Shown here: one piece after another, positions 1 to 64,000 of the stretch
How the letters are laid out: every line of letters starts with the position of its first letter
How positions within the stretch are numbered: the stretch's first letter is position 1
Source: an uncultured Desulfovibrio sp.
GTDB taxonomy: Bacteria > Desulfobacterota > Desulfovibrionia > Desulfovibrionales > Desulfovibrionaceae
Assembly: GCF_944324525.1 (NCBI RefSeq)
Contig: NZ_CALUWS010000002.1
Location: 87,289-151,288 of the forward strand
Reading direction: 5' to 3'
DNA length: 64,000 bases
Notes under the pieces: generated by a model
Databases searched by the model: none
What the model was told of the DNA's origin: nothing
What the model saw: the letters and a program-made list of their open reading frames with translations, nothing else
Translations under genes and position numbers: made by a program

Positions 1-1
1 G

Positions 2-1579
2 GAAGCCACGGAGCGCCGCAACGCCCTGCGCAAGGAAGCCGACTTCTACGGCGCCATGGACGGTGCTTGTAAATTCGTGTCCGGGGACGTGAACGCCGGC
101 ATGCTCATCACGCTGGTGAACCTCATCGGCGGCATCATCATCGGCGTCGTGCAGAAGGATATGGACTGGAATACGGCCCTCACCACCTACTCGCTGCTGA
201 CCATCGGTGACGGTCTGGTCTCCACCATCCCTTCCATCGTCGTCTCCACCGGCACGGGTCTGCTGGTTTCCCGCGCGGCCTCCGAAGCCAAGATGGGCGA
301 AGAGTTCCTTGCCCAGCTCACCTTCAACAGCCGCGCCCTCAAGCTGGTCTCCTGCGTGCTGGTGGTCTTCGCGCTGGTGCCCGGCCTGCCCACCCTGCCC
401 TTCCTCATCCTTGCGGGCCTCGTGTACGTCGCCGCCCGCGTCACGGCCCGGAACGAAGAAGAGGCCAAGGAAGCCGAAGGCGGGGCCAAGGGCAAGGGCA
501 AGAGCAAGGGCAAGAGCCCCACGGCCGATACGCCGGAAGAAGTGCAGGCCCTGCTGCCGCTGGATACCCTGGAACTGGAAGTGGGCTACGGCCTCATCCC
601 GCTGGTGGACGAGGAACAGAGCGGCAACCTGCTCTCCCGCATCCGCTCCATCCGCCGCCAGTTCGCGCTGGACATGGGCGTGGTCATCCCCTCCCTGCAT
701 CTGCGTGACAACCTGCAGCTCAAGCCCGGCCAGTACGCTCTGCTCATCAAGGGCAATCAGGTGGCTTCGGCGGAGATCCTGGTGGATCACTTCCTGGCCA
801 TGGATCCGGGCAACGTGAATACGCAGATCCGCGGCATCGAAACGCGCGAACCGGCTTTCAACCTGCCGGCCCTCTGGATCCCCGACAGCCAGCGCGAAGA
901 AGCCATGATGGCGGGCTATACGGTGGTCGATCCGGCCACGGTCATCGCCACCCACCTTACGGAAGTCTTCAAGCGGCATCTGGCCGAGTTCCTGGACCGT
1001 CAGGCCGTACAGGGCCTGCTGGATACCGTGGGCAAGACGGCGCCCAAGGCCGTGGAAGATCTGGTGCCGGGCACCCTGCCGCTGGGTACGGTGCAGAAGG
1101 TGCTGCAGAGCCTCGTGCGCGAAAACGTCAGCATCCGCGACATGCTCACCATCGTGGAAACCCTGGGCGACTACGGCGGCGGCGTGAAGAATCCCGACGT
1201 GCTGGCCGAATATGTGCGCGAACGGCTTTCCCGCTCCATCGTGCGCTCCTATCTGGACAGCCAGGGGACGCTGCCCGTCCTCACGCTTACCGGCCAGACC
1301 GAGCGCATGCTGCAGGAGGCCATCCGGCAGGCGGACAATGGCGCGACCTTCCTTTCGCTCAATCCGGCCACGGCGCAGCGGCTCATCCAGCATATCAACG
1401 CGGCGGTGGAGAACGCCGTCAATACCGACGGGCAGCCCGTCGTGCTCACCAGCCCGCCCGTGCGGCCGCACCTCGCTCAGCTGGTCACGCGCTTCCTGCC
1501 CGCGGTGCCGGTCATCTCCCAGGCGGAGATCCCGCCGGATATCCGCCTGCAGAGCGTGGGCACCGTCGGGGCGGAGTAA
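2..1579 (+). CDS. flhA: Flagellar biosynthesis protein FlhA (5' end missing)
   Basis: FlhA is the integral membrane export gate of the flagellar type III secretion apparatus; its cytoplasmic domain docks chaperone-substrate complexes. The reading frame is open from base 2, so the N-terminal part lies outside the window; the first in-frame ATG (56) is internal. Visible are the EADFYGAMDGACKFVSGD stretch typical of the FlhA cytoplasmic loop, the last membrane segments (about codons 30-150 of this fragment), a Lys/Gly/Ser-rich linker (GAKGKGKSKGKS) and the complete cytoplasmic domain (LDTLELEVGYGLIPLVD ... AEIPPDIRLQSVGTV). It precedes flhF, flhG, fliA and cheY, the usual flagellar order. Identification is secure; only the length is unknown. 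Confidence 0.97.
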   Translation, partial: EATERRNALRKEADFYGAMDGACKFVSGDVNAGMLITLVNLIGGIIIGVVQKDMDWNTALTTYSLLTIGDGLVSTIPSIVVSTGTGLLVSRAASEAKMGEEFLAQLTFNSRALKLVSCVLVVFALVPGLPTLPFLILAGLVYVAARVTARNEEEAKEAEGGAKGKGKSKGKSPTADTPEEVQALLPLDTLELEVGYGLIPLVDEEQSGNLLSRIRSIRRQFALDMGVVIPSLHLRDNLQLKPGQYALLIKGNQVASAEILVDHFLAMDPGNVNTQIRGIETREPAFNLPALWIPDSQREEAMMAGYTVVDPATVIATHLTEVFKRHLAEFLDRQAVQGLLDTVGKTAPKAVEDLVPGTLPLGTVQKVLQSLVRENVSIRDMLTIVETLGDYGGGVKNPDVLAEYVRERLSRSIVRSYLDSQGTLPVLTLTGQTERMLQEAIRQADNGATFLSLNPATAQRLIQHINAAVENAVNTDGQPVVLTSPPVRPHLAQLVTRFLPAVPVISQAEIPPDIRLQSVGTVGAE

Positions 1580-2006
1580 ACCGGTCTTTCACGCCGGGCT
1601 GTCGTCGGAATTCGCGCCATGCGCGGGAAGGCCCCGGCAGCCGGTTCCGCAAGAAAGCGGAAGCCTCCCGCGTCAGGAGTCTGACGGCGGGGGGACGACA
1701 TAAGGGTCTAGACATTTCAGGCACAAGACTCTATGTCTTTCTGGTTGTGCCTTCGACCACTTCCGGGCATGTCCGGCATCACGCCGGCTGACGGAAGAGC
1801 CGTGCCGTCGCCTGCCGGCCCCGGCGTTCCCGCCGCCGGCAGGGCATCGTCCGAGTAACGGAAGGGAGACGGCGGGGCAGGCATCGCCACTGGGGGAAGA
1901 TGGCGGTTTTCGCGCCTGTCGGCGGTCGAAGCACCTCATGGAGGCGTTAGGGGTAGGGGTTTTATGCGAAGCCCGTTGCGGGCAAGATGCTTCTAAGGAT
2001 GCGTGC
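1580..2006 (+). other. flhA-flhF intergenic region with an 8-bp inverted repeat
   Basis: This is a 427-bp gap inside an otherwise tight flagellar cluster. I see no credible gene. AGGCACAA at 1719-1726 is matched by TTGTGCCT at 1745-1752, a perfect 8-bp inverted repeat with an 18-base spacer. A second arm pair, CCTGCCGGC (1811-1819) and GCCGGCAGG (1835-1843), could form a hairpin, but no T-run follows, so it is not an obvious terminator. The length and symmetry fit a promoter/operator region for the flhF group; I could not pick out a convincing sigma-54 or sigma-70 promoter. Confidence 0.4.
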
Positions 2007-3101
2007 ATGCAAGTAAGAACATTCACGGGTGCCAGCTCACAGGAAATTCTGGCCCGCATCAAGGCGGAAATGGGGCCTGAAGCTGTCATCATCGGCAATC
2101 GCACCTTCAAGAAAAACGGGGAGATATGCCACGAGATCACGGCGGGGATCGATCGTAATCCGGTAAGCGCGCAGCAGCCCGTGGGAACGATGCCGGGCGA
2201 CGGCATGCCCAGCGGCTGGAGCGACTGGCACAAGGACTGGCTGCAGATCAAGGAGCAGATCTTTGCCCTGATGAAGCCCGCCATCCAGATGGACCGCTTG
2301 ACGCCGCGGCAGCGGGTGGCGCTGGAATACCTGCAGCGGGAAGGCATCTCCGATGCGGTGGCGGTGGATCTTTACAAGCATCTGCTGGCCCAGCCCGGCA
2401 TCTCGGTTCTGGAATGCCTGTGCGGCATGGTCCCGGTACAGGGCTGGGGCACGGGCAACTGGCCGCAGCGCTGGCACATCATGGCCGGCCCCTACGGCAA
2501 CGGCAAGACCACCACGGCCCTGCGCTATGCCCTGCAATGGCGGCAGCGGGAACCGGAAGCGCGCATCGCCTTCATCAATGCCGACTGCCTGCGCGGCAAC
2601 GGCCGTCTGGTGCTCCGGCACTGGGCCGAACTCTCGGATTTCCTCTACCTGGAAGCGTCGGACCCCGCCAGCATGGAGAAGGCCCTGCGCGCCAGCCGTG
2701 AAGCGGCCCTGGTCTTCATCGATTCGCCGGGCCTGGGACGCCACGGCACCCTGAGCGAATGGCGGGCCGGCATGGGTCTCACCAAGCTGAAGTGCGCCAC
2801 GCATCTGGTGCTGACGCCCCTGCTCTCCGGGCTGCAGATGGACCACTTTCTGGAGCGCTACCGCACCGAAGGCGCAGCCAGCATCATCTGGACCCACCTT
2901 GACGAAGCCGCCAGCTACGGGAGCCTCGTCAATGTGGCCCGCGCCACAGGCCTGCCCGTTTCCGGCCTTTCCTACGGTTCCGAGCTCAAGGAAAGCCTTG
3001 CGCCCGCGACCGAGCCGCTGATCTGGCGGCTGATCTTCAAACGGCAACTCCCCGGCGAACCCGCCGGGAACGCAACTTCTACCCCCCAGCCTGGAGCATA
3101 A
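2007..3101 (+). CDS. flhF: Flagellar SRP-like GTPase FlhF
   Basis: FlhF is the SRP-family GTPase that, with FlhG, sets flagellar position and number at the cell pole. The start at 2007 gives MQVRTFTGASSQEILARI, the normal FlhF N-terminus, with TAAGGA 8 bases upstream; an upstream in-frame ATG (1938) lacks family support. The 364-residue protein has an N-terminal region, a helical N domain and a G domain with a P-loop GPYGNGKT (residues 161-168). Two motifs look divergent: the switch region reads DSPGLGRH where SRP GTPases usually have DTAGR, and the base-recognition motif reads THLDE where TKxDE is usual. Only two bases separate its stop from flhG, implying co-translation. Confidence 0.93.
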   Translation: MQVRTFTGASSQEILARIKAEMGPEAVIIGNRTFKKNGEICHEITAGIDRNPVSAQQPVGTMPGDGMPSGWSDWHKDWLQIKEQIFALMKPAIQMDRLTPRQRVALEYLQREGISDAVAVDLYKHLLAQPGISVLECLCGMVPVQGWGTGNWPQRWHIMAGPYGNGKTTTALRYALQWRQREPEARIAFINADCLRGNGRLVLRHWAELSDFLYLEASDPASMEKALRASREAALVFIDSPGLGRHGTLSEWRAGMGLTKLKCATHLVLTPLLSGLQMDHFLERYRTEGAASIIWTHLDEAASYGSLVNVARATGLPVSGLSYGSELKESLAPATEPLIWRLIFKRQLPGEPAGNATSTPQPGA

Positions 3102-3103
3102 GC

Positions 3104-3916
3104 ATGAGCGGCGATTTCCCTCTCGTATTTTCCGTAACATCCGGCAAGGGCGGAGTCGGAAAAACCAACCTCTCCGTCAACCTGGCCCTGAGCCTTGCGC
3201 GGAAGAACAAAAAAGTCGTCCTCATCGATGCTGACCTCGGTCTGGCCAACGTGGACGTGCTGCTGGGCCTGACGCCGGCCAAGAACCTCTTCCATCTTTT
3301 CCATGAAGGGGCGAGCCTCAAGGAGATCCTCTTCCCCACACCGTACGGCTTTTCCATCCTGCCGGCCTCCTCGGGCGTGAGCGACATGCTCACCCTCTCC
3401 AGCGGCCAGAAGCTCGAACTGCTCGAAGCGGTGGACGAGCTCGAGGATCAGGTGGACTACCTCATCGTCGATACCGGCGCCGGCATCAACGACAACGTGC
3501 TCTATTTCAATCTGGCCGTCCAGGAACGTCTGGTGCTGTTGACGCCCGAACCCACTTCCCTGACGGATGCTTACGCCCTGATCAAGGTGCTCAAGCTGAC
3601 GCACGGGGTGGAGCACTTCAAGGTCTGCGTCAACATGGTCCCGGACATGAAGATGGCCAAGGAGATCTTCGCCCGCCTGCATCAGGCCTGCGACACCTTC
3701 CTGAGCGGCGTCTCTCTGGACTTTGCCGGCTTCATCCCGCGGGATCCGGCCATGCGCAAGTCCGTGCTGGCGCAGAAACCCCTGTGCGAGACTCAGCCGG
3801 AAAGCCCCGCCGCCAAGGCCATCGATCAGCTCGCCACGACCATCAGTCAGTGGGACGTGGCCCGGCAGCTTGACGGCAACATCAAGTTTTTCTGGAAAAA
3901 ACTGCTGTTCTGCTGA
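3104..3916 (+). CDS. flhG: MinD-like ATPase FlhG (FleN), flagellar number regulator
   Basis: ParA/MinD-type ATPase that counteracts FlhF and limits flagellar number. The 270-residue protein opens with the deviant Walker A SGKGGVGKTNLSVN (about residues 13-26), followed by LIDADLGLANVDVLLGL, the signature of the FlhG/FleN branch, then the Walker B-like YLIVDTGAGI. Length is normal for FlhG. It starts two bases after the flhF stop, with GGAGCATAAGC supplying the ribosome site, and is followed after about 50 bases by fliA. Gene order and motifs together exclude a cell-division MinD or a chromosome-partition ParA. Confidence 0.94.
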   Translation: MSGDFPLVFSVTSGKGGVGKTNLSVNLALSLARKNKKVVLIDADLGLANVDVLLGLTPAKNLFHLFHEGASLKEILFPTPYGFSILPASSGVSDMLTLSSGQKLELLEAVDELEDQVDYLIVDTGAGINDNVLYFNLAVQERLVLLTPEPTSLTDAYALIKVLKLTHGVEHFKVCVNMVPDMKMAKEIFARLHQACDTFLSGVSLDFAGFIPRDPAMRKSVLAQKPLCETQPESPAAKAIDQLATTISQWDVARQLDGNIKFFWKKLLFC

Positions 3917-3967
3917 GAGGGAAGACAGAACAGGCTTGAGTTGAAGCGTCGGACGCAGAGGATGGGC

Positions 3968-4750
3968 ATGCATACCGTAACGGCACGAACTGACGAGTCC
4001 GCCCCCTGGGAGGCTCTTGAGACCGGCGCCACCGCCTGGGAGGACTTCTCCCCGGCGGAGCAGGAAGCCGTCGTGCGGCATTATGCGCCCAAGATCCGCT
4101 TTCTGGCGTTGCGCCTCAAGGTCAAATTGCCGCGGAGCGTGGAACTGAACGAGATGATCAGTTCCGGCACGCTGGGGCTCATGGAAGCCCTGGGGAAATT
4201 CCGCCCGCAGCTCGGCATACGCTTTGAGACCTATGCCGAGACCCGCATACGGGGGGCCATGCTGGACGAACTGCGCCGGCTCGACTGGTTCCCCCGCTCG
4301 CTCCGGCAACGCATCCGCGTGCTGGACGAGGCCATGCGGAAGGTGGAGTTCGAAGAAGGACGGCAGGCGACGGAAGAAGAGCTGCACGAGATGACGGGCC
4401 TTGAGATGCGCGATGTGCGGCAGGGCCTCGAAGCGCTGCAGAATCAGCTCTGGCTCTCCCTGGACGCCATCCAGGATACGGTCTCCGGCGAGGGGGGGGA
4501 AAATGGCGGACAGCCCTTTTCCTCCACGGCGCATCAGGAAATGATCGAGCGCATAGCCCCCCTCATTGACCGTTTGACACCTAGGGAAAAGCTGGTATTG
4601 TCGCTTTATTACACGGATGAACTCAACATGCGGGAAACGGCCGAAGTCATGGGCATCACCGAAGGACGGGTCTCGCAGTTGCATTCTCAGGCCCTGAACC
4701 GGCTGCGCAAGGAATTTCTCAATCAGTATGGGGACAGCCCTTTGCCGTAG
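3968..4750 (+). CDS. fliA: RNA polymerase sigma factor FliA (sigma-28)
   Basis: FliA directs transcription of late flagellar and chemotaxis genes. Region 2 is clear (YAPKIRFLALRLKVKLP, then LGIRFETYAETRIRGAMLDELR), as are region 3 and a region 4 helix-turn-helix (LTPREKLVLSLYYTDELNMRETAEVMGITEGRVSQLHSQAL, residues about 202-242; the motif is read in pieces). I chose ATG 3968 because AGAGG lies six bases upstream; ATG 3962 and TTG 3941 are in frame but poorly spaced. This gives 260 residues, normal for the family. Its place after flhF-flhG is typical for polar flagellates. No anti-sigma factor FlgM is visible in the window. Confidence 0.93.
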   Translation: MHTVTARTDESAPWEALETGATAWEDFSPAEQEAVVRHYAPKIRFLALRLKVKLPRSVELNEMISSGTLGLMEALGKFRPQLGIRFETYAETRIRGAMLDELRRLDWFPRSLRQRIRVLDEAMRKVEFEEGRQATEEELHEMTGLEMRDVRQGLEALQNQLWLSLDAIQDTVSGEGGENGGQPFSSTAHQEMIERIAPLIDRLTPREKLVLSLYYTDELNMRETAEVMGITEGRVSQLHSQALNRLRKEFLNQYGDSPLP

Positions 4751-4825
4751 CGCGGCGCCGGGGCGTGTGATTGCTCGGTCATTGTTTAGTTTGCCGCCAC
4801 CGGCGGAATCAAGGGAGGAGTGCTC

Positions 4826-5206
4826 ATGTCGTATGATACCAATATGCGCGTTCTCATCGTGGACGACTTTTCCACCATGCGCCGCATCGTTCGCAATATC
4901 CTGCGCCAGATCGGCTTCAACAACGTCGTGGAAGCCGATGACGGCACCACGGCGTGGGATGTGCTCAACCGCGAAAAAATCGACTTCATCGTTTCCGACT
5001 GGAACATGCCCCAGATGACCGGCATCGACCTGCTGCGCAAGGTGCGTTCCAGCGAGCAGTTCGCCGACATCCCGTTCCTGATGGTCACTGCCGAAGCCCA
5101 GCAGGAAAACATCATCGAAGCGGTGCAGGCCAAGGTGTCCAACTACATCGTCAAGCCGTTCACCGCCGATACCATGAAGCAGAAGATCGACAAGATCTTT
5201 CAGTAG
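4826..5206 (+). CDS. cheY: Chemotaxis response regulator CheY
   Basis: Single receiver domain, 126 residues, that carries the phosphorylation signal from CheA to the flagellar switch. The acidic pair D13-D14, phosphoacceptor D58 (VSDWNMP), T88 (MVTAEA) and K110-P111 (YIVKPF) are all in place, and no output domain follows. ATG 4826 is preceded by GGGAGGAG with five bases spacing; a GTG at 4820 overlaps that site and is rejected. The sequence (TMRRIVRNILRQIGF, KVSNYIVKPFTADTM) is that of flagellar CheY rather than a generic stand-alone receiver. It follows fliA by 75 bases. Confidence 0.94.
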   Translation: MSYDTNMRVLIVDDFSTMRRIVRNILRQIGFNNVVEADDGTTAWDVLNREKIDFIVSDWNMPQMTGIDLLRKVRSSEQFADIPFLMVTAEAQQENIIEAVQAKVSNYIVKPFTADTMKQKIDKIFQ

Positions 5207-5338
5207 GCGCATCGCTCTGGCCTGCATGTTTTGGTGGCAGCGGCGGGCCCTGTCCTGTCGTTGCCCTTTTTTTGCCGCACGTCTCCCTCTGCATGAGGGA
5301 GGCAGCTGCATGGTCCGTACTGGTGTCCGGAGGAAGTC

Positions 5339-5995
5339 GTGGCGGACGACAAGGTAAAGGAAAAAAGCGATATCCAGGTCGAAGTTGCGTCGCCGGCGTC
5401 AGCGTCAGCCGGCGGCAAGGTCGAGCTGGACCTCGATGATGCGCCTTTCCTGCGTGAGCCGGAGGAAAAGCCTCTCCCCCCCGTGGAACGGCGGTCATCA
5501 GCCCCCGCTCCGGTGGTGAAGGAAGCCCCCAAGAGCAAGAAAAAGCTCATCATCAGCGGCATCGGCCTGTTCGTCATACTGGCGGCAACGGCAGTCTGGT
5601 GGTTTTTCTTCCGCGTGCCGCCGCCAGTGGTGGAGCCGCCCAAGCCCGAGGTCATCGTGGTCAAGCCGCCGGAGGCCGCCCCTGTGGAGCAGGACTTCAT
5701 TTTCGAGCTGGAGCCCTTCTGGGTGCCCGTCAAGGACGACAAGGGCAACACCAATTTCCTCGTCTGCCGCTTTTCCACCATTTCCAAGTCGGAGATGCTC
5801 AACAAGGAAATTGAAAAGCAGCTCATGACGGTGCGCGACGCCATGTACTATTATCTGCGCAACAAGTCGCTGGATTTTCTGCTGGCCGCCGCCAACAGAG
5901 AAACCATCAAGAAGGACCTCACGTCCGTTGTGAACAGCTATCTGACGCTCGGCCAGATCGAGGACGTTCTGATGGAAAGTTACCTGGGGCATTAG
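5339..5995 (+). CDS. fliL: Flagellar basal body-associated protein FliL
   Basis: FliL is a single-pass inner membrane protein next to the stator-rotor interface. The 218-residue product has a long charged and Pro/Ala-rich cytoplasmic N-terminus (about 60 residues, longer than in enteric FliL), one membrane segment (LIISGIGLFVILAATAVWWF, about residues 64-83), a Pro/Val linker and a periplasmic domain (FWVPVKDDKGNTNFLVCRFS ... MESYLGH). Translation probably starts at GTG 5339, with GGAGGA four bases upstream. The 132-bp gap after cheY contains a small CTCCCTC/GAGGGAG hairpin (5283-5301). Naming rests on architecture, length and flagellar context. Confidence 0.85.
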   Translation: MADDKVKEKSDIQVEVASPASASAGGKVELDLDDAPFLREPEEKPLPPVERRSSAPAPVVKEAPKSKKKLIISGIGLFVILAATAVWWFFFRVPPPVVEPPKPEVIVVKPPEAAPVEQDFIFELEPFWVPVKDDKGNTNFLVCRFSTISKSEMLNKEIEKQLMTVRDAMYYYLRNKSLDFLLAAANRETIKKDLTSVVNSYLTLGQIEDVLMESYLGH

Positions 5996-6277
5996 GCCGG
6001 GACATTGCCGGCAGCCACGCGTATGAAACCTTGACACGAGGGATGAATGGAGAGAGCGCCTGAAGACCGCCTGCGCGCATGAACCGTACTATCGACAAGC
6101 GGCCGTCACTCCGCCTGGCCCCGACGGCAGGGGTTCGCCATCGGCGAACGCAGCCAATCCCTGCCGCACGAACGGGAACAGGCGTGAAACGGACGCTTGC
6201 ACGGACAGCCGGGCGGTCGGACGCATCATTGTTTATTCCAAAAGAAAGGGACGGAAGCCTGTCCGGGAGGGGAACCG

Positions 6278-6610
6278 GTGAGCATCCAATCCACCATGGC
6301 CGTGCTGTACGCCCAGACCGGGCTTGCCGCGCCGTTGGTATCGGCAACGACCAACGCGCCGCAGGCCGCTCTGGCCATGTCGCAGGCGCTTGCCACCGAA
6401 ATGGCCAAGCAGCAGATGCAGCACGTCGAAAAGAGTGAACCCAAGACCGAGGGCAGCGCCATCAATACAGATGCCCGCGATCAGGGACAGCAGGGCGCAC
6501 AGTTCGGCAGCCGAAGACGGCGCAGGCCGCCACTTGTGCCGCAAGAGGAAGAAGAACCCCGCCCCTCCGGCTCGCCGCTGGTGGGAAACCTCCTGAACGT
6601 ACGCGTATGA
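6278..6610 (+). CDS. Small uncharacterised protein in the flagellar cluster
   Basis: Family not recognised. The 110-residue product (start GTG 6278, strong GGGAGGGGAA ribosome site) has an Ala/Gln/Met-rich N-terminal half (APQAALAMSQALATEMAKQQ), a five-arginine run (GSRRRRRPP) and an acidic, Pro-rich C-terminus ending SGSPLVGNLLNVRV. It has no signal peptide or membrane segment. Its TGA overlaps the ATG of the next gene (ATGA, 6607-6610), so the two are almost certainly co-translated. Position after fliL suggests a flagella-linked role, which is inference only. The ATG-initiated alternative at 6197 has no ribosome site. Confidence 0.7.
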   Translation: MSIQSTMAVLYAQTGLAAPLVSATTNAPQAALAMSQALATEMAKQQMQHVEKSEPKTEGSAINTDARDQGQQGAQFGSRRRRRPPLVPQEEEEPRPSGSPLVGNLLNVRV

Positions 6611-7029
6611 ACGACTATCTTCAACTTGGACTGATCATTCTCTTTTCCATCATGGAGCTGCTCATCCTGAGCGGCGTCCTCTTTTTCTATCTGCGGCTCC
6701 GGAATTCGGAACGGCTGCTCAACACGCTGCAAGGCAATCAGGAAGCCCTGCTGGCCCGCATCGAGATGAACGCCCGTCTGGAAAAGGAGATCGTGGCGAC
6801 CTTCGCCCAGCGCCAGGCCGAGCTGCGCAGCCTTGACGAAAAACTCGAGCAGCGGGCCCAGGATCTGCGCCGTCTGCTCGATCAGGCCGAAGGCATCACG
6901 CGTTCGCCGCAGTTCCTGCGCGAGCTGATCCTCAACGGACAGCGCAAGGGGCTCTCCGCCAAGCAGATCGCCCGTAATGCCGGCCTCAGCGTGGACGAGG
7001 TCGAGTTGATCATGAGCCAGAATTCCTGA
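6607..7029 (+). CDS. Membrane-anchored coiled-coil protein, DUF2802-like
   Basis: A 140-residue protein with an N-terminal membrane anchor (LIILFSIMELLILSGVLFFYL, about residues 8-28), a heptad-rich coiled coil (about residues 30-100) and a C-terminal helix-turn-helix-like tail (NGQRKGLSAKQIARNAGLSVDEVELIMSQ). This layout resembles the DUF2802 proteins found in polar flagellar/chemotaxis clusters of gammaproteobacteria, whose C-terminus also has a 'GLS..E.EL' motif; the match is from memory of the family pattern. It overlaps the preceding gene by four bases. A role in flagellar or polar assembly is possible but unproven. Confidence 0.75.
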   Translation: MNDYLQLGLIILFSIMELLILSGVLFFYLRLRNSERLLNTLQGNQEALLARIEMNARLEKEIVATFAQRQAELRSLDEKLEQRAQDLRRLLDQAEGITRSPQFLRELILNGQRKGLSAKQIARNAGLSVDEVELIMSQNS

Positions 7030-7055
7030 TCACATAAACCCTTCTCGGAGTCGTC

Positions 7056-8606
7056 ATGGAGCCGTTTGAAGCCGCGGGCTGGTTGTCGCTGCTGCCGCCC
7101 ATCATCGCCATTACCCTGGCCCTGCTGACCAAGGAAGTCATCTCCTCCCTCTTCCTCGGCATCCTCAGCGGGACCGTCATCCACACCATCGGCACCGGCA
7201 CCGGCACCCTTTTGGTCAAGCCCGTGGAAACGGCCTTCGCCGTCATGGTCAGCAAGCTGGATTTCAACATCATCCTTTTCTGCACCCTGCTCGGCGCGCT
7301 GGTCTACGTCATCGCCATGGCCGGCGGCACCCGGGCCTACGGCAAGTGGGCCACACGCCGCATCAAGAGCCGCCGCTCGGCCATGCTTTCCACCTCCGGC
7401 CTGGGCGTCTTCATCTTCATCGACGACTATTTCAACTGCCTCACCGTGGGCACGGTCATGCGCCCCGTGACGGACAGCTTCCGCATCTCTCGCGCCAAGC
7501 TGGCCTACATCATCGACGCCACCGCCGCGCCCATCTGCATCATCGCCCCCATTTCCAGCTGGGCGGCGGCCGTCGGCAGCAATCTCAAGGCCACCGGCGC
7601 TTTTGAAAGCGACTTCGCGGCCTTCGTCTCCACCATCCCCTATAACTTCTACGCTCTGCTGTCTCTTGTCATGGTCGTCATGGTCTGCATGGGCCGCTTT
7701 GACATCGGCCCCATGCGCAAGGCCGAGGAAAAGGCCATCAAGGGCGATGTGGGCGCCAGCGGGGAAGAGAACGAAGAAGCCCGCCGCCAGCCCGAAGTGA
7801 CCGGCAAGGGTCATCTGGCCGACATGCTCGTCCCCATCGGCAGCCTCATCGTCTTTGCGGTGCTGGCCCTGCTCTATAACGGGGGCTACTGGGGAGACGA
7901 TCCGCAGTACCACACCCTGGCCGCCGCCTTCGGCAACTGCACGGCGGCCAAGGCGCTCGTGCTGGCCTCCTTCGGCGCCATGGTGGTGGCCTTCATCCAG
8001 TTCGTGGCGCTGGGACGCATGTCGCTCAAGACCTTCATGGACGGCGCCACGCAGGGCATGAAGGCCATGATGCCCGCCAACATCATCCTGGTGCTGGCCT
8101 GGACCATCTCCGGCGTCTGTCAGAACCTGCTGCAGACGCCCGCCTATGTGCGTACCCTGGTGGAGGCCGACGGCGGCATGACCGGCGGCCTGCTGCCGGC
8201 CATCATCTTCGTGCTGGCCTGTTTCCTCAGCTTCTCCACGGGGACGGCCTGGGGGACCTTCGGCATCCTCATCCCCATCGTCGTGCCCGTAGCGCAGCAG
8301 GTGGACCCCAGCCTCGTCCTCGTCTGCCTTTCCGCGACTCTGGCGGGCAGCGTGTTCGGGGACCACTGCTCCCCCATTTCCGACACCACCATCCTTTCCA
8401 GCGCCGGCGCGGCCTGCACCCACATCGAGCACGTCTCCACGCAGATGCCCTATGCCTGCGTGGTGGCGGCCAGCAGCCTTGTGGGCTATGTGGTGGCGGG
8501 CTTTACCGGGGGGTCGCTGCCCGCCAGCCTCGGCACGGCCCTCGTCGTCATGATCGCCGCCATGCTTGTGCTGCGGAGCCGCTCCGACAGAGCGGCCGCC
8601 CGATGA
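7056..8606 (+). CDS. NhaC-family Na+/H+ (or organic acid) antiporter
   Basis: A 516-residue polytopic inner membrane protein with about 11-12 hydrophobic segments. Family landmarks are the FIFIDDYFNCLTVGTVMRP segment, the STGTAWGTFGILIPIV segment and GSVFGDHCSPISDTTILSS near the C-terminus, all characteristic of NhaC transporters. A charged cytoplasmic loop (about residues 225-250, MRKAEEKAIKGDVGASGEEN) is predicted. The family includes Na+/H+ antiporters and MleN-type malate/lactate antiporters, so substrate cannot be assigned. It is monocistronic: 26 bases separate it from the upstream gene and a strong terminator follows. Confidence 0.88.
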   Translation: MEPFEAAGWLSLLPPIIAITLALLTKEVISSLFLGILSGTVIHTIGTGTGTLLVKPVETAFAVMVSKLDFNIILFCTLLGALVYVIAMAGGTRAYGKWATRRIKSRRSAMLSTSGLGVFIFIDDYFNCLTVGTVMRPVTDSFRISRAKLAYIIDATAAPICIIAPISSWAAAVGSNLKATGAFESDFAAFVSTIPYNFYALLSLVMVVMVCMGRFDIGPMRKAEEKAIKGDVGASGEENEEARRQPEVTGKGHLADMLVPIGSLIVFAVLALLYNGGYWGDDPQYHTLAAAFGNCTAAKALVLASFGAMVVAFIQFVALGRMSLKTFMDGATQGMKAMMPANIILVLAWTISGVCQNLLQTPAYVRTLVEADGGMTGGLLPAIIFVLACFLSFSTGTAWGTFGILIPIVVPVAQQVDPSLVLVCLSATLAGSVFGDHCSPISDTTILSSAGAACTHIEHVSTQMPYACVVAASSLVGYVVAGFTGGSLPASLGTALVVMIAAMLVLRSRSDRAAAR

Positions 8607-8629
8607 CGCCTCCTGACAAGGCATGACAG

Positions 8630-8667
8630 CATCCCGTCCGCGCCACCGTGCGGACGGGATGTTTTTT
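8630..8667 (+). terminator. Rho-independent terminator after the NhaC-family gene
   Basis: A perfect 12-bp stem (CATCCCGTCCGC at 8630-8641, GCGGACGGGATG at 8650-8661) with an 8-base loop is followed by six T residues (8662-8667). It separates the antiporter from the dehydrogenase operon downstream. Confidence 0.92.
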
Positions 8668-8879
8668 CAGCTATCCGCCCTGCCGCCCGCCGGCAGCCCC
8701 TCCCCACGAGGCCGCACGCCGGAGGCATGCCCCGGAGGGCCCCGGCAGCAACTTGCCAAGCGGGATTGATGCGGATAAAAAAGAGTTTTCCGGCTTCACG
8801 TATGGTTGTCCAGGCTTCATCCGCCCGCGTGGCCCGGCAGGCCGCCGGCAACCGCATCCCCGCAAGGTAGGTACAGGTC

Positions 8880-11800
8880 ATGGCCCACAAGGGACCGCAT
8901 ATCTCCATATCGCCCGATTACGTCGTCAACCGTATTTTGCGCATCAATATCAGCGACTTTGAAGAGTGGCCGGAATCCGTGCGCCATCTGGCCATCGCCA
9001 TTGCCGAAGAGCTCTTCCTCGTGGCCTACAACCCCTTCATCGATGCCGATACGGTGCGGGCCAGCGTCCGTGAGCGCTTCGAGCGCGAGGCGCTGGCGCT
9101 GGCGCATTACTATGCCACGGCCATCAGCGAAGGCATCACCATGTTCTGGTCCGCCTACGAGGCCGAGGCGGATTTCCGGCAGCGCCTGGCGGAGACCCTG
9201 CGCGGCATGCTGCCCGCCGAATGCGTGCTGACCCAGCCGGCCGCGCTGGTGGAGACCGCCACCGACGCCACCGACCTGCGCATGGAGCTGCCCCTGCTGG
9301 TGGTGGAGCCGGACACCACCGAACAGGTGGCCGCTCTGGTCAAGCTGGCCAACGACATGAAATTCGCCCTCATCCCCCGCGGCGGCGGTTCGGGCATGAC
9401 GGGCGGGGCCGTGCCGGCCCGGCGGCGCACGGTCATCGTCAGCCTGGCCCGACTGACGCATATCGGCCCCGTGGATCTTGAAGCCATGACCGTCACCTGT
9501 CAGGCCGGGGCCAATACGCAGGCCGTCATCACGGCCATGGACGAAAAGGGCGCGCTCTTTTCGGTGGACCCGGCCTCCAAGCAGGCGTCCTCCATCGGCG
9601 GCAACATTTCGGAGAATGCCGGCGGGCCCATGGCCTTCGAATACGGCACCACCCTGGACAACCTGCTCTGGTGGCGCATGGTCACGCCCACGGGAGAGAT
9701 CATCACCGTGGAGCGGGAGAACCACCCCCGGCACAAGATCCTGCCTGAGGAGACGGCCGTCTTCGTGGTCAAGGACGTCAGCGGCGGCGTGCGCAACGTG
9801 GTGCATCTGCGCGGGGACGAGATCCGCCTGCCCGGCCTCGGGAAGGACGTGACCAACAAGGCCCTCGGCGGTCTGCCCGGCATGCAGAAGGAAGGGGTGG
9901 ACGGCATCATCACCGAGGCCTGTTTCATCCTCCATCCCAAGCCGCGCTACAAGCGCGTCATGGTGCTTGAATTCTTCGGACGTTCCATGCATCCGGCGGC
10001 CGTGGTGGTGCGCGAGCTGGTGAGCCTGCGCAACCGCATCCGCGAGGAGGGCGACTACGCCCATCTGTCCGCGCTGGAAGAGTTCAACGCCAAATACGTG
10101 CAGGCCATCGAATACAAGCGCAAGTCCCGCAAATTCAACGATCTCCCCATTTCCGTCATCATCCTCCAGGTGGACGGCGACGACCCCTACCTGCTGGACA
10201 AGTGCGTGGGCGACATCGTGTCCGTGGTGGAAGAACAGGAAAACGTGGACATCATCGTGGCGCAGGACGACAAGGAAGCCGAACGCTTCTGGGAGGACCG
10301 CCACCGCCTGTCCGCCATCGCCAAGCGCACCTCCGGCTTCAAGCTCAATGAGGACGTGGTCATCCCCATGGACCGCATCCCGGACTTCGCCCTCTTCCTG
10401 GAGCAGCTCAACCTGGAATGCACCGCGCAGGCCTATCGCTACGCGCTGCAGGAGGTGGGCCGCCTGCCCGGCTTCCCCATGGAAGAAAAGGAGTTCAACC
10501 GCGAATTCTCCTTTGCCTCCAAGGTGGCGACCGGCGACGTCAACGCCGCGGAGCTCTCGGATACCGAGCTTTGGCAGCGGGCCCAGGCCTATATGGACAG
10601 CCTGCTGGAAAAGTACCCCCACCTTGGTCGCAAGCTCAACAAGATCCGGGACTACATGGATGCCGGGCGCATCGTGGTGGCCAGCCACATGCACGCCGGG
10701 GACGGCAACTGCCACGTCAACATCCCGGTCAACTCCAATGACCCGCACATGCTGGAAGAAGCCGAAGAGACGGCCGCCCGCGTCATGGCCGAATGTCAGG
10801 AAATGGGCGGCGAGGTCTCCGGCGAACACGGCATAGGCATCACCAAGATCGCCTTTTTCGGCAAGGAGAAGATGGAGGCCCTGCGCGCCTTCAAGGAACG
10901 GGTCGATCCGCGCGACATCATGAACCCGGCCAAGCTCGTGCACCGCGAGCTGCCCGTGCGGCCCTTCACCTTCTCCTTCAACCACCTCATCCGCGACATC
11001 AACGACAGCGGCCTGCCGGACAAGGAAAAGCTGACCGACCTGCTGGCCGCCGTGCAGGTGTGCACGCGCTGCGGCAAGTGCAAGCACGTCTGCCCCATGA
11101 ACTATCCCGAACGGAGCATGCAGTACCATCCGCGCAACAAAAACATGGTGCTGGGCATGCTCATCGAGGCGGTCTACTACTCGCAGGTCAACAAGGGCAG
11201 CATCGACGACGAACTGCTGCGCTGGCTGCGGGATCTCGTGGAGCACTGCACCGCCTGCGGCCGCTGCCGCGCCAACTGCCCGGTCAAGATCCCGTCCGGG
11301 GACGTGGCCCTGTCGCTGCGGGCCCTGCTGGAGCATGAGAACGCCGGCGGCCATCCTCTCAAGAAAAAGGCGCTGGAATGGCTCGTGCAGGACGTGGAGA
11401 ACCGGGTGCCCAAGGCCGCCAAGATGGCCTCCCTGGGCCAGAAGATGCAGAACCGCCTGCTGGGCTTCGTCCCCGGCGTCTGGAAGCGGCGCATGCAGAG
11501 CCCGCTCTTTTCCGGCCGCGGGCCCAAGGTCGGCTACACCAACCTGTACGAGGCGCTGCGGCTGCACCGAGGCTCCGTCTTCTCGCCCACGGACGTGGCG
11601 CAGGGTACGCCGTGCGTCATCTACTTCCCGGGCTGCGGAGCCGGTCTCTTCTATGACCGCATCGGCCTTTCGAGCATCATGCTGCTGCTGCGGGCCGGTT
11701 TCGCCGTGGCGGTGCCGCCGCGTCACCTCTGCTGCGGCTACCCGCTGCTGGCCGCGGGCATGGACACGGCCTTCGAGGACAACCTCTCCCACAACCGTCA

Positions 11801-12461
11801 GTATCTGTCCGCCATGATCCGCAATCTGGGCAAGCAGGGCTTCGAGGTCGCCCATCTGGTCACCTCCTGCGGCACCTGTCTGGACGGTCTGGAGCGTATC
11901 GGCCTCACCGAGCAGTTCACGGGGCTGGGGCAGCGGGACGTGCTGCAGCTCGTCCTGCCCCTGCTCAAGAAAGAACAGCTGGAGCATCCCCTGCCGCCCG
12001 GCACGAGCCTCGTCTACCATGCCTCCTGCCACAGCGAATGGGCGGGCATCCCGGCCGCCAAGGGGCAGAAACAGATCGTGGCCGCCCTGTCCAACTTCTC
12101 CGGGGCCAAGGTGCTGCTCAATGGCGGCTGCTGCGGCGAATCCGGCATGGGGGCCCTGACCTCGCCGCAGATCTACAATCTGCTGCGCTCGCGCAAGCAG
12201 ATCAGCCTGCAGCGTACCTTTGACGAGATCGACAGCCCCGAAGCGCGTGCCGGCAAAAACGGCGTCCTGCCGCCCGTGCTGGTGGGTTGCCCGTCCTGCA
12301 AGATCGGCATCGGCCGCTGCCTCATCAACCTGCATGACAAGCGCCCCGTGCTGCATGTGGCCGAATGGGTGGCCGGCATGATCGACGGCGAGGACAGGCG
12401 GCAGAGCTTCCGGCGTCGCGTCAACGAGACCCGGGGCGATGTGCGCGTCGTGAAAGGTTAG
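8880..12461 (+). CDS. Giant FAD/Fe-S oxidoreductase, D-lactate dehydrogenase type
   Basis: A 1193-residue fusion that packs a complete 2-hydroxyacid dehydrogenase into one chain. In order: an N-terminal extension of about 120 residues; a PCMH-type FAD-binding domain (LVVEPDTTEQVAALV, PRGGGSGMTGGAVPA, SSIGGNISENAGG); a GlcD/Dld-type C-terminal FAD-oxidase domain ending at about residue 690 with HMHAGDGNCHVNIP and GEVSGEHGIG; two 4Fe-4S motifs (CTRCGKCKHVCP near residue 727 and CTACGRCRANCP near 790); and two cysteine-rich CCG domains (CCGYPL near 951, CCGESG near 1084). Similar very long enzymes occur in Desulfovibrio and are thought to oxidise D-lactate. There is no signal peptide, so it is cytoplasmic or peripheral. 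Substrate is inference. Confidence 0.85.
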   Translation: MAHKGPHISISPDYVVNRILRINISDFEEWPESVRHLAIAIAEELFLVAYNPFIDADTVRASVRERFEREALALAHYYATAISEGITMFWSAYEAEADFRQRLAETLRGMLPAECVLTQPAALVETATDATDLRMELPLLVVEPDTTEQVAALVKLANDMKFALIPRGGGSGMTGGAVPARRRTVIVSLARLTHIGPVDLEAMTVTCQAGANTQAVITAMDEKGALFSVDPASKQASSIGGNISENAGGPMAFEYGTTLDNLLWWRMVTPTGEIITVERENHPRHKILPEETAVFVVKDVSGGVRNVVHLRGDEIRLPGLGKDVTNKALGGLPGMQKEGVDGIITEACFILHPKPRYKRVMVLEFFGRSMHPAAVVVRELVSLRNRIREEGDYAHLSALEEFNAKYVQAIEYKRKSRKFNDLPISVIILQVDGDDPYLLDKCVGDIVSVVEEQENVDIIVAQDDKEAERFWEDRHRLSAIAKRTSGFKLNEDVVIPMDRIPDFALFLEQLNLECTAQAYRYALQEVGRLPGFPMEEKEFNREFSFASKVATGDVNAAELSDTELWQRAQAYMDSLLEKYPHLGRKLNKIRDYMDAGRIVVASHMHAGDGNCHVNIPVNSNDPHMLEEAEETAARVMAECQEMGGEVSGEHGIGITKIAFFGKEKMEALRAFKERVDPRDIMNPAKLVHRELPVRPFTFSFNHLIRDINDSGLPDKEKLTDLLAAVQVCTRCGKCKHVCPMNYPERSMQYHPRNKNMVLGMLIEAVYYSQVNKGSIDDELLRWLRDLVEHCTACGRCRANCPVKIPSGDVALSLRALLEHENAGGHPLKKKALEWLVQDVENRVPKAAKMASLGQKMQNRLLGFVPGVWKRRMQSPLFSGRGPKVGYTNLYEALRLHRGSVFSPTDVAQGTPCVIYFPGCGAGLFYDRIGLSSIMLLLRAGFAVAVPPRHLCCGYPLLAAGMDTAFEDNLSHNRQYLSAMIRNLGKQGFEVAHLVTSCGTCLDGLERIGLTEQFTGLGQRDVLQLVLPLLKKEQLEHPLPPGTSLVYHASCHSEWAGIPAAKGQKQIVAALSNFSGAKVLLNGGCCGESGMGALTSPQIYNLLRSRKQISLQRTFDEIDSPEARAGKNGVLPPVLVGCPSCKIGIGRCLINLHDKRPVLHVAEWVAGMIDGEDRRQSFRRRVNETRGDVRVVKG

Positions 12462-12470
12462 GCAGCGTCC

Positions 12471-14534
12471 ATGCGAGGCCCGGCGGTGCTCTTGCGCCCG
12501 GAGGAACTGTACAGGCCCTCGCGCCTGTGCTGCCTCCTGGCGCTGGTGGTCATGCTGCCCTTTTTCTGGGGCTTTGCCTTCGTCTTCCCGCAGGGAGAGG
12601 ACTTCGAGCACATGAGCCGCGCCATGTGCTTCCTGGACCTGCCCGGCGGGCTCTACGAGATGGGCAGGCAGTGGCTGTACGCCGGCGGGCGCTACGGGCT
12701 GCACTTCCTGCAGACCTTTCTGGGACGGGCCCCGGAGTCCCTGCTGCTCAACGGGGCCATCTGTCTGCTCTCGCTGGGCAGCTACGGGCTGGCCGTCTAC
12801 GGACTGGCCCGGCTGGCCGCGCCGGCCATCCCGCACAGGCTGGGGTTGTTCTGCGGCCTGCTGGCCATGCTGGGATTGTGCGCCTGCCACCCGCAGGCGC
12901 ATCAGTTCTTCAGCCTGACCCAGAACCTTTCCCTTGTCCTGCCGGGCGGTCTCTGGCTCTGCTTCCTGCTGACCATCTGCCGCCTCTGGCTGGCGGACGC
13001 CTTCGCACGCAAGCGGCGCTGCCGGCAGGCCATGCTGCTGGCCGCGCTCACCGTCGGCCTCGGGGAGATGTCCGCGCATGCGGTCCTCGCCCTGTCGCTG
13101 GGGGCCTGGCTGCTGGCCGCGCTGCACCGCCATCCCGTACGGCGTGAGCTGGGCCGCGTGCTGCTGGCCGCGCTGGCGTGCACCATCATCGTTTTCGCCT
13201 CTCCAGGCCGCTGGGCCACGCAGGCCGCCCATCCCCTGCCGGAAGTCTGGCCGGACTTCCAGCGGGACTGGTGGCGCAGCCTTGCGGGCCTTCGCTTCCC
13301 CTTCTGGGCCGTGCCGGTGTTGACGCTGGCGCTGCTCCTGCCCCACGCGCAGGGCGAGGGCCGCATCGGCGGGCAGCCGCTGCCGCCGGACATCCCGCCC
13401 CTGCGGCCCGGCTGGCTGACCGTCCTTTCCCTGACGGGCTTTCTGCTCGTCTCCCTGAGCATGACGGCCCTGCACGCGGCGGGCGACGCCTTCAGTCTGA
13501 CGAATGAAAGCCTGTCCGCCGTCCTGGCCATCTACGGGGCCGCCACCCTGACGCTTGCCCTCTATCCGTGGCTGGGACGCTGGAATGTGCGCCTGCTGCA
13601 GCACGGCGGCCGTCTGGGCCTGCTGCTGACGGCCGTGCTCCTTTCCCTGTGTCTGACCCCCAACTGGCGCGCCGCCGCCGAACACGCCGCCGCCGGGGAC
13701 TGGGTCATCAGCGGCGACAATATCCAGGATCGCTATAACTGGCTCTGGGATCTGGGGAGGGCGTATACGCCGCTGGACGCGCCCATGCGTCTGGGCCTCG
13801 CCGGACTGTACAACTATCCCGGCAGCCCGCGCCTGACGACGGATCCCCATCTGCCGCAGGTCGCCGTGCGCGCCCTGTCGGAAACGGCCGCGCCCGTCCT
13901 GGCCGGCGAAAGCCTGCGCCATTCCCCGCAGCACTGGCCCAACCCCTGGGTGGCCTGGTTCTTTGGTCTGGGCAGCGTCCGCATGGCCTATGCGCACTGG
14001 CAGGAGGAATGGACGGAACCGCTGCGGCGCTTCTCCCGCGGGGAGATCGCGGCGGTGCGGGCGGGGTCGCCGCTCGTCCTGCGCGTGCCCGACGCCCTGC
14101 GCCGCAGGGGGCTGGACAACGCCTGGCTGGCCGCCAGTCCGGCGGATCCCAATGCCACCTTCTCGCAGGTCTGGCTGGTGCTGGACAGCGCCACCCCCCT
14201 GCCGTCGGAAGTCGCCTTCTCGCTGGAGATCTGGCGACTCAACCCGGTGGACGCCCGGCGCATGCTGCCCATTCCGACACAGATCGTACTGGCGCGGGAA
14301 CTGCTCGCACAAGAGCCGCAACAACGCACGAAACAAGGGCTATGGCTGCGCCTGGCCGCCAGCCGCATGCCGCTGGTGCGCGCCCTGCTGGACGGGGATA
14401 CAGGCCGCGTCGTCTATGCGGTCCCCCTCGGTATGGCCCCACAGCACATGGACAGACTGCCGGGCGTCATCATCTCGCTTGACGGACAGACGTATGCCCT
14501 GCCCGGCGATCCGGCGGCCCTGATCTATCCCTGA
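12471..14534 (+). CDS. Large multi-pass membrane protein, possibly GT-C-like
   Basis: Family not securely recognised. The 687-residue protein has about 10 hydrophobic segments in its first 400 residues and a long soluble C-terminal part. An acidic motif in the first periplasmic loop (FVFPQGEDFEHMSRA) follows membrane segment 1, as in GT-C glycosyltransferases and in DUF6056-type proteins, but no diagnostic motif is clear. It starts nine bases after the dehydrogenase stop and is probably co-transcribed, although a functional link is not obvious. Its TGA stop (12-residue tail ALPGDPAALIYP) overlaps the first bases of a family A palindrome. Confidence 0.7.
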   Translation: MRGPAVLLRPEELYRPSRLCCLLALVVMLPFFWGFAFVFPQGEDFEHMSRAMCFLDLPGGLYEMGRQWLYAGGRYGLHFLQTFLGRAPESLLLNGAICLLSLGSYGLAVYGLARLAAPAIPHRLGLFCGLLAMLGLCACHPQAHQFFSLTQNLSLVLPGGLWLCFLLTICRLWLADAFARKRRCRQAMLLAALTVGLGEMSAHAVLALSLGAWLLAALHRHPVRRELGRVLLAALACTIIVFASPGRWATQAAHPLPEVWPDFQRDWWRSLAGLRFPFWAVPVLTLALLLPHAQGEGRIGGQPLPPDIPPLRPGWLTVLSLTGFLLVSLSMTALHAAGDAFSLTNESLSAVLAIYGAATLTLALYPWLGRWNVRLLQHGGRLGLLLTAVLLSLCLTPNWRAAAEHAAAGDWVISGDNIQDRYNWLWDLGRAYTPLDAPMRLGLAGLYNYPGSPRLTTDPHLPQVAVRALSETAAPVLAGESLRHSPQHWPNPWVAWFFGLGSVRMAYAHWQEEWTEPLRRFSRGEIAAVRAGSPLVLRVPDALRRRGLDNAWLAASPADPNATFSQVWLVLDSATPLPSEVAFSLEIWRLNPVDARRMLPIPTQIVLARELLAQEPQQRTKQGLWLRLAASRMPLVRALLDGDTGRVVYAVPLGMAPQHMDRLPGVIISLDGQTYALPGDPAALIYP

Positions 14535-14580
14535 GCATTTTCCATGTGAAACGCGAAGCGTTTCAAACTGGAAATGCTCT
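14533..14580. repeat. Family A repeat, short form (palindrome)
   Basis: A 48-bp near-perfect palindrome: GAGCATTTTCCATGTGAAAC and its partner GTTTCAAACTGGAAATGCTC, around a GCGAAGC loop. It corresponds to the two outermost arms of the longer family A copies without the middle hairpins. It begins inside the TGA stop (14532-14534) of the membrane-protein gene. No T-run follows on either strand. Confidence 0.8.
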
Positions 14581-14616
14581 AAAAAGACATATCCGTCTCC
14601 CGCCTGCACAGATACG

Positions 14617-14650
14617 AAAAAAGCGGGCCCTGCCAGAGCAGGACCCGCTT
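14617..14650 (-). terminator. Rho-independent terminator of the efflux operon
   Basis: Read on the minus strand, a 13-bp stem (arms at 14638-14650 and 14621-14633, one G-T pair, loop of four) runs into a tract of six T residues (complement of 14617-14622). It lies 26 bases past the stop of the outer membrane factor gene. Confidence 0.9.
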
Positions 14651-14675
14651 CCAAGGTGCATTTTTCTGTCAGCGC

Positions 14676-16208
14676 CTAAGAAGCCGGACGCGCCGCCGCA
14701 GGCACGGCTTCCGGCGTCTTCTGCCCGGCGGTACGCTGGGCTTCCACCAACTTGTCGCTGTCCACCAGCACGGGCCCGGGCGTCACGCCGGGGTCCTGCC
14801 AGCCGCCGCCCAGGGCCATGCACATGCTCACCACCGCATAGAGGCGGTCACGCAGGGCATTGGCCAGCGAAAGTTCGGCATTGAACAGCTGACGCTCGGC
14901 ATCCAGCACGGTCAGATAGTCGGAATAGCCGTTGTCGTACTGCAGGCGGGCGATGTCCACCGCGCGGCGCAAGCTCTTCACCTGCGTCTGATAGCTCTCC
15001 ACGATGGCGTTGGCCTCACGCTGGGCCACATAGGCGGAGCGAATGTCGGAGAAGGCCTCGCCCACCGTCTTGCGGTAGGTCGCGATGGCCGCCTTCTTCT
15101 GGGCCTCGGCATCCTTGAGGTTATACCAGTTCGCCCCGAAGTCCAGCAACGGCACGCTGGCCGTGGCCCCGTAATTCCAGGTGCCTGCGGGGTTGGTGAA
15201 CAGGTGGCCGAAGGAGGCGCTCAACGTGCCGAGAGCGCCGGTGATGGAGATGGACGGGAAGAACTGGGCACGCGCCACGCCGATATTGGCGTTATAGGCC
15301 ATGACCAGGAACTCTGCGGCCCGTACGTCGGGACGCCGCATGAGCAGCTCGGAAGGCAGCCCCTCGGGCAGCACCGGCGGCGAGGGCATATGCTCGATGG
15401 TACGGCCGCGCTGGATGCTGCCGTCCATGATCTCGCGGGGGGAGCGGCCCAGCAGCACGGCAAGACTGGCTTCCGCCGAGTCCACGGCCACCATGGCGCT
15501 GTGCAGCTGCGAGCGGGCCGTTTCCACTTCCGCCCGGGCACGCTGCCAGTCCAGTTCGGTGATGTCGCCCTGCTGGTAACGGCTCGTGTAGATGCCGAAG
15601 GATTCCTCGCGGCTCTTGAGCGTACGGTTGGCCGTAGCCAGCTGCATGTCCAGCGCCAGCAGCGCAAAGTAGCTCTGGGCCGTCTGTCCGGCGATGGACA
15701 GACGCAGGGCCTCGTGGCTGAGCAAGGTATTCATGAGCACGTCCGTCAGCATGGTGCGCTGATTGCGGTACTTCCCCCAGAAATCCAGCTCCCAGGCGGC
15801 GCTGAGCGAACCCTGATAGGTGGTGTAGGACCGGTCGGCCAGTTTGCTGTAGTTGGGGCTGCGCTCGGAGTTGCTCTGCGCGCCCGCGCCGGCATCGCCC
15901 GTCACCAGCGGGAAGAGGGCGGAAGTCGCCACCCCGGCCTGCGCCGCGGCGGACTCGATGCGCGCCATGCCCTCGGCCAGGTCAAGGTTGTTCTTCAGGG
16001 CTTCTTCCACCAGAGCCGTCAGCACCGGATCGTTGAAACGCTTCCACCAGTCCGTGTACAGCGGCTGGGTCGTCAGATTCACCTTGCGCCACTGGCTCGG
16101 CATGTCGAAGGTCTCACGCTCGTATTTGGGGGCCAGCGAGCAGCCCCCCAGCACGAGCAGCGCCGCCAGGCAGGCGGTCAGCGCCCGAAGACGGGGAAAC
16201 ACGGTCAT
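14676..16208 (-). CDS. Outer membrane efflux lipoprotein (NodT/OprM family)
   Basis: The 510-residue outer membrane channel of a tripartite drug efflux pump. It has a lipoprotein signal peptide ending in the lipobox LGGC (about residue 22), followed by LAPKYE, typical for NodT-type factors. Two OEP repeats are visible, with GLPSELLMRRPDVRAAEFLV in the middle and long helical Ala/Gln-rich stretches, and ARLQYDNGYSDYLTVLDAER near the end. Its ATG overlaps the RND gene stop by four bases, so the two are translationally coupled. The C-terminal 40 residues are a low-complexity tail. The exact substrate range is unknown. Confidence 0.93.
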   Translation of the reverse strand: MTVFPRLRALTACLAALLVLGGCSLAPKYERETFDMPSQWRKVNLTTQPLYTDWWKRFNDPVLTALVEEALKNNLDLAEGMARIESAAAQAGVATSALFPLVTGDAGAGAQSNSERSPNYSKLADRSYTTYQGSLSAAWELDFWGKYRNQRTMLTDVLMNTLLSHEALRLSIAGQTAQSYFALLALDMQLATANRTLKSREESFGIYTSRYQQGDITELDWQRARAEVETARSQLHSAMVAVDSAEASLAVLLGRSPREIMDGSIQRGRTIEHMPSPPVLPEGLPSELLMRRPDVRAAEFLVMAYNANIGVARAQFFPSISITGALGTLSASFGHLFTNPAGTWNYGATASVPLLDFGANWYNLKDAEAQKKAAIATYRKTVGEAFSDIRSAYVAQREANAIVESYQTQVKSLRRAVDIARLQYDNGYSDYLTVLDAERQLFNAELSLANALRDRLYAVVSMCMALGGGWQDPGVTPGPVLVDSDKLVEAQRTAGQKTPEAVPAAARPAS

Positions 16209-19200
16209 ATGTCGTCCTCCTCGAAGCGTCCCTTCCCTTCATTGGGGTCGCGCTTGCCCTGCAGGCGCAGGGAAACGGACATGATGAACCGGAAGAAGAA
16301 CGGAATAAACAGGGTGGCAAGGCAGGTGGCCGCCAGCATGCCGCCCACCACGGCGGTGCCGATGGCATGACGGCTGTTGGCGCCCGCGCCGGAACTGATG
16401 GCCAGCGGCACGCAGCCAAGGATGAAGGCCAGCGAGGTCATGACGATGGGGCGGAAGCGCAGACGGGCGGCGTGCATGGCCGCAACGTCCAGACTGCGCC
16501 CGTCGCGCCAGGCCTCGACGGCGAATTCCACGATGAGGATGGCGTTCTTGGCCGCCAGACCCACAAGGGTGACCAGCGCCACCTGGAAGTACACGTCATT
16601 GGACAGATCGCGCAGCCAGGTCGCCACCAGCGCGCCGAACACGCCGAAGGGAACGGCGGTGAGCACGGCCAGCGGCAGCGACCAGCTTTCGTACTGGGCG
16701 GCAAGGATCAGGAAGACCATGACCAGCGCCAGCACGAAGATGATGGTGGTGTCCGCGCTGGCCAGCATTTCCTGCAGGGCGGAACCCACCCAGCCCAGGG
16801 CGTAGTTGCTGTCCAGCACTTCGGCCGCCACCTGATCCATGGCCGCCAGGGCCTGACCGGAGGAATAGCCCGGGGCGGGATCCCCCATGAGGTGGGCCGC
16901 CGGGAACACGTTGTAACGCTCCATGGTCTGGGGCGCGGTACGACGTTCCAATGTCATGACGGCCGAGAGCGGCACCATCTCGCCCTTGCTCGTCCGCACG
17001 AAGACGTCATGCAGGGATTCGGGCAAGAGGCGGTAATCGGCCTCGGCCTGCATGCGCACCTGGAAGGTACGGCCGAGGTAGTTGAAGTCGTTGATGTACA
17101 TGGCGCCGAAGGAGGCGTTCATGGCCGTGAAGACATCGCTGATGCTGATGCCCATGTCCTTGCAGCGGTCGCGATCCAGATTGGCGTAGAGCTGCGGCGC
17201 GCCGGTGGAGAAGAGGCTGCGCAGCGAACCGATGGCCGGATAGCGGCGGTTGCCGTTCTCGTCCGTGGCCATGGCCGCGGTGACGAACTTGTTGGCCATG
17301 GCTTCCAGATCCTGGCTCGTGCCGTCGCCGCGCATCTGGATATAGCATTCAAAACCGCCCGTAGTGGACATGCCGCTGATGGGCGGCGGCGTGAAGCCGA
17401 TGGTCACGGCCTCGGGCTGCATCATGGTCACGGCCATGACGCTGGCGCTGATGGCCTCGGCGCTGCTTTCCGGCGTCTGGCGCTGGCTCCAGGGTTTGAG
17501 CGTGGCAAAGAACGTGCCGTAGTTGCTCTTGGGGGACATGGAGGTGATGTCCAGGCCGTTGATGGACATGACGGTCTCCACCGCCGGATTCTTGAGCAGA
17601 TTGTCGGCAATGAGGCGCGTCACATCCGACGTACGCGACTGCACCGCGCCGTCGTCGAGGATGGCCATGCCGAGGATGTAGCCCTGGTCCTCATTGGGCA
17701 CGAGGCCGCCCGGCACGACCTTGAACAACCAGACCGTGGCCGCGATCATGATCGCAAAGAGCACGAAGGCCCGCAGCGTGGAATCCTTGATGAAGCGCAC
17801 GATGCGTACATACTTGTGCGTGGTCTTGGTGAACAGATAGTTGAAGACCACAAAGGGCTTGGCGGGCTGATGGTCATGGGCATGAGGCTTGAGCAGCAGC
17901 GAGCAGAGCGCCGGGGTCAGCGTCAGCGCCACGATGCCGGAGAGCACCACGGACACCGAGATGGTGATGGCGAACTGCTTGTACATCTGACCGGCCAGAC
18001 CGCCCATGAAGGACACGGGGATGAACACCGCGCAGAGCACCAGCACGATGGCGATGACCGGGGCCGTCACTTCGCTCATGGCCTTGGCCGTGGCTTCCTT
18101 GGGCGGCAGATGTTCCGTGGACATGATGCGTTCCACGTTTTCCAGCACGACGATGGCGTCGTCCACCACGATACCGATGGCCAGCACCATGCCGAACAGA
18201 GTCAGGGTGTTGATGGTGTAGCCCAGGGCGTACATGCCCGCAAAGGTACCGATGATGGAGACCGGCACGGCGATGCAGGGGATGAGCGTCGCCCGCCAGC
18301 TCTGGAGGAAGACGAACACCACGATGAACACGAGGATCATGGCTTCCACCAGAGTATGGATGACCTCATTGATGGATTCCATCACGAAGTCGTTATTGTC
18401 CACGATGACCTTGTACGCGATGCCGTCGGGGAAGTCCTTTTCCAGTTCCTTGAGGCGGGCCGTCACGGCGTCGCCGGTGGCGATGGCGTTGGCGCCCGGC
18501 AGTAGGTACACGCCCATGCCGCGGGCCTTCATGCCGTTCATTTCCATGCTGACGCTGTAGTCCTTGCCGCCCATCTCGATGCGGGCCACGTCCTTGAGGC
18601 GCAGCAGGGCGCTGTCCTCGCCGGTGCGGACGATGATCTCACCGAATTCTTCGGGCGAGCTGAAACGGCCCTTGGTGTCGATCTGCCAGGAAAGTTCGGC
18701 ATTCTGCGGCAGCGGCGGGTCCCCGAGACGACCGGGGGAGAACTGCGAGTTCTGCTCCTGGATGGCGGCGGCCACGTCGCTGACGGTAAGCTTGTACTTG
18801 GCCAGCTTGTCCGGCTGGATCCAGATGCGCATGGAATAGTCCATCTGGCCGAACACGGACACGTCGCCCACGCCGGGCACGCGCTTGAGTTCGTCAGCCA
18901 CGTTCACCTGCATATAGTTATGCAGGTAGACTTCGTCATAGCGTCCGTCGGGCGAATACATGGCGATGACCTGCAACATGGCCGGCGAACTCTTGGTCAC
19001 GGTCACGCCTTGCAGACGCACGCTTTCCGGAAGGGTCGTCTGGGCAAGGTTCACCTTGTTGTTGACGTTGACCAGCGCCATGTCCGAATTGGTGCCCAAC
19101 GAAAAGTAGACGTCGACCGAACCGGAGCCGGAGCCGGAAGCCGCCGTGGACGTCATGTAGAGCATGTTTTCCACGCCGTTGATGTTCACTTCCAGCGGAG

Positions 19201-19402
19201 CCAGCACGGTGGCGGCGATGGTTTCCGCCGACGCGCCGGGATAGTACACGGACACGTTGACCGTAGGGGGCACAAGGTCGGGATACTGGGCGATGGGCAG
19301 CGCCTTCATGGCCAGCGCGCCCACAAGCGTGATGACGATGGAGATGACCGACGAAAGGATCGGCCGGCGCAAAAAGAGATTGGGTTTAGCGGAGGCAGCC
19401 AT
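16205..19402 (-). CDS. RND efflux permease, AcrB/MexB (HAE1) type
   Basis: A 1065-residue inner membrane proton-driven drug exporter. Twelve membrane segments and two large periplasmic loops are expected and consistent with the sequence. The proton-relay residues are present: paired Asp in GIVVDDAIVVLENVERI and Lys in GLAAKNAILIVEF. The N-terminus (FLRRPILSSVISIVITLVGA) is typical of HAE1 pumps rather than of heavy-metal RND pumps. It lies between the adaptor (11 bases upstream) and the channel (4-bp overlap). No repressor gene adjoins the operon. Confidence 0.96.
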   Translation of the reverse strand: MAASAKPNLFLRRPILSSVISIVITLVGALAMKALPIAQYPDLVPPTVNVSVYYPGASAETIAATVLAPLEVNINGVENMLYMTSTAASGSGSGSVDVYFSLGTNSDMALVNVNNKVNLAQTTLPESVRLQGVTVTKSSPAMLQVIAMYSPDGRYDEVYLHNYMQVNVADELKRVPGVGDVSVFGQMDYSMRIWIQPDKLAKYKLTVSDVAAAIQEQNSQFSPGRLGDPPLPQNAELSWQIDTKGRFSSPEEFGEIIVRTGEDSALLRLKDVARIEMGGKDYSVSMEMNGMKARGMGVYLLPGANAIATGDAVTARLKELEKDFPDGIAYKVIVDNNDFVMESINEVIHTLVEAMILVFIVVFVFLQSWRATLIPCIAVPVSIIGTFAGMYALGYTINTLTLFGMVLAIGIVVDDAIVVLENVERIMSTEHLPPKEATAKAMSEVTAPVIAIVLVLCAVFIPVSFMGGLAGQMYKQFAITISVSVVLSGIVALTLTPALCSLLLKPHAHDHQPAKPFVVFNYLFTKTTHKYVRIVRFIKDSTLRAFVLFAIMIAATVWLFKVVPGGLVPNEDQGYILGMAILDDGAVQSRTSDVTRLIADNLLKNPAVETVMSINGLDITSMSPKSNYGTFFATLKPWSQRQTPESSAEAISASVMAVTMMQPEAVTIGFTPPPISGMSTTGGFECYIQMRGDGTSQDLEAMANKFVTAAMATDENGNRRYPAIGSLRSLFSTGAPQLYANLDRDRCKDMGISISDVFTAMNASFGAMYINDFNYLGRTFQVRMQAEADYRLLPESLHDVFVRTSKGEMVPLSAVMTLERRTAPQTMERYNVFPAAHLMGDPAPGYSSGQALAAMDQVAAEVLDSNYALGWVGSALQEMLASADTTIIFVLALVMVFLILAAQYESWSLPLAVLTAVPFGVFGALVATWLRDLSNDVYFQVALVTLVGLAAKNAILIVEFAVEAWRDGRSLDVAAMHAARLRFRPIVMTSLAFILGCVPLAISSGAGANSRHAIGTAVVGGMLAATCLATLFIPFFFRFIMSVSLRLQGKRDPNEGKGRFEEDDI

Positions 19403-19413
19403 AGCGCATCACC

Positions 19414-20589
19414 TTACTGGGCGGCCTTTTCCGCGTTGTCGCCCTTGCCGGCCTCCTTGCCGTCGCCGGCGGCGGTTTTCTGCTCGCCGGCCTTCTGCCC
19501 CTGCGCGCCCTGTTCCTGCGGGGTGACGGGCTGGCCGGGACGGGCCTTGATGAGGCCCTCGCTGATGATGACCTCGCCGCCCTTGAGACCGGAGTCCACA
19601 AGGTACATGTCCCCGATGGTCTCGCTGACCGTCACGGGCACGGACTTCACGATATTGTTTTCTCCCACGGCAAGCACGAAGGACCCCTTCTGCGTGATAA
19701 GCAGGGACTTCTGCGGGATGAGCACGGCATCGACCAGGATATCGCCTTCCATGAAGATGCGCACATACTGCCCGGGCATGATGGAGCCCGTGGAATTGTC
19801 GAAGGTGGCGCGCGCCTTGATGACGCCGGTAGTGGGCTGCACCCGGCTGTCGATGAAGTTGATGACCCCTTCCACCGGACTCATGCTGCCGTCCAGCAGA
19901 CGCAGACGGGCCTTATAGATGTTTTTTTCCGGGAAGCGCAAACGGCCTTCCGCCGCCAGCTGCTGCCGGCGCATGCGCTCCGGCGCGGCGATGGAAAAGT
20001 CGATGTACATGGGATCGGTCTGCTCGACATAGGTGAGCAGGGAGTTGTTGCTCACGAGGTTGCCGGGGGTGTAATTCTCCTTGGAGCTGTAGCCGGAGAC
20101 CGGCGACACCACCTGACAGTAATCCAGATTGATCTTGGCTTCACGCAGGGCGGCACGGGCGCTGTCATAGGCGGCGCGGGCGTTGTCGCGGTCCTTCTGG
20201 GAGACGGCGTTCTTCTCGTACAGCGGACGGATGCGCTGCCATTCGCGGGCCGCGCTGTCGTACTGGGCCTGGGCCTGCTGCACCTGCGCCTCATACTGGT
20301 CACGCTCGATCTGGAAAAGCAGCTGCCCTTCCTTCACGAAAGCCCCTTCATCATAGAGACGCTTTTCGATGATGCCCTGCACGCGGGCGCGCACTTCCAC
20401 GGAGCGCGAACCGGAAGCCTGCGCCTGATACTGGGCGGGCCAGGGGCGATCCTTGGCCTCCACATGAAAAACGCTTACAAGCGGCCCCTTGCCGCCCTGG
20501 CGCGCCTGCTCCTCTTCGCCCTGGCAGGCGGCAAGCTGAACAAGCACGAGAAGGGCAAGCGCCACCGAAAACATATTACGCGTACGCAT
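19414..20589 (-). CDS. Efflux periplasmic adaptor, AcrA/MexA type
   Basis: A 391-residue membrane fusion protein that links the RND pump to the outer membrane channel. It has a lipoprotein signal with lipobox LAAC (about residue 22), the lipoyl half-motifs (VEVRARVQGIIEKRLYDEGAFVKEGQ, read in parts, and VVSPVSGYSS), a helical hairpin between them (residues about 95-160), and a beta-barrel domain. The C-terminus is an unusually long Lys/Gly/Glu/Ala-rich tail (about 45 residues), probably disordered. It is the first gene of the minus-strand efflux operon. Confidence 0.95.
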   Translation of the reverse strand: MRTRNMFSVALALLVLVQLAACQGEEEQARQGGKGPLVSVFHVEAKDRPWPAQYQAQASGSRSVEVRARVQGIIEKRLYDEGAFVKEGQLLFQIERDQYEAQVQQAQAQYDSAAREWQRIRPLYEKNAVSQKDRDNARAAYDSARAALREAKINLDYCQVVSPVSGYSSKENYTPGNLVSNNSLLTYVEQTDPMYIDFSIAAPERMRRQQLAAEGRLRFPEKNIYKARLRLLDGSMSPVEGVINFIDSRVQPTTGVIKARATFDNSTGSIMPGQYVRIFMEGDILVDAVLIPQKSLLITQKGSFVLAVGENNIVKSVPVTVSETIGDMYLVDSGLKGGEVIISEGLIKARPGQPVTPQEQGAQGQKAGEQKTAAGDGKEAGKGDNAEKAAQ

Positions 20590-20938
20590 TCAAAACTCCA
20601 TAAGCGGATTCCCGCTCTTCGCAATGGTTGCCGCCATACGGCGGACACGAAAATCAGAAAACGCGGCTGCCGGAACGCCGGAAAGGCCCGTACATGGCCA
20701 GTCATCTTCCGCCGCGCGCAGCCCGGTTTTCCCCGGCGGCAGACGCCGCAAACGCAGAGGGCATGCCTGCATGAGGGAGAACAAACTGTCGAAAAACATA
20801 CTTTCGGCGTTTGTGTCAAGAAAGGCGACGTTTCCGTCGCATCTTTTTTACCCCTAAAAAGGTGAATTATTTCAATATGTTGAAAAGGCGTATGCTTTTC
20901 TCGTAACCACTTGTTTTTATTGGATAATATTTTTCGGC
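20590..20938. other. Efflux operon promoter region
   Basis: A 349-bp AT-richer gap between the adaptor gene and the next minus-strand gene. On the minus strand there is TTGACA (complement of 20814-20819), a good -35 hexamer, but no matching -10 at normal spacing. Next to it lies the small palindrome GCGACG-TTTC-CGTCGC (20825-20840), followed on the plus strand by ATCTTTTTT; it could serve as an operator or as a terminator. No gene is supported. Confidence 0.4.
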
Positions 20939-21571
20939 CTATCCGTCATGCTCATCGCCGGCATACAGACCCGAGGCGGCAAGCCGGGTATGCTGCGCGG
21001 CAAGGCGGATAAAGATGCACCACCAGAGCGCATTCTTGAGGATCTGGGTACGGTTGCGACGCCGGGGCGTCATGCTGGGGCGCAGGGCGCTCAGCTCCAG
21101 CGAATGCTCGCCGCCGCTCTCGCTCAGATAGGCGACGCGCAGTTCGATGCGCTGCATCTCATTGACCTTGTCCGGCGGATACTGGCTCAGCAGCCGGGAG
21201 GAAAGGTCCGTGGCCTTGGCGGTGCTGGTGGGCATGTCGGAGCCGCCTTCGTGGATGTCCTGGATCTGGCCGTCGATGATCATGTCCACGGAAGTCACGT
21301 TACACAGGTTGATCTTGCCGCGCCCGGCTTCGGCATGCTGGCGCACGACGCGGTAGTAGAAGCCGCCCATCTCCTCGGAAACGCCGATGACCACCGTGCT
21401 CTGATCCGCGCCGGAGTAGACGCCGACCTGGGCCGTCATGCGGGTGTCGTCGGCGATCTCCGCCTTGATGGCGGCGATGAGCCGCCGCTGCAGCAGCAGA
21501 CGACGCCGGGCTTCCATATAGATAAGGGCAACGGCACTCAAGAGGAGCAGAACAATGAAGAGTTGGACCAC
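20939..21571 (-). CDS. Membrane-anchored protein of unknown function
   Basis: Family not recognised. The 210-residue product starts at GTG 21571 (GGAGTTTCCC upstream) with one membrane segment (LFIVLLLLSAVALIYMEA, about residues 4-21), leaving a soluble domain of about 190 residues. It contains VGVYSGADQSTVVIGVSEEMGGFYYR (read in parts) and ends with an aromatic/basic region (ALWWCIFIRLAAQHTRL) that may contact the membrane. It is 62 bases downstream of xdhC on the same strand and may belong to the topA-xdhC transcript. Confidence 0.65.
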   Translation of the reverse strand: MVQLFIVLLLLSAVALIYMEARRRLLLQRRLIAAIKAEIADDTRMTAQVGVYSGADQSTVVIGVSEEMGGFYYRVVRQHAEAGRGKINLCNVTSVDMIIDGQIQDIHEGGSDMPTSTAKATDLSSRLLSQYPPDKVNEMQRIELRVAYLSESGGEHSLELSALRPSMTPRRRNRTQILKNALWWCIFIRLAAQHTRLAASGLYAGDEHDG

Positions 21572-21633
21572 GGGAAACTCCTTCGCAAAAAAACGGGAGG
21601 GCCGCCCGGTAGGGGCCTGCGGCCGGGCATCTG

Positions 21634-22830
21634 TCAGTCATCAATGCGCAGGCGCTGCAGCGTCCCGGCGCGCGCGGCAAGCAGCTCGGCCACCACGGAT
21701 ACGGCGATCTGCTGCGGCGAATCCGCCCCGACGGGCAGGCCGATGGGACAGCGCACGCAGGCCAGTTCCGCATCGGGCACGCCTTCCTTGCGCAGGGCGG
21801 CGTACACGCCGTCCTTCTTGGAGCGGCTGCCGATCATGCCGATATAGAAGGCATGGCTTTCCAGCGCCTGCACCAGCACTTCGCGGTCGAAGCTGTGTCC
21901 GCGCGTCATGATGGCGACATAATGCCGCCTGCCGATGCCGCAGGCACGCACAAGATTGGCAAAGGCCTGCAGGACGAAGCAGTGCCGCGCCATGGGGAAA
22001 CGCTCCGGCGAAGCGAACTCCGCCCGGTCGTCCACCACGTCCACCACGAAACCGCAGGCATGCGCCAGCGTGGCCACCTCGAGCGACACGTGCCCGCCGC
22101 CGCACAGCAGGAGGACGGGCGGCGTATCCAGCGGCTCCATGTAGATCCGGGCCACCGTGGCGTCCACCATCCCGGCCTTGCCCTTGCGCTTGTCCAGCAG
22201 GGCCCGGGCCGGATCCAGACCGATGATGATGTTGGGCGTCTCCGCGGGGATGACCTGCACGCTCTCCGACCTGCCGTCGGGCAGGGCCTCGGGCTGCCGC
22301 TCCAGATAGAGGACGCGCCGCGGCAGGTTTTCGCGCGTGACGTCCACCGACCAGATGCCGTCGATGCCCTGATCCAGCGCCCGCTGAGCCTGCCGGAACA
22401 GCGGCGCCTGTGAGGCGGAGAGACTTTCGCAGAGCACTTCCATGCTGCCGCCGCAGATCATGTCCGTGTCGGCGCTGCCGTCCATGCTGCACTGGTGGCA
22501 GGCGGAAAGGCCGCTGGCAAGACACTGGCGGGCCATCTCCAGCGCGGCGGCCTCCAGAGCGCCGCCGCCCACTGTGCCCAGCAGCCCCTGCGAGGTCAGC
22601 AGCGCCCGCGTCCCCGCGCCGCGCGGCGCGGAGCCTTCCCGGTTGATTACGGTCATGAGGACGGCCTGCTGCCCGGCCTCCAGCAGATCGGCAATGCGCT
22701 GCTCCAGCCCCAGCGGGCTGCTCAACGGCGTGATGCGAGGCGGCGGGGGCGGCGTCACAACACCAGCGGCCGCGGGGGCGCGCTTGCCGTCACGGCGCTT
22801 GCTGTCTTCGGGCTTTTGCTTTTTAGGCAT
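21634..22830 (-). CDS. xdhC: XdhC-family protein (molybdenum cofactor insertion)
   Basis: XdhC-family proteins help load sulfurated molybdenum cofactor into xanthine dehydrogenase-type enzymes. The 398-residue product has a Lys/Pro-rich N-terminal tail (about 35 residues), an XdhC_CoxI domain (TVINREGSAPRGAGTRALL, GTVGGGALE), and an XdhC Rossmann domain (LLCGGGHVSLEVATLAHACGF, IGMIGSRSKK, CPIGLPVGADSPQQIAVSV). ATG 22830 has GGAGG seven bases upstream; ATG 22836 abuts that site. Its start lies inside the end of topA. No molybdoenzyme genes are nearby, so its client lies elsewhere. Confidence 0.88.
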   Translation of the reverse strand: MPKKQKPEDSKRRDGKRAPAAAGVVTPPPPPRITPLSSPLGLEQRIADLLEAGQQAVLMTVINREGSAPRGAGTRALLTSQGLLGTVGGGALEAAALEMARQCLASGLSACHQCSMDGSADTDMICGGSMEVLCESLSASQAPLFRQAQRALDQGIDGIWSVDVTRENLPRRVLYLERQPEALPDGRSESVQVIPAETPNIIIGLDPARALLDKRKGKAGMVDATVARIYMEPLDTPPVLLLCGGGHVSLEVATLAHACGFVVDVVDDRAEFASPERFPMARHCFVLQAFANLVRACGIGRRHYVAIMTRGHSFDREVLVQALESHAFYIGMIGSRSKKDGVYAALRKEGVPDAELACVRCPIGLPVGADSPQQIAVSVVAELLAARAGTLQRLRIDD

Positions 22831-25063
22831 GGTCATCCTCCTTCACATAGCCGCATCCCTTGACGGGGCAGATGATCTTCACGCCGTCGCGCGACTTCTT
22901 TTCCACAAGGTAGGGAGAACCGCAGCGGGGGCAGGCCTCGGGTATGGGCCTGTCCCAAAGGGCGAAATCGCACTTGGGATACTGATCGCAGGAATAAAAG
23001 ATCTTGCCGCGCTTGCTGCTCTTTTCCACGAGCCGCCCCTCGCCGCAGCGGGGGCAGAGCACGCCCGTGGAGAAGGGCGCGGCGTAGTCGCAGTCGGGAT
23101 AGCCCGTGCAGGCGATGAAGCGACTGCCCGTGCGCGAGCGCTTGATCACCAGATCCTTGCCGCAGCGCGGGCATTCGCCCACCTTTTCCAGCTGGGGTTT
23201 CTGCGGGGCGACGATCTCCAGCCCGCCGTCCGCGTTGCGCTGGAAATTGCTGGTGTACCGGCACTCGGGATAGCCGGAGCAGGCCAGGAACTGGCCGGCC
23301 TTGCCGAACTTGATCACCAGCGGCTTGCCGCAGTCCGGACAGGTCAGATCCGTGGGGATGCCGCCCTTGACGGACTGCATGTTCTTGGCCGCCGCCGCCA
23401 GCGTGGGATTGAAGTCGTCGGCGAAATGGTGCAGCAGGTCCACCCACTGTTCCTTGCCTTCCGCCACCTTGTCGAGGCCTTCTTCCATGCTGGCCGTGAA
23501 CCCCACGTCCATGAGCCGTCCGAAGTGCTCCACGAGCTGCTTGCAGACGATGCGTCCCAGATCCGTGGGGATGAAGTGCCTCTCCTGCAGGCTGACGTAC
23601 TCACGATCCTGCAGCGTGGAAATGATGCTGGCGTAAGTGGAGGGCCGCCCGATGCCGCGCTCTTCCAGTTCGCGCACAAGGCTGGCTTCGCTGTAGCGGG
23701 CCGGGGGCTGGGTGAACTTCTGTTCCTTTTCCAGCTTGTCCAGCGCCAGTTCCTGCCCCGGCGTCAGCGCGGGCAGCTCGCCGTCCGCCTCGTCCTTGCC
23801 CTGAGGCATGACCGCCAGAAAACCCGGGAAGAGCAGCCGCTCGCCCTTGGCGCGCCACTGGCTCGGCCCGCAGGCGATGAGGGCCGTGGTGTCGTGGAAG
23901 CGCGCCCCGGCCATCTGCGAGGCCACGAAACGCGACCAGATGAGCCGGTAAAGATTGTACTGGTCCGGCGGCAAATGCCCCTTGAGGCTGTCCGGCGTGA
24001 TGTTCACGTCCACGGGGCGGATGGCTTCGTGCGCATCCTGCGCGCCGCTCTTGGCTTTGTAGACGCGGCTCTTGGCCGGCAGATAGTCCTTGCCCCAGGT
24101 GGCGGCGATGAAGTCGTGCGCCGCCGTACGGGCCTCATCCGCGATGCGCGTGGAGTCCGTACGCATATAGGTGATGAGGGCCGTGATGCTGCCGTCTTCC
24201 ATCTCCACGCCTTCGTACAGGCGCTGCGCGATGTTCATGGTGCGCTTGGCCGTGTAGGAGAGCCGCTGGTTGGCCGCCTGCTGCAGGGTGGACGTGATGA
24301 AGGGCGGCTGGGGGGCGCGCTCGCGCTCCTTCTGCTCCACGCTCTCCACCCGCCAGGGCTGCCCGCGCAGGGCCTCTTCCAGGGCCTGAGCGGCCTCGGC
24401 ATGGGGGATGACGGCCTTCTTGCCGTTGAGCTTGTGCAGGTCCACCCGGAACGGCGGCGGGGTCTCGCCGCGCAGATGGGCGCGGAACTGCCAGTATTCT
24501 TCCGGCACGAAGGCGTCGCGCTCGTCCTCCCGCTCCACGATGAGCCGGAGCGCCACGGACTGCACCCGGCCGGCGGAGATACCGCGCTTGATGGTCTTCC
24601 AGAGCAGGGGCGAGATCTTGTAGCCCACCAGACGGTCAAGCACCCGCCGCGCCTGCTGGGCCTCGAAAAGATCCCGGTTGAGGGCGCGCGGATGCGCCAG
24701 CGCGTCCTTGACCGCCCGCGCCGTGATCTCGTTGAACTGGATGCGTTTGATGTCCTTGGCCTTGTCTCCGATGAGCTCGGCCACATGCCAGGCGATGGCC
24801 TCGCCTTCCCGGTCGGGGTCGGGCGCAAGATACACGGTGTCGGCCTTGCCCGCGGCGGTGCGCAACTCGCTGACCACGTTTTTCTTGTTGTCGATGACCT
24901 GATACTGGGGGGCGAAATCATTGGCCTCGTCCACACCCAGCGAGCTGGAAGGCAGGTCGCGCACATGGCCCACGCTGGCCAGCACCATATACTGCGGCCC
25001 CAGAAATTTCTTGATGGTCTTCACCTTGGCAGGCGATTCCACGATGATCAGCTCTTTGCCCAT
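22823..25063 (-). CDS. topA: DNA topoisomerase I
   Basis: Type IA topoisomerase that relaxes negative supercoils. The 746-residue protein has the TOPRIM domain (ELIIVESPAKVKTIKKFL with E9; APDPDREGEAIAWH with D82, D84, E86), the catalytic tyrosine Y299 in ITYMRTDSTRI, and four C-terminal zinc-ribbon motifs (CPDC...C, CPRC...C twice, and CPRC ending in CPVKGC). ATG 25063 gives the family start MGKELII with AGGGAG seven bases upstream; an upstream ATG (25105) would add an unsupported 14-residue leader. The stop overlaps the xdhC start by eight bases. Confidence 0.97.
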   Translation of the reverse strand: MGKELIIVESPAKVKTIKKFLGPQYMVLASVGHVRDLPSSSLGVDEANDFAPQYQVIDNKKNVVSELRTAAGKADTVYLAPDPDREGEAIAWHVAELIGDKAKDIKRIQFNEITARAVKDALAHPRALNRDLFEAQQARRVLDRLVGYKISPLLWKTIKRGISAGRVQSVALRLIVEREDERDAFVPEEYWQFRAHLRGETPPPFRVDLHKLNGKKAVIPHAEAAQALEEALRGQPWRVESVEQKERERAPQPPFITSTLQQAANQRLSYTAKRTMNIAQRLYEGVEMEDGSITALITYMRTDSTRIADEARTAAHDFIAATWGKDYLPAKSRVYKAKSGAQDAHEAIRPVDVNITPDSLKGHLPPDQYNLYRLIWSRFVASQMAGARFHDTTALIACGPSQWRAKGERLLFPGFLAVMPQGKDEADGELPALTPGQELALDKLEKEQKFTQPPARYSEASLVRELEERGIGRPSTYASIISTLQDREYVSLQERHFIPTDLGRIVCKQLVEHFGRLMDVGFTASMEEGLDKVAEGKEQWVDLLHHFADDFNPTLAAAAKNMQSVKGGIPTDLTCPDCGKPLVIKFGKAGQFLACSGYPECRYTSNFQRNADGGLEIVAPQKPQLEKVGECPRCGKDLVIKRSRTGSRFIACTGYPDCDYAAPFSTGVLCPRCGEGRLVEKSSKRGKIFYSCDQYPKCDFALWDRPIPEACPRCGSPYLVEKKSRDGVKIICPVKGCGYVKEDDHA

Positions 25064-25366
25064 CCCTATGCTCCCTCTCCAGTTTCGCAGGCGAGAATAC
25101 GGCAAAATGCGTCCGCGTCAAGAGTCCGGCGCTTATGCCGCCGGCGCTGGAGAACGCTTCCGCCGCGTTTTCGGAGACTGACGCCGGTACGACCGGCTCC
25201 CCCATCCTGCTCCTGTCTGCCCCACTTCTATTTGTGGTTACTTCTTTCTGCCGCATGGCGCAACAGGCAGGCCGCGCCGCCGGGGCGGATGGACAAAACG
25301 TTTACGCCAATGCATAAAAACCAGTTTTTTATTTAATTAGTCACAAAAGCGCCCAAAGGACTCCCC

Positions 25367-26082
25367 ATGCCTGTCCGAGTACGAAAATATGCCGGTCTGC
25401 GCCATCTTATCGTCCTGCTGACGGCATGCAGCCTGTTCCTGTCGGGCTGCGGAGCCAAACTTCCGGACAGCGGCACGATCCCCTCAGTGACGGTCGCAAA
25501 GGATACGCCCTTCACTCTGGAAATCTCGACGGAGGAAGTCCAGAAAAAGGGGATGCGCGTCGACGGCCTGACCGCCGCCATCAAGGAGCAGTTCCGAACC
25601 GCCGGCGGGGTGGAGGCCGCAAACGGCCCCGGCCCCGGCACGCTGGCGGTACGCGTGGATGTGCGTGACATCTATCTCGCGGGAATGACACGCAAAAATT
25701 ATTTGACGACCGTGGGGCCACGGCTGTTGCCCTGACGGTGGGCGCCGTACTGGGGACTGTGGTGGGGGCCGCCCACGGCCTGATGAACTCCGCTTGTTTC
25801 TGCATCGCCCCGAGCGCCATTGCGGGGGGAGTCCTGGGCGCCGCCACAGGCGCGACCCTGGGCTATGTCATGAGCGAGGACAGCAGGGAAGCAAAAGAGA
25901 TATGGGCCATGCGGGCCGGGGTGGGCATGGCCTGGCACGGCAGACCGGATACGCTGGAAGAAGTCGTCGTGAGCACCGGCGCTGACGGCGTCTCCTCCCG
26001 TACGGACGCCGTTCCCGCCCTGGAAAAGGCCCTGGCGCAGCGTATCCGTGAGGCCCTTATGAGCACGCCCGCTTCCCCTTAG
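25367..26082 (+). pseudogene. TraT-like lipoprotein, copy 1, split by a frameshift
   Basis: The first half (25367-25735) encodes a signal peptide with lipobox LSGC, then AKLPDSG and GPGPGTLAVRVDVRDIYLAG, and stops at TGA 25733. The second half continues in the -1 frame as LTVGAVLGTVVGAAHG, a Gly-zipper, then EIWAMRAGVGMAWHG, LEEVVVSTG and a C-terminal LEKALAQRIREAL. The intact paralogue at 26275 has the same parts in one frame. The break falls near a run of five A residues (25694-25698). This is a frameshifted gene, a sequencing error or, less likely, a slippage site; the flanking sequence is not a good X-XXY-YYZ heptamer. Confidence 0.8.
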
Positions 26083-26084
26083 AG

Positions 26085-26219
26085 GCAGGCAACACTATCC
26101 GTTGACTGTTTGGGGGAGAGGCATGGGGCGAACGTGCGGCAAAAGCCAGCGAAGAACAGGCGAGTTACAGTATTTATCCATTTGAAACATTTTGTAAAAT
26201 ACCTATCGACAGGCCCCAG
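26085..26219. mobile_element. Family B element, internally deleted copy
   Basis: About 135 bp between copies 1 and 2 of the lipoprotein family. The left side (GGCAACACTATCCGTTGACT, then TGGGGGAGAGG) matches the right end of the complete family B element at 62330-62743 read in reverse. The right side (TTACAGTATTTATCC, TTTGAAACATTTTGTAAAAT, ATCGACAGGCCCC) matches its other end. The middle, including the tandem hairpin units, is missing. Terminal repeats are degraded. Confidence 0.65.
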
Positions 26220-26274
26220 GGGGGCAGAGGGACGGACGCACGTCGGTGCACTGTCCGGAAAACAGGGAGTGGGT

Positions 26275-26952
26275 ATGCTTGTCCTTCTGCGGGAATATGC
26301 CGGTCAGCGTCCGTTCGCCACGCTGTTTGTCCTGTGCCTCTGCCTGTTCCTGCCGGGCTGCGGAGCCAAATTGCCGGACAGCGGCAGGCTCCCGTCGGTG
26401 GCGGCGGGCAGGGGCACGCCTTGCTATCTGGAAGTGACGGGGCAGGGCATCCCGACCGAGGGCCTTGCCGCCGCCATCAGAAAGGAGATCAGCCGGTCAG
26501 GGGATCTGCGGGAGGCCGACAGCCCCGGCCCCGGCACGCTGACCGTACGCGTGAATGTGGAGGAGATCTTCCTTTTCGGTCCGGCGGGCGTCGGCCTGCT
26601 TGACGGGCTGAAGACGACCGCCGCCACCTTGCTTATCGGCATCCTGGCGGCCGGCGTGTTCATCGTGGCGGGCAGCACCGATCTGGGGATCGTCTTCCCC
26701 GTGGCGGCCGGCACGCTCCTGGGCCTGGGGGCGGGGATCGGCATCAGCGCGAACAGCTGGTCAAAGGACGTCTGGGCCATACGGGCCGGGGTGGGCATGG
26801 CCTGGCACGGGACGCCGGACAGTCTGGAGGAGATCGTCGTCAGCACCGGCAACGGCGGCGCCAGCTCCCGCGAAGAAGCCACAGGCATGCTTGAACACGA
26901 ATTGGCGCGGCGCATCAGCAAGGCCATCACCACCCTGCCGCAACCATCGTAG
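26275..26952 (+). CDS. TraT-like glycine-zipper lipoprotein, copy 2 (intact)
   Basis: A 225-residue predicted outer membrane lipoprotein (lipobox LPGC, about residue 25). Layout: CGAKLPDSG; a small alpha/beta domain ending SPGPGTLTVRVNVEEIFLFG; a Gly/Ala-rich hydrophobic segment (LLIGILAAGVFIVAGS ... AGTLLGLGAGIGISA); then VWAIRAGVGMAWHG, LEEIVVSTG, SSREEA and a C-terminal helix LEHELARRISKAITT. This order resembles TraT surface-exclusion lipoproteins (lipid anchor, domain, glycine zipper, C-terminal helix), though sequence identity appears low. ATG 26275 follows AGGGAG at five bases. The function is unknown. Confidence 0.75.
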   Translation: MLVLLREYAGQRPFATLFVLCLCLFLPGCGAKLPDSGRLPSVAAGRGTPCYLEVTGQGIPTEGLAAAIRKEISRSGDLREADSPGPGTLTVRVNVEEIFLFGPAGVGLLDGLKTTAATLLIGILAAGVFIVAGSTDLGIVFPVAAGTLLGLGAGIGISANSWSKDVWAIRAGVGMAWHGTPDSLEEIVVSTGNGGASSREEATGMLEHELARRISKAITTLPQPS

Positions 26953-26976
26953 AAGTTCTCCGCAAGCGAGGTCAGC

Positions 26977-27144
26977 ATGAGACATCCTTCCCGCCGCAAC
27001 GATACCGGCACCCTGTTGTTTTTGATGCTGTTCACGCTGGGCTGCGGCCTGCTCCTGGCCGGCTGCGGGGCCAGGCTGCCGGACGATCTGGAGGAGTTCG
27101 TCGTCAGCACCGGCCAGAGCGGCCCCTTTGCAAAGAGGCCATGA
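26977..27144 (+). pseudogene. TraT-like lipoprotein remnant with large internal deletion
   Basis: A 55-codon reading frame that keeps only the two ends of the paralogue. It begins MRHPSRRNDTGTLLFLML with lipobox LAGC and CGARLPD, then jumps straight to DLEEFVVSTGQSG, skipping the roughly 150 residues that lie between these motifs in intact copies. It could still make a tiny lipoprotein, but internal-deletion decay is the simpler reading. It lies 24 bases downstream of copy 2. Confidence 0.6.
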
Positions 27145-27225
27145 GGACCTTTGGAGACGATCTGGCGGCTCGCATCGACGCGGCGACCGTCGACACGGCA
27201 CATCATCAGCTTCGGAGGATCGACA

Positions 27226-27945
27226 ATGCCCAGCCTCGTCCTCATGAAAACCCTTGGAAAACGGGCAGCCTGCCTGCTGCTGGCGGGGAGCCTGTGCTGC
27301 ACGGGCTGCGCCGGACGGTCGGACAAGGGAGAAGTGACGCCGCTGACCGTGAAAGAGGAAGAGCGCTTTTGCCTGGAGTTCAGGGGAGTGCATCTTGAAG
27401 AGGACAAATTCCGCGCCATCCTTGATCAGGAATTGCGCGACAACGACTTGCCGGGGCTGGTCAGCTGCCGTCCGGATACCGTGGTGATCCGCGTGAAGGA
27501 AAAGGAACTTTTCAACGTGGACAGTATTCCCCTTTCCGGCAATACGCTGCTGCGCCATTATGAGGTGGCGAAGTGGTTCATGGAACTGGATCTTCCGGAT
27601 CTCAGGGGCGGTTTCGGCAGCGGCAGCCTGTCCGGCGGCGGAAGCCGCAGCAGCGGCGGCGGTGGCCTCGAAGGCAGCGTCCTCGAAACCCCTCTCAAGG
27701 CGGCATTCGCCGTTGCGCTGGCCATTCCCTTTGGGACCATTTTCATGGTAGCGGACTTTTTCCCCCAGTCCACCTTGAGCCTGCGGGCCGGCGTGAGCAT
27801 CGGACGCGGCGAAGCGCCGGAGGAACAGAAGATCATCATCCATTCCGGCAGACCGTTCTGGGAAAATCCGGTGGACATCTTCTACGAAAAGCTTGCGGAA
27901 CGCATCTGCGAGGCGCTGGAGACCGAGCCGGCTCCGGCCTCGTAG
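27226..27945 (+). CDS. Divergent lipoprotein of the TraT-like cluster
   Basis: A 239-residue exported protein. ATG 27226 has GGAGG at seven bases; the signal region is MKTLGKRAACLLLAGSLCC with a poor lipobox (CTGC), so lipidation is uncertain. A Gly/Ser-rich linker (RGGFGSGSLSGGGSRSSGGG) precedes a hydrophobic segment (AAFAVALAIPFGTIFMVADF). The C-terminus follows the cluster pattern: LSLRAGVSIGRGEAPEEQKIIIHSG, then FYEKLAERICEALE, aligning with WAMRAGVGMAWHG...LEEIVVSTG...LAQRI in its neighbours. It is a distant paralogue whose middle has diverged strongly. Confidence 0.65.
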   Translation: MPSLVLMKTLGKRAACLLLAGSLCCTGCAGRSDKGEVTPLTVKEEERFCLEFRGVHLEEDKFRAILDQELRDNDLPGLVSCRPDTVVIRVKEKELFNVDSIPLSGNTLLRHYEVAKWFMELDLPDLRGGFGSGSLSGGGSRSSGGGGLEGSVLETPLKAAFAVALAIPFGTIFMVADFFPQSTLSLRAGVSIGRGEAPEEQKIIIHSGRPFWENPVDIFYEKLAERICEALETEPAPAS

Positions 27946-27977
27946 GAGCCGGCACGCTGCCCGCCTTCCGCAACGGG

Positions 27978-28085
27978 CCCCGCCCGCTTCAGGTATCGCA
28001 GCGGAACCGCCCGACAGGACAGATCGATGCGCTTTTCTTTTTCCTTTGGCTTGCGGCGGCGCGGTCCGCTTGTCTCCCTGGCCGG
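27978..28085 (+). repeat. Duplicated segment, also found near 29030-29140
   Basis: CCCGCCCGCTTCAGGTATCG here and CCCGCCCGCTTCGGGTATAG at about 29032 are nearly identical. The similarity continues more weakly: translated, QIDALFFFLWLAAARSA here parallels RLDELFFLFLAAAWTE there. This shows that non-coding or decayed DNA was duplicated along with the lipoprotein genes. The remainder of the gap to 28213 holds nothing I recognise. Confidence 0.5.
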
Positions 28086-28213
28086 AATGCCGTATGGCTG
28101 GATAAACGGGACGTCCCTCCGGCGTCCGTAACACACAAGACATCCCTTCTGGATGTGCCGGGCGTCAGTCTGGGCAATATGGCTCCAGCTTTGCCGCCCT
28201 TGACGAGGACGAC

Positions 28214-28870
28214 ATGAGATGCTCCTTTCGCCGCAACGGCCTTGCCGCTCACCGGCTTCCGGCGCTGCTTGCGCTCTGCCTCATCCTGTGTCTGGCAGGC
28301 TGCGGGGCACGCCCTGACAGCGGCTCCCTTTCCCCGGTGAGCGTGGATGAAAACACAAGCTTTTATCTGGATATTTCGGGACGCGGCATCAATGCCGAGG
28401 ATCTCAAATACACCATCATGGGCTACCTCCAGAGCGATACCGGCATGAACATGGCCGACACCCCCGGCCCGGGGACGCTGGTGGTGCGCGTGGACGTGCG
28501 GGAGATCTTCCCGGCGGGCAGCTCGAGCATGGACGCCCGGGAGACCCTGGGGACCACGACCACCGGGGTTCTGCTGGGAACGCTGGTGGGGGGACTGGCG
28601 GGCGGCCGCAGCGGCGCGCTCATCGGCGCGGGCGTGGGCGCGGCCACGGGTATCGGCGTCTCGGCGCTGGACAGCCGCACAAAGACCCTCTGGGCCATGC
28701 GCGCGGATGTCGGTCTGGCCCGCGACAAGGCCCCGGACAAGCTGGAAGAGATCGTCGTCAGCGCCGACGGCGTCAGCTCCCGCGACGAGGCCCTGCCCAC
28801 CCTGCAGGACAAGCTGGCCCAGCGCATCAGCGCGGCGGTCACGACCTCCGCGACTTCCAGGAAACAGTGA
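28214..28870 (+). CDS. TraT-like glycine-zipper lipoprotein, copy 3 (intact)
   Basis: A 218-residue lipoprotein with lipobox LAGC (about residue 29) and CGARPDSG. It has the same domain order as the 26275 gene: TPGPGTLVVRVDVREIFPAG, a strong glycine zipper (LLGTLVGGLAGGRSGALIGA, GVGAATGIGVSA), then LWAMRADVGLA, DKLEEIVVSADGVSSRDEA and the C-terminal helix LQDKLAQRISAAVTT. It is the best-preserved member and useful as the reference for the decayed copies. Co-transcription with neighbours is uncertain because gaps of several hundred bases separate the genes. Confidence 0.75.
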   Translation: MRCSFRRNGLAAHRLPALLALCLILCLAGCGARPDSGSLSPVSVDENTSFYLDISGRGINAEDLKYTIMGYLQSDTGMNMADTPGPGTLVVRVDVREIFPAGSSSMDARETLGTTTTGVLLGTLVGGLAGGRSGALIGAGVGAATGIGVSALDSRTKTLWAMRADVGLARDKAPDKLEEIVVSADGVSSRDEALPTLQDKLAQRISAAVTTSATSRKQ

Positions 28871-28919
28871 GGCGGCCTGCGCCATCCTGGCCGGTCCCTT
28901 CAGGAGAAAAACGCCATGT

Positions 28920-29306
28920 CGATCAGCCGCCGGCGGAACGCATTGGCAAGGCGCTGGCGAACGTGCCGCCCGCTCTTGCGGCAGGCCCGGCTCACGGGGC
29001 GGCGCGCCCTCGCTCCGCTGGCGGTGGACAGCTCCCGCCCGCTTCGGGTATAGCAGAACATCTGACGGAACGGCTTGACGAACTTTTTTTCCTCTTCCTT
29101 GCCGCGGCGTGGACGGAACTCCCCCGATCCGCCTGGGCCATGCATGTCTCCATCGGCATCGAACGCGGCGGGGTGGCGGAAAGAGCGCGGCACGTCTCCG
29201 CCAGCCGCAACGATCCCCGGCTTCCCCGGGACACCGCCATGAATTTCTGCGAAAACGGCTCGCTCAACGCGTCAGCGAAGCGCTGACGATCCCGCCCCTC
29301 CCCTGA
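28920..29306 (+). pseudogene. Decayed TraT-like lipoprotein fragments
   Basis: Pieces of the paralogue family in several frames with no intact gene. In one frame: AERIGKAL near 28935 (compare LAQRISAAV), LTERLDELFFLFLAAAW near 29065, and SAWAMHVSIGIERG near 29140 (compare LWAMRADVGLARD). In another: FLRKRLAQRVSEALTIPP at about 29250-29303, the family C-terminal helix. At least one frameshift separates the WAMH and LAQRV parts. No ribosome site, signal peptide or lipobox remains. Confidence 0.5.
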
Positions 29307-29339
29307 CGGCGGGATGTCCTTACAACACGGATATTGCAG

Positions 29340-30008
29340 ATGAAACAGTTGAACAGATCCCTCGTATGGCTGCTGCTCGCCTGCCTGCTGCTCTCCAGCG
29401 CCTGCGTGAAGCAGTCCCGGCAGGCCGGCCCGCTGGACGTCTACCGCAACGGCAAGCTGGATGAAGCCGGAACGGATATCGCCGACGTGGCCTTTGTCAG
29501 CGTACGGGACAGCACCACCCTGGTGGGGAACCTGCACGGCGAGATAGAGCGACGGCTGCAGGCGCACGGCATACAGCTGACCGGCAATCCGAGCCAGGCC
29601 GGCTATATCCTCCAGATCTCCGTCCTGTCCTGCGCCTCCTCATCCACAGACAGCCTGAAACAAAGCGTGGACGCCGGGTACGGCGCTCCCGTCGTCCTGT
29701 CCGGCAAGGGACATACGGCGCTCGTCACGGATGCTCTGCTGGTGCTGCGCCGCGTGCCGCGTGCCGGCAAGAAGCAGGCCCTGCAAAGCATCTCCAACCG
29801 GCAGGCCGTGGCCAGCAGCCAGATGCGGCTTGGCCTGCAGGCCCGCAAGGAGCTGGACACCAGCAAAGACCTGCCGCCTGACGTGGGCAACAAGCTGGCG
29901 GCCGAGATCTGCACCCCCATCCTGCATCACGCCGCCGGGACGGAAGACCCGCACGCCGCGCAGGAGCCCGCCGCCAAGGACAAGAAGAGTTCCGACGGCA
30001 AAAAGTAA
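29340..30008 (+). CDS. TraT-family-like lipoprotein lacking the glycine zipper
   Basis: A 222-residue lipoprotein (signal LVWLLLACLLLSSAC, lipobox SSAC). Its central domain, DVAFVSVRDSTTLVGNLHGEIERRLQAHG followed by PSQAGYILQISVLSC (read in parts), and the later ALVTDALLVLRRVP, SNRQAVASSQMRL and LAAEICTPIL, follow the order of TraT proteins (VFLQIKNTSD, YYWIQANVL, YTMITDVQIAER, LEDQLAKSI). The glycine-rich hydrophobic segment of TraT is replaced by the short VDAGYGAPVVLSGKG. TraT blocks mating-pair formation and complement in enterics; here the role is unknown. It closes the lipoprotein cluster and is followed by a terminator. Confidence 0.65.
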   Translation: MKQLNRSLVWLLLACLLLSSACVKQSRQAGPLDVYRNGKLDEAGTDIADVAFVSVRDSTTLVGNLHGEIERRLQAHGIQLTGNPSQAGYILQISVLSCASSSTDSLKQSVDAGYGAPVVLSGKGHTALVTDALLVLRRVPRAGKKQALQSISNRQAVASSQMRLGLQARKELDTSKDLPPDVGNKLAAEICTPILHHAAGTEDPHAAQEPAAKDKKSSDGKK

Positions 30009-30024
30009 CCCTCACGGGAACAGA

Positions 30025-30061
30025 CATCCCCGGCAGTCCACGCCTGACGGGGATGTTTTTT
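30025..30061 (+). terminator. Rho-independent terminator of the lipoprotein cluster
   Basis: ACATCCCCG (30025-30033) pairs with CGGGGATGT (30049-30057), enclosing a 15-base loop, and a T-run follows (30057-30061). It lies 17 bases after the stop of the 29340 gene. Confidence 0.88.
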
Positions 30062-30077
30062 CAAATGACCTCAGAGC

Positions 30078-30455
30078 TTAGCGGGCAGCGGCCTGCAAAA
30101 AGTGCGTGCCGAAGCGCCGCCCCCGCTTGACGATGCCGTCCGCCAGCCCTGCCCGTTCGAGCAGCATGAAGGCGAAAGTGCAGTTGCAACTATGTCCGGC
30201 GGGGTCGCGTGCCGCCGAATCAAAAGAGTTGTCGAGCGCCCTAAGGTCGCCCGTATCCACGAACCTGCCGCAAAATTGCCGGTAGGCCTGATAAAAAATG
30301 TCCCAGCGCAGAAGCATGATGCTCTTTCCTCGCCGGTAACGGACGCCCTTGTCCTCGATCCTGACGATGGTCGATGTGCCGCCGCCGGGATTGGGCAGCA
30401 CGTCCCCCACAGCGATATTCTCCTCTATCCGCTCCCTGAATGCGCAGAACTCCAT
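30078..30455 (-). CDS. Uncharacterised protein with GHSCNCTF motif
   Basis: Family not recognised. A 125-residue soluble protein; ATG 30455 has AAGGAGGGGG just upstream, whereas the longer open frame to 30650 merely reads through a family A repeat. It looks well structured: IAVGDVLPNPGGGTSTIVRI, then YRRGKSIMLLRWDIFYQAYRQF, and a conserved-looking GHSCNCTFAFMLLERAGL with two cysteines. It has no signal peptide. It converges on the lipoprotein cluster terminator, with a repeat A copy immediately upstream of its ribosome site, so its promoter must lie within or beyond the repeat. Confidence 0.6.
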   Translation of the reverse strand: MEFCAFRERIEENIAVGDVLPNPGGGTSTIVRIEDKGVRYRRGKSIMLLRWDIFYQAYRQFCGRFVDTGDLRALDNSFDSAARDPAGHSCNCTFAFMLLERAGLADGIVKRGRRFGTHFLQAAAR

Positions 30456-30466
30456 ACCCCCTCCTT

Positions 30467-30590
30467 GAGCATTTTCCGTTTGAAACGCGTTGCGCTCCCA
30501 ACCATACGGCCTGTCGTTTCGCGGAAAAAACGCGTTTTTTCCGTTTGGTTTGGGCCGGGCGGCGCTGTGCCGCCGTTTCGGCAAGGCATG
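30467..30590 (+). repeat. Family A repeat
   Basis: Starts GAGCATTTTCCGTTTGAAAC. The first hairpin is decayed, but the second is a perfect palindrome (CGGAAAAAACGCGTTTTTTC and one more G at about 30517-30538) and the third is GGCGGC-GCTGT-GCCGCC near 30560-30576. The right end fades near 30590 without a clear terminal repeat. It sits in the 5' leader of the 30078-30455 gene. Confidence 0.75.
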
Positions 30591-30773
30591 TCGGCTTCTT
30601 GACGAACGCAGGTCCCCTTCCCTCCTGACATGCCGCCGAAAAACAGTCAATCATGCATAATAATCAATTATAATATTTAACAAAAAAATATAAACGCACA
30701 TTTTTTGCAGACTCCCTCGCGTCGTGTCCACTTTCTTCGGGAAGCGGCACGGCCATTTTTCGGGAGGGAGAAC

Positions 30774-32030
30774 ATGACCAATTCTTTGCCGCATATCCGG
30801 CCCCCTATGGAGAAGCAGAGCAGCCTCTCCCTGACGCAGGGGCGCAAGTCCGCCGATGCCGATACCTTTGCCGCCATGCTCCACAAGGAGACGGAAGGCG
30901 CTTCCGAAGCGGCGCAGGCCGCCGCCAAAGCCGGCTCCGGAACGGAAAAGACCCCGCCGCAAAAGGACGCCGCTGCAAAGGATACGGCGTCCCCCGCCCG
31001 CGAGGCTGTCGCGACGCGCCCCGAGCTGCCGGGCATCCCCCTGCACGGACGCGGAGCCAACCTCTTCCATCGCTCGGCCCTGGCCGGACGCAGCCCCAGT
31101 GAAGTCATGCAGGGGCAGCTTTTTTCCGACGCCTCGATGGACATCAAGCAGACGCAGGCGCTGGAAGGCCTCATGCAGACGATGGGCAACAGCGGGGACT
31201 CGCCGCTGGCCAGCGCCCAGAATTTCAGTCTCGCCCGCCAGCTTCCCGGGCTCAGCCTGTCCATGCGGGATCAGAACGTCATCCGGCAGCTGAGCAGCGA
31301 CGACTATGTGCGCACGCACAATCCCTCCGATGCCGCATCGGCGCGAGGCCGCCGCAGATCCATGCGCAAGCGGCACAGCCGCCAGAACGGCTACGGCAAC
31401 GAGGAGATTGGCTCCCTGTCCGCCCGCTTCGAGTCCGGCAAGGCCGGCATTTCCGCCATCGGTTATGACAGCAAGGGCGGCACGTCCTACGGCAAATACC
31501 AGATTGCCTCCCGCGTGGGCAGCATGGACGCCTTCCTTTCCTTCCTCGATTCGGAAGCGCCGGACATCGCCCGCCGCCTTCGCGGCTCCGGCCCGGCCAA
31601 TACCGGCAGCCGTCAGGGCGCCATGCCTGACGAATGGCGCGCCATCGCCTCGGAACAGCCGGAGCGTTTCGGCAGCCTGCAGGAATCTTTCATCCGCGAA
31701 AGCCATTATGACCCTGCCGTCGCCGGCATCACCGAACGTACCCGCCTCAACATGGATGAGCTGTCTCCCATCATGCGGGAGGTCATCTGGAGCACCGCCG
31801 TGCAGCACGGCCCGCGTGGCGCGGTACGCATCTTTGAACAGGCGGATGCCGCCACCACCGGCAGCGGCAAGAAGTACGAGCGCAGCCTCATCTCCAACGT
31901 CTACGATATCCGTTCCGGCCAGTTCGGCGGCCATTCCGCAGGGATCCGGGCTTCCGTGCAAAGCCGCTTCAGGGAAGAAGAGGCCATCGCCCTGAACATG
32001 CTGGACGGCAACGGCTCCAAGACCGCCTGA
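30774..32030 (+). CDS. Lysozyme/transglycosylase-like protein with long N-terminal region
   Basis: A 418-residue protein; ATG 30774 follows CGGGAGGGAG. The first 190 residues are low-complexity and Ala/Lys/Glu-rich, without a signal peptide. The C-terminal half begins at GNEEIGSLSARFESGKAGIS and contains SKGGTSYGKYQIAS, FGSLQESFIRESHYDPA and VIWSTAVQHGPRGAVRIFEQ. These motifs recall peptidoglycan-degrading modules of phage tail and VgrG-associated proteins, with E at the FESG position as a candidate catalytic residue. How it would reach the periplasm is unclear. An AT-rich leader (30656-30720) probably holds its promoter. Confidence 0.65.
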   Translation: MTNSLPHIRPPMEKQSSLSLTQGRKSADADTFAAMLHKETEGASEAAQAAAKAGSGTEKTPPQKDAAAKDTASPAREAVATRPELPGIPLHGRGANLFHRSALAGRSPSEVMQGQLFSDASMDIKQTQALEGLMQTMGNSGDSPLASAQNFSLARQLPGLSLSMRDQNVIRQLSSDDYVRTHNPSDAASARGRRRSMRKRHSRQNGYGNEEIGSLSARFESGKAGISAIGYDSKGGTSYGKYQIASRVGSMDAFLSFLDSEAPDIARRLRGSGPANTGSRQGAMPDEWRAIASEQPERFGSLQESFIRESHYDPAVAGITERTRLNMDELSPIMREVIWSTAVQHGPRGAVRIFEQADAATTGSGKKYERSLISNVYDIRSGQFGGHSAGIRASVQSRFREEEAIALNMLDGNGSKTA

Positions 32031-32242
32031 CGGCGTCCCGGACGGACGCGCTCCTGACGCGTTCGTGCGGCCCATTTGGTCACGGGGGAGCGGAGCGCGA
32101 AAGCCTCCCTCCCTCGTGACGGCCTGGCTGACGGCTGACGGGACGGCCGCAGCCGCCGGGCTGTCCGCCCCCCATGCGCGGCCCGGCTGCCGCACGAGCG
32201 CCATCATCCCTCAACCCGCGTCCCTGTCCGCCCTGTGCCTGC

Positions 32243-33895
32243 ATGAGCGTCGATATCCTTTTCCTGAACCTTACCCGCTTCGGCGACCTGCTGCAAAGTC
32301 AGGCGCTGCTTGAGGACTGCCGCCGGGCCGGTCTGCGGACCGGTCTGGTCTGTCTGGACAATTTCGCAGCCGCCCTGCCGCTGCTGCGCTCCCTTGCCGA
32401 GGCCTGGCCCCTGCCGGGGGCGGAATTCCTCCGGCGGCTGGACGGCAAGGGGCCGGGCCGGAGCTGGCATGACGCCCCCGCCCTGCTGCTGGACTTCGTA
32501 GGCCGCCTGCGGCAGGAAGCCGCGCCGCGGCACGTCGTCAACCTGACGGCCACCCTGCCCGCCCGCCTGCTGGCCTCCCTGCTGGCTCCCAGCCCGGAGG
32601 CCGTCACCGGTTTCGCGCTGGACCGCGAAGGCTTCGGCCTCTGCCGGGGCAACTGGGCCGCCTATCTCTGCGGCACGACCCTCAAGCGCTGCAATGCGCC
32701 CTTCAACATGCAGGACATGTTCCGCATGGCCGCACGGCCGGCCGTGCGGGCCCTCGGCACGGCCGGGACGGATACGATACCGTCCCCCGGCGGACGCCTG
32801 CTGCCGCCCTCGGAGACGGCAAACGCCCAGGCCGCGACCCTGCTTGCCGCAGCCCCGGAAGGTTGCCGGGGCTTTGTGGGCCTGCAGCTCGGCGCAAGCC
32901 ATCCCGCCCGGCAATGGCCGCAAAGCGCCTTCGCTCAGGTGGGGGACGGCCTGTGGCAGGCGGCGCGCCTTTGCCCCGTCCTGCTGGGAGCGCCTGCCGA
33001 AAAAGCGCTGGCGCGGGCCTATGCCCGGCAGGCCCGGGGCCCGTTCCTCGACGCCGTGGGCGCCACGACCCTCCCCGTGCTGGCCGCACTGGTCGCACGC
33101 CTGCGCCTGCTGGTCACCAACGATACCGGCACCATGCACCTTGCCGCCGGGCTGGGCATCCCCTCGCTAGCCATTTTTCTGGCCACGGCGCAGGCCTGGG
33201 ATACCGGGCCCTATCTGGAAGGCTGCTGCTGCCTTGAGCCCGCCCTGCCCTGTCACCCCTGCGGCTTCAAACAGGCCTGTTCCCGTGACGGCGGCTGCGC
33301 CGGACACATCTCTCCGCGCACCGTCCTGCGGCTGGCGCTGGGCTGGCTGGAGTCCGGCCGCTGGGATGCCGGCCTGGATCAGGAGATCCGGCAGGAGGCC
33401 CGCGTCTGGCTGACGACGCGGGAGGCCGCCGGCGGTTTTGCCGATCTCCGCTGTCTGAGCGGACATGAACATGAAGACCGCAGCCTCTGGCTGCGCCTGC
33501 AACGCCGCTTCTGGCAAAAACTCCTGGACGAGATGGACGGCGTGTCCGCCGCGTCCGACGTCCCTGCGCTATCCTCGGACATCCTGTCCGCCGTGAAGGC
33601 CTCCGGCCTGGCCCGGGCACAGCTGCCCGTCCTGCGGGAAGCGGCGCACTTTCTGGCCGCCCTGCCGGATCAATGCCGTCTGGCCGCCGCGGGCCATCCC
33701 CGCATGGGGCAGCTCCTCCTGCGCGCCTGCGACCATATCCAGCGCCTTCTGGAAAGCCGGGACGAGCTGGCCTCCCTGGGCTACTTCTGGCATGAGGCGC
33801 GGCAGGCCCAGGGCGGCGACCTGCAGGCCCTGGGCGGGCTTGCCGGTACGCTTGCCCGCCATCTGGCGGAGTTGGACCGCCTTCTGGCATCTTGA
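32243..33895 (+). CDS. Family 9 glycosyltransferase (heptosyltransferase-like) with C-terminal extension
   Basis: A 550-residue protein. The N-terminal 330 residues form a GT9/ADP-heptose:LPS heptosyltransferase-like GT-B fold: ILFLNLTRFGDLLQSQALL at the start, VGLQLGASHPARQWPQSAFA at the inter-domain region and LLVTNDTGTMHLAAGLGIPSLAIF at the nucleotide-sugar site. A cysteine-rich loop follows (CCCLEPALPCHPCGFKQAC), then about 190 residues of helical sequence absent from standard heptosyltransferases. Long GT9 proteins of this kind occur near flagellar genes in Desulfovibrio and could modify flagellin; here that is inference from the helical pair downstream. ATG 32243 gives the family start but has a weak ribosome site. 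Confidence 0.8.
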   Translation: MSVDILFLNLTRFGDLLQSQALLEDCRRAGLRTGLVCLDNFAAALPLLRSLAEAWPLPGAEFLRRLDGKGPGRSWHDAPALLLDFVGRLRQEAAPRHVVNLTATLPARLLASLLAPSPEAVTGFALDREGFGLCRGNWAAYLCGTTLKRCNAPFNMQDMFRMAARPAVRALGTAGTDTIPSPGGRLLPPSETANAQAATLLAAAPEGCRGFVGLQLGASHPARQWPQSAFAQVGDGLWQAARLCPVLLGAPAEKALARAYARQARGPFLDAVGATTLPVLAALVARLRLLVTNDTGTMHLAAGLGIPSLAIFLATAQAWDTGPYLEGCCCLEPALPCHPCGFKQACSRDGGCAGHISPRTVLRLALGWLESGRWDAGLDQEIRQEARVWLTTREAAGGFADLRCLSGHEHEDRSLWLRLQRRFWQKLLDEMDGVSAASDVPALSSDILSAVKASGLARAQLPVLREAAHFLAALPDQCRLAAAGHPRMGQLLLRACDHIQRLLESRDELASLGYFWHEARQAQGGDLQALGGLAGTLARHLAELDRLLAS

Positions 33896-34006
33896 TAAGG
33901 TACGTTTTTTGCTTTAAGCTTCTCAAGCCCTATCCGGGAAAATTTTGCCGATGTGTCCCCGCCTTCCGACGGGAACTCTCACTGTTCGCTGATGCGAGGA
34001 GGTTTT

Positions 34007-34612
34007 ATGATCATTGTGGACGGCCGTAACAGCGGCAAGGAAATTTCCAACTTTGCCAATCTCGAGGAGATCCTCGTGGACGTCATGGAAGGTGAAGGCA
34101 TGGAAAATCGTGTGGTCACCGATGTGCTGGTGAACAACGAGCAATTTTCCGAAATCTACCCGCATCAGGCCGAAGATATCTCCACCGCCTCCATCACGTC
34201 CGTGGAAGTGCGCTCCATCGAAGCCTCTGAAATGGCGCTGGCCATTGCCGGGGAAATGGAAAAAGTCACCCGCATGATGGAAAGGGCCGCGCATGAGATC
34301 GCCCGTCTTTTCCGCGAAGCTTCCAACACCGACGCGCTCGAACTGCTGCAGGACCTGCTGGACGTCAACCGCGACTTCCTGAACATGCTCGCTCTGCTGC
34401 GGACCGATTATCTCAAGAGCCCCAAGAATGCCGACCTCAGCATCCAGGAGGAAAAATTTACCGACCTGCTTTCGGAAATGACCGAAGTTTTTGAAAGCGA
34501 GGACTGGATCCTGCTGGCCGACCTCCTCGAATACGAGTTCGCCCCCATGTGTATCGAATGGCGCACCATCAGCCAGAACGTCCACAAGGCCATGCAGGCG
34601 CAAAAGGCTTAA
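34007..34612 (+). CDS. Uncharacterised helical protein, possibly flagella-linked
   Basis: Family not recognised. A 201-residue acidic, almost wholly helical cytoplasmic protein. ATG 34007 has GAGGAGG at five bases. It begins with a short beta-like stretch (MIIVDGRNSGKEISNFANLEE) and continues with long amphipathic helices (ASEMALAIAGEMEKVTRMME, ALELLQDLLDVNRDFLNML, LLSEMTEVFESEDWILLADL). It is followed after 13 bases by a FliT/FlgN-sized helical protein, suggesting a two-gene chaperone or filament-assembly unit. That role is inference only. Confidence 0.65.
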   Translation: MIIVDGRNSGKEISNFANLEEILVDVMEGEGMENRVVTDVLVNNEQFSEIYPHQAEDISTASITSVEVRSIEASEMALAIAGEMEKVTRMMERAAHEIARLFREASNTDALELLQDLLDVNRDFLNMLALLRTDYLKSPKNADLSIQEEKFTDLLSEMTEVFESEDWILLADLLEYEFAPMCIEWRTISQNVHKAMQAQKA

Positions 34613-34625
34613 CCGGAGGGGAACC

Positions 34626-34949
34626 ATGTCGCAGTCTCTGAGCTTGCTGGATCAGGCCTTTCAGCTGGGTCGGCTGGAACGCGAGGCATTGAACGGCAAG
34701 AACTACGATCTGGCCGTGGAACTTTCCGAACAGCGTCAGCTGCTCACGCAGCAGGCCTGGGAAAAACTGCGCGAGGGAGACCGCCCCGCCTATCTTGAGC
34801 GTCTGCTGCGCATCGCCGATCTGCAAAAGGAGCTGACCGAGCTGGCCCGCGCGGCGCACAGCAGCATCCTGGCCGCCCTTCAGGGCTCGCGCCGCCAGAA
34901 AAAACGGCTGACCGGCTATCAGCGGACCATCGCGCTCAGCATCCAATAA
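34626..34949 (+). CDS. Small helical protein, FliT/FlgN-like export chaperone candidate
   Basis: A 107-residue, helix-rich cytoplasmic protein; ATG 34626 follows GGAGGGGAACC. The pattern SLLDQAFQLGRLEREALNG, LSEQRQLLTQQAWEKLREGD, YLERLLRIADLQKELTELA and a basic tail ending GYQRTIALS resembles the FliT/FlgN chaperones of late flagellar substrates, both in size and in the final basic segment. These chaperones are too divergent for motif proof. It is the last gene before a strong terminator, and pairs with the 34007 gene. Confidence 0.6.
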   Translation: MSQSLSLLDQAFQLGRLEREALNGKNYDLAVELSEQRQLLTQQAWEKLREGDRPAYLERLLRIADLQKELTELARAAHSSILAALQGSRRQKKRLTGYQRTIALSIQ

Positions 34950-34970
34950 TTTTCGCCATTGCGGAAACAG

Positions 34971-35010
34971 GAAAGGGGAAACGCCATACGGCGTTTCCCC
35001 TTTCGCTTTT
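34971..35010 (+). terminator. Rho-independent terminator
   Basis: A perfect 15-bp stem (GAAAGGGGAAACGCC at 34971-34985, GGCGTTTCCCCTTTC at 34990-35004) with a four-base loop, followed by GCTTTT. It lies 21 bases after the stop of the 34626 gene. Confidence 0.88.
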
Positions 35011-35225
35011 CAACGCGGTTTTTCCGCCTGCTTTGGGCCGGGCGGCGCTGTCAGCCGCCTCCAAAACCGGCTGCCCGCAGACATGCCGCACGCCTTACGG
35101 AGGCCCGTCACCTTGATGGAGTACGCATTCCCGGCTATGCTCCACGAGCCGGAACCTGCACGGGAAAGCCCGGCAGCATGCGCAGCAATGAGCAGCGACT
35201 CCATAAAGCGCATCGCCGCTTGCAC
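35010..35225 (-). CDS. Possible small protein whose C-terminus is encoded by a repeat
   Basis: A 71-residue frame starting at GTG 35225 with AAGGAGG six bases upstream, the best ribosome site in this gap. The product has an amphipathic N-terminus (AAMRFMESLLIAAHAAGLSR), then GSWSIAGNAYSIKVTGLRKACG, which looks like real protein. The last residues (RLTAPPGPKQAEKPR) are encoded by a partial family A repeat. No family is recognised. It may be a genuine small gene extended by repeat insertion, or a remnant. Confidence 0.35.
   Translation of the reverse strand: MQAAMRFMESLLIAAHAAGLSRAGSGSWSIAGNAYSIKVTGLRKACGMSAGSRFWRRLTAPPGPKQAEKPR
35011..35075 (+). repeat. Family A repeat, partial (middle and third hairpins)
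   Basis: AACGCGGTTTTTCCGCC then GCTTTGGGCCGGGCGGCGCTG and TCAGCCGCC (GGCGGC paired with GCCGCC, seven-base loop) match the core of the full copies. Both outer ends are missing. It lies directly behind the 34971-35010 terminator. Confidence 0.65.
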
Positions 35226-35343
35226 GGGCAGCCTCCTTAAGCATTGCAACACGCTATTTCCCGGATGCGCCTACAGCCTCTTGCGGCCTGTCTTTCCGGA
35301 TAATCGTTTTTTCAACAATCAATTGTCCATCAAGGAGAGGAGC

Positions 35344-36312
35344 ATGTCCATATATTATGCCGCTAAAGGACTGCGCGGAAAGCCCTATCACAGTGACATC
35401 ATAAACAAGGACCTGTTCGCATTTTTTCAGAAAAGAGCATCGAACTACTACTTCCCCTCTGATGAAGCGTTGCGTGCCGCCGACGCCTTTTCCAAATGCG
35501 ATATGGATCTGATTCGATACACGGATGCGGATTACGAATATGCATGTGAGCAAGGGACATTCTATATCCCCAAATACATCTATGTGGGCGAGATCATCGA
35601 ACCCGGCAAGATCTTCGATTATTATTATGTGGTGCTCTGCGGCGATGAGGTGGAGCTGCGCCACCTCTACCGGGATCGGCCGTGGCGGCATGATTTGCTG
35701 GTGGGGCAAGATACCGACGTCACTGACCCTGCCGTCATCGCCAAGATAGAGCGCACGCTGAAGGTATTCCTGGAGGCGAACACCCCCAAGATACCGGAGC
35801 CCGTACTCATATCGCGCAAGGCCCTGCTTGCGTTCTTTACCTTGCTCGGCGTCACCGATGCCGAAGAGCTGGCGGAAAAGATCCATGCCGCCGCCACAAG
35901 GCCGGCACAGTGCAGCGAACTCCTTGAAGAGTTCGATATGGATGAAGCCTACACCGGCTGGCATCTCGATTTGATGCAACTGGCCCTGAGGGATCGGGGA
36001 CGCCTGGACTGGGTGGACTGGAAGGAAGCGCCGGAAGAAGTTTTCGCCTCCTTGTGCGCCCTCTTGCCGCAAGGGGCGGACGAACGCCTGCCCAACTGCG
36101 ACAATGAAGACGCGTATCCCGAGGAAGTGCTGCATCATTGCAAGGCCGCAGTGCATGATCTCTATGGCCTGACGATCCTGCTGTGGGATATGGGCAGCGA
36201 TGAATACGTCTTTATGGTCGTACCGAGCGACAAGGTGGAGGAAGCCTTTGCGGTGGCCTCCGACCTGGGCATCACCCTGCAACGCATCGAGGACGTATAT
36301 CGCCCGGAATAA
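35344..36312 (+). CDS. Uncharacterised protein with DUF6630-like C-terminal domain
   Basis: A 322-residue soluble protein; ATG 35344 follows AAGGAGAGGAG. The N-terminal half is rich in Tyr, Asp and Phe (YYAAKGLRGKPYHSD, YVGEIIEPGKIFDYYYVVLC) and uses more AT-rich codons than its neighbours, hinting at acquisition. The C-terminal half (RGRLDWVDWKEAPEEVFASL, YPEEVLHHC, LTILLWDMGSDEYVFMVVP, ASDLGITLQRI) resembles my memory of DUF6630 proteins, which are often linked to immunity against polymorphic toxins. No cognate toxin is visible beside it. Family repeats flank it on both sides. Confidence 0.55.
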   Translation: MSIYYAAKGLRGKPYHSDIINKDLFAFFQKRASNYYFPSDEALRAADAFSKCDMDLIRYTDADYEYACEQGTFYIPKYIYVGEIIEPGKIFDYYYVVLCGDEVELRHLYRDRPWRHDLLVGQDTDVTDPAVIAKIERTLKVFLEANTPKIPEPVLISRKALLAFFTLLGVTDAEELAEKIHAAATRPAQCSELLEEFDMDEAYTGWHLDLMQLALRDRGRLDWVDWKEAPEEVFASLCALLPQGADERLPNCDNEDAYPEEVLHHCKAAVHDLYGLTILLWDMGSDEYVFMVVPSDKVEEAFAVASDLGITLQRIEDVYRPE

Positions 36313-36373
36313 GTCGCGCCACAATGAAGGGGCTGGCCTGACCGGGGGAAAACAGTCGGGACAGCCCCAAGTG

Positions 36374-36514
36374 GAGCATTTTCCGCTTGAAACCCTTCAT
36401 GCCGCAAACCATACGGCCTGACGCTTCACGGAAAAACGCGACTTTCCGCCTGGCTTGGGCCGGGCGGCGCTGTGCCGCCGCCTCGCGTCATCTCTTTTCC
36501 ACTGGAAAACGCTC
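36374..36514 (+). repeat. Family A repeat (full length)
   Basis: 141 bp from GAGCATTTTCCGCTTGAAAC to GGAAAACGCTC. The conserved centre (AACCATACGGCCTGACG, GGGCCGGGCGGCGCTGTGCC) is present, and the third hairpin is intact. The first hairpin has lost complementarity. It lies 61 bases past the stop of the 35344 gene. The sequence from 36515 to 36660 between this repeat and the tRNA terminator holds no feature I recognise. Confidence 0.8.
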
Positions 36515-36660
36515 GAAAAAACGGCAAGCAAGATGCTCTGCTTCTGGGGTGCATCCAGAAATCGCGGAAGCGTTGGCGAAGCCACGGTGATTCCGCACAG
36601 TGCGCAAGATGCCCTGAGTCCCGGCTGTGCACATGGGATGACGGAAAACTCGCGCATACG

Positions 36661-36693
36661 AAAAAAGGCTTACGATGGATATCGTAAGCCTTT
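36661..36693 (-). terminator. Terminator of the initiator tRNA gene
   Basis: AAAGGCTTACGAT (36664-36676) pairs perfectly with ATCGTAAGCCTTT (36681-36693) around a four-base loop; on the minus strand it ends in six T residues (36661-36666). It begins nine bases past the tRNA CCA end. Confidence 0.92.
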
Positions 36694-36701
36694 GATCTTT
36701 C

Positions 36702-36778
<77 letters not shown>

Positions 36779-37365
36779 ACAACACTGGGAAACGCCTTCC
36801 GGCGTTTCGATGGACTCTTTTTACGGAAAGCCCTCCTTCCTGTCAAGACTTTTTTTGCAACAGCATGGGCATCCGCAAAATGCCGCCCGACGATATCGCG
36901 GCAGGACAGCGGCAGGCGAACGGCAAAACGGCATCATCCTGCCGCAAAGCGATCCCTGATGGCGCGTGTACAGGGGAACGCCACGTTGCAGCAGGGGCGG
37001 GAAGCGTGCCATCCCGTTTCCGCCTGCTCGTGAGCAAGACCGCATGCGGACGCCGGCCAGCGCAAAGCGCAGCCTCCATGACCGTGCTGTGTAACGAGCT
37101 GTTGCGGGCGCGCCAAAATCCGCAAATGACGTTGACTTGTTGCCCTGCACCTGTCATCTTGGGGGAAAAGATACCTGACCGTATTTTCTGTTGCCGCCCG
37201 GCATTCGCGCACAGTCCGCGGTGAGGGGAGTATCCGCCTGTCCTGCCATGATATTTTTCCTGTGCTGAGCGCAGGCTTTGCAGGAAGCGGACATTCCCTC
37301 CGGGCATCGTTATCACCCTGTAACGGGAGCGGACTTCCGAAACGGAAGTCCCGGGGAGACATGGG
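36779..37365 (+). other. Leader region of the autotransporter operon
   Basis: A 587-bp gap with no credible gene; the open frame across it runs through the tRNA and has no ribosome site. TTGACT at 37132-37137 with CATCTT 17 bases later is a possible but weak promoter. Just before the start codon lies a perfect 9-bp stem, GGACTTCCG-AAA-CGGAAGTCC (37331-37351), which ends two bases before the GGGGAGA ribosome site. Confidence 0.45.
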
Positions 37366-40300
37366 ATGAACAAAGGAAGGGCCATCGGCAGGATCATCAA
37401 GCGCTACCGGACGATCCTGCGCAATTGTCATATGCGTAACACCCTCGGCCCGCTTGCCGTTGCGGGCATGCTGCTCATGGGGTCGGCCGGCGGCGCATAC
37501 GCCGTCACCACTCCCGCATACTGGGAGCAGCCCAGCGTGACCATCGGCAACGGCGAAACGCAAACCGTCGATGAACTCTACGACTTCGAATACGCTGACC
37601 CAGACGACACCACATCGGCCAACCGCAATATCCGCACCACGAGCCTGACCCTTGCCGGGGGCACCCTCATCATACGCAACGAGGCGCAGCTCAAGCACAA
37701 CATTTTTGCCGATTCGCCCGGCATGAGCCTCGACATCCAGTCGGGAACGCTCCAGCTGGATGCTTCGGGGGGAAGCATCTACGCCAAATCCATCACGATC
37801 AGCGGCGGCTCCGTCACGCTCGGCGCGCAACAGGGAACCAGCACAACGCTTTCAAGCAGCTCCGGCATCACCATAACCGGCGGGACCGTTGAGCTTGGCA
37901 AAAGCGCCAACCTGATGGCCGGCTTGACGTCGCCATTTGAAGTCTCAGGAAACAGCGTTCTTCGCCTGCGCGGAGACGGGACCGCAAACTTGAACATCTA
38001 TGGCGGCAACTTCCTCCTCAATGATTCCGCCGGGATCACGGTCGAGAACGGGGCGGACGCGGATTTCAACGTCATGGGAGCAACCATTACCGGTTCGTCA
38101 ACTATCGATATTGAAGGCACCTTCCACGCCCGTCCGTGGCGAAGGCTGCCCAACAAAACCATCGACATAAATCAAACAGGCGGCACCGTCACGCTGTCGG
38201 CAGGCAATGGCGGCCCTTATCTGACCGATATGGGATGCCTGTACATCGACACGGGCGTAGCCTGGCTGCTGAACGGGGGAAAGATCGTCAACAACGGCTA
38301 CATTGAGGTCATGGGGGTCCTTGATCTCACCAATGCCGGAAACAGCCTCACCAATAACGCCTTCCTGACCGTCAGAGGCAATAATCTGTTGGGAAAGATC
38401 TCTACGGGAAGGATCATCATGGACGATGCCCAGCTTGCCGGCATGCTCCAGACCGAAGGGACGCAAGTTACGGTGGACAAGTACGGCATACTCGATCTGG
38501 GCGAATCCGCCCGGATCGACGCCGACCTGTTCCGCAGCGCGCTGGATACGACGTCCACCACTCCCCGGCTCGCGATCTATAACGGCGGCAAGCTGGAGGT
38601 CACAACCCTGACGCTGAGCGGCAGAACCATGGAGATGGCCGCCGAGGGACAGATCAGCCTGAACTCGCTGACGCTGGATACGCCGGAACTTGCGTTGACC
38701 TCAGGAAAGATCCTCCTCAAGGGCGAAAGCGGTTCCGCGCTCAACGCCGCCGGCGGGCTGCGGCTCGCCGCCGCTGCCGCGGCGGATGCGGAGCTGCGGC
38801 TTGGCCACTACGACAGCGAGACCGGCACGCTCGCCACGGGCGGCACGCTGGCTGCCGACATCACCGCCGCCACGGGCACGGTCTCCGTTGCGGCCGGCAC
38901 ATGGACGCTGAACGCGGGCAAGACCCTCGATATCCAGTCCGGCAGCCTGCTCGCCATCGGCGGCTTCACGGACGCCAATTACCAGAGCGGCTCCAGCATG
39001 CCCGCCAAACTCGTCATCAACGGCACTCTCCTCAGCGCCGATGCCGGCAACGGTTCGCAGGGCGTCAACGTGGGGGAGGCGGGCACCCTTGAGGCGGGCA
39101 AAAACATCCTGCTGACAGGCACTGACCGCATAAACGGCCTGAACACCATCGACGTGGCCGCCGGCGGCTACCTGCGCGTGACCGGTCTGGGCACCATCAC
39201 CAAGGACGATCTGGCCGCCATGCAGGGCAACCTCATGACCGGCGCGGGCACCTTCGACATCGCCGACGCCGTCATCGTGGACTCCGAAGTCCGACCGGAC
39301 GGCACCATCGACTACGGCGACCTGCCCCCCGGCGGCGTCACCAGCGACACGTACAGGGATGCCGTCGTCGTCAACGTCAACGGCCCGCTCTCAGGCAATT
39401 TCGCCGGCGTGGAGCTGGCGAGCGGCGGCAGCATCAGCGTCAACGCCGGAACCACCCTGGTGCTCAACGGCAGCCAGGGGGGCGACCTCATCACGGACAG
39501 CAACGGAGCGCTGGCGGGCCTCAGCACCTCGGGGGCCTTCTATCTGGGCGAAGCCGGACAGGGCGGCAGCGGCGCCGTCGGCGACGTCAGCCTCACCTCG
39601 GCCGGCGCCAGCCTTACGGCGCAGGGCGGCGGCAGCTACAGCGCCGGGAGCATATCCGCCGTCAATCCCAACGAAGGCGCGGTCAGGAGCACGGGCGCGG
39701 CGCTCACGGCCGATGCCATCGGCAGCGCCGGCAATCCCGTGGGGCTGGTCGAATCGACGGACGGCGGCAGCATCGTGTCGTTGAGCGACATCAATGCGCG
39801 CGTCCTCAAGCTGACCAGCGGCGACGTCCAGTCCAAGGCCGCCATCACGGCGCAGCGCGTGGACATCCAGAACGGCACGCTGCGGGCGACGGGCGACATC
39901 ACCCTGAAGGGCGACGGCACGAGCGCCGGTCAGATGGTCAACGGCGACATTATTTCCGACGGCAGCATCATCCTGCAGGACGCCTTCACCGGCACCGGAC
40001 ACATCCAGGCGGCCGGCAACATCCAGGCCACGAGCATCAATATGAACAAGAGCCCCTATGGGCTCTGGATCGCCGCGGGCGGAAGCTTCAAGGCCGACTA
40101 TGTGAGTGCCGCTTCCATCACGGCCAAACGCCTGCAAGTGACGAATGACGTGCAACTGAGTTCCGGCAACCTGACGCTTTCCGGCAGAGGGCCCAGTGAA
40201 GCCAGCAGCATCGGCGGCAACCTCACCGCGTACTCGGCGGATGTGCGGGCGGGCGATTTGGCGATCGGCGGGACGCTGAAACTGTACGGCGACTCGCGGG

Positions 40301-42249
40301 CCGACATTGAGAACCTGTCGCTGAAGGGCGCCGTCAACTGGATCGGCACGGGCGCGGATACGCAGGGCAGCCGCCTCACGGTATCCGGCACCCTGTCGCT
40401 CAACGGCAACGTGCTGGCCGTCGACCCGGCCTGGGGCGGCGAAGCCTCCAACGTGGCGGTCAACAGCATCAACGATACGGCCTCCGCCGCCGGCATCGTG
40501 ATCAACGGCGGCGTGGCCGTGGGCCAGAACGCGTATGCCGCCATCGGCACCGCGGACAATGCCTGGCTGCCCGCCCAGACGCCCGGCGGCCTGTCGCAGG
40601 ACGGCATCACCGCCGCGCTGGGCATCTTCCGGCCCGTCTCGCTCGCCGCCGGCGGCAAGCTCTACGTCAACGGCGCGCTGGCCGACGCCGCCCTCGTGGA
40701 CGGCAAAAGCGGCGCGTATGATGCCGCAAGCGCCGACTCCGCCATCTTCGCCCCCGGCAGCCTGCTGGTCATCAACGGGAAGGATGCGGACATCCTCAAC
40801 GGCACTGCCGCCGCCATCACCTTTGAAAACGGCAAGGGCAGCGTCACCGCCGAAAACGGCGCCAAGCTCTGCGTGACGGATGCCGTGGCCAACACGCAGT
40901 ACAGCCTGCTGTCTGGAGTCTCGTCCGTGACCCTCAACGGCGGCTGGCAGGGCGACAACGTATTGACCTCCTCCCGCATGCTCGGGCTCATCGCCGATGT
41001 GGATGATGCGGCGGGCACCGTCACCCTGAGGACTGTCCTCAACGACGCCCGTACGGCCTTCCCCGGCCTGAGCGACGGCATGGCCGCCGCCGTGAACAGG
41101 CTGTACGCCCCTGTGGGCGATCCGTCCCTTGGCTGGACCGATCTTGCGGACGTGGACTCCCCGAATATGGGCGTGCGCTTCCTCAGCCGGGCCACGGACA
41201 GCCGCTTTGTGGGCAACGGCAGCGAACCCGCCGTACGGACCATCGAGAGCGCGGCCCGCATGGCCGTGGCCGGAGCCGTGCCGCAGATGACGAAGATGGC
41301 GGCCGATGCGGCGGCCAGCGCCGTGGCCGGCCGCATGAGTCTGGCCGGCCCGGCCGGCGGCCTGCAAAGCATGGACGCCGAGGGCAAGCTCACGGGCCGC
41401 GACACCTCCGGCTTTGCTCTCTGGATCTCCCCCACCTGGCAGAACAGGAGCGGTTACAACATGGACGCCGGACATCTGGACGGCGGCTTCAACGGCAACA
41501 TCGGCGGCATCAGCCTCGGTGCGGATTATACCTTTGAGAATGCACTCCGGGCCGGTGTCGCCCTCAGCCTCGGCGGCGGCTATGCCGTCTCCGCCGGAGA
41601 CTTTGCCGACACCACCAACAGCATGAGCTACTGGGGCGTCGAAGCCTATGCGGGCTGGCGCTACAAGGACTTTGCGCTCATGGCGGACGCCGGCTATACC
41701 GGCTCCTATCACAAGCTGGAGCAGGAACTCGGCGCGGGCATGCAGATGCGCGACCTGACGGCGGACGTGCAGGCCGGGGCCTGGCAGGCGGGCCTGCGGG
41801 CCGAATACCGCTTTGACGGCTCGGTGCTGGACGTCATCCCCCATGTGGGCGCGCGCTACATGAACCTGACCACCTGGGGATATGACGTCAAGAGCAACGG
41901 CACCCTGCTGGAAGCCGACAGCATGACCCAGCACATCTGGACATTCCCCGTCGGCGTGACCTTCAGTCAGGACTTCACTCTTGAAAGCGGCTGGTTCGTG
42001 CGGCCGTCGCTGGATGTGACGCTCATCCCCGCTGCCGGGGACGTCAGGGCCAACGGGGACGTCCGCTTTACCGGCCTGCCCGGCATGTACGAGATGGAAA
42101 ATCAGGTCATGGACTACCTGACCTGGCAGGGAAGCGCCGGACTGGAATTCGGCTGCGACAACATGTCCCTTGGCGTCAGCTACACCGTGCAGACCGGCCA
42201 GACGGGCACGGGGCACGGCGTCTTCGCCGCCTTCCGGTATGAGTTCTAA
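37366..42249 (+). CDS. Large autotransporter (type Va secretion) adhesin-like protein
   Basis: A 1627-residue protein. It has a long signal peptide of about 45 residues with a basic N-terminal extension (MNKGRAIGRIIKRYRTILRN) ending GGAYA. The passenger (about residues 46-1340) is made of short beta-strand repeats rich in Gly, Ser, Thr and Asn (LTLAGGTLII, ITISGGSVTLG, VDIQNGTLRATGDITLKGDG), as expected of a right-handed beta-helix. A linker (SRFVGNGSEPAVRTIESAARMAVAG) and a C-terminal beta-barrel (from about FALWISPTWQNRSGYNMDAG to FAAFRYEF, ending in Phe) complete the layout. No protease triad or RGD motif stood out. It is followed after 21 bases by its probable chaperone. Confidence 0.9.
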   Translation: MNKGRAIGRIIKRYRTILRNCHMRNTLGPLAVAGMLLMGSAGGAYAVTTPAYWEQPSVTIGNGETQTVDELYDFEYADPDDTTSANRNIRTTSLTLAGGTLIIRNEAQLKHNIFADSPGMSLDIQSGTLQLDASGGSIYAKSITISGGSVTLGAQQGTSTTLSSSSGITITGGTVELGKSANLMAGLTSPFEVSGNSVLRLRGDGTANLNIYGGNFLLNDSAGITVENGADADFNVMGATITGSSTIDIEGTFHARPWRRLPNKTIDINQTGGTVTLSAGNGGPYLTDMGCLYIDTGVAWLLNGGKIVNNGYIEVMGVLDLTNAGNSLTNNAFLTVRGNNLLGKISTGRIIMDDAQLAGMLQTEGTQVTVDKYGILDLGESARIDADLFRSALDTTSTTPRLAIYNGGKLEVTTLTLSGRTMEMAAEGQISLNSLTLDTPELALTSGKILLKGESGSALNAAGGLRLAAAAAADAELRLGHYDSETGTLATGGTLAADITAATGTVSVAAGTWTLNAGKTLDIQSGSLLAIGGFTDANYQSGSSMPAKLVINGTLLSADAGNGSQGVNVGEAGTLEAGKNILLTGTDRINGLNTIDVAAGGYLRVTGLGTITKDDLAAMQGNLMTGAGTFDIADAVIVDSEVRPDGTIDYGDLPPGGVTSDTYRDAVVVNVNGPLSGNFAGVELASGGSISVNAGTTLVLNGSQGGDLITDSNGALAGLSTSGAFYLGEAGQGGSGAVGDVSLTSAGASLTAQGGGSYSAGSISAVNPNEGAVRSTGAALTADAIGSAGNPVGLVESTDGGSIVSLSDINARVLKLTSGDVQSKAAITAQRVDIQNGTLRATGDITLKGDGTSAGQMVNGDIISDGSIILQDAFTGTGHIQAAGNIQATSINMNKSPYGLWIAAGGSFKADYVSAASITAKRLQVTNDVQLSSGNLTLSGRGPSEASSIGGNLTAYSADVRAGDLAIGGTLKLYGDSRADIENLSLKGAVNWIGTGADTQGSRLTVSGTLSLNGNVLAVDPAWGGEASNVAVNSINDTASAAGIVINGGVAVGQNAYAAIGTADNAWLPAQTPGGLSQDGITAALGIFRPVSLAAGGKLYVNGALADAALVDGKSGAYDAASADSAIFAPGSLLVINGKDADILNGTAAAITFENGKGSVTAENGAKLCVTDAVANTQYSLLSGVSSVTLNGGWQGDNVLTSSRMLGLIADVDDAAGTVTLRTVLNDARTAFPGLSDGMAAAVNRLYAPVGDPSLGWTDLADVDSPNMGVRFLSRATDSRFVGNGSEPAVRTIESAARMAVAGAVPQMTKMAADAAASAVAGRMSLAGPAGGLQSMDAEGKLTGRDTSGFALWISPTWQNRSGYNMDAGHLDGGFNGNIGGISLGADYTFENALRAGVALSLGGGYAVSAGDFADTTNSMSYWGVEAYAGWRYKDFALMADAGYTGSYHKLEQELGAGMQMRDLTADVQAGAWQAGLRAEYRFDGSVLDVIPHVGARYMNLTTWGYDVKSNGTLLEADSMTQHIWTFPVGVTFSQDFTLESGWFVRPSLDVTLIPAAGDVRANGDVRFTGLPGMYEMENQVMDYLTWQGSAGLEFGCDNMSLGVSYTVQTGQTGTGHGVFAAFRYEF

Positions 42250-42270
42250 GCGAGCTGAAAGGGAAACGTC

Positions 42271-42891
42271 ATGTCATATGTTCGTCATCTGCTCCTGCTG
42301 CTTGCGGCCGTTCTGCTTTGGGGCGGGACGCCGTGGGCCGCTCCGCTGCTGAAAAGCGTGGACGTCAACGTCATCCTGCAAAAATCCCGGCCCGCGCGGG
42401 ATGCCGCCGCCCATCTGGAAAAGGTGCGCGCCACCCTCCAGCAGGGTTACGATACGCTTGCCGCCAGCCAGAAGGACAAAAAAGACATAGCGGAAGAGGC
42501 CCGGAAGATGGATCTGGCCCGCGCTCAGGCCCTGCTGCAAAACCAGATGAATCTGGAAACGGCGGCCGCCCGAAAGATCGTGCTCGAGGCGCTGGCCAAG
42601 ACCTGCGAAGCCTGGGGCAAGGAGCATCCCACGCTCTGGCTCGTCCCGCGCGGCAGCGTGCTTGCGGCTCCGGCGGCGGACGATGTGACGCCGGACATCC
42701 TGAAACGCATGGAATCGCAGCAGGTGACCTTCCCGGCCCTGCCCACCGTGACCATCAAGGACGGCTCCATCGAGGACGGTTCCCTCCGGAAAGAGACGCC
42801 GCCCGCCGCCATCACGCCGGACGGTGAATTCCGCGCTCCGATCAAGGATACGCCTTATCCCGGCGCGGCCGCCACGCCCCAAAAACCTTAG
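42271..42891 (+). CDS. Skp/OmpH-like periplasmic chaperone
   Basis: A 206-residue secreted protein with a cleavable signal peptide (HLLLLLAAVLLWGGTPWAA). The mature part begins LLKSVDVNVILQKSRPARDAA, the usual Skp start in which a beta-strand leads into long coiled-coil arms (about residues 45-120). Skp escorts outer membrane proteins to the Bam machinery. The C-terminal 60 residues (FPALPTVTIKDGSIEDGSLRK, then Pro-rich) are an extra not found in typical Skp. It is probably co-transcribed with the autotransporter, suggesting a dedicated helper. Its TAG stop overlaps a GAGC that resembles a degenerate repeat A end. Confidence 0.75.
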   Translation: MSYVRHLLLLLAAVLLWGGTPWAAPLLKSVDVNVILQKSRPARDAAAHLEKVRATLQQGYDTLAASQKDKKDIAEEARKMDLARAQALLQNQMNLETAAARKIVLEALAKTCEAWGKEHPTLWLVPRGSVLAAPAADDVTPDILKRMESQQVTFPALPTVTIKDGSIEDGSLRKETPPAAITPDGEFRAPIKDTPYPGAAATPQKP

Positions 42892-42939
42892 AGCCATTCC
42901 ATATTGAAAATAGCGTTGACGCTATCATGAATTGCTTTG

Positions 42940-43021
42940 GAGGGAAGGGATCCCCTCGCCTCGCGCGGGCGGGGTCCCCCTTCCTCCCCAAGCCCCCCCT
43001 TCCTTCCCCAGCGCGCATTTT
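42940..43021. mobile_element. Family B element fragment
   Basis: Read in reverse, GCGCGCTGGGGAAGG, GGGGGGGCTTGGGGAGGAAGG (given in two parts) matches the inner section of the complete element at about 62450-62490 (GCGCGCTGGGGAAGGGATAG, GGGGCTTGGGGGGAAGG). Neither terminal repeat is left. It directly abuts a family A copy starting at 43022. The short stretch 42891-42939 before it includes the hairpin TAGCGT-TG-ACGCTA. Confidence 0.55.
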
Positions 43022-43164
43022 GAGCGTTTTGCCTTGGGAAAAGGCATGACGCAAGGCGGCGGCACCGCGCCGCCCGGCCCGAACCAAGCGGAACAGCGCG
43101 CTTTTTTCTGCAACACGACAGACCTACGTCTTGGAGCGCCAAGCGTTCCAAACGGAAAATGCGC
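43022..43164 (-). repeat. Family A repeat (inverted, full length)
   Basis: 143 bp running from GAGCGTTTTGCCTTGGGAAA to GTTCCAAACGGAAAATGC, the reverse of the other copies. The central GGCGGC/GCGCCGCC hairpin and GGCCCGAACCAAGCGGAA are preserved. It lies between two convergent genes (the Skp-like gene ends at 42891, the MFS gene ends at 43195), the position expected of a bidirectional 3'-end element. Confidence 0.75.
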
Positions 43165-43194
43165 ATGATGCCTTGCGGATGTGCGGCCGTCGCC

Positions 43195-44454
43195 TCAGTC
43201 CCGCGCACCGCGTCCGCAAGCCGCCGTCTGCCGCCAGCAGATCAGCAAAAGGAGCAGCATTGCGGACGCCGCCACATAGGCCGCGTCCATGCCCAGCCAG
43301 TCCTGCAGGGCATAGGCGAGCACCGGCCCGACGGCCGAACCGCAATCCGCAATGAAGGTATAGGAAGAAAGAGTCAGCGTGGGGTGACCGTGCCGCATGG
43401 CCGTATCCGAGGCCGCGGCGTCCGCCAGCGTGGAAAGCCCTGTGGCGCAGGCTTGCGAAAGGAGCAGCAGCGCCAGCCAGCACGGCACGGGCAAAGGCAG
43501 GGCCACGAGCCCCAGCGCGACCGCGGCAAGGACCAGACAGGCCCGCAGCACCGGCGCACGCCCGCGCGGCCCGTCCGACAGACGGCCGAACCACGGCGCA
43601 AGCCAGGGCTCCCACCCCCAGCGCAAGGCCTGCAGCAGGCCCGCCAGCGTGGCGCAGCCCAGCACAAGGCTCCCGCTCAGGGGCAGATCCCCCACATGCA
43701 GGGCCACCATGCGGCTCAGGCTGGAGGCATAGATGCCCTGAAAGACCAGCGTCACCAGAAAGCCCGTGGCAAAAATGCGCCGCATGGCCGGCAGGCGCAG
43801 ATGCCTGCGCACCAGCAGCGTGCCGGCCTCGCGCCCCTGCGCGGCCGTAGGGCGGCCGTCGGCGGGCAGGCAAAACAGGCCCGGCAGCAGGCCCAGCAGG
43901 GTCAGCAGGCCGAACAGCACGGCCACGGCGGAGAAACCGAAGAGGTCCGCCAGCAGACCGCCGCCCAGCATGCCCGCCAGACTGCCCAGCCGGACGAGAC
44001 CGTTATAGCTGCCCATGAGGTAGCCGCGATTCTCCTTGCTCGACGCCTCGGTCAGAGCAAAGAGCGCCCCCAGCCGCAACAGCGTCCAGGCCAGCCCCCA
44101 GAGACAGCGCAGCAGCAGCCAGACGGCGAAGGACTGCGCCACGCCGTACAGCAGCGTCGTGCCCGCCGCCAGCAGGACGGCCAGCAGCATGCCCGTCCGG
44201 CGGCTGAAGCGGGTATAGAGCCGCCGCACCAGCGGATTGAGGGGCAGACGGACAAGACGGTTGACGGCCAGCAGCACCCCCACCTGCCAGAGCGCATCCA
44301 GGCCGCATTGCTGCCAGCACAACGGCAGAGCGATGTACAGCATGGTGTCCCCGATGAGGCAGAAAGCGGTGATGGCCGCCATGATGCGCGCCAGCCGCAG
44401 GGCTTGCGGCGGGCAATCCGCAGCCGCACGGGGCACTGACGAAACGGACGGCAT
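43195..44454 (-). CDS. Major facilitator superfamily transporter
   Basis: A 419-residue, 12-segment inner membrane protein. ATG 44454 is preferred; a longer frame to 44550 overlaps the neighbouring gene. MFS features include the basic inter-segment loops (VRRLYTRFSRRTGM and WFGRLSDGPRGRAPVLR, the second resembling the G-x-x-x-D-x-x-G-R-R/K motif), and an internal two-fold pattern with a charged central loop (LPADGRPTAAQGREAG). The substrate cannot be told. It starts 16 bases after the amidohydrolase gene stop, so the two form an operon. Confidence 0.85.
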   Translation of the reverse strand: MPSVSSVPRAAADCPPQALRLARIMAAITAFCLIGDTMLYIALPLCWQQCGLDALWQVGVLLAVNRLVRLPLNPLVRRLYTRFSRRTGMLLAVLLAAGTTLLYGVAQSFAVWLLLRCLWGLAWTLLRLGALFALTEASSKENRGYLMGSYNGLVRLGSLAGMLGGGLLADLFGFSAVAVLFGLLTLLGLLPGLFCLPADGRPTAAQGREAGTLLVRRHLRLPAMRRIFATGFLVTLVFQGIYASSLSRMVALHVGDLPLSGSLVLGCATLAGLLQALRWGWEPWLAPWFGRLSDGPRGRAPVLRACLVLAAVALGLVALPLPVPCWLALLLLSQACATGLSTLADAAASDTAMRHGHPTLTLSSYTFIADCGSAVGPVLAYALQDWLGMDAAYVAASAMLLLLLICWRQTAACGRGARD

Positions 44455-44470
44455 GACGCGGGCCAGGGCC

Positions 44471-45835
44471 TCAGGCGTCACGCCGGGCCAGCGAGGCCAG
44501 GGCCAGCCGGGCCAGCAGTTCGACGCCGCGCGGCAAGACCCGCTCGTCAAAGGTGAAACGCGGCGTATGGTGGCCGGAGGGCCTGTCCGCGCCGAGCTGG
44601 AGATAGACGGCCTGTCCGCCGTCCTCCTCCACCTTGTTCATGAACCAGCAGAAATCTTCGGAGGCCCGAAACTCCGCCTGCGGCAGGATGCGGGAAAAGC
44701 CGCCCATCTCCCCGGCCACACGCCCCACCAGGGCCGCCAGTTCGGGATGGGAGGACGCGCCGGGACAATAGCTCTGACAGAGCAGGCGGGCGGTACAGCC
44801 GTGCATGCGGGCCGCGCCCTGCACCATGCGGCGCACTTCCGCCATCATGAAGCCGTTGATGTCGCTGTTCTCCCCTCGCGTCTCCCCCCGGAACCAGGCA
44901 TGGGCGGGGATGGCGTTGGGGGCTTCGCCGCCGCGCATCTCCCCGACATTGATGCGGGAGGAACCTTCCCCGTGCCGGGCGATGCCCAGCAGGGCCGTGC
45001 AGGCCGTGCAGGCGGCAAGCAGGGCGTTGCGGCCCTCCTGCGGCGCAAGGCCGGCATGGGCGGCGCGTCCGTCGAAGAAGACCTCGAAGTTGGTGGTGGC
45101 CAGGAAATGCGTGGTGCCGCAGACCAGCGTCCCGCTGTCCCCGGCCTGCATGCTGAGATGGATGCCGAACAGACGGGAGACCCCGTCCGCCGCGCCCGCT
45201 GCCACCATGCCGGGCGCGCCCTCGCCCTCCTCTTCGGCCGGCTGGAAGATAAGACGTATCCGCCCCCGGAAGCGCGCTTCCAGTTCAGGACGCAGAGCCG
45301 CCAGCAGCCGCGCCAGCCCCAGCCCGAGGGCCACATGTCCGTCATGGCCGCAGGCGTGCATGGCGTCATCCCGGCAGGAGGCGAAGCCCGCCGCCGCAGG
45401 CGCATGGTCCGCCTCCCGGCATTCGCTTATGCCGGCGTTGGCGTCCATATCGAAGCGAAAGGCGATCAGGGGCCCGGTCTCGTCTTCTCCCGCGTCCGCC
45501 GGAGCGCCCGCAAGGTCGAGATCCCCCCAAAGGCCGGTCAGCCCGTCGGGCATGCGCTCCAGCCAGTGCGCGGCCACTCCCTGGGCCGCCGCCCGGGCCT
45601 GCTCGTCGCGCACCATGTCCGGAGGGAGCCGCCGCGGCCGGGCCTGCGGCAACAGGGCCTCCTGCCCCATGCGTACGGCAAAGCCGCATTCTTCCAGCGT
45701 CTGCGCCGCCAGCGCCGCCGTCCGGTACTCCGCCCAGGCAGGTTCGGGATGGCGATGCAGATCGCGGCGTACGCGCACAAGCCATGCCTCTTCCTTCCGC
45801 GCCAGTCCCTGCAGGCGTTGTTCCAGCTCGTCCAT
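44471..45835 (-). CDS. M20-family amidohydrolase, AbgA-like
   Basis: A 454-residue metal-dependent peptidase/amidase. The M20 metal-binding motifs are clear: HACGHDGHVALGLGLARLL, FQPAEEEGEGAPGMVAAGA, the dimerisation-domain start GRAAHAGLAPQEGRNALLAA, and the C-terminal GHHTPRFTFDERVL. The spacing and sequence, including FASCRDDAMHACGHDGH and TLVCGTTHFLATTNFEVFF, are closest to AbgA, a subunit of p-aminobenzoyl-glutamate hydrolase, rather than to IAA-amino acid hydrolases. No AbgB partner is adjacent. ATG 45835 follows a GGGGGGA site. A transporter gene follows, so uptake or export of a product is plausible. Confidence 0.82.
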   Translation of the reverse strand: MDELEQRLQGLARKEEAWLVRVRRDLHRHPEPAWAEYRTAALAAQTLEECGFAVRMGQEALLPQARPRRLPPDMVRDEQARAAAQGVAAHWLERMPDGLTGLWGDLDLAGAPADAGEDETGPLIAFRFDMDANAGISECREADHAPAAAGFASCRDDAMHACGHDGHVALGLGLARLLAALRPELEARFRGRIRLIFQPAEEEGEGAPGMVAAGAADGVSRLFGIHLSMQAGDSGTLVCGTTHFLATTNFEVFFDGRAAHAGLAPQEGRNALLAACTACTALLGIARHGEGSSRINVGEMRGGEAPNAIPAHAWFRGETRGENSDINGFMMAEVRRMVQGAARMHGCTARLLCQSYCPGASSHPELAALVGRVAGEMGGFSRILPQAEFRASEDFCWFMNKVEEDGGQAVYLQLGADRPSGHHTPRFTFDERVLPRGVELLARLALASLARRDA

Positions 45836-45962
45836 ATTTCCCCCCTGATGTCCGGCATTTGCCAAGCCGACGTGTGCAGGATACTATCGAAGCGCCGTCC
45901 GGCGCAAGTCGCCCGGACGGGCCGTCCGCAGCTCAACATGCTCCAACAGACAGGGATGTCCC

Positions 45963-47087
45963 ATGGTCACCTTCATCGCTTCCGTGGTCTTTGCCGTACT
46001 TGTCTCCTTTCTCTGCTCGCTGACCGAGGCGGCCCTCTACGCCGTGCCCTGGTCGGCCATCGAAAAAGCCCGTCGGGCGGGACGGCCGGTGGGCGAACTG
46101 CTGTTCGCCATGCGCAGCGAGGTGGACAAACCCATTGCCGTCATCCTGACCTGCAACACCATCGCCAATACCGCCGGGGCGGCCGTGGCCGGTTCGGCCT
46201 TCACGGCCGTGTTCGGGGACACCTGGCTGGCGCTCTTTGCCGCCTTCTTCACCGTGCTCATCCTTGCCTTCGGCGAGATCGTGCCCAAAACGCTGGGCGT
46301 GGCCTACGCCTCGCCCATCATGGAAGTGCTGGCCCGCCCCCTGGCCCTGGCCATCAAGCTGCTGACGCCCCTGCTCTGGCTGACCACCCTGCTGACCCGC
46401 CTGCTGACGCCCGCCGCCAAGGGCCCCGAGATCTCCGAGGACGATATCCGGGCCGTGACGAGCCTCTCGCGGGAAGCCGGACAGATCCAGCCTTACGAGG
46501 AAAAATTCATCCGCAACGTGCTGGCGCTGGACCAGAAGCGTGTCCATGAGATCATGACGCCGCGCACCGTGGTCTTCTCCCTGCCGGACGACTGCACCGT
46601 GGAAGAGGCCTACAACAACCCCCAGACCTGGCACATCAGCCGTATCCCTGTCTGGGGCGAGGACAACGAGGATCTGGTCGGCCTGGTGGAACGCCGCCTG
46701 CTGGGGCTGGCCATGCGCGGCGGCAAGGGCGCACAGCCGCTGTCCTCCATCATGCAGCCTCTGCACTTCATCCTTGAGAACCAGACGCTGGACGTCCTGC
46801 TGCGGGAGCTGCTCGCCGCCCATGTCCATCTTTTCGCCGTGCTGGACGAATACGGCGGTCTGGCCGGGGTCGTGACGCTGGAAGACGTGATGGAAGAGAT
46901 CCTCGGCAGCGAGATCATCGACGAGAGCGACAACGTGGACGATCTGCGCGAGATGGCCCGCAAGCGCCGCGCCAGCCTGGCAGGCCGCGCCGCGGAGGCG
47001 GATGCCCCCGCTGACGGAGCGGCGGCGTCCGTGGACAGGCAGGCCGAACAGGCGGAGGACTGTGCTTGCAATCACAAGGATTCATAA
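45963..47087 (+). CDS. CNNM/CorC-type membrane protein with CBS domains
   Basis: A 374-residue inner membrane protein of the hemolysin-like/CNNM family, linked to Mg2+ or other cation homeostasis. It has a DUF21 membrane domain with three to four segments (residues 1-150; CSLTEAALYAVPWSAIEKAR and LAFGEIVPKTLGVAYA are diagnostic), then a CBS pair (ALDQKRVHEIMTPRTVVFSL; FAVLDEYGGLAGVVTLEDVMEEILG). It ends in an Ala/Asp-rich tail with a Cys-x-Cys. The CorC_HlyC domain of longer homologues is absent. It stands alone between a divergent operon and the ccm operon. Confidence 0.9.
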   Translation: MVTFIASVVFAVLVSFLCSLTEAALYAVPWSAIEKARRAGRPVGELLFAMRSEVDKPIAVILTCNTIANTAGAAVAGSAFTAVFGDTWLALFAAFFTVLILAFGEIVPKTLGVAYASPIMEVLARPLALAIKLLTPLLWLTTLLTRLLTPAAKGPEISEDDIRAVTSLSREAGQIQPYEEKFIRNVLALDQKRVHEIMTPRTVVFSLPDDCTVEEAYNNPQTWHISRIPVWGEDNEDLVGLVERRLLGLAMRGGKGAQPLSSIMQPLHFILENQTLDVLLRELLAAHVHLFAVLDEYGGLAGVVTLEDVMEEILGSEIIDESDNVDDLREMARKRRASLAGRAAEADAPADGAAASVDRQAEQAEDCACNHKDS

Positions 47088-47181
47088 GGACTGGCTGTCC
47101 TATCGAGAGCAATTCCTACTTGCCAAATGGTGAGCGGCATGCTATGTAAAGCACGCTTTTTCCTACTCCGGTGAGGTATAC

Positions 47182-47595
47182 ATGGCCCGCAAGAATTCCA
47201 CCGTCACGTACGCACTGGCCGGGCTGCTCTTCCTGGGCGGCATCGGCTGGCTTCTGTATTCGGGTTTTTCCGAGAACAGCATCTATTTCCTCAATGTCTC
47301 CGAGGCCAAGGCGGCCACGGCCGAGAACCTGCGCGCGGCGCGGCTTTTCGGCACGGTCGCGCCTGAGGGCATCAGTTCTCCGCAGGACGGGCCGGGCGTT
47401 GCCTTCCTCCTGCAGGACAAGGACGACCCCCGGCAGACCATGCCCGTGAGCTTCCGGGGCATCGTGCCCGACAACTTCAAGGCCGGGGCCGAGGTCATCG
47501 TGGAAGGCCGGATGAATCCCGACAAGAGCTTTTCCGCCAAGATCCTCATGACCCAGTGCCCGTCCAAGTACCAGAAGGAAAATCGCAAGACCTAG
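47182..47595 (+). CDS. ccmE: Cytochrome c maturation protein CcmE, CxxxY type
   Basis: Periplasmic heme chaperone anchored by one N-terminal segment (residues about 9-27), passing heme to apocytochrome c. The OB-fold is recognisable (ARLFGTVAPEGI, VSFRGIVPDNFKAGAEVIVEGR). In place of the usual H-x-x-x-Y heme site it has CPSKY: C126 and Y130 stand where E. coli CcmE has H130 and Y134. This Cys variant is known from Desulfovibrio and archaea and goes with Ccm systems lacking CcmG and CcmH, which are also absent here. It is the first gene of the ccm operon. Confidence 0.95.
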   Translation: MARKNSTVTYALAGLLFLGGIGWLLYSGFSENSIYFLNVSEAKAATAENLRAARLFGTVAPEGISSPQDGPGVAFLLQDKDDPRQTMPVSFRGIVPDNFKAGAEVIVEGRMNPDKSFSAKILMTQCPSKYQKENRKT

Positions 47596-47836
47596 ACGGC
47601 TGCGCGGCCCGGCCCTTTGCGGACGCTCCGCCTTGCCGTCCGGCCATGCGTCTGCCGCCGTGTCGAAGGAGGACGAACCCTGCCCGCGCGGCAGGTGGCG
47701 GTCCTGTTCGGCCCCGGACCGGCCCCCGCATGCGCGGCGTATGGCGCGCGCATGACGGCCCGCGCCCGCCGGGCCCTCGTCCATGCCGGGACACGGTACG
47801 GCGGCTGCCCGTTCCACTGACTTCCAAAGGATCCAC

Positions 47837-49747
<1,911 letters not shown>

Positions 49748-49773
49748 GGCGAGGCGCACCACAGGCTGCCGAC

Positions 49774-50430
49774 ATGCTGCATCTGGAGCATCTTGCCAAG
49801 GTCTACGGGGACAGGGTCGTCCTCAAGGACGTCAACGCCGGCTTTGCCGCCGGCAGCATCAGCCTGCTGGCCGGCAACAACGGCGCGGGCAAAAGCACCC
49901 TGCTCCGCATCGTGGCCGGTCTTGCGCGGGCCACGTCCGGGACGGTGCGCTTTGCGGAACCGGCCCCGGTGACCGCCTATCTGGGGCATGCCACCTTCCT
50001 GTATCCGGGCCTGAGCGCGCTGGAGAACCTCGCGTTCTGGAACGGCGTGCATGAACTGCGGCGCTCCCGTCAGGAGCTGCTCGCCCTGCTGGAACATGTG
50101 GGGCTGGCGGCCCATGCCCATGAACGGGCCGGGATCTTCTCGCGCGGCATGGCCCAGCGGCTCAATCTGGCGCGGGTGCTCATGCTGCAAGCGGATCTGC
50201 TGCTGCTGGACGAACCCGGCACCGGCCTCGATGCCGCCTCGCTGGCCCTGCTGCGGCAGGAGATACGCAACGCGCGCCGGCGGGGCGCGGCGGTCATCAT
50301 CGTCAGCCATGACCTGCAGGGGGACGCGCCCCTGGCTGACCGGGTGCTGCGTCTGCACAAGGGCCGCCTTGCGGAAGAAAGCGCCGCCTCTGCCGTCTGT
50401 CCTCCCGCCGTCACGGAGGCCGCATGCTGA
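49774..50430 (+). CDS. ccmA: Heme exporter ATP-binding protein CcmA
   Basis: ABC-type ATPase of the CcmABCD complex, which releases holo-CcmE. The 218-residue protein has Walker A GNNGAGKST (residues 34-42), a variant signature FSRGMAQRLNLARVLM and Walker B LLLLDEPGTGLD, followed by VSHD. Its stop overlaps the ccmB start by seven bases. Order ccmF-ccmA-ccmB-ccmC differs from the E. coli order ABCDEFGH. Confidence 0.95.
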   Translation: MLHLEHLAKVYGDRVVLKDVNAGFAAGSISLLAGNNGAGKSTLLRIVAGLARATSGTVRFAEPAPVTAYLGHATFLYPGLSALENLAFWNGVHELRRSRQELLALLEHVGLAAHAHERAGIFSRGMAQRLNLARVLMLQADLLLLDEPGTGLDAASLALLRQEIRNARRRGAAVIIVSHDLQGDAPLADRVLRLHKGRLAEESAASAVCPPAVTEAAC

Positions 50431-51101
50431 AACTGGCGCTGCGCGTGGCGCGCAAGGATCTGCTGCTGACCCTGGGACGGGGCAGCGGCCTCGTGCAGGG
50501 CCTGTTGCTGGGCCTGCTGCTGCTCTTCGTCTTCAGCCTCTCGCAGGGCGTGGGCGAACGCATGGCTCCGCAGGGCGCGGCGGCGGTCTTCTGGCTGAGC
50601 GCGCTTTTCTGTCAGGTGCTCATCTTCAACGGGCTGTACGCGCTGGAAGAAGTCAACGCCGCCCGGCTGGGCCTGCTGCTGAGTCCCGCGCCCGTGCAGG
50701 GCGTCTGGCTGGGCAAGGGGCTTGCCGGCCTGCTCCTGCTCCTGCTGGCGCAAGCGGTCTTCCTGCCCGCGGCCGTGGTCTTTCTGGGACAGGAACTGAC
50801 AGGCCCCCTGCTGCCGGGCCTGCTGATCCTGCTGCTGGTGGATGTGGGCATCTGCGCCCTGGGGTCCCTGCTGGGCGCGCTGGCGCAGGGGGGAGGCTCG
50901 CGGGAGTCCCTGCTGAGCATCCTGCTCTTTCCCCTGCTGATCCCGCTGCTGCTGGCGGGCGTCCGGGTGGGGGCGCTCTGCTTCGGACTGGACAGCCCCG
51001 ATGGCCCCGCCGCCTGGCTGCAGCTGGCAGCGGCCTTTGACGCCGTTTTTCTGGCCGCTGGGCTGCTGCTCTTCGGCTTCATGTACGCAGGAGACGAATA
51101 A
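50424..51101 (+). CDS. ccmB: Heme exporter membrane protein CcmB
   Basis: A 225-residue inner membrane subunit of CcmABCD with six hydrophobic segments. The start MLKLALRVARKDLLLTLGRG and the segment VFWLSALFCQVLIFNGLYALEE (read in parts) are typical of CcmB, as is SLLSILLFPLLIPLLLAGVR. It overlaps ccmA by seven bases and its TAA shares one base with the ccmC ATG (TAATG). Confidence 0.94.
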   Translation: MLKLALRVARKDLLLTLGRGSGLVQGLLLGLLLLFVFSLSQGVGERMAPQGAAAVFWLSALFCQVLIFNGLYALEEVNAARLGLLLSPAPVQGVWLGKGLAGLLLLLLAQAVFLPAAVVFLGQELTGPLLPGLLILLLVDVGICALGSLLGALAQGGGSRESLLSILLFPLLIPLLLAGVRVGALCFGLDSPDGPAAWLQLAAAFDAVFLAAGLLLFGFMYAGDE

Positions 51102-51811
51102 TGACCTCATCCCGCGCCTCTTTTTCCGCCCTGCCGCAGGGCCTTGCCCTGACCGGCGCGCTGGCCTTTGCCGCCTGCCAGTGGCTCATCTACGCCTACG
51201 CTCCGGTCGAGGCTCAGCTCGGCCTCATGCAGAAAGTCTTTTACGTCCACCTGCCGCTGGCCTGGTGGGCGCTGCTCAGTTTTTTCGTGGTCTTCCTGGC
51301 CTCGGTGGTCGTCCTGCTGCGCGCCAGCGATGCCGCTGACCGTCTGTGCCGGGCCGCCGCGGAAGTGGGCGTGCTGCTGACCACGCTCACCCTGGCCACG
51401 GGCATGATCTGGGCGCGGCGTTCCTGGGGCGTCTGGTGGACTTGGGATCCCCGCCTCACCACGGCGCTCATCATGTGGTTCGTCTATGCAGGCTACCTGC
51501 TGCTGCGCGGCCTCGATCTGCCGCCCCGCCGCAAAAGCGTCATTTGCGCCGTGGTGGGCATCGTGGCCTTTCTGGACGTGCCGCTGGTCTTTCTGTCCGC
51601 GCGGCTCTGGCGCTCCATCCATCCGGCGGTCTTTGCCGCCAAGGGCGGCGGCATGGAGCCGGAAATGAAGCTGACGGCCATCGCCTGCGTGGTCAGCTTC
51701 GCCCTGTTCTGGGCCGGTCTGGTCTGGCTGCGCAAACGGCAGCTGGACATGGAGGCGCGCGTCCGCGCGCTGCTGCTGGCGCGGCATGCCGCCGAAGCGG
51801 ACGAGGCCTGA
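51101..51811 (+). CDS. ccmC: Heme exporter protein CcmC
   Basis: A 236-residue, six-segment protein that delivers heme to CcmE. It carries the WWD motif WGVWWTWDPRLTTALIMWF and conserved periplasmic histidines (QKVFYVHLPLAWWAL; SARLWRSIHP). The start overlaps the ccmB stop by one base. The cytoplasmic C-terminus is longer and more charged than in E. coli CcmC. Confidence 0.95.
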   Translation: MTSSRASFSALPQGLALTGALAFAACQWLIYAYAPVEAQLGLMQKVFYVHLPLAWWALLSFFVVFLASVVVLLRASDAADRLCRAAAEVGVLLTTLTLATGMIWARRSWGVWWTWDPRLTTALIMWFVYAGYLLLRGLDLPPRRKSVICAVVGIVAFLDVPLVFLSARLWRSIHPAVFAAKGGGMEPEMKLTAIACVVSFALFWAGLVWLRKRQLDMEARVRALLLARHAAEADEA

Positions 51812-51882
51812 GCCTGGCGGCGAGTCCCGCCGCTTTCCCCGAACACGCATAACATGCGGGAACCTTCCCGCCGGAGTGGTAC

Positions 51883-52023
51883 ATGGATCATACTTACTGG
51901 CTGTTGGCGGCCAATGCCGCCGTATGGTGCGGCCTCGGGGCCTATCTTCTTTTCCTCGGACAACGGCAGCGCGGCCTTGCCGCCCGCCTTGCCCAGCTGG
52001 AGAGCCTGCGCCATGAAGATTAA
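51883..52023 (+). CDS. ccmD: CcmD-like small membrane protein
   Basis: A 46-residue frame (ATG 51883, TAA 52021) with a GGAG ribosome site. Layout is that of CcmD: a short periplasmic N-terminus (MDHTYWLLA), one membrane segment (NAAVWCGLGAYLLFLG) and a basic-then-helical cytoplasmic tail (QRQRGLAARLAQLESLRHED). CcmD holds the CcmABC and CcmE complex together. It sits just after ccmC, as expected, and overlaps the next start by 11 bases. CcmD sequences vary widely, so the call leans on size, topology and place. Confidence 0.85.
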   Translation: MDHTYWLLAANAAVWCGLGAYLLFLGQRQRGLAARLAQLESLRHED

Positions 52024-52639
52024 CGATACCGCCAGCCCCATGCGGGCCGATGCCTCTGCCGCCCTGCCGCAGCGCCTGCTCATGCTGGCTCTGATGGCCG
52101 GCTTTCTGGTCATGCTGGGGACGGCCGTCTGGCAGCGCCTCAGTGAACCGGAGCTGGTGCAGAAGGTGGCGCATGTCTCGGCGCAGCATTCGCAGGAGGA
52201 GATGTCCGCCGTGGGACGCCTCATGGAGCAGGTCTCCCGTGATCCCACGAACATGGACAGCCTTCTGGCTCTCACCAATGCGCTGATCAAGATGGAGAAC
52301 TGGGACACCGCCGAGACCTTCGCCCGGCGCGCCATCGAACTGGACGGCAAGGACCCGCGCCCCCTGCATCTGCTGGGGGTCATCCAGCACAATGCCGGCC
52401 GGCATGCCGATGCCGCCCGGACGCTGGAAGCCGTCATCGCCCTCAAGGACGACGCCTCGGTACGCTACAGCCTCGGCGTGCTCTACATCTACTATCTCAA
52501 CGACAAGGAACGGGGCCTGGCCCAGCTGCGGGCCGGTCTTGCCCTCCCCGGCATCAGCGACAGCCTGAAAAAACATCTCGAATCGGAGCTGAAAAAGGGC
52601 GAGCAGACGCCTGCCGGAGACGCGGCGAGCGGACAGTAG
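52013..52639 (+). CDS. Membrane-anchored TPR protein of the ccm operon
   Basis: A 208-residue protein with one N-terminal membrane segment (LLMLALMAGFLVMLGTAVW, about residues 21-39) and a periplasmic TPR region (residues about 75-190: ALTNALIKMENWDTAETFAR, LHLLGVIQHNAGRHADAART, VRYSLGVLYIYYLNDKERGL). It resembles the TPR half of CcmI/CcmH-C or NrfG, which presents apocytochromes to the heme lyase. Because no CcmH thioredoxin-like partner is present, this may be the sole apocytochrome-binding factor of the variant system. The start lies inside ccmD. Confidence 0.85.
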   Translation: MKINDTASPMRADASAALPQRLLMLALMAGFLVMLGTAVWQRLSEPELVQKVAHVSAQHSQEEMSAVGRLMEQVSRDPTNMDSLLALTNALIKMENWDTAETFARRAIELDGKDPRPLHLLGVIQHNAGRHADAARTLEAVIALKDDASVRYSLGVLYIYYLNDKERGLAQLRAGLALPGISDSLKKHLESELKKGEQTPAGDAASGQ

Positions 52640-52785
52640 AGCATTTTCACTTTGAAACGCGTTGCGTTTCAAACCATACGGCCTGGCGTTTCGCGGAAAA
52701 AAACCATTTTTTCCGCGCACTTTGGGCCGGGCGGCGCTGTGCTGCCGCTTCACGTTTCACCACCTTTTTCAAAGGTGAAACGCTC
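52639..52785 (+). repeat. Family A repeat (full length, well preserved)
   Basis: 147 bp from GAGCATTTTCACTTTGAAAC to AAAGGTGAAACGCTC. All parts are visible: a perfect first hairpin TTTGAAACGC-GTT-GCGTTTCAAA, CATACGGCCTGGCGTTTCGC, the A-run/T-run second hairpin, the GGCGGC third hairpin, and a last small hairpin GTTTCACC...AGGTGAAAC. Its first G is the last base of the TAG stop of the TPR gene. Confidence 0.88.
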
Positions 52786-52816
52786 CAACAACAAGCCCCC
52801 CGGGCGGACGATCGCC

Positions 52817-52862
52817 GGCGGCCGTGCCATCCGTTTTCACGGACAGCACGGTCGCCTTTTTT
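52817..52862 (+). terminator. Rho-independent terminator of the ccm operon
   Basis: GGCGGCCGTGC (52817-52827) pairs with GCACGGTCGCC (52846-52856) with one wobble, and the inner TCCGT/ACGGA extends the stem; six T residues follow (52857-52862). It lies behind the repeat A copy, about 180 bases past the last stop, so the repeat is part of the ccm mRNA. Confidence 0.87.
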
Positions 52863-52900
52863 CATGCCGCGACCGCCCCGCCGCGCACGCTCCCGCGCGC

Positions 52901-53198
52901 CCTGAGCGACACACTATTCGTTGTCTGTTTTGGGGGAAGGGGAAGCCCTCCGCCTGCGCGGGAGGTGTCGCTCTGCTGTCGATGCCCGTAAGGCTCCTGC
53001 ATCGCCTGACGGGCACGGCCCTGCGGGCCTCCATTCGGTCGCTCCCTTCCGCCTATGCCTCCCATCCCTTCCCCAGCGCGCTTTTACCGTGGGAAGAGCC
53101 GGAACACAGGGCATGCCCGGCCAAAAGACAGGCGGAGCATGCACAGATTCAAATTACCTATTGAAATTATTTATAAAATTTATATTAACAGGCCCTAG
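52901..53198. mobile_element. Family B element, degraded copy with one intact end
   Basis: About 298 bp in the opposite orientation to the 62330 copy. The right end ATTAACAGGCCCTAG is intact; the left end (GCGACACACTATTCG) is eroded. Inner matches include TGGGGGAAGGGGAAGCCC, CTCTGCTGTCGATGCC and one hairpin unit: GCCCGTAAGGC-TCCTGCATC-GCCTGACGGGC. AGCGCGCTTTTACCG and the AT-rich end (TATTGAAATTATTTATAAAA) are also shared. Only one hairpin unit is present where the complete copy has two. Confidence 0.8.
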
Positions 53199-53233
53199 GC
53201 CACACGTGCCGCAAAAAATCTTTTCCACAGCTC

Positions 53234-53261
53234 TTGACCTTCCTCAAAGGGGGATTATCTC
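53234..53261 (+). promoter_or_regulatory. Possible promoter of the hsp20 gene
   Basis: TTGACC at 53234-53239 is followed after 16 bases by TATCTC (53256-53261), in the right place for the small heat shock gene. CTTGACC also resembles a sigma-32 -35 element, but no CCCCAT-type -10 follows. Weak call. Confidence 0.3.
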
Positions 53262-53294
53262 TTTTTCAACAAGATTTCCACAGGAGGTCAACAT

Positions 53295-53810
53295 ATGAAT
53301 CTCGTTCGTTTCCAGCCCCGTCAGGGATATACCGCCCCCGCCCGTGAAGACGCCAGCCATCCTTATCAGCCGCTGAGCCGTCTGCATAACGACATCGACC
53401 GCCTCTTTCAGGGCTTTTTCGGGGATTTCCCCACACCCTTCGGCGGACTGCGCGACATGTTCAGCTCCCTGCCGGACTTTCTGCCCAGTCTCGATCTGAA
53501 GAGCGATGCCTCGACCTACACGCTGAGCCTCGAACTGCCCGGCGTTGCGCCGGAAGAGGTGAAGGTGGAGCTCAATAACGGCATGCTCAGCATTTCCGGC
53601 GAAAAGAAGCAGGAAGAAAGCGGCAAGGATGCCAGCCAGCATGTGCAGGAGCGGTGCTACGGTTCCTTCAGCCGCAGCATGAGCCTGCCGGAAGATGCCG
53701 ATGTGGAACACATCAGCGCCAGCCACAAGGACGGCGTGCTGACCATCCGCATCCCGCGCAAGGCTCCGGAAAAGCCCCAGAGCCGCGCCATCACGGTGAC
53801 TCGCGGCTAG
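53295..53810 (+). CDS. Small heat shock protein (Hsp20/alpha-crystallin family)
   Basis: A 171-residue ATP-independent holdase. After a variable N-terminal part (PLSRLHNDIDRLFQGFFGDF, as in bacterial class A sHsps) comes the alpha-crystallin domain (residues about 65-165): PSLDLKSDASTYTLSLELPG, VKVELNNGMLSISGEKK, RCYGSFSRSMSLPEDAD and the strand A-x-x-x-x-G-x-L motif in SHKDGVLTIRIPRK. The AGGAGG site lies six bases before ATG 53295. The gene stands alone between repeats. Confidence 0.93.
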   Translation: MNLVRFQPRQGYTAPAREDASHPYQPLSRLHNDIDRLFQGFFGDFPTPFGGLRDMFSSLPDFLPSLDLKSDASTYTLSLELPGVAPEEVKVELNNGMLSISGEKKQEESGKDASQHVQERCYGSFSRSMSLPEDADVEHISASHKDGVLTIRIPRKAPEKPQSRAITVTRG

Positions 53811-53832
53811 CCTGGCTCTCTTTCCCCTGAAC

Positions 53833-53876
53833 AGACACGAAGGCGGGCAGGGTTCTCCCTGCCCGCCTTCGTGTCT
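53833..53876. terminator. Perfect 20-bp hairpin after hsp20
   Basis: AGACACGAAGGCGGGCAGGG (53833-53852) and its exact complement (53857-53876) enclose a four-base loop. It lies 22 bases past the hsp20 stop, the place of a terminator, but no T-run follows on either side. Confidence 0.65.
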
Positions 53877-53901
53877 TAGGCTCAGGACTCATTACTCTTT
53901 T

Positions 53902-53957
53902 GTGAGGGGGAAGAAACCCCTTTTGCTCGCGGCAAAAAGGGGTTTCTTCCCCCTCAC
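53902..53957. repeat. Long inverted repeat (23-bp perfect arms)
   Basis: Arms 53902-53924 (GTGAGGGGGAAGAAACCCCT then TTT) and 53935-53957 are exact complements, separated by ten bases (GCTCGCGGCA). It follows the hsp20 hairpin by 25 bases. The arms contain G/C runs similar to those near family B ends. The remaining AT-rich 148 bases to 54105 contain TTATAAAAATA twice but no feature I can name. Confidence 0.7.
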
Positions 53958-54105
53958 ACTCCCCCATCTTCCCCAAAACCCGCTACTTGGGTAAAAGTAA
54001 TTGGAAACAAAAAACCTCAGATTATAAAAATAAGTATTTATTTTACAACAAGTTATAAAAATATCTCAGTCAGAACATATTGCCTGATAATGAGTCCTAA
54101 CCTTA

Positions 54106-54248
54106 GAGCATTTCCAGTTTGAAACGCTTTGCGTTTCAAACCTTACGGCCTGGCGTTTCGCGGAAAAAACGCGGTTTTTCCGCTCACTTTTGGGCGGGCG
54201 GATCATTCCGCCGCCCTGCGACATGCCGTTTTCAAAGGCAAAACGCTC
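54106..54248 (+). repeat. Family A repeat (full length, with compensatory change)
   Basis: 143 bp from GAGCATTTCCAGTTTGAAAC to CAAAACGCTC. First hairpin TTTGAAACGC-TTT-GCGTTTCAAA is perfect. The third hairpin reads GGCGGA-TCAT-TCCGCC, where other copies have GGCGGC...GCCGCC; the C-G pair has become an A-T pair, so pairing is kept. It ends five bases from the hypF stop (54253). Confidence 0.87.
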
Positions 54249-54252
54249 CATC

Positions 54253-56748
54253 TCACGCTTCCGCAGCCGACGGCAGCCTGCCGCTCCGCCAGGCGCAGAG
54301 TCCCCAGGCAGCCTGCCCCAATGAAAGGCCGCCGTCCCCGGGCGGCAGTTCACGCGGCAGCAGCGGATGCAGTTCCCACGCCCGCAAGGCCCGCACCAGC
54401 AGCCGCGCCAGCAGCAGGTTCTGCAGACAGCCCCCGGCCAGCGCCACCGTCCGAAAGCCCGTCATGGCGGCGAGCCGGGCAGCCAGCCGCGCCAGCCCCA
54501 AAGCCAGCCGTTCGTGGAAGCGCAGGGCCGCCGTGGCCGCCCCGTACCGGGCGGCGTCGCGCTGCGCCAGCGCAAAAAGGGAGGCCGCATCCAGCTGCCA
54601 GGTCGCGCCGTCGTCCAGCGGCGGCCGCAACAAGGCCTCCACCGTATCCTCTCCCGCGTCCAGCGGTCGGGCATCCTGACGGCGGGCAAGGGTCTCCAGC
54701 CGGATGGCGGCCTGCCCTTCGTAACTGGTCATCAGACAGATCCCCAGCTCGGCGGATACGGCATCAAAGAGCCGTCCGCAACTGCTGGTCAGGGGACAGT
54801 TGACGCCCCGGCGCAGCAGCTCCCGCAGCAACGGAGCCTGCTGCCGGGCGGACCTGCGGGCCGAGGCCGGCAGAGCATCGGCTCCCCACGCGGCGACGGA
54901 CGGACGCCCGGCCTCATCCCAGCTTGCGGGCAGGCCCTCCTGCCCCAGCAGCTCCCGCAGCGCCAGCGCCAGCCGCCACGGCTCCCGGATGGCGGCCTCC
55001 CCGCCGGGCAAGGCAAAGGGCGAAAGTTGGCCCCGCCGCTCCCAGCGCACAGCGCCCAGCTCCATCACCAGCAGCTCCCCGCCCCAGATGCTGCCGTCCG
55101 TCCCCAGTCCCGTGCCGTCCAGACAGAGGGCCAGCGCGCCGTCCAGACGGCCGTGCTCGGCCAGCACCGCCGCGGCATGGGCGGCATGATGCTGCAGAGG
55201 CAGCAGGGGCAGGCCCTCGGCGCGGGCCCTGTCCCGCGCCCAGCGCGAAGAGTGGAGATCCGGGTGCAGATCGCAGACGAACAGCGCCGGGCGCACTTCC
55301 AGCAGACGTTCCAGATGCGCGGAGGCCTCTTCATAAAAATGGGCCGTGGGCAGGTTTTCCAGATCGCCGATGTGCTGGCTCACAAAGGCATCCTTGCCGC
55401 GCGTCAGGCAGAAGGTGGCCTTGAGCTGCGCGCCTGCGCCGCAGACCGTGGGGGACTGGGCGTCCGCAAGATCCAGCAGCACGGGACGCGGCACATATCC
55501 CCGCGCCCGCCGGTGGAAAAAGGGGGCGGCCCCCTCTGCCCGATCGCCGGGAAAGAGCGCGGTGACGCTGTCGTCCACGCGTACCAGGATATCCCGGTCA
55601 TGCAGCAGGAAGGCGTCCGCCTCGTGCCGCAGGCGGGCAAGGGCCTCGCGGTTGCCGAGGCAAAGCGGCTCGCCGCGCGGATTGGCGGAAGTCATGACCA
55701 GCGCGGGCGGCAAGGGAGCTTCCCGCGCCAGCGCATCGAACAGCGCCACATGCAGCGGGGTATACGGCAGCATGATGCCCAGACTGTCCGTATCCGGGGC
55801 CAGCAGCGGAGACAGTCCGCCGCCCCCGGCAACGTCCTCCCGCAACGGACAAAGCACGATGGGCTTTTCCGGCGAGCACAGCAGGGCCTCGTGTTCCGGG
55901 GCCAGAGCGCAGCAGGCCCGCGCCGCCTCCAGATCCGGCAGCATGACGGCAAGGGCCTTGTGCGGCCGGTTCTTGCGCTGCCGCAGGCTGGCCACGGCCT
56001 CGTCCCGCCGGGCGTCGCAAGCCAGCTGGAAGCCGCCCAGCCCCTTCAGCGCCAGGATGCCGCCCTGCCGCAAGACCGCAACCGCTTCCGCAAGAGCCTG
56101 CCCGGGCTGCGCCGCTTCCCGCGCGGGCGGGGCTCCCCTGTCCGCATCCGAGGCCCGCACGAACCAGAGCCGGGGACCGCAGACCGGACAGGCCACCGGC
56201 TGAGCATGGAAACGCCTGTTCAACGGGTCGCCGTATTCGGCGGCGCAACGCGGACACAAGGGGAAACAAGCCATGCTGGTGGTGGCGCGGTCATACGGGA
56301 TGGCGCGCGTGATGGTGTAGCGCGGACCGCAATTGGTGCAGTTGGTGAAGGCATAACCGTAACGGGAATCGCCGGGATCGCGCATCTCCCGCAGACAATC
56401 CGGGCAGATGCCCACGTCCGGGCTGATCAGCACGCTGTGGCCGCTCCGCCCCGTGCTCTGCACGATGCGGAAGGCCGTGCCGCGCAAGGCCTCGTCCACA
56501 GGCAGCTCCGTGCGTTCCAGCCGGGTCAGCCGGGCCAGCGGCGGCAGTTCGTCATGCAGTCGCCGCAAAAAACGCTCCACAGCGGCGGACGGCCCCTGCA
56601 GTTCGATACATACGCCTTCCGACGTATTGCCCACCTGACCGGCCAACGCTTCCTCCACGGCCAGACGGTAGACGAAGGGCCGGAAGCCCACGCCCTGCAC
56701 CTGGCCGCCCACGAGGCAGCGGCAATGGATCTCGTTGAATTCGACCAT
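54253..56748 (-). CDS. hypF: Carbamoyltransferase HypF
   Basis: HypF makes the thiocarbamate on HypE that supplies the CN ligands of [NiFe] hydrogenase. The 831-residue protein is complete: acylphosphatase domain (GGQVQGVGFRPFVYRLA; VGNTSEGVCIEL), two C-x-x-C zinc motif pairs (CPDC...CTNC; CPRC...CPVC, residues about 114-190), a YrdC-like domain (about 215-400, KNRPHKALAVMLPD), and the Kae1-like carbamoyltransferase domain (LQHHAAHAAAVLAEHG, CLDGTGLGTDGSIWGGELL). The other hyp genes are not in the window. A family A repeat lies immediately downstream. Confidence 0.96.
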   Translation of the reverse strand: MVEFNEIHCRCLVGGQVQGVGFRPFVYRLAVEEALAGQVGNTSEGVCIELQGPSAAVERFLRRLHDELPPLARLTRLERTELPVDEALRGTAFRIVQSTGRSGHSVLISPDVGICPDCLREMRDPGDSRYGYAFTNCTNCGPRYTITRAIPYDRATTSMACFPLCPRCAAEYGDPLNRRFHAQPVACPVCGPRLWFVRASDADRGAPPAREAAQPGQALAEAVAVLRQGGILALKGLGGFQLACDARRDEAVASLRQRKNRPHKALAVMLPDLEAARACCALAPEHEALLCSPEKPIVLCPLREDVAGGGGLSPLLAPDTDSLGIMLPYTPLHVALFDALAREAPLPPALVMTSANPRGEPLCLGNREALARLRHEADAFLLHDRDILVRVDDSVTALFPGDRAEGAAPFFHRRARGYVPRPVLLDLADAQSPTVCGAGAQLKATFCLTRGKDAFVSQHIGDLENLPTAHFYEEASAHLERLLEVRPALFVCDLHPDLHSSRWARDRARAEGLPLLPLQHHAAHAAAVLAEHGRLDGALALCLDGTGLGTDGSIWGGELLVMELGAVRWERRGQLSPFALPGGEAAIREPWRLALALRELLGQEGLPASWDEAGRPSVAAWGADALPASARRSARQQAPLLRELLRRGVNCPLTSSCGRLFDAVSAELGICLMTSYEGQAAIRLETLARRQDARPLDAGEDTVEALLRPPLDDGATWQLDAASLFALAQRDAARYGAATAALRFHERLALGLARLAARLAAMTGFRTVALAGGCLQNLLLARLLVRALRAWELHPLLPRELPPGDGGLSLGQAAWGLCAWRSGRLPSAAEA

Positions 56749-56879
56749 GGATCAAGCCTAGCACAAGGAGAGGGGAATGCCCAGCTTCGCCCGTCGGGAT
56801 GCCGCCTGACGCGACGCAAGGGTTTGAGGGGAAGCGGTTACTCCCCCTCAAGCAGGCAGTGGAATGCGTGAGACTCGGA

Positions 56880-57061
56880 ACGCATTACGCTTTTTGAGGA
56901 GGCCCCTTTGCGCTGCCGTCAATGTCCGTAAGGTCCCTGCGCCGCCTAACAGGCACGGCTCTCTGGGCTGCCGTCAATAAGGAGAATCTCTTCCTTTTGG
57001 GACGGGGCTCCTCGTATCCCCGCTTCCCCCAAATAAGAACGAACAGCGTCGGCAGGCCCTA
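56880..57061. mobile_element. Family B element, degraded copy at the acyltransferase 3' end
   Basis: Matches to the complete copy, in reverse orientation: TGCCGTCAATGTCCGTAAGG, CCCTGCGCC and GCCTAACAGGCACGG (a hairpin unit), CCCCGCTTCCCCCAAATAAG, and the end GGCAGGCCCTA. The final CTA (57059-57061) is the complement of the acyltransferase TAG stop. The left end cannot be fixed; before it lies a TTGAGGGG/CCCCTCAA hairpin (56824-56851). The hairpin arms combine those of the two different units in the complete copy. Confidence 0.6.
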
Positions 57062-58102
57062 ACCGCCGATGACATAGCGCGAACGCTTGCCCAGCCCCTT
57101 CTTGAGGAGGAAGACAAGCCCCATACACAGCCCTATCTCCACGATGGCCACCAGCAGGGACACCGGCACGAGGCTGCCCCAGAGGTTCAGCAGCGCCGGG
57201 AACAGGAAGGGATCGCAAATGTTCTGCACGATGACATGCAGGAAGAAGAGCGGGAAGCTGTAACGGGCCAGCAGATCCAGCAGAGAGCTCGGCGTGTTCA
57301 GACGTTCCAGCAGGAGGATGGCGCACATGCCGATGGTGGTTTTCTGGATGAAATAGGCTGTCTCCGTATTGGGGATGAAATCAAGATAGAAGTTGACGAA
57401 GACGAGCAGCGTGCTGAAGACGGCGATATGCACGATGCTGCGGATATGCCGCGTGATGAAGTCCATGCACATCTCTCTGTTGCGGGCAAAAAAGATGCCC
57501 AGCAGGAAGACAGGCAGGAAATAGCAGTAGTTGCGGAAGAAAAAAAGCAGGCCGCGCGGCACCATGAGCGGCAGGACGGAAAGCGGCACCAGCAGGCGGG
57601 CCAGCAGCGCATCATCCATGTAGAAAAACAGCGGGCTGATGACGAACACGGTCAGGATGAACGGGATATACCAGTACGGCGTCAGACTGGCCGAGCCATA
57701 AAGCAGGCACGTCAGCACATCTTCCGCCGACGTGAGGGGCATGCCCTCGTTGATGAAGGCCGGGAACGTGCCGCCGAACCAGAAGATGCAGCTTCCGGCA
57801 AGCAGCAACAGGCAGGAGATGATGAGGTAAGGCGTCAGCACGTTGCGTATCTTGGCCTTGTACAAGGCGATGACGGAAAAAGGCTTTTTCCGGTTCACAT
57901 ACTCGAAGAGGTAGCCGGAAATGAAGATGAAGTAGATGGTGCTGGAATGGAAGAAGGTATCGCTCAGGGCGGTGATGAGCCGCTTTTCCGCCTCGAACCC
58001 CTCAAGGAAAGGGGGCTCGTGCCACAAGTGGGTCAGCATCACGGAAAGGATGGCAAGGGCCCGGAAATAGTGGAAGGTCATATCGTATTTCTTGTCGGTC
58101 AT
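57059..58102 (-). CDS. Acyltransferase 3 family membrane protein (OafA-like)
   Basis: A 347-residue inner membrane O-acyltransferase with about ten segments. ATG 58102 gives the standard start (KKYDMTFHYFRALAILSVML, with the family's R-A-[IL] motif and a following THLWH containing the likely catalytic His). FISGYLFEY is the usual G-F/Y-L motif of the family. Members O-acetylate or acylate surface polysaccharides; the substrate is unknown. The mRNA leader contains GGAGG-AAG-CCTCC just before the ATG, which could mask the ribosome site. The TAG stop is formed by the end of a family B element. Confidence 0.85.
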   Translation of the reverse strand: MTDKKYDMTFHYFRALAILSVMLTHLWHEPPFLEGFEAEKRLITALSDTFFHSSTIYFIFISGYLFEYVNRKKPFSVIALYKAKIRNVLTPYLIISCLLLLAGSCIFWFGGTFPAFINEGMPLTSAEDVLTCLLYGSASLTPYWYIPFILTVFVISPLFFYMDDALLARLLVPLSVLPLMVPRGLLFFFRNYCYFLPVFLLGIFFARNREMCMDFITRHIRSIVHIAVFSTLLVFVNFYLDFIPNTETAYFIQKTTIGMCAILLLERLNTPSSLLDLLARYSFPLFFLHVIVQNICDPFLFPALLNLWGSLVPVSLLVAIVEIGLCMGLVFLLKKGLGKRSRYVIGG

Positions 58103-58349
58103 GCGGAGGCTTCCTCCTGACGGGGGAACAGGGCTGTCGTGCGGACGCACTCGGGGGGAACAACGTACGAGGGGGGATTTTGGGGCAGGTAGCAGAAAGC
58201 GCCGCCCCCGTAAAGCAAAAAACCGCGAGCGCTCCCGGCGGGGACGCGGGCCGCTCCGGCTTGCCTCAGGGAAGCCCCTTCTGCTATGCAGAAAAAAGAC
58301 TCTCCCGCTGACGGGAGCCGCCATTTGCCTTTTTTCGGGAGGATAAGGA

Positions 58350-58946
58350 ATGTCCGAGAACCGGCAGAAACAACAGCAGGCCGCCCATACCGTGGGCGAG
58401 CGGGTGCGCTCCTTTCGGGAGGCGCGCGGCATCGACCGGGAAACGCTGGCGGCCGATGCCAGCCTGAGCGTGGAGTTCGTGGAACGGCTGGAAAACGGCG
58501 AAGTCTACCCCGCCATCGGCCCCATGCAGAAGGTGGCCCGCGCTCTGGGCCTGCGCCTGGGGACCTTTCTGGACGATCAGTTCACCCGGGATCCCATCAT
58601 AAGCAACATCCATGACACCGGTTCGGATCCCTGTCTGCACACGGGCAGCATGCCCCGCCCGAGCTACATCTACCACGCGCTGGGCAAGGGCAAGAACGAC
58701 CGCAACATGGAACCGTTCTGCATCGAGATCTACCCGGATGCCGAAAACGCCGTCCGCAAGACCAGTTCCCATCAGGGCGAGGAATTCGTCCTCGTGCTGG
58801 AAGGTGAGCTGCTCGTGGTCTACGGACGGGAGACCCATATCCTCAAGGCCGGGCAGACCATTTATTACAACTCCATCGTGCCGCACTATGTGGGCCCGGC
58901 CAACGACAAGCCGGTGCGCATCCTTGCCGTGACCTACAACCCTTAG
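58350..58946 (+). CDS. XRE-family regulator with cupin sensor domain
   Basis: A 198-residue protein: HTH_XRE domain (residues about 16-75: VGERVRSFREARGIDRETLA, LSVEFVERLENGEVYPAIG) and a C-terminal cupin_2 barrel (about 120-195: HQGEEFVLVLEGELLVVYG, LKAGQTIYYNSIVPHYVG). GGGAGGATAAGG precedes ATG 58350. It lies 109 bases upstream of an acyl-CoA ligase gene on the same strand; this pairing is common in anaerobes and suggests that the cupin senses an acyl or aromatic acid related to the ligase's substrate. Confidence 0.9.
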   Translation: MSENRQKQQQAAHTVGERVRSFREARGIDRETLAADASLSVEFVERLENGEVYPAIGPMQKVARALGLRLGTFLDDQFTRDPIISNIHDTGSDPCLHTGSMPRPSYIYHALGKGKNDRNMEPFCIEIYPDAENAVRKTSSHQGEEFVLVLEGELLVVYGRETHILKAGQTIYYNSIVPHYVGPANDKPVRILAVTYNP

Positions 58947-59055
58947 CAGCGGAACGAAACCGGCCCATTCCGGGCAGCCTGACGGCAGGACGCTCCCGTC
59001 ATCATGACGGCGGAACGGCCTGCCGCGCATGCGCAGGCATTGCGGAGGATCAGTT

Positions 59056-60735
59056 ATGGATGAAAAGGTACGCGAACGTCAGGCGCAATTCGTCCTGCGG
59101 GAAAAGACGCTGGGCCAGATCCTGGACGAGACCGTGGCGCGCTTCCCGGACAGGGACGCCGTGATCTATGCCGACCGCAACTACCGCAAGACCTGGCGGG
59201 AATTTGCCGAAGTGGTGGACAACTTCGCCAAGGGCCTGATGGCGCTGGGCGTGCGCAAAGGGGAAAAGGTCGCCGTCTGGGCCACCAACGTGCCGTACTG
59301 GGTGGCGCTGCAGTTCGCCACCGCCAAGATCGGCGCCATCCTGCTGACCGTGAACACCAACTATCGGGAGCACGAGCTGCGCTATCTGCTGCAGCAGTCC
59401 GAATGCGAGAACATCTTTCTCATCGACAGCCTGCGCGATCACGATTATGTGGACACCCTCTACAAGATCGCGCCCGAACTGCGGATACAGTCACGGGGCG
59501 AACTGCGCTGCCGGGATCTGCCGCATCTGAAGCGGGTCTGCTTCCTCGGAGCGGAAAAATACCGCGGCATGTATTCCGTGCCCGAGATCATGGCCCTGTC
59601 CGTCATGGTGGACGACGAGGAATACAAGGCGCGGCAGGCCTCCCTCGATCCCTGGGACGCCATCAACATGCAGTATACATCCGGCACCACGGGCTTTCCC
59701 AAGGGGGTCATGCTCACCCATGTGGGCGTGGGCCTCAACGGCTACTGGATCGGCCGCCACCAGCGCTTCACCGAACAGGACCGCGTCTGCCTGCCGGTGC
59801 CGCTCTTCCACTGCTTCGGCTGCGTGCTGGGCGTCTCGGCCTGCGTCAATCACGGGGCCTGCATGGTCATCCTGGAGTCCTACAATCCCCTGCAGGTCCT
59901 TGCCGCCGTGGACAGCGAGCGCTGCACCGCCCTCTACGGCGTGCCGACCATGTTCCTGGCGGAGCTGGAACACAAACTGTTCAAGCGCTTCGACGTCTCC
60001 AGCCTGCGTACGGGCATCATGGCCGGTTCCGTCTGCCCGGAATCGCTCATGCGACGCGTGGTGGACGAGATGAACATGAAGGAGATCACCATCTGTTACG
60101 GGCTGACCGAGGGCTCGCCCGTCATGACCCAGTCGGACATCCACGACCCGCTGTCCGTGCGCTGCGAGACCGTGGGCTGCGCCATGCCCGGCATCGAGGT
60201 GCGCGTGGCCGACCCGGATACCTGCGAGGAACTGCCGCGCGGCCAGGTGGGCGAGATCATCTGCCGCGGCTACAACGTCATGAAGGGCTACTACAAGATG
60301 CCCGAGGAAACGGCAAAGGCCATTTCCCCCGACGGCTGGCTGCACTCCGGCGATCTGGGCGTCATGGACGAAAACGGCTATGTGCGGGTCACCGGCCGCA
60401 TCAAGGACATGATCATCCGCGGCGGCGAAAACGTCTATCCGCGCGAGGTGGAGGAATTTCTGCTGGAGATGCCGGGCGTGCTGGATGTGCAGGTGGTGGC
60501 CGTGCCCAGCCGCAAGTATGGCGAAGAGGTCGGCGCTTTCCTCATCCCCCGGCCGGGCGTGGAACTGGCCCCGGAGGATGTGCGCGCCTTCTGCCGGGGC
60601 AAGATCGCCTGGTACAAGGTGCCGCGCTATGTGGCCATCGTGTCCGGCTTCCCGCTCACGGCCAGCGGCAAGATCCAGAAGTACAAGCTGCGGGAGATGG
60701 CCGCTGAACGCTGGCCGGAAGCCATGCAGAAGTAG
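59056..60735 (+). CDS. Acyl-CoA synthetase (AMP-forming), FadD-like
   Basis: A 559-residue AMP-binding enzyme of the ANL superfamily that activates a carboxylic acid with ATP and CoA. Core motifs: YTSGTTGFPKGVMLTH (A3, near residue 207), YGLTEGSPV (A5), GWLHSGDLGVMDENGYVRVTGR (A7-A8 region, read in parts), KDMIIRGGENVYPREVE (A8) and the C-terminal catalytic Lys in LTASGKIQKYKLRE (A10). ATG 59056 has GCGGAGGA upstream. It resembles medium- or long-chain ligases; chain length is not readable. Probably controlled by the preceding XRE-cupin protein. Confidence 0.93.
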   Translation: MDEKVRERQAQFVLREKTLGQILDETVARFPDRDAVIYADRNYRKTWREFAEVVDNFAKGLMALGVRKGEKVAVWATNVPYWVALQFATAKIGAILLTVNTNYREHELRYLLQQSECENIFLIDSLRDHDYVDTLYKIAPELRIQSRGELRCRDLPHLKRVCFLGAEKYRGMYSVPEIMALSVMVDDEEYKARQASLDPWDAINMQYTSGTTGFPKGVMLTHVGVGLNGYWIGRHQRFTEQDRVCLPVPLFHCFGCVLGVSACVNHGACMVILESYNPLQVLAAVDSERCTALYGVPTMFLAELEHKLFKRFDVSSLRTGIMAGSVCPESLMRRVVDEMNMKEITICYGLTEGSPVMTQSDIHDPLSVRCETVGCAMPGIEVRVADPDTCEELPRGQVGEIICRGYNVMKGYYKMPEETAKAISPDGWLHSGDLGVMDENGYVRVTGRIKDMIIRGGENVYPREVEEFLLEMPGVLDVQVVAVPSRKYGEEVGAFLIPRPGVELAPEDVRAFCRGKIAWYKVPRYVAIVSGFPLTASGKIQKYKLREMAAERWPEAMQK

Positions 60736-60803
60736 GCCGCGCCCCCTCCCGGCACGCGGCGCGTCCAGGACCGGAATCCCGCAAGAACCACAAAGGAACC
60801 CAG

Positions 60804-62060
60804 ATGAAAAAGGCCATGCCCCTGCCCGAACCCTGGTCGGAAACCGAAAGCGCCCCGCACAGCACCGCCCTGCCCGGCGCACGGGATGTGCATCTCTCGC
60901 GGGAGACGGCCTCCCCGGCGGCCGCGGCGGATGCCCCCCACACTCCGGCGGATAGCCACGCCAGCCCGACGGATGTCCACGACGCGCCGACGGCTGCGCC
61001 GGGATCCGCCGGCCATGAGACGCAGGCCGCAGCCGCGAAACTGGCGGACATCCCCCTGCCCGGCGAAGACTTTACCCTGGAAGAAGAACCGCGCCGCGCC
61101 GCAGACCTTGCGGCCCCGGCGGCCGCCTGTCCCGGTCAGGCGCAATGTCCGCTGGCCCGCATCCCCGAGAGCGCCTGGAAGGAACTTTTCCGCCGCCCCT
61201 TCCGCCGGCGGCATCCCGTGATTTTCTGGGGCATCGTCCTGCTGGTGCTGGTGGGGGTTGTCTCCGCCCTGCTGCTGGATGAGGACGACCTCGGCGGCGA
61301 GCGTATCGCCCTGCTGGAAGTTCGCGGCCCCATCAGCGACGTGCGGCCTCATCTGGAATGGCTGGACAAGGTGGCCGCCAACCCCGACGTCAAGGGCCTG
61401 CTGGTGCGGGTGGACTCCCCCGGCGGCAGCGCCGCGGCCTCGCAGGAACTTTACGAGGCCATCGCCGCCCTGGGCAAACGCATGCCCGTGGCCGTCTCCA
61501 TGGGCGGCACGGCGGCCTCCGGCGGCCTGATGGTCAGCATGGCGGGCAAGCGCATCTTCGCCAATGCCGCCACGGTGACGGGCTCCATCGGCGTGCGCAT
61601 GGACATCCCCCAGATCCGCCAGCTGCTGGACAAGATCGGCGTGGGACAGGAGACCCTGACCACCGGCCCCTACAAGGATGCCGGTTCCATGCTGCGCCCG
61701 CTGACGCGCGAAGAACGGGAATACTTTGAAGGTCTGCTCAAGGACATGCACGACATCTTTGTCGGCATCGTGGCGCAGGCGCGCGACATGCCGCGGGCAA
61801 AGGCCGCGGAACTCGCCTCCGGCAAGGTATTCACCGGCCGCGAGGCCCTCCGGCTGGGCCTGGTGGACGAATTGGGCACCGCCAGCGACGCGCGGCGCTG
61901 GCTGGCAGAGCAATGTCATGTGCCGGCCACACGCAAACTGCTGCAGCGCCCCCGCGAGGATAAATGGTGGCAGCAGCCCCTGCAGAGCCTCCTGCAATCG
62001 CTGCTGCGGCTGGATGCGGCCGCCGCGGGCACGAGCCCGGCCGTCCTGTACCAGATGTAG
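60804..62060 (+). CDS. sppA: Signal peptide peptidase SppA (36-kDa type) with long N-terminal region
   Basis: S49-family serine protease that degrades cleaved signal peptides in the membrane. The catalytic dyad is S239 (GGTAASGGLM) and K291 (TTGPYKDAGSM); the 52-residue spacing matches the short, single-domain SppA of Bacillus. One membrane anchor precedes it (HPVIFWGIVLLVLVGVVSALLL, read in parts; about residues 137-158). Unusually, about 130 residues rich in Ala, Pro, Asp and His come before the anchor and would lie in the cytoplasm. The gene follows the ligase by 68 bases and ends in its own terminator. Confidence 0.9.
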   Translation: MKKAMPLPEPWSETESAPHSTALPGARDVHLSRETASPAAAADAPHTPADSHASPTDVHDAPTAAPGSAGHETQAAAAKLADIPLPGEDFTLEEEPRRAADLAAPAAACPGQAQCPLARIPESAWKELFRRPFRRRHPVIFWGIVLLVLVGVVSALLLDEDDLGGERIALLEVRGPISDVRPHLEWLDKVAANPDVKGLLVRVDSPGGSAAASQELYEAIAALGKRMPVAVSMGGTAASGGLMVSMAGKRIFANAATVTGSIGVRMDIPQIRQLLDKIGVGQETLTTGPYKDAGSMLRPLTREEREYFEGLLKDMHDIFVGIVAQARDMPRAKAAELASGKVFTGREALRLGLVDELGTASDARRWLAEQCHVPATRKLLQRPREDKWWQQPLQSLLQSLLRLDAAAAGTSPAVLYQM

Positions 62061-62086
62061 AAAATCCCGCCCTTCTCCGCTGCATG

Positions 62087-62125
62087 GCCGGAGCCGCCTT
62101 CCTTCTGAAGGCGCTCCGGCTTTTT
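62087..62125 (+). terminator. Rho-independent terminator after sppA
   Basis: GCCGGAGCCGCCTTC (62087-62101) pairs with GAAGGCGCTCCGGC (62107-62120) with one bulged base; five T residues follow (62121-62125). It lies 26 bases past the sppA stop. Confidence 0.88.
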
Positions 62126-62190
62126 CGTCACACGCGGGGAGAGCCCAGGTGCGGCGGTCTGCCTCCCGGCCTGTCCCGGTCGTCCGTTAG

Positions 62191-62328
62191 AGCGTTTCAC
62201 CTTTGAAAAAGGTGAAACACGAGGCGGCGGCACAGCGCCGCCCGGCCCAAACCAAGCGGAAAAACCGCGTTTTTTTCGCGAAACGACAGGCCGTGTTTGC
62301 AACGCAACGCGTTTCAAACGGGAAATGC
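62191..62328 (-). repeat. Family A repeat (inverted, full length)
   Basis: 138 bp from GAGCGTTTCACCTTTGAAAA to GTTTCAAACGGGAAATGC. It includes the small terminal hairpin GTTTCACCTTT/AAAGGTGAAAC, the GGCGGC core and the A-run/T-run hairpin (GGAAAAACC, GGTTTTTTT-type arms). The expected last bases (TCT of GCTCT) are replaced: family B begins two bases later at CTAG (62330). Confidence 0.82.
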
Positions 62329-62329
62329 C

Positions 62330-62743
62330 CTAGGGCCTGTTAACACAAATTTTACAGATAATTTCAATAGATAAAACAAGTAAACTGTACACGCTCCGCT
62401 TGATTTTGGGGACGGGGTCGCCACATTTCCCTGCCTCTTCCCCGGTAAAAGCGCGCTGGGGAAGGGATAGGGGGCTTGGGGGGAAGGATGGCGAGAACGC
62501 CTTTTCTCGCTCCGCTGCGAAAAGGCTGGGCCTCCCGCGCCGGCGGCGACCGAAAGGCGGCCCGGAGGGCCGTGTCCGTTAGGCGACGCAGGAGCCTTAC
62601 GGACATCGACAGCAGAGCGCGACCGAAAGGCGGCCCGGAGGGCCGTGCCTGTTAGGCGACGCAGGAGCCTTACAGGCATCGACAGCAGAGCGCGGGGTTC
62701 CCCTTCCCCCCAGCAGGCGGCAAATAGTGTTAACAGGCCCTAG
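62330..62743. mobile_element. Family B element, complete copy (MITE-like)
   Basis: A 414-bp non-coding element with perfect 17-bp terminal inverted repeats: CTAGGGCCTGTTAACAC (62330-62346) and GTGTTAACAGGCCCTAG (62727-62743). The outer CTAG/TA fits insertion at CTAG with TA duplication, as known for IS630- and some IS5-family elements. No transposase is encoded. Inside are an AT-rich end (62347-62390), the G-rich block shared with other copies, and two 73-bp tandem hairpin units. The right-hand CTA (62740-62742) is the complement of the TAG stop of the DMT gene. Confidence 0.88.
62546..62691. repeat. Two 73-bp tandem units with covarying hairpins
   Basis: Unit 1 (62546-62618) and unit 2 (62619-62691) are identical except in one hairpin. 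Unit 1 pairs GTCCGTTAGGC with GCCTTACGGAC; unit 2 pairs GCCTGTTAGGC with GCCTTACAGGC. Both stems surround the same nine-base loop GACGCAGGA. Changes at stem positions 2 (T-A to C-G) and 4 (C-G to T-A) keep pairing. A second hairpin GGCCC-GGA-GGGCC lies in each unit. Confidence 0.85.
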
Positions 62744-63660
62744 TTCGTCCGGGGCCGGGCAAAGGCCAGCAGGGCCACGCCGAGGACCAGCAGACCGATG
62801 CCGCAGCAGTCGGCTGTGGAAACATCCTCGCCAAGCAGGAAGATGCCCCAGCAGGCGGCGGCAAGAGGTTCGGCAAGGGCCAGCGTAGCCGCTGTCGCCG
62901 CCGGGGTGCGCGCCAGCCCGGCCGTGGTCAGGCTGAAGGCCAGCGCCGCGGTGACCACCCCCAGATAGAGGGCCGTGCCCGCACCGGCTGCACTGGCCAG
63001 CCAGCCTATGGGAAAAAGCAGCAGCATGGGCAGCAGCAGCGTGCCGCTCAGGCCGCACAGCATGAGCATGACGCTGTCCGGCGTGAAGCGGACGCCCAGC
63101 GGCTTGCTGAAGACGAAATAGCAGGCATAGCCCGCACCGGCCGCCAGCGGCAGGACCAGCCGCTGCCAGTCCGCCGATGTCCCCTCGCCCAGATTAAGAC
63201 AGACGAGCCCCGCCAGCGCCAGCGCCGTGGAGGGATACCAGAGCAGCGCCGGACGTTCGCCCAGCACGGCCCAGGCCAGCAGCGCGGCCACCAACGGCGA
63301 GAAGCCGATGGCCACCACCGTGCCCACGGCCACGCCCGCGAGCTGCACCCCTTTGAAAAAACAGATTTGGAAGGCCACCAGTCCCAGCGCGGCAGGGAGC
63401 ACCCAGCGCAAGGGCCATTCCCCCAGCCGCGGCAGCCTGCCCCGGCAGGCGCACCAGGCAAACAGGGCCAGCGCCGCGACCTGCATGCGCAAGGCCCCGA
63501 TGACGTACGGCGTCGCCCCTTCGGGAGCAAAGGCCTGCGCCGTGCCTGAGGTACTGAAACAAAGCGCCCCCAGCAGCACCAGCACCGCGCCGCTGGAGCC
63601 CGCTTTTTGCTGCTCAGGGGGAGAACCATTGCCGGGGGAAGGAGACGGTGATCTGTTCAC
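62740..63660 (-). CDS. DMT-superfamily (EamA) transporter
   Basis: A 306-residue inner membrane exporter with ten hydrophobic segments in two EamA repeats (VLLGALCFSTSGTAQAFAP starts the first; LVLPLAAGAGYACYFVFSKP starts the second). EamA proteins export amino acids or other metabolites; the substrate is unknown. Translation probably starts at GTG 63660. The hydrophilic N-terminus (about 23 residues) is Pro/Ser/Gly-rich. Its TAG stop belongs to the terminal repeat of the family B element, so the insertion probably set or trimmed the C-terminus (LLAFARPRTN). Confidence 0.88.
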   Translation of the reverse strand: MNRSPSPSPGNGSPPEQQKAGSSGAVLVLLGALCFSTSGTAQAFAPEGATPYVIGALRMQVAALALFAWCACRGRLPRLGEWPLRWVLPAALGLVAFQICFFKGVQLAGVAVGTVVAIGFSPLVAALLAWAVLGERPALLWYPSTALALAGLVCLNLGEGTSADWQRLVLPLAAGAGYACYFVFSKPLGVRFTPDSVMLMLCGLSGTLLLPMLLLFPIGWLASAAGAGTALYLGVVTAALAFSLTTAGLARTPAATAATLALAEPLAAACWGIFLLGEDVSTADCCGIGLLVLGVALLAFARPRTN

Positions 63661-63989
63661 AGGTTTTCTCCGTCAAAAGAAAATACGCGGGGAACAAGGC
63701 TCACTCGGGAACAGGACGAGGCCTCCGCCGACGGCAAACACGCCCGCCCCGGCGGCCGCCCCGTCATCCCTGCCTGAGCATGCCTGTTTTCCCGCATGCA
63801 GGCAATGAGAATTTTTGCACAAGCAAAACCTTCCGCCCGTCAGCCCGCCCGCAGGGCGTGCGCAATGCGCTGCACTCCTTCACGCCCCCTTTTTGTAAAA
63901 AAATGCGGAAAAAAATTTTTTCCCTCTAGATAGTGCCGTCAAATTAAAAACATGTTATAATCTCTTCACTTACAATGAGGAGAGACCGT
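63661..63989 (+). promoter_or_regulatory. Intergenic region with an extended -10 promoter
   Basis: A 329-bp gap between divergent genes. The only clear signal is TATAAT at 63956-63961 with TG one base upstream (63953-63954), an extended -10 element 28 bases before the gene start at 63990; no good -35 is seen. GGAAAAAAATTTTTTCC (63907-63923), almost a palindrome, lies about 30 bases further up. The rest holds nothing I recognise. Confidence 0.6.
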
Positions 63990-64000
63990 ATGGCGGCACA
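63990..64000 (+). CDS. Start of a gene cut by the window edge
   Basis: ATG 63990 (Met-Ala-Ala-His) preceded by GAGGAGAG at seven bases and by an extended -10 promoter. Only three full codons and part of a fourth are visible, so no function can be given. Confidence 0.55.

Follow-up and report, generated by a model that had tools for sequence, protein, structure and literature searches.

The window, that is, the whole 64,000-nucleotide stretch of DNA that we analyzed, contains a miniature inverted-repeat element holding two tandem units, a second copy of this element with a third unit, and the relic of a further unit. These features are listed below by position and strand, followed in brackets, where given, by the evidence for them.

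62331-62332: left TA target duplication
62333-62740, plus: miniature inverted-repeat element, 408 bp, holding units 1 and 2; terminal inverted repeats GGGCCTGTTAACACAA (62333-62348) and TAGTGTTAACAGGCCC (62725-62740)
62546-62618, plus: unit 1, 73 nt, allele TA,CG (repeat search, allele table, DNA fold)
62547-62549, plus: closing stem P1 of unit 1, 5' side CGA, with its partner TCG at 62606-62608 (DNA fold, P1 variants)
62550-62557, plus: mini-hairpin H0 of unit 1, CC-GAAA-GG (DNA fold, junction parse)
62558-62572, plus: hairpin H1 of unit 1 with a GNA triloop, CGGCCC-GGA-GGGCCG (alignment, covariation, DNA fold, junction parse)
62573-62605, plus: hairpin H2 of unit 1 with a T.T mismatch, TGTCCGT T AGGC ... 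GCCT T ACGGACA (alignment, covariation, DNA fold)
62609-62618, plus: single-stranded tail of unit 1, ACAGCAGAGC (aligned rows, DNA fold)
62619-62691, plus: unit 2, allele CG,TA, anatomy as in unit 1 (repeat search, alleles, DNA fold)
62620-62622 with 62679-62681, 62623-62630, 62631-62645, 62646-62678 and 62682-62691, plus: P1, H0, H1, H2 and tail of unit 2
62741-62742: right TA target duplication, which together with the last base of the element makes up the TAG stop codon (62740-62742, minus) of a 306-aa ORF at 62740-63660 (minus)
52972-53042, minus: third unit, allele CG,CG, with a C.T mismatch, in the second element copy
53183-53193: one terminal repeat of the second element copy, the other end of which has decayed
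56913-56974, minus: decayed unit relic with stem mismatches (profile match)

Units 1 and 2 are direct repeats that are 95% identical and, as a preliminary description of this DNA had claimed, they differ within a stem in a paired manner: the four differing letters (TGTCCGT/ACGGACA in unit 1 vs TGCCTGT/ACAGGCA in unit 2) are both partners of base pairs 30-58 and 32-56. That description placed a third version of the stem at position 52901. The version exists (TGCCCGT/ACGGGCA), but it belongs to the unit at 52972-53042 on the minus strand; we read position 52901 as lying near the decayed far end of the second element copy. The mid-stem mismatch, said to stay unpaired in all three versions, is indeed unpaired in each, but its letters differ, being C.T in the third unit and T.T in the tandem pair.

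In its own genome (2.9 Mb), the unit occurs in at least 56 places by nucleotide search (40 of 139 candidates scored) and in at least 150 copies by covariance model R1 (150 of 150 scored candidates matched), a model built from 35 sequences that we chose for diversity. Of the 79 genomes of the genus, 43 contain a match at E<=0.001, in some cases a single weak one. A class-wide sample gave matches in 70 of 297 genomes, which represent 14 of 53 genera; all 70 belong to one family, in which 13 genera besides the unit's own match. Among the matches listed for the exact H2 core in named records, at least 99 stretches come from Desulfovibrio assemblies, several of them with chicken-gut names. The plasmid and phage records searched (72,556 and 50,697, respectively) gave zero matches to the unit, and a plasmid or phage origin of the repeat was therefore dropped. 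Several contigs of the unit's own assembly start or end within the repeat (e.g., C68, C26, C42 and C62), so that the counts of copies and the lengths of arrays are probably too low. An eight-unit tandem array, seven units of which have equal model scores, is found at L283:1501-2082 of the single-contig genome G092. Among the open-access papers listed for Desulfovibrio, none has a title or an opening of the abstract that describes such a repeat.

The carrier has the properties of a MITE: pairs of terminal inverted repeats were found by search, the target duplication is TA, and the ORFs within the element are 60-153 aa long. Among the listed copies of the ends, no two stood out as spaced by about 1 kb, as an autonomous transposon with these ends would have them. 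Its ends read GGGCCTGTTAACACWA, and TA|TA flanks are present at 17 of 39 complete copies from the same and related genomes. Counted by the tail motif, 11 copies of the element have no unit (a class that includes divergent element copies), 13 have one, 14 have two and 1 has three. In five elements the unit is cleanly absent, four times at GGCGG|AGGGG and once a base off, and one empty copy is identical to a filled copy at 165 of 178 positions over the left 180 bases. On a scaffold tree of 32 elements, the six labelled as empty require 6 changes, as do 1347 of 2000 label shuffles; that is, they do not cluster. By reading, the unit in other species stands alone or in other palindromic surroundings, and H2-only units there occur singly or as spaced pairs in mixed orientation. 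These observations fit a module that is gained and lost independently of the carrier element, while simple deletion by slippage, through short GCG repeats at the unit ends, is possible. The scaffold contains a second presence/absence module, a hairpin of the form ACGCCTTTTCTCGC...GCGAAAAGGC (about 62488-62531), in 9 of the 32 carrier elements listed (of 34), the others lacking it. Separately, a second palindromic repeat family, GAGCGTTTCACCTTTGAAAAAGGTGAAAC..., adjoins both element copies of the window (62190-62330 and 52640-52790), and ends like CAAAATGCTCTA precede several unit-bearing element copies elsewhere, as though the border of one element served as the insertion site of the other.

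Covariation was analyzed on the 412 matches that a profile search found in 255 sequences (254 loci and the window). Of these, 397 were aligned, comprising 363 distinct units; the H2 stem is complete, by profile alignment, in 261 units. Most paired variation is concentrated at 30-58 and 32-56. In the 35 diverse units of our choice, 93.4% of cells pair compared with 87.3% in shuffles, and 11 of 19 pairs have changed on both sides, a number reached by 0 of 500 shuffles. In an alignment of 141 model-aligned matches (122 distinct), which was fitted to the structure with the exception of P1, two-sided change is seen at 17 of the 19 pairs (224 cells vs 46 in shuffles), and slid controls are 30-51% paired. 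We also applied a tree-based null (20 simulations), in which the substitutions per branch were kept and their positions drawn anew with the column rates as weights. Judged by this null, base pairs take the first three ranks among column pairs in the same-genus set and the first four in the cross-genus set. A covariation test had been proposed in the preliminary description, and the two pairs that differ between the window units come out first (32-56, E 0.0) and second (30-58, E 0.3) of all column pairs in the same-genus set, which together with the allele counts given below speaks against a chance origin of the paired difference; across genera, pairs 29-59 and 30-58 reach E 0.0. Pairs 17-23, 38-50 and 28-60 have E values of 0.1 to 0.45, and E<0.05 is attained by 1 of 19 pairs within the genus and 2 of 19 across genera.

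H2 is part of a larger structure. When folded with DNA parameters, each window unit forms a junction in which P1 (CGA/TCG) closes H0, H1 and H2 with zero unpaired junction bases, followed by the tail; RNA parameters give a different fold without H0. Since the alignment model had no P1, this stem provides an independent test. A perfect junction was parsed in 84 of the 141 rows, with P1 as CGA/TCG in 77, CCA/TGG in 5, CTA/TAG in 1 and CGC/GCG in 1; the seven rows other than CGA/TCG are drawn from five genomes. Among the 50 rows whose tail does not start with TCG, 7 match P1, a modest number; random 3-mers match 0.34 rows on average and never more than 3 in 500 draws. Shuffling the tails over all rows gives a mean of 52 and a maximum of 59 against the observed 84, which is a weak control because TCG dominates. 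The other 57 rows include 14 with a TCG tail, and most of the remaining 43 look H2-only by eye; in locus L300 a CTG/CAG closing stem is visible by eye where the strict parse fails. Of the 84 parsed rows, 63 have a GNA loop in H1, and with 37 inferred substitutions the N of this loop varies more than any other column of the unit. When any perfect upstream hairpin is counted, one is found in 79 of 141 rows, 69 of them with triloops, of which 51 are GNA. The fit is poorer for H0, where 32 of the 84 parsed loops are of the GNA or GNNA type and 36 are GGAT or GAAT. From reading the listing, the tail is usually ACAGCA or AGAGCA and is conserved on one side of H2. The pyrimidine mismatch of H2 is conserved in the same-genus set: in the 261 complete stems it is TT in 241 and CT in 18, and it is unpaired in 259.

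Taking together the cross-genus covariation, the paired changes in the closing stem and the conserved mismatch, selection for structure, in RNA or single-stranded DNA as the preliminary description had it, is well supported. The hairpin with the paired changes forms a single arm of a four-way junction, and repeats with this junction make up a conserved family in Desulfovibrio and its relatives; thus the earlier interpretation holds as to structural selection but took one arm for the whole.

As to which nucleic acid is selected, the whole junction is predicted with DNA energies for 41 of 66 units on the plus strand and 35 of 66 on the minus strand, vs 1 of 66 and 4 of 66 with RNA energies; these are distinct units pre-selected for the junction parse, and the outcome rests on energy models, which differ between DNA and RNA for reasons of their own. 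GNA and GNNA loops with at least two G-C pairs are described as exceptionally stable DNA mini-hairpins (PMC4686876). Because of the plus-strand difference and because the H1 loops are mostly GNA, single-stranded DNA would fit better than RNA as the selected form.

A structured RNA is nevertheless a serious, though less likely, alternative: after transcription, the unit could act as a noncoding RNA or as a hairpin module in a 3' untranslated region, with an effect on the stability or processing of the RNA. Such a role has been proposed for BOX and BIME repeats, and compensatory change, tandem modules and a conserved tail are all typical of RNA motifs. On the plus strand G.U exceeds A.C across genera (54 vs 35 pair-by-locus events) and, when counted by cells, within the genus (32 vs 17 in H2, 15 vs 11 in H1). 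As pair-by-genome events, however, the same-genus counts are even (11 vs 14 in H2, 12 vs 10 in H1), and the wobble counts single out neither strand clearly. The near-absence of the full junction under RNA energies also speaks against this alternative. Rfam 15 places only a tRNA of the window (36705-36778) above the gathering threshold and nothing in the unit, and a permissive search of six loci returned 10 matches, all under threshold; a known Rfam RNA family was thereby rejected. A sigma-70 promoter and terminator scan of the element found 0, which says little, as shuffles give 0.1 and 1.1. CsrA sequestration by GGA loops, a further candidate, was rejected because the H2 loop is unconserved in other species.

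The position of the arrays relative to genes also counts against a transcribed module. Of 125 arrays with enough flank, 87 lie between predicted ORFs and 38 inside ORF calls, a split to be read with the crudeness of the ORF caller in mind, many of the ORFs enclosing the 38 arrays being short or on the opposite strand. Relative to the unit, the upstream and downstream genes of the 87 arrays are oriented -/- in 33, +/- in 25, +/+ in 20 and -/+ in 9, that is, 33 antisense, 25 convergent, 20 sense and 9 divergent, with no sense preference to the neighboring genes; just 20 of 87 stand between two sense genes. In 58 of the 87, the gene downstream of the unit has its 3' end toward the unit.

Another possibility is that the unit acts in double-stranded DNA as a cruciform site: the four-way junction would be bound by a nucleoid or repair protein, and this binding would be the reason why copies are retained or spread. 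The shape is that of a small Holliday-like junction, and both strands fold nearly equally with DNA energies, as the counts above show. Moreover, replication-strand bias was rejected: the arrays split 58:58 with respect to fork direction in four single-contig genomes (G143 being represented by the 35 listed of its 54 matches). This symmetry agrees with a cruciform site and counts against the single-stranded DNA reading, as lagging-strand transposition of single-stranded DNA would predict a bias. With its tail conserved on one side of H2, however, and with no link found between the copies and places that need a junction protein, we consider a cruciform site unlikely. Genome G006 has 26 of its 32 unit arrays on a single replichore, mostly at 1.5-2.55 Mb, and in G089 the corresponding figure is 16 of 21.

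The history of the stem versions bears on two further explanations. In the 261 complete stems, the allele is CG,CG in 139, CG,TA in 53 and TA,CG in 53, with a mismatch at one or both pairs in 16, and TA,TA is not seen. Because the TA,TA type is missing, the three versions look like old alleles shuffled among copies rather than the product of many fresh double changes; a counter-selection against the weakest stem is the other possible reason for its absence. If the alleles are old, the difference between the two window units is not necessarily the trace of recent compensation. Adjacent units (71 pairs) have the same allele in 43 cases and different alleles in 28. Nine of the allele-differing pairs have at most 2 other differences, and in 4 of them, including the window pair, the change is paired, whereas in 5 it is confined to a single arm (two of these five share one unit). 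A recent stem change thus passes through mismatched intermediates, and single-arm changes are then as common as paired ones. The preliminary description had named equally common single-arm and paired changes as grounds for abandoning structural selection; this state is nearly reached for the most recent changes, but not for the family as a whole. Over the tree built from unpaired columns, both sides of pair 32-56 changed on 21 branches and one side on 7, and for pair 30-58 the numbers are 21 and 14. At the inner pairs 38-50 and 39-49, two-sided and one-sided branches number 1 and 27, and 0 and 24, respectively, partly because the length of the inner stem varies. A short-loop variant of H2 (e.g., TGCCTGTTAGGCCGTAAGGCCTTACAGGCA) recurs with the CG,TA allele (L061:1574-1640, L233, L241 and L242), and in L138 it occurs with a mixed pair.

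It could be asked whether the modules are passive hitch-hikers, multiplied by the terminal-repeat element and by slippage, with covariation that reflects a few ancient alleles. The three alleles, none with TA at both pairs, are in agreement with this idea, as is the tree that includes the stem columns, on which only 3 + 3 substitutions are inferred at pair 32-56 and 7 + 8 at 30-58; slippage would also be expected to alter the tandem copy number. But changes in the stem, the loop and P1 recur in other genera and contexts with the fold kept, and we regard hitch-hiking as very unlikely. The least probable explanation, and the alternative offered in the preliminary description, is quasi-palindrome correction by template switching, which would keep the arms identical without selection and account for paired changes without intermediates, as the excess of two-sided branches would allow; such copying should have removed the mid-stem mismatch, single-arm intermediates do adjoin near-identical units, P1 shows paired changes with arms about 56 nt apart, and the absence of TA,TA fits few old events better than frequent conversion, so that this explanation is not supported.

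Among known systems, the unit works most like the REP/REPIN repeats mobilized by RAYT (TnpA-REP). These are dispersed high-copy imperfect hairpins with a conserved internal mismatch and a conserved single-stranded flank (PMC8266576), features that the unit shares; with its copy number and imperfect H2, it is likewise a high-copy dispersed imperfect palindrome. It is not filed as REP because two defining tests fail. The GTAG/CGTC tag is absent, the flank after H2 usually being GACAGC or GAGAGC (112 distinct sequences, by reading), and a linked RAYT gene was not found near units in the 13 genomes searched. In addition, a REP is one hairpin, whereas the unit is a four-way junction of 71-73 nt in head-to-tail tandems, and inverted dimers of the REPIN type were rejected: the orientation is inverted in 11 of 20 spaced neighbor pairs (from selected loci with weak matches included), which is not an excess. 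REP-like families without a dedicated transposase do exist, namely the CGTC-tagged palindromic repeats of the Di Nocera type (PMC3733652, the main text of which has zero mentions of Desulfovibrio), from which the unit differs in having no CGTC tag at the stem base. In architecture, the element resembles the pneumococcal BOX, whose ends enclose a variable number of tandem boxB modules that are present or absent (PMC3049150), but the Desulfovibrio module is also found outside its carrier in other species. The BrickBuilt MITE of Porphyromonas gingivalis similarly contains tandem minisatellite units within an inverted-repeat element, but its units measure 23 nt (PMC4596501). The end hairpins of IS200/IS605 are alike in that hairpins with unpaired bases are recognized as single-stranded DNA (PMC8266576).

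Y1 transposase genes are present in 8 of 13 unit-bearing genomes (28 matches). Within flanks of up to 1.5 kb at 20 of these 28 loci, there was no credible unit (best E 0.91), which sets the unit apart from the IS200/IS605 end hairpins; the flanks contained one loose CCGTT...TTACGG string. Five Y1 proteins that we checked are of the IS200/IS605 TnpA type, and 0 of 5 reach the RAYT cut-off, so that linkage to RAYT was rejected. G017, a genome that is 99% complete, has units and zero Y1 matches. Matches to RVT_1 occur in 3 of 8 unit-bearing genomes, none of them in the unit's own, which rules against a reverse-transcriptase-dependent element. Integron attC boxes follow the pattern RYYYAAC ... GTTRRRY. 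The H2 sequence GTTAGGC ... GCCTTAC is similar to it in the unit's own genome, but elsewhere the inner stem varies by reading (GTTCCCG, GTTAGTG and GTTGCGA), and attC was rejected.

Based on these results, we propose, at what we would call even chances, that the 73-nt unit is a dispersed noncoding REP-like mobile repeat that is selected as folded single-stranded DNA and handled by a putative enzyme. The selected form is the better-supported half of this proposal, and we infer the mobility by an enzyme. The information of the unit would lie in its fold. The data show that the four-way junction and tail are kept across genera by paired changes and that, in the species group studied here, the unit is a removable module, present in 0 to 3 copies at one site of a TA-inserting terminal-inverted-repeat element. 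The carrier would probably be moved by a separate putative TA-specific transposase. By analogy with TnpA-REP, which recognizes a bulge and GTAG, a putative trans-acting enzyme that processes single-stranded DNA may recognize the mismatch hairpin and the tail. Source copies would be selected for the fold and dead copies would decay, and paired changes would therefore arise in two steps via mismatched intermediates; new alleles may then spread by copying and recombination. A more specific and more doubtful version is that the unit, as a 73-nt cloverleaf of single-stranded DNA, is inserted and excised with precision at a fixed site in unrelated carriers, by a putative single-stranded DNA recombinase that recognizes the junction itself.

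Interspersed bacterial repeats are usually handled as simple palindromes. The repeat family described here amounts to a large natural data set whose covariation reveals the fold, down to the GNA loops and the 3-bp junction stem, and the evidence from the fold suggests that the form under selection is folded single-stranded DNA. If the proposal of a REP-like mobile repeat is true, it predicts a new enzyme in Desulfovibrio that handles single-stranded DNA, and the spread of REP-like repeats without RAYT would become directly testable.
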